From a virus, in the IMG/VR virus record IMGVR_UViG_3300022693_003591, positions 1 through 22,755 of that record: 22,755 nt of DNA; one strand, given 5' to 3'. Under the pieces are notes generated by a model. The model was given only the letters and a program-made list of their open reading frames with translations. It had not been told where the DNA came from and searched no databases. Of the stretch, positions 1 through 22,755 are shown piece by piece (positions within the stretch are counted from its first letter, which is position 1; the number at the start of each line of letters is the position of its first letter). A program made the translations under genes and the position numbers.

Positions 1-1
1 C

Positions 2-190
2 ACGGCAACCTATGTGCATGTAGTAAATAATAATCAAAGTTTTCTGGATCTTTTGCCAAAACCAACCATCCATGAACGTGTCACACAGAACACCGACAAT
101 CTGGCCCAGGTCATGACCCACCTCAATCTCGAATTCCACACACCCAGCTGCAACACTGTCGTACGAACGAAGCCGAAACAGAAGAGGTAG
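2..190 (+). CDS. 3' end of a hypothetical protein gene
   Basis: An open frame enters from the left edge and stops at TAG 188-190, giving the last 62 residues of a protein that begins outside the window. The tail is polar and ends in a basic KPKQKR-type terminus. No domain can be recognised from this fragment. It runs in the same direction as all other genes. Its stop codon overlaps a weak promoter-like -35 hexamer. The frame could also be a chance opening, because no start codon is visible. Confidence 0.45.
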   Translation, partial: TATYVHVVNNNQSFLDLLPKPTIHERVTQNTDNLAQVMTHLNLEFHTPSCNTVVRTKPKQKR

Positions 191-217
191 ACACTTCGAC
201 GCGTTTCGTGGTAGACT
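188..217 (+). promoter_or_regulatory. Weak sigma-70-like promoter candidate
   Basis: TAGACA (188-193, 5 of 6 to TTGACA) and TAGACT (212-217, 4 of 6 to TATAAT) are separated by 18 bp. The -35 hexamer contains the TAG stop of the preceding frame, the same arrangement as in the two much stronger promoters at 2575 and 12068. On its own the match is weak. Confidence 0.3.
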
Positions 218-261
218 TCCGTAATTCAACATCGTACGCGAAGGATGGGTTGTTGAAGGGG

Positions 262-279
262 GACTGGGGATTCCCGGTC
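262..279 (+). other. RNA hairpin in the 190-347 leader
   Basis: GACTGGG (262-268) pairs with CCCGGTC (273-279) around the four-base loop GATT: seven pairs, one of them G-U. It lies in the longest gene-free stretch of the window, just before a terminator-like hairpin. The two could form one structured leader or a small RNA. No known riboswitch core was recognised. Confidence 0.4.
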
Positions 280-283
280 GGAA

Positions 284-334
284 TAGGTACCCCACCGTAA
301 CCGACGAACCTTGGTATGGTGGGGGCCTATTTTT
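284..334 (+). terminator. Factor-independent terminator or attenuator in the leader
   Basis: TAGGTACCCCACC (284-296) pairs with GGTGGGGGCCTA (318-329) over 12 pairs with one bulged A. The loop is 21 nt and TTTTT (330-334) follows directly. The SD of the next gene begins within a few bases, so the hairpin sits inside that gene's leader. It could end upstream transcription or act as an attenuator. Confidence 0.6.
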
Positions 335-347
335 ACAAGGAGAGAAA

Positions 348-482
348 GTGAACACATTTGTTGACATGTGTAAACGCATATTCGGATTAGTGGTTGGCGT
401 ATTCGTCATTGCCATGATCTACGGTCTCCCGATCGCCTTTGTGGTCTGGGTGGTGCATACGGTGTGGACGGTATTGGAATGA
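348..482 (+). CDS. Small single-pass membrane protein (44 aa)
   Basis: The frame starts at GTG 348 behind an AAGGAGAG SD and stops at 480-482. After a short polar head with one Cys, almost all of the protein is hydrophobic (roughly residues 11-40), consistent with one transmembrane helix carrying Trp residues near the end. The stop overlaps the next start (ATGA), which suggests translational coupling. It could be a holin-like or superinfection-related peptide, but nothing shows this. Length and composition are typical of unannotated phage membrane peptides. Confidence 0.6.
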   Translation: MNTFVDMCKRIFGLVVGVFVIAMIYGLPIAFVVWVVHTVWTVLE

Positions 483-619
483 CGATCGAAAGAGCCGCAG
501 ACCTCTGGATGACGCTCATGACACCCGTCATTTGCTTTGCGGGGGCTTTGACGATTCTCGCAGGTTATTTCTTTATATTTTGGGTCATCTGGGTCATAGG
601 TTGGTATTGGATGAATTGA
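479..619 (+). CDS. Small membrane protein ending in VIGWYWMN (46 aa)
   Basis: The start ATG overlaps the TGA of the previous gene. Residues about 1-12 are polar and about 15-43 form a Trp- and aromatic-rich transmembrane segment. The C-terminal VIGW-aromatic end resembles that of the protein at 737-892, and the DNA just past both stops is also similar, so the two genes may share a duplicated end. Function is unknown. With its neighbours it forms a cluster of tiny membrane proteins. Confidence 0.6.
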   Translation: MTIERAADLWMTLMTPVICFAGALTILAGYFFIFWVIWVIGWYWMN

Positions 620-633
620 GCAAGGCGACGTGG
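613..633 (+). repeat. Direct repeat copy 1 (21 bp)
   Basis: This 21-bp stretch beginning GAATTGAGCAAGGCG matches 886-906 at 20 of 21 positions. It covers the stop of one small membrane gene. In another frame it encodes ELSKATW. The second copy sits at the equivalent place after the next small membrane gene. Confidence 0.7.
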
Positions 634-635
634 GG

Positions 636-740
636 ATGATTCCAATCAATGGCTATGGATGGATCTGTCCGAAATGCTGTCGGGTATTTTCGGCCTATGT
701 GGATGAGTGTAAGTATTATAATAAGGATAAACCGCAATGA
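636..740 (+). CDS. Zinc-ribbon-like peptide (34 aa)
   Basis: The frame from ATG 636 gives a peptide with a GW-I-CPKC core, then R-V-F-S-x-Y-V, then E-C. This matches a short GW(I/V)CPxCGRV type of zinc-ribbon peptide common in phage genomes. The second metal-binding pair is incomplete: where C-x-x-C is expected the peptide reads C-K-Y-Y. An extra Cys follows the first pair (CPKCC) and could substitute. The stop overlaps the next start. The SD is weak (GGGG just before ATG). A role in binding zinc or nucleic acid is inferred from the motif only. Confidence 0.6.
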   Translation: MIPINGYGWICPKCCRVFSAYVDECKYYNKDKPQ

Positions 741-892
741 TCATGGTACGACAAGGAGTTTATTATGAACGCGATCCTCGAAAAACAGATCAAGGTCTCC
801 AAGCTCGAAAGTCGTACGAGCCACCGTGGAACGAAATTATAAGTTTTGTTGTGGGTATCGTTATTGGGTGGTTCGTGTGTATGACGAATTGA
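737..892 (+). CDS. Small protein with C-terminal membrane helix (51 aa)
   Basis: ATG 737 overlaps the TGA of the zinc-ribbon-like gene, with AAGGA upstream at about 9 nt. The first 30 residues are charged. Residues about 32-48 are hydrophobic and end in VIGWF, like the end of the protein at 479-619. A second ATG in another frame (765) has a better SD (AAGGAG) but encodes only 25 residues to 842. I prefer the longer frame because of the membrane helix and the similarity to its neighbour. Function is unknown. Confidence 0.5.
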   Translation: MIMVRQGVYYERDPRKTDQGLQARKSYEPPWNEIISFVVGIVIGWFVCMTN

Positions 893-1002
893 GCAAGGCG
901 GCGTGGCAGCGTCGGGTAAGGGATATGTCACTGAAGTTTGTGATGGGTGAAGTTAGCGATTTGCTGTCCTCAAAATCGAAGAATGCGTTCGCGCATGGCT
1001 GA
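877..1002 (+). CDS. Possible small protein VYDELSKAAW... (41 aa)
   Basis: GTG 877 opens a 41-residue frame to TGA 1000-1002. It overlaps the 3' end of the previous gene and the 5' end of the next in different frames. Its N-terminus contains ELSKAAW, which is also encoded as ELSKATW by the repeat copy at 613-633. The SD is poor. Bridging two neighbours by short overlaps fits the local gene packing, but the frame may be chance. Confidence 0.3.
   Translation: MYDELSKAAWQRRVRDMSLKFVMGEVSDLLSSKSKNAFAHG
886..906 (+). repeat. Direct repeat copy 2 (21 bp)
   Basis: It matches 613-633 at 20 of 21 positions and covers the end of the small membrane gene 737-892. Here the ELSKA frame stays open and continues to 1002, whereas in copy 1 it stops after ELSKATWG. 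Confidence 0.7.
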
Positions 1003-1471
1003 AGTGGTGCCGGGTGGGGAATCCGGCCCTTGCTTACCTTTTATGGAACCTGACGTTGATGAACTGGCTGCGGTGCTGATCGAGACTCACAATCTCGAAT
1101 CTGTCTGTGAAGCCACCGTTGACATTGGTTCTGAAACCTCGGTTGACGGGTTGTACGAACGGGCCATGATCGAGGTCAAGGCGGATTGTGATACCATGTC
1201 CATGATTTACCGTTTTCTGGAAGTCTGGCAAGAATGGGGGATTTCTCCTGAGCAGCAAGTTGACTGGATTGACTCGGTCTTTGGGTCTGAGCATCTCGAG
1301 GAATGTAATCTCTATTGGTTTCATATCTACGCATCCTCGACGAGCGGTCCCGAGGATTTGACAGCAACGGTGAGCAATGCTATGTTTGAAAGATCCCAGC
1401 GTGCCGCCGAACGAGGACGGACGGCCACGCGAGGCGAGGACCTTGTGGAAGGGGTCTTCAATAAGGACTAG
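983..1471 (+). CDS. Hypothetical protein with W..WGI core, family copy A
   Basis: The frame is open from GTG 947 with ATG choices at 983 and 995. None has a clear SD; 983 is used here, giving a 162-aa acidic protein. In its middle it carries IEVK, then YRFLEVWQEWGI, a Q, a W and VFG. This core is shared with the proteins at 2215-2433 and 2408-2578, so the three look like diverged paralogs. The N-terminal half (Cys-containing, acidic) and the C-terminal tail (Arg-rich, RAAERGRTATRG) are unique to this copy. The stop codon abuts a strong terminator. Function is unknown. Confidence 0.75.
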   Translation: MRSRMAEVVPGGESGPCLPFMEPDVDELAAVLIETHNLESVCEATVDIGSETSVDGLYERAMIEVKADCDTMSMIYRFLEVWQEWGISPEQQVDWIDSVFGSEHLEECNLYWFHIYASSTSGPEDLTATVSNAMFERSQRAAERGRTATRGEDLVEGVFNKD

Positions 1472-1512
1472 GGCTCATCACTTATTGGACGTGGGTGGTG
1501 GGCCCTTTTTTT
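1471..1512 (+). terminator. Factor-independent terminator after copy A
   Basis: GGGCTCATCAC (1471-1481) pairs with GTGGTGGGCCC (1495-1505) over 11 consecutive pairs, three of them G-U. The loop is 13 nt and seven T follow (1506-1512). The stem begins at the last base of the stop codon at 1469-1471. It should end the transcript of the first small-gene cluster. Genes from 1531 on would depend on read-through or on an unseen promoter. Confidence 0.75.
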
Positions 1513-1530
1513 CACTAACAGGAGGTCATT

Positions 1531-1794
1531 ATGGGAACCGTACTGTATCCGTTTATCTTTATGGCGCTGTTTATCATCGATGGGAAGCGAGACCTGCATC
1601 AGTTTCACTTTACGAACTATGAGGAGTGTCGGTTGGCTGAGCCTCTTATCAAGGCGCATGTACAAACCTTGTTGGTTGAGGGGACCCTGGAGTTTACGAA
1701 GTGTGAAAATATCATGCTGCATTATCGGCCTGATGGGCACTTTGAGAAGCCAGCGGGGCCGTACACCAAACCGGAGCCGGACTATGCTTATTAG
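1531..1794 (+). CDS. Small protein with N-terminal hydrophobic segment (87 aa)
   Basis: The frame starts at ATG 1531 with an excellent SD (AGGAGG, 5 nt spacing). Residues about 4-16 are hydrophobic, followed by a charged D-G-K-R stretch, so it could be a membrane anchor or an uncleaved signal. Two cysteines (C33 and C58) could pair if the rest lies outside the cytoplasm. The C-terminus is Pro-rich. It follows the terminator at 1471-1512 and overlaps the next gene's start by 11 bases. No family is recognised. Confidence 0.75.
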   Translation: MGTVLYPFIFMALFIIDGKRDLHQFHFTNYEECRLAEPLIKAHVQTLLVEGTLEFTKCENIMLHYRPDGHFEKPAGPYTKPEPDYAY

Positions 1795-2218
1795 AAATAA
1801 AAAATTTCTGCATATGTCGATAGAAGATGTGGAATTGGCGACACTCTGCGATAGTACTGAGCAAACGTGGTTTGGATGGATGAAAGATTTCCAATTCTAT
1901 CATTCATCGCAATGGGAAGAGGTGCCTCCCGACGTGGAATGGACGGATGTGACACACAAAATACATATCCCTTTTAATACGTCGGTATTTGGAATAATGG
2001 GTGATGATGGCACGGTGATTGGGGATGCGTATCCCGTGAGTTTACCCAGTCATGAGTACGAGTTTCGAAAAGTCGAGGCCTACGTGATTCCAGAAAACGC
2101 CGAAAACCTTAGTACAATGGCGTTAGGACAAATTGGTGGCGGAACACTGCTTGGTATCGATATACAGACGCTGAAAAACCAAACCACCACCGTCCTGCAG
2201 GTCTGGCAGAAGACATGA
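1784..2218 (+). CDS. Hypothetical protein (144 aa)
   Basis: The frame is open from 1580, but most of that is a shadow of the previous gene. ATG 1784, overlapping the previous stop and with GGAG upstream, is the likely start; ATG 1814 is an alternative. The protein is acidic and rich in aromatics. A segment near residues 70-95 (FNTSVFGIMGDDGTVIGDAY) looks beta-rich, and a Gly-rich GQIGGGTLLGI stretch lies near the end. No known domain is recognised. Its stop overlaps the start of copy B (ATGA), which suggests coupling. Confidence 0.65.
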   Translation: MLIRNKKFLHMSIEDVELATLCDSTEQTWFGWMKDFQFYHSSQWEEVPPDVEWTDVTHKIHIPFNTSVFGIMGDDGTVIGDAYPVSLPSHEYEFRKVEAYVIPENAENLSTMALGQIGGGTLLGIDIQTLKNQTTTVLQVWQKT

Positions 2219-2433
2219 TCTCGGATAGACCCTTCTTTACCATAAAAATCGATGCGAATGTTCACGTACAATATAGATTTGTGAAAATCTGGTATCATTG
2301 GGGGATTCCAGTCTATCTCCAACTGCATTGGCTGAAAACCGTGTTTGGTCAGGATAATTATTCTTTCAAATCCCAAGTTTTGTGTATGAAGGCTCTGTCT
2401 GATTATTATGCCAGTCCCCCTCTTCACGATTAA
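2215..2433 (+). CDS. W..WGI family protein, copy B (72 aa)
   Basis: ATG 2215 overlaps the TGA of the previous gene. The sequence FFTIKID, YRFVKIWYHWGIP, Q..W and VFG aligns without gaps to copy A (983-1471) and copy C (2408-2578). Conserved positions include the Arg of YRF, two Trp spaced W-x-x-W, G/D-I, Gln, a third Trp and the final Gly. The protein is short and is almost entirely this core, with a Cys-containing C-terminal tail. Its end overlaps copy C by 26 bases. Function is unknown. Confidence 0.7.
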   Translation: MISDRPFFTIKIDANVHVQYRFVKIWYHWGIPVYLQLHWLKTVFGQDNYSFKSQVLCMKALSDYYASPPLHD

Positions 2434-2578
2434 GTACGACACCATGCCTTACGACCAACTGAGACTGCTCGACGCCTGGGAGGCCTGGGATATCCCTATT
2501 TGGCAACAACGTCTCTGGATAGGCCAATTATGGGGAAAAGCCTACATTGAAGAACTCGAGGATTTTTTCGACAATTGA
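2408..2578 (+). CDS. W..WDI family protein, copy C (56 aa)
   Basis: ATG 2408 lies inside the 3' end of copy B in another frame; the frame ends at TGA 2576-2578. The core reads LFTIKYD, QLRLLDAWEAWDIP, QQRLW and WG, with LFTIK against FFTIK in copy B. The Trp spacing is kept and G becomes D in the WDI position. The tail is acidic (EELEDFFDN). The stop codon is embedded in the -35 box of the promoter at 2575-2603, so this gene closes an operon. No SD is obvious, so coupling to copy B is likely. Confidence 0.65.
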   Translation: MPVPLFTIKYDTMPYDQLRLLDAWEAWDIPIWQQRLWIGQLWGKAYIEELEDFFDN

Positions 2579-2603
2579 CATAGGGTCAAATAGGGCGTAT
2601 AGT
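2575..2603 (+). promoter_or_regulatory. Strong sigma-70-type promoter P1
   Basis: The -35 box TTGACA (2575-2580) is perfect, the spacer is 17 bp, and the -10 box TATAGT (2598-2603) is followed by AGGTGT. The TGA stop of copy C lies inside the -35 box. Transcription would begin near 2610, about 16 nt before the next ATG. The promoter at 12068 has the same architecture. Confidence 0.85.
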
Positions 2604-2625
2604 AGGTGTTACAGGTAAATATGAC

Positions 2626-2784
2626 ATGAATGCTCGCCAAAGGTTCAAAAAAACCTTAGATAATGAGACCTATAAGGCCAAAGTTGAGAGTCTCAAGGCA
2701 AAAACCGTCGAATTATTCGTGATGGGTCTTATTATTATGGTCATTGTCGTGATGTTTGGTCGATTTTGGTTCGGCACGTGGTAA
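2626..2784 (+). CDS. Small C-tail-anchored membrane protein (52 aa)
   Basis: This is the first gene behind promoter P1. ATG 2626 gives a Lys/Arg-rich soluble head of about 30 residues, then a hydrophobic helix at about 31-44 and an aromatic end (FGRFWFGTW). A positive head before one helix predicts that the head stays in the cytoplasm. The leader is short (about 16 nt) with AGG in ACAGGTAAAT as a weak SD. Function is unknown; small phage membrane proteins include holins and superinfection factors, but no motif supports either. Confidence 0.65.
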   Translation: MNARQRFKKTLDNETYKAKVESLKAKTVELFVMGLIIMVIVVMFGRFWFGTW

Positions 2785-2834
2785 ATCTTCAATAAACGCC
2801 CCAACTCTCCTCATTCTCCTCGAAGTACGGTCTT

Positions 2835-3167
2835 GTGAAGTCTAATCCTCAAAAAATCTCCAATATCAACCCTCGTGACACCATTATGCGGATTGAATGG
2901 GTCGATGCCCAGACAACCGATGAATGGAACCCCTGGACGGCGGGAAAATTCCGCCAACTCCCTCACTGTTTTTCAGTCGGCTTTTTGACCGACGGTCCTG
3001 AGGGGTGTATGTCATTAACTGCGTTAATTGATATCAAAAACGAAATTGAAGCTCAGGTGATCGACATTCCGATCGGCTGGATTAAAGCCGTTCATAAACT
3101 CAATGTCGGAGCGAAAATCGTACCAAAATCACCAACTACATTGGCCAAGCCGAGAAAGACGAAATAA
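2835..3167 (+). CDS. Conserved small phage protein, RIEWVDA type
   Basis: The frame is open from GTG 2835 (110 aa) with an internal ATG at 2886 (93 aa). The region beginning RIEWVDA, then D-E-W, S-V-G-F-L and a final I-D-I-P segment has the order seen in a widespread small phage protein that starts near a (R/V)xWxDA motif and ends with an IPxxx(I/V) strand. On that comparison the start at 2886 is plausible and the first 17 residues may not be translated. It is probably a small beta-rich cytoplasmic protein. Its stop overlaps the next start (TAATG). Biochemical role is unknown. Confidence 0.7.
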   Translation: MKSNPQKISNINPRDTIMRIEWVDAQTTDEWNPWTAGKFRQLPHCFSVGFLTDGPEGCMSLTALIDIKNEIEAQVIDIPIGWIKAVHKLNVGAKIVPKSPTTLAKPRKTK

Positions 3168-3343
3168 TGCCGCCATTTAAGCCTAAGAAACACACAACTG
3201 ATCATTTTCGTGACCAAGCCGCAGCCATAAGAGAGAAACTCGATAAAAAGAAGTTTATTCAAAAACATAAGAAACAGGTTCCGGTCGCACCAGGTGTATC
3301 GAGAAGGGCGCGTGGTCCTCACCGTAAATCAAGCGCGATATAA
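3167..3343 (+). CDS. Small basic protein (58 aa)
   Basis: ATG 3167 overlaps the previous TAA. About a third of the residues are Lys, Arg or His, with clusters KPKKH, KLDKKK, KHKK and a final RRARGPHRK stretch. The charge suggests nucleic-acid binding, or a disordered structural peptide. It is one of four tiny basic proteins scattered through the packaging and head region (also 6622, 12738 and 13085). No fold or family is recognised. Confidence 0.6.
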   Translation: MPPFKPKKHTTDHFRDQAAAIREKLDKKKFIQKHKKQVPVAPGVSRRARGPHRKSSAI

Positions 3344-3385
3344 CACCATCTCTCACACACCGAAACCGAAGTCGAAAACGAAAAA

Positions 3386-5179
3386 ATGACTGACACCCCG
3401 ACCACTTCCCCCATTAACACCGATATCTTCATGAAGAACGTCAAAGCGTTGACCAAAGGCCAACCGGACGTGGCCCGGCTTATTCCGGCCAATATTACCG
3501 TGGATGCCCACAATGAGCCCGCTCTCTCCCAGATTGAACTCGAAAAGATGCTCGATATGTGCAATCCGGCCGCTGGAGGGTCCATTTGCGTCCTGGGGAT
3601 TCGCGACGGTCTGTTGTTGAAGGCCCTGGCTCTCCAGGCCAAGCCCGGACTACGTATCATGGTCTACGAGCAAGATTTTAATAAATTTCTGGCCCTCCTG
3701 GTCGCGATCGACCTCTCCGAAGTGTTTCTCAACTCCCAGTTCTATTTCGTGGTGGAAGGCTCAGGCAACCTCCTGATGCTTTGTGAACAATCGCTATTGA
3801 GAACGAATCTCACTTTCAGAGTCATTCGACAGTTTTTACACCTTCCTGAGGACAAAAAAACGATCTACCAGGACTTTCTGGATACCGATATTTTGGACTT
3901 TGCCGTCCAACAGCCCGTTCGTATGGCCACACTCGATAAAATGGGTCCGAAGTTTGTCCACAATGTGCTGTCGCATATTACCCAACTCTCACGGGCACGG
4001 CCGTTTGGGGATCTGAAGGATCTCGGAGTGGGACGTCCCGTCTTTGTGATCGGCTGTGGACCGAGTCTCGACGATAATCGAGCCTTGCTTGAGAAGTGGC
4101 ACGGTCGGGCCGTATTCATTGCCGCCGATAGTGCGCTTCGCACATTGCAAGATTGGGGGATCAATCCCGAGTTCGTGACTTCGGTGGATCCCCAGGAGGC
4201 GACGGCCAAAAAGATTGTCGGTCTAAAGACCAAAGGGATTGGTTTGGTCTATCATCCGTGTGCCAGTTCGTTGGTAGAAGATTGGAACGGTCCGACCTTC
4301 TCGATGGATATTGGGATGTCCACGTATCTCTTCTTCCAGGACGGCTTGTGGTCCTCAAAAGGATTGGGTATGGATTGGCTCTCACACTGTCAAGTTCATA
4401 TGGCCGCCAACATTGCGGCTTTGCTGGGCGGACGTCCCACGATTATGGTGGGGATGGATCTGGCCCTTCCCTGTGGGAAGACCCACGCAGCCCTGGGCTA
4501 TCTGACCGAGGCCGGCGAAGTTCAGTATCGAAAAGATTCGAATTTCATCACCGCTACCAATGCACGAGGTCACGATGTGGCCACCACGGCACTCTTTATG
4601 TCCTATAAAAAGATGTGGGAGACGCGGTTTCGCGATCGGCTGCCCGAAGGGGGAGTTTTTAATGTCGTGAATCAAGGCTTGGCCCTGGCGGGATCAACCA
4701 CGATTTTGTTGGAAGAGACTGACAAGACCTTTGCCCACGTGACCTCGGTCGACACCCCCTTTGTCCTCCCCACTGCGAAAAATACACCGATTGATCAGGA
4801 CTTGTTAAAGAGTCGGTTTACCGAGTTTTTACTGGAGACCACACGAATCCATGACCTCGCCTTGGCGCTGAAAAAAACGACTGATCCCTTTCTTCAAACG
4901 GAGATTCCACCGGACAGAGTCCGTCTTTCGGCGACCGCCGAGCGGTTGGTTTACGATTTGTCCCATCCGTCGCTGATCACCGACGCGCTGATTACCAGTG
5001 AGATTGCCTTTGCACGATCGGCCTTTGGCGATATGAGTACAGCCCTGGATCGGGTGGAAAACCCGATTGAACGATTACGAGGTCAGGCGGTACGGGCCAA
5101 CACCTATGCGGAGATTTTGATTCGACGATGTGAGGAGTATCGCGAGATTGTAGAATTCCAACTGGAGGTAACGACGTGA
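3386..5179 (+). CDS. DUF115 / MptE-like protein (motility-accessory-factor family)
   Basis: This is a 597-residue protein with the signature of the DUF115 (6-hydroxymethylpterin diphosphokinase MptE-like) family. VFVIGCGPSLDD (219-230) is a Rossmann-like nucleotide-binding loop, followed by FIAADSALRTL (244-254) and GINPEFVTSVDPQE (258-271). LVYHP (287-291) and PTIMVGMDLAL (351-361) follow. The N-terminal part has a second Rossmann-like stretch (SICVLGIRDGLLLKAL, then IMVYEQD, 66-96), as in motility accessory factors, which are tied to transfer of nonulosonic acids to flagellin. Here the gene lies in a phage genome 2.5 kb before the terminase, so the acceptor may be a virion protein or host surface component. 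That is inference. ATG 3386 is the first start after an in-frame stop; its SD is weak. Confidence 0.85.
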   Translation: MTDTPTTSPINTDIFMKNVKALTKGQPDVARLIPANITVDAHNEPALSQIELEKMLDMCNPAAGGSICVLGIRDGLLLKALALQAKPGLRIMVYEQDFNKFLALLVAIDLSEVFLNSQFYFVVEGSGNLLMLCEQSLLRTNLTFRVIRQFLHLPEDKKTIYQDFLDTDILDFAVQQPVRMATLDKMGPKFVHNVLSHITQLSRARPFGDLKDLGVGRPVFVIGCGPSLDDNRALLEKWHGRAVFIAADSALRTLQDWGINPEFVTSVDPQEATAKKIVGLKTKGIGLVYHPCASSLVEDWNGPTFSMDIGMSTYLFFQDGLWSSKGLGMDWLSHCQVHMAANIAALLGGRPTIMVGMDLALPCGKTHAALGYLTEAGEVQYRKDSNFITATNARGHDVATTALFMSYKKMWETRFRDRLPEGGVFNVVNQGLALAGSTTILLEETDKTFAHVTSVDTPFVLPTAKNTPIDQDLLKSRFTEFLLETTRIHDLALALKKTTDPFLQTEIPPDRVRLSATAERLVYDLSHPSLITDALITSEIAFARSAFGDMSTALDRVENPIERLRGQAVRANTYAEILIRRCEEYREIVEFQLEVTT

Positions 5180-5466
5180 AACCACACCTGGGGCTCGAAC
5201 CCTACTTTTCTGAACATCATTTAGATGACTATACCGTCGGCATGATTCAAGATGCGAAGACGTCCAAAACTTATCGCTCACACTGTGGTGAATATCTGGT
5301 GTATCGACAGGACAACCCGATCCCGATGATCTATGTCGCGCGAATTTTGGCGATGGTTCAACCCGATGAAGACACATGGAGTACGGAATATCGTACTCGT
5401 GTGAAGGATACAGAACGGAGAAAATCTTCACATTTCTTGTGGCAAAAACATGTGGAGGCCCAATAA
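5176..5466 (+). CDS. Hypothetical protein (96 aa)
   Basis: GTG 5176 overlaps the TGA of the DUF115 gene (GTGA) and has a GGAGG SD, so the two are probably translated together. The product is a soluble, charged protein with many Tyr and His residues and no membrane segment or recognisable domain. The tight coupling suggests a partner role for DUF115, but the sequence does not show one. Its stop overlaps the next start (TAATG). Confidence 0.7.
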   Translation: MKPHLGLEPYFSEHHLDDYTVGMIQDAKTSKTYRSHCGEYLVYRQDNPIPMIYVARILAMVQPDEDTWSTEYRTRVKDTERRKSSHFLWQKHVEAQ

Positions 5467-5627
5467 TGGGGGTGTTTACGCCAATCTTCCGGGAAGAAGT
5501 AATCATAGAATTAACGAAACTCTATTTGGCACGAACCGGGGATCTGCATAAAGAATCCAATACTACGCTTGAGGACTGGTTAAACGAAATGTATCCGAAT
5601 GACGGAGGATACCAGATTGTGGAATGA
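5466..5627 (+). CDS. Small acidic protein (53 aa)
   Basis: ATG 5466 overlaps the previous TAA and has GGAGG about 8 nt upstream. A longer GTG start in the same frame would lie inside the previous gene and is rejected. The product is mostly helical by composition (EEVIIELTKLYLAR, then TLEDWLNEMYP) and acidic. Its stop overlaps the next start (ATGA). No family is recognised. Confidence 0.65.
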   Translation: MGVFTPIFREEVIIELTKLYLARTGDLHKESNTTLEDWLNEMYPNDGGYQIVE

Positions 5628-5998
5628 GCCGGACGAAACGCCTGAAACTCAAGACAACGTGGTCCAAGGGGATCTTGAACCGAACCCGGAAGCAAGTCCT
5701 GACTCTCGCGGAAGTGAGCTTCATCACTGGGAAGACGCCGACCACCGTGAAGGCGGGTCTGAAAAAACTGGGCGTTCCGATGAAGAAGTATCGCATGCCC
5801 ACAGGGTTCGAGATCTATCATATCCCCGCGGACGGCGTCATACGCTATCTGATGCAAACGCTCCAGTACAATCTGTCTCACATTTCACAGAGTCTGCGAA
5901 CCCCGATCTCGTTCAACAAGCCCCCGCGTTCCCTATTCATCGACTCGACGAAGTCAACTACGAAAAAGCCCTTGCCGCCGGAGCACCCGTCGCCCTAG
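5624..5998 (+). CDS. Helix-turn-helix-like DNA-binding protein (124 aa)
   Basis: ATG 5624 overlaps the previous TGA. The N-terminus is very basic. Residues about 25-50 (VLTLAEVSFITGKTPTTVKA, then GLKKLGV) resemble a MerR/excisionase-type winged helix-turn-helix. A strand-like Y-R-M-P-x-G-F-E-I-Y-H-I segment then fits the wing. The last 35 residues are low-complexity (Ser, Thr, Lys, Pro). They overlap a second open frame that continues downstream, so the protein may really end by joining that frame through a -1 shift. It could be a transcription regulator or a small-terminase-like DNA-binding subunit; neither is proven. Confidence 0.6.
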   Translation: MSRTKRLKLKTTWSKGILNRTRKQVLTLAEVSFITGKTPTTVKAGLKKLGVPMKKYRMPTGFEIYHIPADGVIRYLMQTLQYNLSHISQSLRTPISFNKPPRSLFIDSTKSTTKKPLPPEHPSP

Positions 5999-6024
5999 CG
6001 GTCCTCTTTGAGGGGATTAACCGC

Positions 6025-6321
6025 ATGGGGGCCTATCAGTACCATTTTGAAAGTGTGAGTGCGATTGAGTCGGCGGTCGTGGCCGACGTTAATAGGATGA
6101 AGATGGCCGAACGCATTATGCACTATCAAGCGGTCAACAAACAGGGCAAAGAGCCCATGATGAACTGGCAGGAAGATATTCCTGATTATAATAAATATTC
6201 CCCAGCGGTCCGAGCCGCCTTTGAGAAGAAAATGGCCGAAGCAGAAGCCGAACTTGATCGACTGGCCGATGCCGAAGTCCTGGAACACTACGATGACGAA
6301 AGCCCAACGGAACCAAATTAA
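6025..6321 (+). CDS. Hypothetical protein, C-terminal coiled-coil-like (start uncertain)
   Basis: The frame is open from ATG 5599 to TAA 6321, but its first 370 nt overlap the helix-turn-helix gene in another frame. ATG 6025 has GAGGGG at 9 nt and gives 98 residues. The segment just before it (NYEKALAAGAPVALAVLFEG) also looks like genuine protein, so the true N-terminus may be further upstream or supplied by a -1 frameshift from the previous gene. The C-terminal half is helical and acidic (EKKMAEAEAELDRL). No family is recognised. Confidence 0.55.
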   Translation: MGAYQYHFESVSAIESAVVADVNRMKMAERIMHYQAVNKQGKEPMMNWQEDIPDYNKYSPAVRAAFEKKMAEAEAELDRLADAEVLEHYDDESPTEPN

Positions 6322-6457
6322 ATATCAATATAAACATTTTGAAACTCAAGTGGCCCCTGTGGTCCTCGATGATGTCTACGAAGATGACTACGATCCCGAT
6401 ATCCAGGTCTTTCGAGACCAGTATGAAACCCTGAAACGAGAAGAATATGAAGAGTAA
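6293..6457 (+). CDS. Small charged protein (54 aa)
   Basis: ATG 6293 overlaps the previous gene by 29 bases in another frame. The first third is basic and polar (MTKAQRNQIKYQYKHF); the rest is very acidic, with DDVYEDDYD and EEYEE at the end. No SD is obvious, so coupling to the upstream gene is likely. No domain is recognised; disorder is expected from the composition. Confidence 0.5.
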   Translation: MTKAQRNQIKYQYKHFETQVAPVVLDDVYEDDYDPDIQVFRDQYETLKREEYEE

Positions 6458-6641
6458 AATTCGATATACCGACAATGCATGGCAGTTAATTGCCGAACCA
6501 GAACCCTTTCCTCGTACCTACGGGCCGCACGATATGTCATATGACGATGACTTCGAACCTGAAGAGGACGTTACCGAAGACGTCTTCGATTTTATGACTC
6601 GTGAACGAGAGGAGGACGATGATGCCTTCGCATCCGCATAA
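6447..6641 (+). CDS. Small acidic protein (64 aa)
   Basis: ATG 6447 overlaps the end of the previous gene. The C-terminal 35 residues are dominated by Asp and Glu (SYDDDFEPEEDVTEDVFDF, then EREEDDD). The overlap at its 3' end with the next gene, which is strongly basic, makes an acidic/basic pair. DNA mimicry or charge-driven pairing is possible but unproven. Confidence 0.5.
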   Translation: MKSKIRYTDNAWQLIAEPEPFPRTYGPHDMSYDDDFEPEEDVTEDVFDFMTREREEDDDAFASA

Positions 6642-6825
6642 AAAGCCCAAATTGAAGTTTGGTGACGCCAGTGACGAAATGAACGCCATTGGCCGTGGCA
6701 AAAAAGATATTGATCGCAATATGCTAGCGAAGCAAAGTATGGGGGTGGCAAGTAAATCTAACCTCCCGAAAAAGCCGGCATCGAAGCCGACAAAACGCTT
6801 GGCCTCGATTCGGCGGGGTCGATGA
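6622..6825 (+). CDS. Small basic protein (67 aa)
   Basis: An AGGAGG SD at 6610-6615 points to ATG 6622 (6 nt spacing) rather than ATG 6619. The protein is rich in Lys and Arg, with HKKPKLK near the start and KKPASKPTKR plus RRGR at the end. It is probably disordered and could bind nucleic acid or the acidic neighbour encoded just upstream. Its stop overlaps the next start. Confidence 0.6.
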   Translation: MPSHPHKKPKLKFGDASDEMNAIGRGKKDIDRNMLAKQSMGVASKSNLPKKPASKPTKRLASIRRGR

Positions 6826-6986
6826 TCCCCAGATTCTACCCGGGCCGTTTACTTCGTCTTCAACTTCTTTGGTATTGGGAACAATGGAAGTGTCTCCTTT
6901 TTAATAACCATACTATTTTCGGATGGCGTAATCACGATGGTTCGGCCTATTGGCACTGTCGCTGGTGTGACTATAAAGGACGATAA
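6822..6986 (+). CDS. Small Trp- and Cys-containing protein (54 aa)
   Basis: ATG 6822 overlaps the previous TGA (ATGA), giving 54 residues to TAA 6984-6986. The N-terminal half is basic and hydrophobic (RLLRLQLLWYWEQWKC). The end reads WHCRWCDYKGR, a C-x-x-C knuckle like the last half of a small zinc finger. An earlier Cys in the WKC segment could be a further ligand. No family is recognised. Confidence 0.5.
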   Translation: MIPRFYPGRLLRLQLLWYWEQWKCLLFNNHTIFGWRNHDGSAYWHCRWCDYKGR

Positions 6987-6989
6987 TTT

Positions 6990-7418
6990 ATGATCCCTAT
7001 CATGTCCCGGATGCCCGATGGCACCCTGGTGATCGAAACGGATTTTACGGCCTTCAAAGCCGAGTTCGACAAAGTCGATCCTGATGATCGTCTCAAACTC
7101 CCTGATGGGAGACTCGCCATCAAAAAGCCCGACTACCTGCTGGGTGGGTTCACGATCATGACAATCCACCAGGAAGTCTGGGAACGGATGAAATCGGGAG
7201 CACGACGACAGGGCGATAGTCTCAAAACCTATATTAACCGTTTCGAACAGTCTGCCGAAAAAGGACGCGTTTGTCGGAGGTGTGGATCGGAACTTCGCGA
7301 AAAGCTCCAGATGGAGGGGTGGTGGAGTTTTTCGTGCCGTACCTGTGAAGCGAAGGAAGTCTGGAGTAAGACATTAGTGGGTGGAACCCAAGGTCAGGGG
7401 GAGAGAGAGAAAATATGA
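6990..7418 (+). CDS. Zinc-ribbon protein (142 aa)
   Basis: ATG 6990 has AAAGGA upstream. The C-terminal part contains VCRRCG (C95, C98) and SCRTCE (C116, C119), a C-x2-C-x17-C-x2-C zinc ribbon with Trp residues between the pairs. The N-terminal 60 residues are beta-like, and a basic helical stretch (residues about 60-85) joins the two. Zinc ribbons of this kind often bind nucleic acid or support assembly. Its place three genes after a helix-turn-helix gene and two before the terminase suggests a packaging or late-regulation role, which is inference. The stop overlaps the next ATG. Confidence 0.65.
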   Translation: MIPIMSRMPDGTLVIETDFTAFKAEFDKVDPDDRLKLPDGRLAIKKPDYLLGGFTIMTIHQEVWERMKSGARRQGDSLKTYINRFEQSAEKGRVCRRCGSELREKLQMEGWWSFSCRTCEAKEVWSKTLVGGTQGQGEREKI

Positions 7419-7648
7419 CACTGTTTGAATATACGACCTTTGTGGTCGCCTGTACACTCATTATTTTCCAGGGGCTCATTGTCCTCTGGCTCTATCAATT
7501 AACCTACAAACTCACCGCGACCCAGCCGCGTGAAGCGAAAGGGGTGACCCCGGTGCCGACCCACATTCTTCGCAATATTCTGACGGGGAAATGGGCCGCA
7601 GGCGATCGTGGACTCACTCGCCGTATTGAGCGATGGACGATCGGATAA
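7415..7648 (+). CDS. Small membrane protein with basic tail (77 aa)
   Basis: ATG 7415 overlaps the previous TGA. Residues about 8-30 form one hydrophobic helix (FVVACTLIIFQGLIVLWLY). The remaining 45 residues are polar and basic, ending in RGLTRRIERW. Topology is probably N-out, C-in. Its stop TAA is followed at once by the terminase ATG. Function is unknown. Confidence 0.65.
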   Translation: MTLFEYTTFVVACTLIIFQGLIVLWLYQLTYKLTATQPREAKGVTPVPTHILRNILTGKWAAGDRGLTRRIERWTIG

Positions 7649-9415
7649 ATGTCTTCCCAAAACACCGAACGCCTCTACTGGTCGCACGTCAAACATCGAC
7701 TCCAAACAGGGGTCGACAGCTTTGAATTCGCCTGCAACAAATTCTTTCGCGTACAAGCCAAAGAATCCTTTGGTATGCCGCTGTTTAAGTTCAACAACTG
7801 TCAGCGGATCGCCGTCGAGTTCATGAAGAACTTCCATAAAGAACACGGGAATATTCGGGTGATTATCGGCAAAGCCCGACAGCTCGGGATGAGCACACTC
7901 CTGACCTCTGTGTTGGCGCAACCGACGTTTTTTCGTCAAGATCGTAACTCGTTATTGATTACCCACGATGAGGATAGCTCGAAAGCGATGCTCGGGAAGC
8001 ATAAGATTATCTATGACAATCTTCCGAAAGTCCTGCAACCTCAACGCGGCGTCGATACAACGACTCTTATGTCGTTTCCTAAAATTCGTACTCAGATCAT
8101 GGCTGGCCATGCTCGGAATTTGAACGTGGGGGCGTCCAGCACCCAACATCTCGTCCATCTCTCCGAGGTGGCACGCTACCCGGACGCCTCCACCGTCCAA
8201 TCCTCCCTCTTTCCGTCGATCTCGACCGCCAAGAGTAAGTACTTCGGCGACAGCTCAGTTATCGTCATGGAATCCACCTCCTTCCGCGGCGGTGAATGGT
8301 TCAAAGCTTTTGGCGAGGAGGCTCGTCTAGGCCGTAACGGTTTCGGGTTCCTGTTCATCCCGTGGTTTAAGCACGAACTTTACTATAAGACCCCTCCTAA
8401 GGGCTTTGCACCCCTCCCTGAGGAACAGGCGTGGTTGAAAAAGTACGCCGATGAGGGTCTCAGCTGGGGGAATCTGTACTGGCGGCGCCAGAAGAAGTCT
8501 GAATATCAACTCTCACAACTACGAGGAACAGGAGTCGACAATGGCGGTCTCTTCGAACAAGAATACCCTTTCAGTTGGGAAGACAGCTGGATATTGCCAG
8601 GTGGTTCCTCCCGAGTCTTTACCGATTCAGATATCAAAGGCATCTATGAGCCGAAGACTGGCGTACCACATTGGCCGACTCCTGAAGGATTGGTCAGGGA
8701 TATCGGAGCCTCCCTTGATATCTACAGCGAAGCCGTTGACGATCGTCACTACGACATCGGCATCGACCCTTCAGGAGGACGAACAGAACACAGTGATTTC
8801 ACCGCTATTTCTGTCGTCGATCGTCAAACCCTCGAGCAAGTCGCGGAAGCCCGCCACCACTTCGATCCGGCGTCCCAAGAATTCCTCGAGTTCGTCTACT
8901 GGCTCGGCAAAATCTACAACAACGCGCAACTCATCATCGATAGCACGGGAGGATGGGGTCAGGCGCTCACGACGTTCCTCGTAAGTAAAAATTACCCCAA
9001 TATCTATCAGAGGAGACGACTGGATGACAGTAAAGAACGTATCTCAGCGACTATGGGATTTGTATTTACGAATCGTTCCAAACGAGATCTTATTAGCCAA
9101 GCTGTGGTCTTTGCCAATCACGGAGAACCTAAAATACACAGCGAACAACTCTATAAAGAAATCTCTGTCTATCTTCAATTCGGTGAGGATGAATATGGAG
9201 CCGCTCCGGGTTACCATGACGACCTCGTCACCGCCTGGATGCTGGCCCTCCTTGGAGCCAGCGGAGAACGCGTCATCCACGACAAACCCCTCGAAATGAA
9301 CGAATTCCAACCCCCTGACGTCGACAAAGCGTACTACCACGATCCTATCAAGTTACTTCACCTCGATCACACCAATACCAGCCACAAACGTCCGCAGTTC
9401 GTCGTTACCCCGTAG
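7649..9415 (+). CDS. terL: Terminase large subunit (TerL)
   Basis: This is the ATP-driven DNA-packaging motor and headful/site nuclease of tailed phages. The 588 residues are within the usual range. The N-terminal ATPase shows an adenine-side Q (52), a Walker A variant IGKARQLGMSTL (73-84), a Walker B strand with the catalytic acid in LVHLSEVARY (168-177) and a coupling segment VIVMESTS (204-211). The RNase-H-like nuclease shows GIDPSGG (371-377) with the first Asp, AQLIIDSTGGWG (426-437) with the second, and YHDDLVTAW (522-530) with the last pair. It sits before the portal gene, as is usual, separated by one gene. No clear small terminase was found; the zinc-ribbon or helix-turn-helix genes upstream are candidates. 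Confidence 0.95.
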   Translation: MSSQNTERLYWSHVKHRLQTGVDSFEFACNKFFRVQAKESFGMPLFKFNNCQRIAVEFMKNFHKEHGNIRVIIGKARQLGMSTLLTSVLAQPTFFRQDRNSLLITHDEDSSKAMLGKHKIIYDNLPKVLQPQRGVDTTTLMSFPKIRTQIMAGHARNLNVGASSTQHLVHLSEVARYPDASTVQSSLFPSISTAKSKYFGDSSVIVMESTSFRGGEWFKAFGEEARLGRNGFGFLFIPWFKHELYYKTPPKGFAPLPEEQAWLKKYADEGLSWGNLYWRRQKKSEYQLSQLRGTGVDNGGLFEQEYPFSWEDSWILPGGSSRVFTDSDIKGIYEPKTGVPHWPTPEGLVRDIGASLDIYSEAVDDRHYDIGIDPSGGRTEHSDFTAISVVDRQTLEQVAEARHHFDPASQEFLEFVYWLGKIYNNAQLIIDSTGGWGQALTTFLVSKNYPNIYQRRRLDDSKERISATMGFVFTNRSKRDLISQAVVFANHGEPKIHSEQLYKEISVYLQFGEDEYGAAPGYHDDLVTAWMLALLGASGERVIHDKPLEMNEFQPPDVDKAYYHDPIKLLHLDHTNTSHKRPQFVVTP

Positions 9416-9438
9416 TACCTACCTCAGAAGGAGTCTCT

Positions 9439-10089
9439 ATGTCTAAACCCCTGCACATCGCAGATGATCTCTTTGTGTCGATCAAAGCTGAGTGTAAAGA
9501 GCGTGATATTCATCCCACCGATTATCTAAGAGCACTAATCGAAACAATTGATCTTAACGCGGTTCCTCCACCTGTCGATCTTGTCGACACGGTCACCGAG
9601 TACATGATGGCCCGTCTCGACCACGGCCAACAGGAACTCCTGACGGTCCTCTGTAAAGAGAACCACTCCACCCCCCTCGAATACATTCTCGGGTACTGTC
9701 ACCTCGCCTTCGAACAAGGCAATACCGCCTTTTTGGCTCGTCCCAAGGACGATGTCGAAATCAATCTTCTCAGTAACGCCGCCCTGGCCAGCCAGAATTT
9801 CCTCTGTAAGAGGAGTTCCTGCGGAATCGAATTTGTTCCACTTCGCGACGGTCAACTCTACTGTTCCGATACCTGTGGTCAGATCGAACACAGTGCCTCG
9901 GTGGCCCTTCGTGCCGCCAACCGACACATGGAACCGTCTGAATGGGCTCCCACCCTTCGTCATACAACCCCGACCATGCAAATGATGCCTCCCCCAGAAT
10001 CTGAGGCGATTGCAGCTCTGACCGCTCAAATCCAACAACTCACCGCCTTGGTTACCAATTCTAGCCGTGTCACCTCTGAAACAGGATAA
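9439..10089 (+). CDS. Protein with C-x4-C...C-x3-C motif between TerL and portal (216 aa)
   Basis: AAGGAG precedes ATG 9439. The N-terminal 35 residues resemble a short DNA-binding or dimerisation helix pair. Near the middle lies CKRSSC (C123, C128) followed by YCSDTC (C142, C146), a treble-clef-like zinc motif. The last 60 residues are Pro/Gln-rich and then helical (AIAALTAQIQQLTALV), suggesting oligomerisation. Its position suggests a packaging or portal accessory role, possibly the DNA-recognition partner of TerL. No family was recognised with confidence. Confidence 0.7.
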   Translation: MSKPLHIADDLFVSIKAECKERDIHPTDYLRALIETIDLNAVPPPVDLVDTVTEYMMARLDHGQQELLTVLCKENHSTPLEYILGYCHLAFEQGNTAFLARPKDDVEINLLSNAALASQNFLCKRSSCGIEFVPLRDGQLYCSDTCGQIEHSASVALRAANRHMEPSEWAPTLRHTTPTMQMMPPPESEAIAALTAQIQQLTALVTNSSRVTSETG

Positions 10090-10094
10090 TCTCT

Positions 10095-11828
10095 ATGCCA
10101 AAATTAGGACCAAAAACACATATCAACACTCAGGGAGGCGCTGATGAAGCCAACCTCCTCTCTCAACTGAATAGTTATTGGAAAGAAGGGAAACGCGCGC
10201 GTGAAGTCCATCACACCGACGCGATGGTGAAAGAGTCCGTGGCCCTGTTTCGAGGAGAAGTCCATCTCTCCGACGAAGACGAAGAACTCTTCTTTAAGGC
10301 CAATATCATCCAGGCCTTCCTAGGTCGCCAGGTCAGTCAATTGACCGACAACCGTCCGATTTTCCGTCATGAACCCACTCGCTGGGAGATGGAACGTCCC
10401 GCCAAAATCATCAATCAGGTGTTTACCGCGCTCTGGGACGAAGCGACGATGCAGCGCCAACTCTATAAGATGGTCCATAATGCCGGGATCAAGGCCTCGG
10501 CCGGCCTGAAGGTCAGTTGGGATCCCATGAAGGATGATCTCTCCGTGGAACTGATTATGCCCGATCAAATTGCCGTCCATCCCGGCGTCCGAGAGGCTGC
10601 CCGATTCGATGATGCGGAATACATCGTGGTGCGACGACCGGTTCCTCTGGATCTGATTGCCGCCCAATTCGGTGTTCGCGGAGGATTCGTGAAATCCAAC
10701 GTCAAATTAACCGGTAACCAGTCCGCAGGGAGTGGATCGGTGATTGACGGTGCCGATGAGGCGTTTAATCTCGGTGCCCATAAAAAATTGAGTACCGGCG
10801 ATACCATCCCTCATGCCTGGATCTACGAAGCCTGGGTCCAGGATCGTCAAATGACGATGGATCAAAAAACCCGTCTCTTTCCGGGTCGACGACGTGTGGT
10901 CTTCGCCGAGGATATCATCCTCTGGGACGGTCCCACTCCCAACTGGCATGGATTGCCAGATATCGAATGGTTCGACTGGACGGTCGATCCCGACCATCTA
11001 TGGGGGATTTCTGAACCTCAAAACTTGAAACATATGCAATTGGCCTTCAACGACATCATGAATGGCACGGTGGCGAATGCCATCGATATCAATACCACCA
11101 CTGTCTCTGGTGAAGCGGAGGCGCTCGAATCGGCTGAATGGCTCAAACTCACCAATACTCCGCGTATGCGGGTCGTGAAACACGCCAAAAATAAAACTCT
11201 GACGGTTATCACCCCACCGCCCTATGGCGCCAGCCAGGTGGCGATGTCGCGTTTCATCTTCCAAATGATGCAGCTCATGACGGGGGTCACGGATGTGACA
11301 CTGGGTGAAAGCCCAGGATCGCTCCAAAGTGGGATTGCGATCGAAGGACTCCAGGAGTCCGCCAATCTCATGACTCGAGATCGACAGAGTCGCTTAGAAG
11401 ACTTTATGAAGCGCATCGGCCATAAGATTACCACCCTGATTCTCCAACACATGGATGCCGATCGTATTTTTGCGGTGACCGGCCCAGTGGCCGAGGCCAC
11501 CCCCTACTTGGCACTTCGCCAAACCTTCTTTACCGATACGGAGGATGCCACAAAACAGATTAGTCCTGAACGACGAAAAGAACGCATTCGCTTCACCAAA
11601 TTCAACATTGTACCCGGGTCATCTGCCCCTGGTGCGAAACAACGCCGTGCTGAACTTATGTTCAAGATGCTCAAAACTGGTGCAGCCAGCCGTCAAGATG
11701 TACTTGAAGCGGCCGATTATACGCCCGAAATGGCCAAAAAGCAGATCGAACGCGCCACAGAGGACTTTGGAAAGAATCCCCTGATGCAGGCTGAGGCCAA
11801 TAAGGGTAAGGCCTCGAAGGAGGAATAA
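10095..11828 (+). CDS. Portal protein
   Basis: This is the dodecameric head-vertex ring through which DNA is packaged and ejected. The 577-residue length fits podovirus and SU10-like portals. Supporting segments are QLTDNRPIFRHEP (82-94), a stem region around 300-330 (GISEPQNLKHMQLAFND) and TGVTDVTLGESPGSLQSGIA (396-415) followed by I-E-G-L-Q-E-S. That Gly/Ser-rich turn followed by a long helix is characteristic of phage portals. It follows TerL and precedes scaffold and capsid genes in the standard order. The C-terminal 60 residues are charged helix ending in Lys/Glu, probably the crown region. Confidence 0.92.
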   Translation: MPKLGPKTHINTQGGADEANLLSQLNSYWKEGKRAREVHHTDAMVKESVALFRGEVHLSDEDEELFFKANIIQAFLGRQVSQLTDNRPIFRHEPTRWEMERPAKIINQVFTALWDEATMQRQLYKMVHNAGIKASAGLKVSWDPMKDDLSVELIMPDQIAVHPGVREAARFDDAEYIVVRRPVPLDLIAAQFGVRGGFVKSNVKLTGNQSAGSGSVIDGADEAFNLGAHKKLSTGDTIPHAWIYEAWVQDRQMTMDQKTRLFPGRRRVVFAEDIILWDGPTPNWHGLPDIEWFDWTVDPDHLWGISEPQNLKHMQLAFNDIMNGTVANAIDINTTTVSGEAEALESAEWLKLTNTPRMRVVKHAKNKTLTVITPPPYGASQVAMSRFIFQMMQLMTGVTDVTLGESPGSLQSGIAIEGLQESANLMTRDRQSRLEDFMKRIGHKITTLILQHMDADRIFAVTGPVAEATPYLALRQTFFTDTEDATKQISPERRKERIRFTKFNIVPGSSAPGAKQRRAELMFKMLKTGAASRQDVLEAADYTPEMAKKQIERATEDFGKNPLMQAEANKGKASKEE

Positions 11829-11831
11829 TCG

Positions 11832-12071
11832 ATGTCTATGGTCTTTACACCAGAATCTCCGTGTTCTTTTTGGGTTGAAATCACTTGCGAGAGAGATAGT
11901 TGTCGTACAGTATTTAAGCCCTTTATCGTCTGTTTACAAGAAGTGTACACGAAAATTCAGATGCAATGTCTTATGTGTCATGACCATATTGACCAGACTC
12001 CTTTGTACGACGAGGTCCTTATCTATCGCAAAAAAACCTGTCGTACCTACGCAAGAGAAAAATCCGATTGA
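11832..12071 (+). CDS. Small cysteine-rich protein (79 aa)
   Basis: GGAGG precedes ATG 11832. Cysteines at about 11, 19, 24, 34, 46 and 49 include one C-x-x-C pair (CLMCH), suggesting a small zinc-binding fold. The codons look more AT-rich than in the adjacent portal gene. The TGA stop (12069-12071) is embedded in the -35 box of promoter P2, so this gene ends the TerL-portal transcript unit. Function is unknown. Confidence 0.65.
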   Translation: MSMVFTPESPCSFWVEITCERDSCRTVFKPFIVCLQEVYTKIQMQCLMCHDHIDQTPLYDEVLIYRKKTCRTYAREKSD

Positions 12072-12096
12072 CACTATAACCATACCGTGATACACT
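12068..12096 (+). promoter_or_regulatory. Strong sigma-70-type promoter P2
   Basis: TTGACA (12068-12073), a 17-bp spacer and TACACT (12091-12096) are followed by AGGTGT. The -35 box holds the TGA stop of the previous gene. The same spacing, the same AGGTGT after the -10 box and the same stop-codon overlap occur at P1 (2575-2603). It would drive the scaffold and capsid genes. Confidence 0.82.
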
Positions 12097-12103
12097 AGGT
12101 GTA

Positions 12104-12124
12104 GTAGTTACTCTCCGTAACTAC
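12104..12124 (+). promoter_or_regulatory. 5'-terminal mRNA hairpin after P2
   Basis: GTAGTTAC (12104-12111) and GTAACTAC (12117-12124) form a perfect 8-bp stem with loop TCTCC. The stem starts about 8 bases after the -10 box, so it would be at or next to the 5' end of the P2 transcript. No T-run follows, so it is not a terminator. A stabilising 5' hairpin for an abundant capsid mRNA is a reasonable inference. Confidence 0.65.
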
Positions 12125-12146
12125 CCCTATATATAGTGAGGTCCTC

Positions 12147-12695
12147 ATGCCCCATCAAGGTCAACTTCCCCCCGGTGCCGCAGCGGGTCCGACTCTAGGA
12201 CCACCTCCATCGGGTCCTGGTCCCGTCGGCTCTCCTCCTGGCGGGGCCTCCCCTCTCTCCCTCGCCAATGTCCCAACTCCTGGTGCGCTCCAAGGTCCTG
12301 GCAATAGCACCGGTGAGCAACTCTTCGGAAATGTTATTCAGACGATGGCGTCAAATGACATCAATCCCGAAGCCTTTTTGCGCGGATATATGGCCGGTCT
12401 CGGCGCTCCCGAAATGCGGAAACAAGCCAAAGCCCTGGATCAGCCCAAACGTGAACCTGGGGCCGCGACGGCCTTAGCCGGCCGTCAAGCTCCCAGCGAA
12501 AGCATAGTCCAACAGGCCGTTCAAGGCCCTGCGAATCAAGCCCAATCGGGTGTCGCCTCCAATATCGCCTCTCTTCTATCCCAAGGTGGAGCCCCTGGTC
12601 CCCAGGGTGGTCCTCCACCCCCATTACCCCCTTCAGGAAATATTCAGTCTTTTCTCGCCGCCCTTCAAGGTGGTGGCGGTCTTCCCACCGGCTAA
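12147..12695 (+). CDS. Pro/Gly-rich disordered protein before the scaffold gene (182 aa)
   Basis: This is the first gene behind promoter P2; ATG 12147 has GAGG upstream within a GAGGTCCTC palindrome. Residues 1-50 and the last 45 are dominated by Pro, Gly, Ser and Ala (for example PPPSGPGPVGSPPGG). A central helical segment at about 55-95 (GEQLFGNVIQTMASN, then FLRGYMAGLG) separates them. A short helix near the end (IQSFLAALQGGGG) may be a binding peptide. There is no strict collagen G-X-Y pattern. Position suggests an assembly or scaffold-accessory factor. No family is recognised. Confidence 0.7.
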   Translation: MPHQGQLPPGAAAGPTLGPPPSGPGPVGSPPGGASPLSLANVPTPGALQGPGNSTGEQLFGNVIQTMASNDINPEAFLRGYMAGLGAPEMRKQAKALDQPKREPGAATALAGRQAPSESIVQQAVQGPANQAQSGVASNIASLLSQGGAPGPQGGPPPPLPPSGNIQSFLAALQGGGGLPTG

Positions 12696-12737
12696 CGCCG
12701 ATTCTCCCTCTCTTCCACCCTTCCAAAGGAGTTCCCC

Positions 12738-12845
12738 ATGAAAAGCAATGCACCCGTCGGCAAGATGAAAACTGGTAATACCGTCAAATCTGCTGCCAAA
12801 GATCATTACAAAGGTTCTGATCCCAAAAAGCACGGCATTAAATAA
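12738..12845 (+). CDS. Tiny basic protein (35 aa)
   Basis: An AAAGGAG SD stands 7 nt before ATG 12738. The product is Lys-rich with Gly and Ser (KMKTGNTVK and a SDPKKHGIK end). Such a good SD on so short a frame supports real translation. It resembles the other small basic peptides of this genome and could be a DNA- or scaffold-binding peptide. Confidence 0.6.
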   Translation: MKSNAPVGKMKTGNTVKSAAKDHYKGSDPKKHGIK

Positions 12846-12847
12846 CC

Positions 12848-13075
12848 GTGGCGACCATGGAACTGGTGGCTGGGCTGACCCAGACATCCCGAGATCTGGA
12901 ATCCTCGCAAGCCAAACTTGAGCGTCTCTTGATGCGGAAGAAAGGTGGATCGACTGAAATGTCGAATGCCGCCATGGATCGGCTGCGTGATGGCATCGGG
13001 ATGGAATCTAATATCAAAGTTCGAGACCGCCTGATGACGGCGTTAGCCGTCCTGCAAGGACGCGACACCGACTAA
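12848..13075 (+). CDS. Small helical protein (75 aa)
   Basis: The frame starts at GTG 12848, two bases after the previous stop, or at ATG 12857. Neither has a clear SD, so coupling is likely. The sequence is compatible with two amphipathic helices (LVAGLTQTSRDLESSQAKLE and AAMDRLRDGIGMESN) and is probably cytoplasmic. No family is recognised. It sits in the portal-scaffold interval. Confidence 0.6.
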   Translation: MATMELVAGLTQTSRDLESSQAKLERLLMRKKGGSTEMSNAAMDRLRDGIGMESNIKVRDRLMTALAVLQGRDTD

Positions 13076-13084
13076 AGGAGCTTT

Positions 13085-13246
13085 ATGGCATTAGGTGCAA
13101 AAAACGCACGTGGCATGATGAAAGCAGGAAAACAGTCTCTGGCCAAGGATCGAGCTTTTCAAAAATTGCAAGCTCATCCTGATGGTCCTCGAGCTAAATT
13201 CATTAAGAAGCATCGTACAAAGAGCGGGAAATCCCGCGCTGTCTGA
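13085..13246 (+). CDS. Tiny basic protein (53 aa)
   Basis: AAGGAG lies 5 nt before ATG 13085. Lys and Arg make up roughly 30 percent of residues, ending in KFIKKHRTKSGKSRAV. It is probably helical in the middle (LAKDRAFQKLQAH). Like the gene at 12738 it has a strong SD and sits just before the scaffold gene, so it may be made in quantity. Function is unknown. Confidence 0.65.
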   Translation: MALGAKNARGMMKAGKQSLAKDRAFQKLQAHPDGPRAKFIKKHRTKSGKSRAV

Positions 13247-13285
13247 GGATACTCGTCATCCGACGACCTCATAACCATTTACTCG

Positions 13286-13304
13286 CACGCCCTTGCAGGG
13301 TGTG
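13286..13304 (+). promoter_or_regulatory. Hairpin in the scaffold leader
   Basis: CACGCCCT (13286-13293) pairs with AGGGTGTG (13297-13304) around loop TGC: eight pairs, one G-U. It ends 6 bases before the GAGGAGG SD of the scaffold gene. No T-run follows. It could tune translation or mRNA stability of the scaffold-capsid message. Confidence 0.5.
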
Positions 13305-13322
13305 AGACCGAGAGGAGGCACC

Positions 13323-14207
13323 ATGCCTACTGCAAAATCTGTTGATGACACAGTTGATGATGCAATTACGAAATTGCTGTCTGAGGTCGGAGACGACCCC
13401 AAGAAAATGGCGCAACGATACCTCGACCTTCAATCACTCAATACCAAACAGAGTGAAGAAGTGGGAGCGAACCGCCAAACTGTCGCGAATCTCGAAAAGG
13501 CGAACACTGCCCTGACTGAAAATCTTGGTCGTTCCAAACAGTATGTCGATTGGTACAACCAGAATCAGCAAGGTCTGTCGCAATATGCCCAGTGGGCCCA
13601 ACAGGCACAAGCTCAGGCCGCGAACCCGCAGGTCACCCCTGCCGCAGCCGCTGAAGCCTCTGAATTGGACCTCCTGACACGGCAAGAACGCCAATCGATC
13701 GTCGATAATGTGGCGGCACAAATCCAACAGCAGACCGCACAACAACAAGAAGCTCTCAATCAACAGTGGACCCAAGCCGCAGCTGCTGCGGAGCAACGTG
13801 TCATGGCCCAACTCGGTCAACAGCAAAACGCCTTCAGCGAAGTCCAACTCCAATCTCTTCAACATGTATTGAACGAAGATCAGATGGAAAGTATGAAAGA
13901 GTTTCAATCGGTGGCACTCGGTTTTGCCGACACCTCGAAGCGCGATCCTCTCGCGATGGCGAAAGATTCGATCAAATCGAAAATGGAAATGAAAACTAAA
14001 GACACGCGCATCGAAGAACTCGAAGCCAAAATCGCTGAGCGTGATAAAGAAGATAACGGCTATTTCAGTACTAATTCCTCGTCCTCACTATTCGAGAGCG
14101 TCAATGACGCTCCGAAGACGAAGGCCGAACGCTACAAAGCGGTCATGGATGACGTCAACGAAAGTGTCGGGGCGGCCACCGTCCGGGCACACTTCACCGA
14201 GGGGTAA
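13323..14207 (+). CDS. Head scaffold protein
   Basis: ATG 13323 follows a GAGGAGG SD; an upstream TTG in the same frame lies inside a hairpin and is rejected. The 294 residues have classic scaffold features. These are an acidic start, coiled coil around 40-75 (TKQSEEVGANRQ, then VANLEKANTALTENLGRS), a Gln/Ala-rich centre (AQWAQQAQAQAANPQ and QIQQQTAQQQEAL) and a charged helix near 230-250 (IEELEAKIAERDKED). A helical C-terminal end (AERYKAVMDDVNESVGAATVRAH) may bind the capsid. It directly precedes the capsid gene, the usual place for a scaffold that is lost on DNA packaging. Confidence 0.8.
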   Translation: MPTAKSVDDTVDDAITKLLSEVGDDPKKMAQRYLDLQSLNTKQSEEVGANRQTVANLEKANTALTENLGRSKQYVDWYNQNQQGLSQYAQWAQQAQAQAANPQVTPAAAAEASELDLLTRQERQSIVDNVAAQIQQQTAQQQEALNQQWTQAAAAAEQRVMAQLGQQQNAFSEVQLQSLQHVLNEDQMESMKEFQSVALGFADTSKRDPLAMAKDSIKSKMEMKTKDTRIEELEAKIAERDKEDNGYFSTNSSSSLFESVNDAPKTKAERYKAVMDDVNESVGAATVRAHFTEG

Positions 14208-14254
14208 CCCTTTCCTCGTCCGTCCTCTCTGACAGCTGAAAGGAACCATGATTC

Positions 14255-15208
14255 ATGGCTGTCCCTACAAAGACTACAACCCTCAATAACTTTGCGACGT
14301 CCACCGCCGAACATCGACGGAAAGATGTGGTCGACAATTTTTTCGGTTCAGCCCCCATGTGGGCGATTATGCGTCAGAAAAACAACATTGTGTTGACTGG
14401 CGGAACCGAGATTCACGAAAACTTCATCTATAGTAATTTCGCCGCCGGATCCTATGGACGCGGTACGACCTTCGATTCCAGTACCAAAGAATTCTCCACC
14501 AAAATGATTTTTGATTGGAAATTCTGTCACTCTCCGGTAAACATTGACGTCATTGATGCCGAACTGAATGAATCCTCGGAACGAGTGTTCAATTTGGTGG
14601 AAGCCGCAATGGAAGTCGGTGAACTCTCACTGATCGATGATCTCTCCACTCAGCTCTATGGTGATGGATCCGGCAACGGGTCTCTCGACATTAACGGACT
14701 GGAAGATGGTATTTCCCAATCGGGTAGTTACGGCGGGATTACCCGCACGACCACTGCCAAGACCCCTGGTCTGGCCATTCGCTCTGCGCAGGATGACACC
14801 ACGGGTGGCGCCCTGTCTCTCTCTGGGATGCAAGTCATCCACGGGAACTGTGTGGTCGGCAAAGAAGCCCCTGATATGATCTCCACGACTCAGACCCTGT
14901 GGAACAAGATCTGGGAACGCTCACAGCCTTCTGAGAGAAATAATTCCGAAACCATGCGTGATATTGGATTCCGAGCTGTCGCCTTGAATGCCGCGGATGT
15001 CGTGGTGGATAGCCACAATCCTTCAGGCGTCCAGTATTACATCAATACCAACTGGTGGAACCTCTACTCCCACCGCAACTGGAGTTTCGTCTTCCGTGGA
15101 TTCATGGAACCCGCCACTCAGCAAAAGAAAATTGGACAGCTGATCTGGTGGGGCAACGCGATTTGTCGTGCGCCTCGATTCCAAGGAAAGCAAGCCTCCG
15201 TCACGTAA
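14255..15208 (+). CDS. Major capsid protein
   Basis: This is probably an HK97-fold shell protein. ATG 14255 lies 10 nt after AAAGGA; an ATG at 14248 in another frame is ignored. The 317-residue length fits. The N-terminal FATSTAEHRRKDVVDNFFGSAPMWAIM segment and the EI-H-E-N-F-IYSN stretch match capsid proteins of podovirus-like phages. So does the Trp-rich C-terminal region (YYINTNWWNLYSHRNWSFV, then GQLIWWGNAICRAPRFQG). A Gly/Asn-rich loop lies at about 138-165. The gene follows the scaffold and is followed by decoration-like proteins. Expression is probably high (P2 plus good SD). Confidence 0.85.
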   Translation: MAVPTKTTTLNNFATSTAEHRRKDVVDNFFGSAPMWAIMRQKNNIVLTGGTEIHENFIYSNFAAGSYGRGTTFDSSTKEFSTKMIFDWKFCHSPVNIDVIDAELNESSERVFNLVEAAMEVGELSLIDDLSTQLYGDGSGNGSLDINGLEDGISQSGSYGGITRTTTAKTPGLAIRSAQDDTTGGALSLSGMQVIHGNCVVGKEAPDMISTTQTLWNKIWERSQPSERNNSETMRDIGFRAVALNAADVVVDSHNPSGVQYYINTNWWNLYSHRNWSFVFRGFMEPATQQKKIGQLIWWGNAICRAPRFQGKQASVT

Positions 15209-15216
15209 GGATTTGT

Positions 15217-15639
15217 ATGGAAACGATGCAAGCCGAAGCCTCTCGGATTATCCGAGCTACGACGCTCCCAGTACCGATACGTGAACGGTCAGTGGGCGTG
15301 GAGCCTGATCTGTATCAGGAATTTCCTCCATGTACCATGCAGCATAATGGCTGTTTGACCGTTGCACTCTTGGTGTGGCAATGGGCGCTTGAGAACGGGT
15401 TCACCGTGATCGAAATTATCAAAAGCCCAACGCACAAGCATCGTTTTGATGTCATTGATCTCGTGAAGAAAAAGTATATCAGACCGAAGCGTCCTCGTGC
15501 ATCGGGGACGCACAGTCTGCTTGGGCGACAACGCGTTGCTCATGCACAAACAGGATCATTTCAGGATAAGAATTACAATTATGTTCCCGTAGGAACTTCG
15601 TTTTCGGCCAATGGCCGGCGAAAGGAAATAGAATTATGA
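15217..15639 (+). CDS. Hypothetical protein after the capsid gene (140 aa)
   Basis: TAAGGA precedes ATG 15217; longer starts in the frame would lie inside the capsid gene. The central part (TVALLVWQWALENGFTVIEI) looks like a folded alpha/beta core. The C-terminal half is very basic with KKKYIRPKRPRA and RRKEIE. No membrane segment or known motif is recognised. Its stop overlaps the next start. It may be a small accessory virion protein or an unrelated inserted gene. Confidence 0.6.
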   Translation: METMQAEASRIIRATTLPVPIRERSVGVEPDLYQEFPPCTMQHNGCLTVALLVWQWALENGFTVIEIIKSPTHKHRFDVIDLVKKKYIRPKRPRASGTHSLLGRQRVAHAQTGSFQDKNYNYVPVGTSFSANGRRKEIEL

Positions 15640-16406
15640 GTTCTCTTAATGATGCCACGTTCAAACTCGGCGCAATCACTCCGATCAGTACGTCAGATCA
15701 CAATGCCGATTCATCGGTGCAGGAATTTCGTCCCGGTGGATATAGCTGGGCGGTCGATATGTACGGTCTCAAACTGATGAAATATTGTCAGTTTCATGGA
15801 GGCATGAGTTATGCCGAAACAGCAGCCGAACCGGTCTTAGTGGCCGTTGCTAATATTACCTCAGGTACGACCACATCTTTTGTAACGACTGGTCTCACCG
15901 CTGATGTCCATGTTGGAAAGATGGCTTATGTGGTCGATGCAGGTGTTATCGCCTCCGCTGTGCTACCTCCTGAAGGTCAAACGAGCTTTGTGGCCGCGAA
16001 TACGACCACCGTAGTGACACTCGAACCCGGCTATCCCTATAGTGCGGCTCTTGTCGCTAATGCGGACATTGAATTAATCTCCACTTATCAGACTGAAGAC
16101 TGCGCTGATGGTGACCTTGCACATGAGGTTCAAGGAGTCGTCATGGCTCTGGATGGCGTTGCCGATACCAATTTCGGTTGGGTTGTCACACAGGGTGTTA
16201 CACCGACCTTAACCGTATCCTCCGAAGCAGAAGCCATCGCGCAACCATTAGTCGCCGCAGCCGCCCGTATGGGTGCTGATGGTTCTGATGGTATCGAATT
16301 GTGGCTTGGTACTTGCCTGGTAACCGTCAATGCGGATGGAACGGGTAATGAGAAACCACCTGTCAATGTAGGTCTCTTAGGGACCGTGGGTGATGCGGCA
16401 CCATAA
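15636..16406 (+). CDS. Putative head decoration / structural protein (256 aa)
   Basis: ATG 15636 overlaps the previous stop and has a GGAAA-type SD. The protein is rich in Val, Thr, Ala and Gly with alternating beta-strand patterns. It contains a F-R-P-G-G-Y-S-W-A segment near residue 32. Another segment (NFGWVVTQGVTPTLTV) is typical of an abundant phage structural family encoded just after the capsid protein. It probably binds the capsid surface or forms part of the head. The family match is from memory of the pattern, not a search. Confidence 0.65.
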   Translation: MSSLNDATFKLGAITPISTSDHNADSSVQEFRPGGYSWAVDMYGLKLMKYCQFHGGMSYAETAAEPVLVAVANITSGTTTSFVTTGLTADVHVGKMAYVVDAGVIASAVLPPEGQTSFVAANTTTVVTLEPGYPYSAALVANADIELISTYQTEDCADGDLAHEVQGVVMALDGVADTNFGWVVTQGVTPTLTVSSEAEAIAQPLVAAAARMGADGSDGIELWLGTCLVTVNADGTGNEKPPVNVGLLGTVGDAAP

Positions 16407-16452
16407 TCGTCGCTTACTTACTTATCCCTTATTCCATTAACGGAGGTTTCTC

Positions 16453-16806
16453 ATGGCTTTGAATATTCAACTACTGGCGGATGGCCGCCAAACCGGAGGC
16501 GGCTTCACAGCCGTCATCGGGACCATTGATTTTGATAGTTCGTATCCGACGGGGGGTGAAGCCATCGCCGCGACGGATCTCGGACTCAACACCCTCGATA
16601 TGCTAATCGTGGGTCAACGCTTTGGTTATTCCATTGAATGGGATAAAGCCAACGCGAAACTCTTGGTGTATCAAACACCCATTATTGTCAGTGCGGCGAC
16701 CACGGCCTCCTTTGCCGGAGTGGTCCCGGCCGCCTTGGTCGAAGCATCGGATACCAAAGATCTCCTGGCTGTCTCCTTAGTCGATTTCATTTGCTGGGGG
16801 AGGTAA
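16453..16806 (+). CDS. Putative virion structural protein (117 aa)
   Basis: A CGGAGG SD precedes ATG 16453. The product is beta-rich. It has an early AVIGTIDFDSSYPTGGEAIA segment, then YSIEWDKANAKLLVY, a pattern common in small phage virion proteins found between capsid and neck genes. There is no Cys until near the end and no charged tails. The next gene begins 3 nt after its stop with its own SD, so a shared operon is clear. Confidence 0.65.
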   Translation: MALNIQLLADGRQTGGGFTAVIGTIDFDSSYPTGGEAIAATDLGLNTLDMLIVGQRFGYSIEWDKANAKLLVYQTPIIVSAATTASFAGVVPAALVEASDTKDLLAVSLVDFICWGR

Positions 16807-16809
16807 TCC

Positions 16810-17193
16810 ATGTCTGGTTCCTCAGAAAGCATTCGTTATGCCTCAATGGCGGCGCTTCTGAACCTACGAACAAGTTCCAAGATCTCATCGTCGGGGCCCA
16901 TTGCGGTCACGGCGTTGAGAGCCTGGACGTCCTTAACCGTCACCACCTTCGTACAGTTTTTTGATGCTGCCACGACCACCGATGTGACACTGGGCACCAC
17001 GGTTCCCGACTGGATCATCGCCGTCTCTGAAATTAGTCTCACTGATCCGAATGTCACGGGTATCTCCGATCCCGATGGGTTTCCGACGACCGGACGCGGC
17101 CTCGTGTTTCAAAAAGGCCTGTGTGCGGCAGCGACGACCCACCAAAGTAATTCAACGACCGCGGAAGTTAACCTTAGCGTCTGTATCAGTTAG
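16810..17193 (+). CDS. Putative virion structural protein (127 aa)
   Basis: GGGGGAGG precedes ATG 16810. Thr/Ser/Val-rich, beta-sandwich-like sequence with VQFFDAATTTDVTLGTTVPD in the middle and GRGLVFQKGLCAAATTH near the end. This order (FFDA, then VP, then G-x-x-F-x-x-G-L) is seen in a common family of small phage structural proteins. Probably part of the virion; exact place unknown. Confidence 0.65.
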   Translation: MSGSSESIRYASMAALLNLRTSSKISSSGPIAVTALRAWTSLTVTTFVQFFDAATTTDVTLGTTVPDWIIAVSEISLTDPNVTGISDPDGFPTTGRGLVFQKGLCAAATTHQSNSTTAEVNLSVCIS

Positions 17194-17201
17194 GAGATCT
17201 C

Positions 17202-17771
17202 ATGGCCCTATTTGAGAAAAAACATGACGATGATATCTCTTTAGACGACGCTTGGAATGCGATGAAAGCCTTGTCGAAACACGGAAAGGCCTTGCAGAGG
17301 ATTGAAACGGTCATCCGTTTTGCGAAGGAGCATACACAGGAGTTATCGGCATTGGCACAAGAACAACAGAAGGTGGGCAAAGAACGTGAAGATCTCGCGA
17401 CCATGCTCGCCACGATTCGCAATACGCATAATAGCACGATGACCACCGAAAAACAGAAGCACGATCTCGAAATCACACGTCTCTCTACAGCAGTGGACAC
17501 CGCGAAAACTCAGACCAACAAACGGTGTACCGATCTCACCAACGAAATTTCCGTCCTGGAAGGTCAAAAAGTCACCGCAGCAAGTCAAGTGACTGCCATC
17601 AATGTTCAGGTCACCCATGCGGGAGTGGTCGCTGCCAAACAGGAGAACGAACGTGTCAAAGCTCATCAACTCACCAAAGCAGTCCGAGAACGAGAACTCA
17701 CAGCCCTCGCAAATCGTATTGAAGGCCTCAAAAAAGAATTCCTCGACCTCGCCGGACGCTTTAAGCTCTAA
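17202..17771 (+). CDS. Coiled-coil protein (189 aa)
   Basis: TAGGAG precedes ATG 17202. Almost the whole protein is predicted helix with heptad-like spacing, especially about 35-75 and 85-120, and a charged final helix (ERELTALANRIEGLKKEFLD). It contains no transmembrane segment. In position and style it could be an internal head protein, a tail chaperone or a rod-like connector. A second frame overlapping its 3' end continues to 18024 without a good start, so some ribosomes may shift frame near the end. Confidence 0.7.
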   Translation: MALFEKKHDDDISLDDAWNAMKALSKHGKALQRIETVIRFAKEHTQELSALAQEQQKVGKEREDLATMLATIRNTHNSTMTTEKQKHDLEITRLSTAVDTAKTQTNKRCTDLTNEISVLEGQKVTAASQVTAINVQVTHAGVVAAKQENERVKAHQLTKAVRERELTALANRIEGLKKEFLDLAGRFKL

Positions 17772-18024
17772 ATCAGGCGTCGTCAATACCGTCAATATCC
17801 ACTGTCCCTCATCAGAACGTAATGCCGTACAACTGACGGAGGATCGCCTCTATCATTTAGTACGACGACTCGAGGATGCCCTTCGAGACCCCACCATCGA
17901 TACTCCTCGACTTGAGCAGTATATTGGGACTCCTTTGTCTGAAGCTCGTAGTTTGCTGACGGCGGTGGGGAAATTTCAAATGCCGTATCGACGCACATTG
18001 TCTGTCGATCGGCTCGTGGCATAA
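17719..18024 (+). CDS. Hypothetical protein with uncertain start, possible frameshift product
   Basis: The frame +1 to the coiled-coil gene is open well upstream, but the first reasonable initiator near the gene junction is TTG 17719 with no SD. The section after 17772 (AVQLTEDRLYHLVRRLEDAL and later QMPYRRTLSVDRL) looks like genuine helical protein and ends just before the next gene. Options are a TTG start, a non-standard start near 17772, or a +1 shift near TTT-AAG at 17760-17765. Function is unknown. Confidence 0.5.
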   Translation: MKASKKNSSTSPDALSSKSGVVNTVNIHCPSSERNAVQLTEDRLYHLVRRLEDALRDPTIDTPRLEQYIGTPLSEARSLLTAVGKFQMPYRRTLSVDRLVA

Positions 18025-18264
18025 ATGGATACAATTGTTAGTTCAGCGACTGTCCCGGGAATATTGGCTATTCAGGTCTGGGGCGATGAGAAAACGAATA
18101 TCGTCAGTAAAGTTATTACCAAGAAACGCGGATCAAAAACGACTGAAGTCTTCTATAAAATGAAACGCATCACCATCGATAGTGTCGAAAAAACCGACAT
18201 CATCAAAGGCTCAGACGGCAATCAAGTGGACGATATCCAACTCTCCTACACGTTGGAACGCTAA
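18025..18264 (+). CDS. Small beta-rich protein (79 aa)
   Basis: ATG 18025 follows the previous stop with no gap and no SD, so translational coupling is likely. Sequence alternates hydrophobic and polar residues (ILAIQVWGDEKTNIVSKVI, then TTEVFYKMKRITIDSVEK), suggesting a small beta barrel or sandwich. The end (QVDDIQLSYTLER) is also strand-like. It may be a head-completion or neck component; this rests on position only. Confidence 0.6.
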   Translation: MDTIVSSATVPGILAIQVWGDEKTNIVSKVITKKRGSKTTEVFYKMKRITIDSVEKTDIIKGSDGNQVDDIQLSYTLER

Positions 18265-18266
18265 AT

Positions 18267-18992
18267 ATGGCGATTGATTCTACACTCCTCGGCTTCACAG
18301 AAGATAATGGCAGTCCTTCAACCATTGCCACGGCTTCCATTACCCCCACAAATACCCAGTTGATTTTCACGTGTGTCTGGAATGGCGATAATGATGGGGC
18401 AGGAACCGCCGATGAACCGACGGTAGCCGGATGCGGCGCGACCTGGGATGTGATCGCCTCAATCGAAGTGGATGCCGGATCGAGTGGGTGGCGTCGAGTC
18501 TCCGTTTTTCGAACCACAGGAACATCGTCAGCCGGTTCGGTGACCGCGACATTTGATGACGCACAAACCGGTGCCGCCATTGCGGTCATCGAGTGGAACA
18601 CGGATACGTCAACCGCAGGAACCAATGGGGCCGATGCCATTGTGCAATCAAACTCCAATACCGGGTTATCCGGTACCTCACATAACACCGGGCTCAATGA
18701 TTTTGCTGATGCCACCAACAATGCGGCTTTTCTCGCGGTCGTCACTAGTAGAAATACTGATCCAACGGCAGATGCCGACTTAGCCAATATTCATGTGGGA
18801 AATCATACCTCACAAAACACCGGGTGGATCGCGGCCTTTGGCGTCGGGGAGGATCTCACCCCAGGCTGTTCCTGGACCAGTACCGGGTTTCCCGCCGGTG
18901 TCTCGGTTGAGATTGCCGCCGCGGTTGCTGCTGCAGCTGGTGGACATGGTCACCTTCTCTCTGATCGTCGCAATACCTTGGTGTACGCCTAA
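18267..18992 (+). CDS. Putative virion beta-sandwich protein (241 aa)
   Basis: ATG 18267 lies two bases after the previous stop. The sequence GATWDVIASIEVDAGSSGWR, then S-V-F-R-T-T-G, then SVTATFDDAQTGAAIAVIEW has the order of a widespread phage structural domain. Its W and Gly-rich turns and its VIEW strand are characteristic. Further beta-rich repeats follow with Asn/Thr-rich loops. The Ala-rich C-terminal stretch (EIAAAVAAAAGGHGH) is flexible. It probably projects from the head or neck. The assignment is by pattern recall. Confidence 0.65.
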   Translation: MAIDSTLLGFTEDNGSPSTIATASITPTNTQLIFTCVWNGDNDGAGTADEPTVAGCGATWDVIASIEVDAGSSGWRRVSVFRTTGTSSAGSVTATFDDAQTGAAIAVIEWNTDTSTAGTNGADAIVQSNSNTGLSGTSHNTGLNDFADATNNAAFLAVVTSRNTDPTADADLANIHVGNHTSQNTGWIAAFGVGEDLTPGCSWTSTGFPAGVSVEIAAAVAAAAGGHGHLLSDRRNTLVYA

Positions 18993-19171
18993 TGCTGGAC
19001 ATCGTCCTGGCCTTGATTCTTACCCTCGGTGGGCCCACTTTCATTATCCATGAGCTGGCCGAGGACTACGCGATCATTGAACTCAATCAGGCCGGGATCT
19101 ATCGAGTCACCGCGAATACATTAACCGCGATTCAATACGAACTGACCCAGTGTCAGAAAGACGAAATTTAA
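18992..19171 (+). CDS. Small protein with N-terminal hydrophobic helix (59 aa)
   Basis: ATG 18992 overlaps the previous TAA. Residues about 2-20 are hydrophobic (LDIVLALILTLGGPTFII) and could be a signal or membrane anchor. The rest is polar with one Cys. The next gene's GTG follows directly after TAA. A membrane peptide among structural genes may serve virion entry or lysis, but nothing specific supports this. Confidence 0.55.
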   Translation: MLDIVLALILTLGGPTFIIHELAEDYAIIELNQAGIYRVTANTLTAIQYELTQCQKDEI

Positions 19172-20128
19172 GTGAGTGATAATCTCGGAGATCTCAGCGA
19201 AGATGCGGTTGTCAGCTTCATGTGGACCACAGTCAACGCCTCGGGTGCGCCAGCCTCGTTAGATGCCGACACTGGCACAATCTCAATTTATAGTCCTTCT
19301 CAAGGCGCTTCAACAACTCAATGGGGTTCTGGAGTCACACTGACGACGCCCTTTGATAGTACCGAAGGTCTTCACAAGGTGACAATTGATACGTCGAATG
19401 TCACAGATGGTGTCGCGTCCTTCACCATAGGAGAAGACTTCTCTGTCGTCGTCACGGTCGGTTCGGTTGCCGGACAAAGTATCGTCGGCTACGTCCTTCG
19501 AGAATTCTCCATCGAAAATCGATCTCTCGGACAACCGACAGGTGCCACAGTCGCTGCTGATATCATTGCCTTGAAAGCCGAGACGGTCAATATTTTGGCG
19601 GATACCGCCAGTATGATCATCGATACCAATGCCCTGTTTGCCAGCGCTGTCAATTCAACCATTGTTGCAGATACGGCCTCTACGGTGATTGACACCAACG
19701 CCCTCTTTGCCAGTGCGGTAAATTCGACGATCAAAACTACCACCGATAGCATTCTCGTGGATACGGCCAGTATCGTGATTGACACGAACGCACTCTTTGC
19801 GAGTGCCGTAAATTCGACCATCAATACCGGAGTGGTGTCGATCGTCGCGACGGTAGATGGTCTCAATGATATCTCCTCAGCCAATGTGGCCACGGAAATT
19901 AGTGATGCCCTGACCGTCGATACCCATACCGAACTCACGTCCGTTCCACCGGATGATACCACACTGATCAATATGCTGCTTTGGCAGTTCGCCCTGGCGC
20001 GAAATAAAGTCTCGCAGTCCAGTACCACGAAAACCCTCTCTGCGGACGACGGATCGGCCTCCATCGCCACCGCCACCATTTCAACTGACGGGGTCACCGT
20101 GACCCGAGCGGAGTATATCGATGGCTGA
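19172..20128 (+). CDS. Fibre- or neck-like structural protein with internal repeats (318 aa)
   Basis: GTG 19172 follows the previous stop. The N-terminal 115 residues are a beta domain. Its order, GVTLTTPFDSTEGLHKVTID, then a strand with S-V-V-V-T-V-G-S-V-A-G-Q-S, then REFSIENRSLG, occurs in many phage structural proteins. Residues 144-217 contain three copies of a 21-residue unit (DTASxxIDTNALFASAVNST, then I), which would form a repetitive helical or trimeric rod. The C-terminal 60 residues are beta-rich again. A bundle- or fibre-forming virion protein is likely. No enzymatic motif is present. Confidence 0.7.
   Translation: MSDNLGDLSEDAVVSFMWTTVNASGAPASLDADTGTISIYSPSQGASTTQWGSGVTLTTPFDSTEGLHKVTIDTSNVTDGVASFTIGEDFSVVVTVGSVAGQSIVGYVLREFSIENRSLGQPTGATVAADIIALKAETVNILADTASMIIDTNALFASAVNSTIVADTASTVIDTNALFASAVNSTIKTTTDSILVDTASIVIDTNALFASAVNSTINTGVVSIVATVDGLNDISSANVATEISDALTVDTHTELTSVPPDDTTLINMLLWQFALARNKVSQSSTTKTLSADDGSASIATATISTDGVTVTRAEYIDG
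19601..19822 (+). repeat. Three-copy in-frame repeat region
   Basis: Copies at 19601-19663, 19670-19732 and 19760-19822 encode a 21-residue unit that is identical at nearly all positions except two near residues 5-6 of each unit. Third codon positions have diverged, so the duplication is old and the protein sequence has been kept. Units are 69 and 90 nt apart. Confidence 0.85.
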
Positions 20129-20423
20129 TGATTCAAACGACAATACCTCTCTCCCGGCCGTCTCCGGGACTGTCCTCGCCACAGACAATATTACCAACGC
20201 CGCCTCCATCGTAGAGGTGTTTCAACGAGTCAAACTCGTCCAAGGACGAGATGGCGTCAATGATGGTGATGTTAGTAAGCTGGACCCGATGCCAACCAAT
20301 GATGTCGCAGTCTGCGTCCTGATCAAAGAGTTGATCACAGAAATTAAAATTAACAACCTCCACCTGTCAGAGATCACGAACAGTCGTTTCACGATGCGTG
20401 ATATCGATACCGGTGTCTTCTAA
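20121..20423 (+). CDS. Conserved phage structural protein, QRVKLV type (100 aa)
   Basis: ATG 20121 overlaps the previous gene by 8 bases. An early GTVLATDNI segment and the central FQRVKLVQGRDGVNDGD with following P-M-P mark a short protein that is common among podovirus-like phage genomes next to neck genes. The C-terminal half is a helix (VLIKELITEIKINNLHL). Its role is not established; it is probably virion-associated. Confidence 0.7.
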   Translation: MADDSNDNTSLPAVSGTVLATDNITNAASIVEVFQRVKLVQGRDGVNDGDVSKLDPMPTNDVAVCVLIKELITEIKINNLHLSEITNSRFTMRDIDTGVF

Positions 20424-20435
20424 AGGAGTGCTACG

Positions 20436-20999
20436 ATGGCCAGAATTGAATATATTAATGATGTAACCGGGTCACTCCAGGAAGCCCGTGGGTCGGATTC
20501 CCGACTGAACACCTCTTCGCGGTCTGACGCGAGATCCTACTACAATTCACGAGACCAGGAACAGGCGTATACGATGCCATTTGATGCGTCATTAGCATCC
20601 ACGCTTGTGATTGCTTATTGGAAAAATACTTCGACGACCAATGATCTTGTGATCTCATCGATTGATGTCCATCCCGATGCGATTGCAGAAGTGCAACTCT
20701 ACTTTGTGACAGGTACGGCTGCGGACGGCACGTCAGTGACTCCTACCAATCTCAATAAATCTTCTTCCAAAGATGCGGCAAGTACGAGTTTAGAAAGTAA
20801 TGCTGCTACAGAAATCAGCGGTCTCACCAAAGACGGGTTAATCGACATGCTCCGCGTTGGTGCGCAAGAACACGGAGATTTTAACCTTGGTGATCGAGTC
20901 CGTCTGGGACAGAATGATGCCATTGCCCTCTACTTCGGGTCCACGACCACAAATGTCGAAACAAAAATAGCTGGCGCGATCTACGGGTACTTTGAATAA
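20436..20999 (+). CDS. Conserved phage structural protein, SSRSDARSYYNSRD type (187 aa)
   Basis: AAGGAG precedes ATG 20436. The N-terminal RLNTSSRSDARSYYNSRDQ and the later VTGTAADGTSVTPTNLNK, then GDRVRLGQNDAIALYF, make a conserved pattern I recognise from phage structural genes beside the QRVKLV-type protein. Beta-rich, with no signal or membrane helix. Probably a minor virion protein. Its stop overlaps the next start. Confidence 0.7.
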   Translation: MARIEYINDVTGSLQEARGSDSRLNTSSRSDARSYYNSRDQEQAYTMPFDASLASTLVIAYWKNTSTTNDLVISSIDVHPDAIAEVQLYFVTGTAADGTSVTPTNLNKSSSKDAASTSLESNAATEISGLTKDGLIDMLRVGAQEHGDFNLGDRVRLGQNDAIALYFGSTTTNVETKIAGAIYGYFE

Positions 21000-21442
21000 T
21001 GTCCGCTCTTGCTATGAACATTGTCGGTGTCGGGTGCGAACGTCGTGTTCTGGTGACCAGTCGCAGTCAACTGGTCGTGGCGCCGATTGAATACAACGAA
21101 GTCTCGTTTCAATCTCTTGCTGTAAATGATCAAGTCTATAACTTTTACAAACCCCGAAGTAAAAAACAGTTTGTTATTACGGGTATGGTGATTACTGGTG
21201 GTTTTAATTTGGGAAATCAATTGATTACGGTGGAATTTTTCGAAGCCAATTCGATCACATCTACCGTTGTGGATAAAGTGATTCTCACTATTTTTGCGAC
21301 CAAAGGTAATGAAGCTAGTTATAGTGACCTCAACTTGTTGATCAATGAAGGCAAGTTTATTAACGGACGTTCTGATGATGCCGAAGTTGGTGTCAATATT
21401 TTAGGATATTATGTAGCAATTCCTAATATTGATCAAACCTAA
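20999..21442 (+). CDS. Putative virion protein (147 aa)
   Basis: ATG 20999 overlaps the previous TAA. Beta-rich sequence with LAVNDQVYNFYKPRSKKQFV, then ITGMVITGGFN, then VEFFEA and VVDKVIL, ending with GKFINGRSDDAEVGVNILGY. This order is familiar from small phage structural proteins in the same neighbourhood (a jelly-roll-like domain is plausible). Codons are more AT-rich than in flanking genes. Exact role unknown. Confidence 0.65.
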   Translation: MSALAMNIVGVGCERRVLVTSRSQLVVAPIEYNEVSFQSLAVNDQVYNFYKPRSKKQFVITGMVITGGFNLGNQLITVEFFEANSITSTVVDKVILTIFATKGNEASYSDLNLLINEGKFINGRSDDAEVGVNILGYYVAIPNIDQT

Positions 21443-21444
21443 CC

Positions 21445-21681
21445 ATGCCGTACCATTTTTGGTTCGATTCCACCACCCTCAGTGCCAGCAACGACGAGGA
21501 CCTTGTCCTCCTGTCGTATCTCAACTTTTGCAATGTCAATGATCATGTCCTTCCATTCCCTACTGCCGCTATCAGTGCCAATGATCAACTACATCTATTG
21601 GGTCTGGTCATAAACGTGGGAATCAACGATACCTCAGCCGTCGCTGTTCGTCGCCGCACCCCTCGTAGGAGACGCCGTTAA
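21445..21681 (+). CDS. Small protein with Arg-rich tail (78 aa)
   Basis: ATG 21445 begins two bases after the previous stop, with no clear SD. The first 65 residues are neutral and probably beta-rich. The last 10 are RRRTPRRRRR, an extreme basic tail that could contact packaged DNA or a nucleoprotein interface. It precedes the adaptor gene. No family is recognised. Confidence 0.6.
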   Translation: MPYHFWFDSTTLSASNDEDLVLLSYLNFCNVNDHVLPFPTAAISANDQLHLLGLVINVGINDTSAVAVRRRTPRRRRR

Positions 21682-22623
21682 ATGGCCACACTCGGACAAG
21701 TCATCACCCTGGTCGAAAACCAGGTCAATAACGCGGTCAATGTGACAATCACGTCGGCCAAGGTTGAACCGATTGTCCAAACCCGGTACGAACTTCTCTA
21801 CGACCAGTTCATCTGGCGAGCCCGTCTTCGGGACTTTGTCCTGACCATGACGGCCCAGGTCAATTCTGAAGCCTCGACACTCGTTCTCGTCACGCAAGGT
21901 GATGCGACGGTGACCTCCGACGGGACGCCCTTTGCGTCCTCGATGGTCGGACGTCAGATCCAAGTGGGGGCCGATCGTCAATATTATTTCGTGGCGTCCT
22001 TTACCGCCACTAGTTCTATTGAACTTGGCACTGGGGAGAGTGCCTCCGCCACGTGGGCCGCGTCAACGGCCAGTGCCACATCCTGGAGAATCTTTCAAAC
22101 CATCTACACCATCCCGTCGGATGCCGACGAAATCATCTCTCTGGCCTCGGATGTCCCGATGGAAGAAGGCAATGGCGGTCGCGTCTGGCTCGATTCACTC
22201 GATGCTGAACGTGAAACGATTGACGACCGTCCGTCATATTGGGTCTATGCTGGCGAGAATACCTCGGGTGTCCCCGAAGTCGAAATCTGGCCTGTCCCCA
22301 ATACCCCTCGCTTGTTGCGCGGTCAATACAGTATCAAATACGCCTCACTGGCCTCGACCGCGACCATCGCCCTCAATGTCCCCTTGCTCGTGGCCGCCTG
22401 TACGGCCGACGTCATCCATATGCTCTCGCTGACCACCGGTCCTGAGGAAAGTAACCTCGAACCGATGGCCCTCTTTTACGAACGCAAAGCCGAGGAGATT
22501 TTTCGTCGTATCCTGCCAAAAGAATTGGCCAAACTTTCTCCTGTTCGTCGACTGGAACGCCGGAGCGCCTCGCGCCGTCGCTTCCGCGGCACAGATTATG
22601 AAGTCACTCATCACATCTTCTAG
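21682..22623 (+). CDS. Probable head-tail adaptor protein (313 aa)
   Basis: ATG 21682 directly follows the previous stop. An N-terminal helix pair (LGQVITLVENQVNNAV, then KVEPIVQTRYELLYDQFIWR) is followed by a beta insertion with GDATVTSDGTPFASSMVGRQ and a YTIPSDADEIISL strand. An EIWPVPNTPRLLRGQYSIKY segment and a final helical region come next. This layout matches the SU10-like phage adaptor family that sits under the portal. The C-terminus is Arg-rich (VRRLERRSASRRRFRG). The placement after the neck proteins agrees. Identification is by pattern, not search. Confidence 0.65.
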   Translation: MATLGQVITLVENQVNNAVNVTITSAKVEPIVQTRYELLYDQFIWRARLRDFVLTMTAQVNSEASTLVLVTQGDATVTSDGTPFASSMVGRQIQVGADRQYYFVASFTATSSIELGTGESASATWAASTASATSWRIFQTIYTIPSDADEIISLASDVPMEEGNGGRVWLDSLDAERETIDDRPSYWVYAGENTSGVPEVEIWPVPNTPRLLRGQYSIKYASLASTATIALNVPLLVAACTADVIHMLSLTTGPEESNLEPMALFYERKAEEIFRRILPKELAKLSPVRRLERRSASRRRFRGTDYEVTHHIF

Positions 22624-22634
22624 GAGCCTCGTCC

Positions 22635-22755
22635 ATGGCCCTTCCTGCGACATTTAATAAAAACGAACTTGCCGGCGGCACGAACGCCGCTGAGATCGAT
22701 AACAAAGTTTCGACCATGATGGATGCGATCCAGCTCATTGTGGGGATCCCGAATA
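22635..22755 (+). CDS. 5' end of a structural protein gene (cut by window edge)
   Basis: GGAG precedes ATG 22635; 40 codons are visible before the window ends. The N-terminus (MALPATFNKNELAGGTNAAE, then a helical run) resembles the start of phage fibre or neck proteins that attach through a short N-terminal helix. No more can be said from this fragment. Confidence 0.6.
   Translation, partial: MALPATFNKNELAGGTNAAEIDNKVSTMMDAIQLIVGIPN

Follow-up and report, generated by a model that had tools for sequence, protein, structure and literature searches.

The 597-amino-acid protein encoded at positions 3386-5179 of the virus record analysed here is, by its predicted fold and its whole domain architecture, a highly divergent Maf and not a pterin enzyme, and its gene belongs to a recurrent phage arrangement that is newly described here. 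The protein is homologous to bacterial Mafs and shares their fold. In other phages the gene lies upstream of the terminase on the same strand, and genes for sugar synthesis occur with it. The window protein is probably a glycosyltransferase, its catalytic activity being judged from its relatives and fold. Going further, and with confidence somewhat better than even, we infer that it is a Maf-type protein O-glycosyltransferase which uses a CMP-nonulosonate or CMP-Kdo donor, is made late in infection and probably acts on a virion protein.

The window, meaning the whole stretch of DNA that was analysed, is a complete linear virus record of 22,755 bases and represents a fragment of a phage genome. 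Its relevant features are:

3386 to 5179, plus strand: Maf-like protein, 597 amino acids (PF01973, 9e-25; fold match to 5mu5; alignment to bacterial and phage Mafs)
5164 to 5169, plus strand: Shine-Dalgarno-like GGAGGT within the end of the Maf gene, read in the sequence
5176 to 5466, plus strand: 96-amino-acid open reading frame (ORF) whose GTG start overlaps the Maf stop (GTGA)
5599 to 6321, plus strand: 240-amino-acid ORF of unknown function between Maf and the terminase
7649 to 9415, plus strand: terminase large subunit, TerL (phrog_24361, 1.5e-8; 27% identity to TerL of Roseobacter phage CRP-7, 4e-35)
10095 to 11828, plus strand: P22-type portal protein (PF16510, 6e-22; phrog_156, 1e-26)
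14255 to 15208, plus strand: major capsid protein (phrog_9953, 1e-41), related to those of Myxococcus phages Mx8 and Mx9
18267 to 18992, plus strand: Ser/Thr-rich (23%) protein in the structural region, by composition; no family match
19172 to 20128, plus strand: Ser/Thr-rich (28%) protein with internal repeats in the structural region, by composition and repeats; no family match

The phage packaging region named in a preliminary description of this DNA is real: besides the terminase it encodes a portal of the P22 type and a major capsid protein like that of Mx8. That description had also set the Maf-like gene beside the terminase, which is right as to gene order but not as to adjacency, since TerL begins 2469 bases past the end of the Maf gene and small ORFs lie between them. 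The GTGA overlap at 5176 was found as described, with the GGAGGT at 5164-5169 ahead of the GTG, and translational coupling of Maf to the 96-amino-acid ORF is plausible from the sequence. This ORF (5176-5466) matched no family, and none of the related phages examined has a homolog, so any coupling would involve a gene that is not conserved among them.

The Maf reading frame starts with ATG and is unbroken across 597 codons, in agreement with the DUF115/Maf-like ORF first reported. Its sole Pfam match was PF01973 (MptE-like, formerly DUF115) at aa 193-361 (E 9e-25), and as its score of 87.8 bits compares with a curated cut-off of 34.6 bits, the match is far above chance. The NCBIfam PseD model for flagellin-modifying Maf (NF050051) matched aa 70-417 at E 1e-15 and 57.5 bits, which falls far short of the curated cut-off of 670 bits. 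The Pfam model of the Maf N-terminal domain (PF20157) did not match the window Maf, and it also misses the phage Mafs of contigs L027 and L032; a PHROGs search returned nothing for the Mafs of the window or L027. Bacterial Mafs from Paenibacillus, Clostridium and a deltaproteobacterium aligned across both domains, approximately aa 65-450 of the window protein. A profile of phage and bacterial Mafs found the solved Maf 5mu5 at 9e-25 spanning both domains, and matched archaeal MptE in the second domain only. The resulting layout is an N-terminal Rossmann-like domain at ~aa 39-175, an MptE-like/MAF domain at aa 193-361 that extends to ~450, and a C-terminus predicted to be helical. The earlier proposal of two Rossmann-like domains is thus upheld by the bacterial Maf alignment and the predicted fold, with the first domain preceding the MptE-like one. 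Recent import of the gene was considered on the basis of base composition and found no support, as its GC3 is 0.61 and that of the other genes measured 0.54-0.63.

The predicted model of the window Maf is of middling confidence (pLDDT 69.7, pTM 0.66) and weakest at the C-terminus. The solved Maf 5mu5 matched it at a Foldseek E of 2.3e-16 and aligned at Z 25.5 across 444 residues, covering model residues 10-581 or nearly the whole length. The N-terminal Maf domain is present in both comparisons, from ~aa 65 in the alignment to bacterial Mafs and from residue 10 in the fold match, and the C-terminal domain consists of predicted helices that align with 5mu5 to residue 581 at a pLDDT of ~40-60. 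The sialyltransferases CstII (Z 9.3) and ST8SiaIII (Z 8.9) matched the middle domain only. Loss of the nucleotide-sugar pocket in a predicted structure had been proposed as grounds for abandoning the glycosylation idea; in our fold-level comparison the fold is intact and no such loss was seen. If the Pfam name is followed, the protein would be a 6-hydroxymethyl-dihydropterin pyrophosphokinase of the MptE type, and the archaeal MptE/HPPK of Methanocaldococcus (8sd5) does share the fold of the middle domain (Z 14.3 across 200 residues). However, 8sd5 is a single-domain enzyme of 241 residues that acts in another pathway and has no Maf N-terminal domain, whereas the window protein, with 597 residues and that domain, does not have the architecture of a stand-alone pterin kinase of ~240 residues; relatives of the window Maf also adjoin nonulosonate genes. 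Because the Maf match runs end to end and the MptE match covers the middle domain only, we reject a pterin role, which appears extremely improbable, and the archaeal connection raised earlier was not borne out. The name MptE-like misleads on the function of this protein. Maf-type identity with glycosylation is instead the best reading, given a Maf- and sialyltransferase-like fold and phage relatives that travel with NeuB and CMP-sugar synthetase.

In order to find other phage Mafs, cultured and uncultured virus collections were searched. Among 50,697 cultured-phage records the window Maf had no match even at E 1, and the Maf of contig L029 had none at 1e-3. Single-sequence scans of the viral collection for close relatives (P0001, TerL and the major capsid protein) returned nothing or one distant TerL, and a first alignment scan returned no viral Maf. 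An alignment with short bacterial Mafs yielded nine Maf-bearing contigs in IMG/VR, and the GPSL motif, searched for as a DNA pattern, yielded 67 stretches, nearly all of them encoding DUF115 proteins by profile; when alignments of L029/L030 and of L027/L032 were used later, no further record came up. In the viral structure library BFVD, the window Maf was matched best by uncultured-phage proteins named MptE-like. Two of the weaker structural matches there (A0A5B8IGA8, A0A5B8IFN6) belong to one giant virus, Mimiviridae sp. ChoanoV1, and are a DUF115 protein and a glycosyltransferase of family 29 (sialyltransferase). In the literature searched, mostly openly accessible papers, neither a phage Maf nor a function for phage MptE-like proteins was described.

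Maf was located upstream of TerL on the same strand in 17 distinct virus records including the window, a count that is no unbiased frequency since these TerLs were found with seeds from Maf-adjacent terminases. The gap between the two genes ranged from -11 to 2553 bases (median 464), and in two contigs Maf overlaps the TerL start. Three unlike TerL types are represented: the window's type, which occurs with the window's portal type and a Maf in L030, L111, L120 and L121; a phrog_38 type in L029 and others; and a phrog_2 type in L027 and L032. The preliminary description would have been undermined by absence of the gene from all close phage relatives, and it is present in four other phages of the window's TerL and portal types; two more distant TerL relatives lack it. 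An independent phrog_2 profile placed TerL within a few kb of Maf in two records with identical Mafs (G224 and G233), in G233 only if the contig is circular. In five records with Mafs that carry TPR repeats the terminase was found at least 18 kb away, so the linkage is recurrent but not universal.

Genes for the synthesis of nonulosonic acids accompany many of these Mafs. Among the 37 Maf-bearing virus records, 27 had a NeuB match and 21 a match to CMP-sugar synthetase (cytidylyltransferase); several NeuB matches in the L029 group are weak and partial, and PseI and NeuB models agree where tested. One NeuB from the Maf phages, used as a query, matched only 3 of the 50,697 cultured-phage records. 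In the L029-type contigs the shared gene order is radical SAM, CMP synthetase, oxidoreductase, aminotransferase (PseC-like), acetyltransferase, PseB, Maf and TerL, with a NeuB-like gene also upstream of PseB-Maf-TerL. In L120, which has the window's TerL and portal types, genes for NeuB, UDP-GlcNAc 2-epimerase and a cytidylyltransferase lie upstream of Maf-TerL. The window record (22.8 kb) had no NeuB or CMP-synthetase match, and as it is a fragment, the donor may be made by the host or by genes off the contig.

The window Maf keeps 33 of 54 family-conserved positions and departs from the consensus at the other 21. Near-invariant positions that are kept include N18, G71, G75, E95, N193, GPSL at 225-228, P261 and D268, and further along G356, D358, H367, T400, E412, N426 and G431. 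The changes include Q357M, which falls in GQDL, and the TEGGA motif at the C-terminus; 5mu5 likewise lacks this Q and the TEGGA motif, so such changes alone do not show a loss of activity. In the phylogeny, phage Mafs fell mostly into two groups, one a clade of the TerL-linked Mafs of the L029 and L030 groups, which also holds a bacterial Maf from a sugar cluster, and the other the TPR-Mafs. The window Maf had no firm place. Its branch is very long, at 3.34 changes per column, and the AU test (p 0.17) did not reject a clade with the L030 group, though such a clade was not established either. Identities between the window phage and the L030 group were 23-30% for Maf, 24-25% for TerL and 23-26% for the portal; since TerL and portal are as distant as Maf, the divergence of Maf is not exceptional for this phage, and the similar distances fit, without proving, joint descent of the three genes. 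The bacterial member of the TerL-linked clade (L049/G061) had been suspected of being a prophage; it sits among sugar genes and gave no terminase match.

The same divergence could mean that the protein has kept the Maf fold and lost sugar transfer, and that it now binds a structural protein or assists in its assembly. The long branch, the 21 changed positions and the missing sugar synthesis genes would agree with this, as would the finding that Maf1 binds its protein substrate even without the sugar (PMC4065374). However, the intact frame of 597 codons, the fact that some of the changed positions also differ in the solved 5mu5 and the equal distance of TerL and portal from the L030 group make loss of activity improbable. 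Another alternative is that the site upstream of TerL is a mere cargo site, and that Maf is unconnected with virion formation. Other genes do occupy this place: the L030 group has a LarA-like gene there, L120 has genes for ribonucleotide reductase and a phosphoesterase, and the L029 group has radical SAM genes. The two distant TerL relatives without Maf fit the same idea. Against it, Maf recurs there across three TerL types, overlaps the TerL start in two contigs and, in the L029 group, adjoins sugar genes of one pathway, so that a chance lodger seems unlikely.

An alternative target of the enzyme is the surface of the host, where the phage Maf would add nonulosonic acids to flagellin or another surface protein, or change them, and other phages would no longer bind or motility would change during infection. 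O-antigen-converting prophages carry glycosyltransferases that alter the host surface, which speaks for such a role. The substrates of characterised Mafs are flagellins (PMC4065374, PMC11339370). The absence of a flagellin gene from all 37 Maf-bearing virus records can be read in either direction: any flagellin that serves as acceptor must then come from the host, as this alternative supposes, and together with the position of Maf ahead of TerL on the late strand it favours, without proof, the virion as the target. That position, shared by 17 records with unlike terminases, fits late expression, and late in infection a change of the host surface gains little. In addition, Maf1, which is required for pseudaminic acid on flagellin, is cytoplasmic, binds its protein substrate directly and glycosylates flagellin ahead of its export (PMC4065374), and flagella assembled earlier would therefore stay unchanged. 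We regard a host target as unlikely, if a little less so than the cargo site.

In the preferred reading of a virion-directed glycosyltransferase, the Maf would be produced together with the late phage proteins, a timing suggested by its position. With a CMP-activated nonulosonic acid (pseudaminic, legionaminic or sialic in type) or CMP-Kdo as donor, it would glycosylate a protein at Ser/Thr in the cytoplasm of the infected cell, and a phage protein so modified before or during assembly would give a sugar-decorated virion. The window phage might draw for this on the CMP-sugar pool of the host or on genes beyond the contig end. Among the characterised Mafs, CbMaf also accepts Neu5Ac and Kdo donors (PMC11339370). 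Because Maf shortly precedes the genes for the terminase and structural proteins on the same strand, and does so in unlike phages, a structural protein is the likeliest acceptor, a proposal to which we give an even chance. The Ser/Thr-rich proteins at 18267-18992 and 19172-20128 are speculative candidates, as many phage structural proteins have a composition of this kind. A broader version of this reading, which we put forward tentatively, is that a widespread and so far unreported group of uncultured phages makes sialic-acid-type sugars and that their terminase-linked Maf coats virion proteins with them at assembly. The coat would then resemble a bacterial surface, and the window phage, no less tentatively, would obtain its donor from the host or from off-contig genes.

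Bacterial Mafs (Magnetospirillum 5mu5, Aeromonas Maf1, Clostridium botulinum CbMaf and Campylobacter PseD) resemble the window Maf in whole-length fold, in the order of the two domains and in the glycine-rich, GPSL and D/E/H/N positions, and relatives lie in nonulosonate gene clusters. In contrast to them, the window Maf is phage-borne, very divergent in sequence and encoded upstream of a terminase, in a record with neither a flagellin gene nor sugar synthesis genes. The MptE-like proteins of uncultured Caudovirales (UniProt/BFVD) are likewise phage-borne DUF115 proteins, annotated by domain name only and given no role in the literature searched. A precedent for virion glycosylation is provided by the cluster F1 mycobacteriophages Che8 and Rita, whose phage-encoded glycosyltransferases are linked with virion-protein sugars in the account given by PMC11256854, citing Freeman et al. 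2023. There the evidence is experimental, whereas for the window phage we infer glycosylation, and since the window Maf had no cultured-phage match, the enzymes differ.

Mafs are known as flagellin-modifying bacterial enzymes, and the present analysis adds Maf biology in a phage setting. Taken by itself, the window Maf would be of modest interest; its place in a recurrent arrangement raises that interest. If the proposal is correct, nonulosonate synthesis, Maf and terminase form a recurring phage module which, having no flagellin, applies the same chemistry to another protein. Many bacteria display nonulosonic acids among their surface sugars, and animals do so in the form of sialic acids; a virion that bears them could therefore differ in adsorption, aggregation or recognition. 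As the module consists of defined genes with predicted products, the prevalence of virion glycosylation among phages is directly testable.

Several other features of these genomes were observed. In five related phages (L030, 342-1397; L120, 8423-9484; L121, 14832-15686; L111, 1-732; L112, 1846-2880), the gene directly upstream of Maf encodes a relative of the N-terminal domain of LarA, a nickel-dependent lactate/2-hydroxyacid racemase; in L030 one small ORF separates the two genes. Upstream of Maf-TerL in L120, the immediate neighbour of NeuB is the gene for a ribonucleotide reductase large subunit (2697-4508). The L032 record (G206) has a second DUF115-domain ORF (461 aa) at 4368-4874 on the minus strand, besides its TerL-linked Maf. 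The second group of phage Mafs (L024, L025, L031 and others) carries C-terminal TPR repeats and lies within nonulosonate cassettes, and the L025 member is near baseplate genes. In the window, the small ORFs at 947-1471 and 2215-2433, close to the left end, have products related to each other (phmmer 3e-8) and appear to be duplicates, and a sigma-70-type promoter-like site at 2575-2603 (TTGACA-17-TATAGT), identified by consensus match only (11 of 12 positions), lies ~0.8 kb upstream of Maf. The protein encoded at 19172-20128 contains three near-repeats of DTASxVIDTNALFASAVNSTI.
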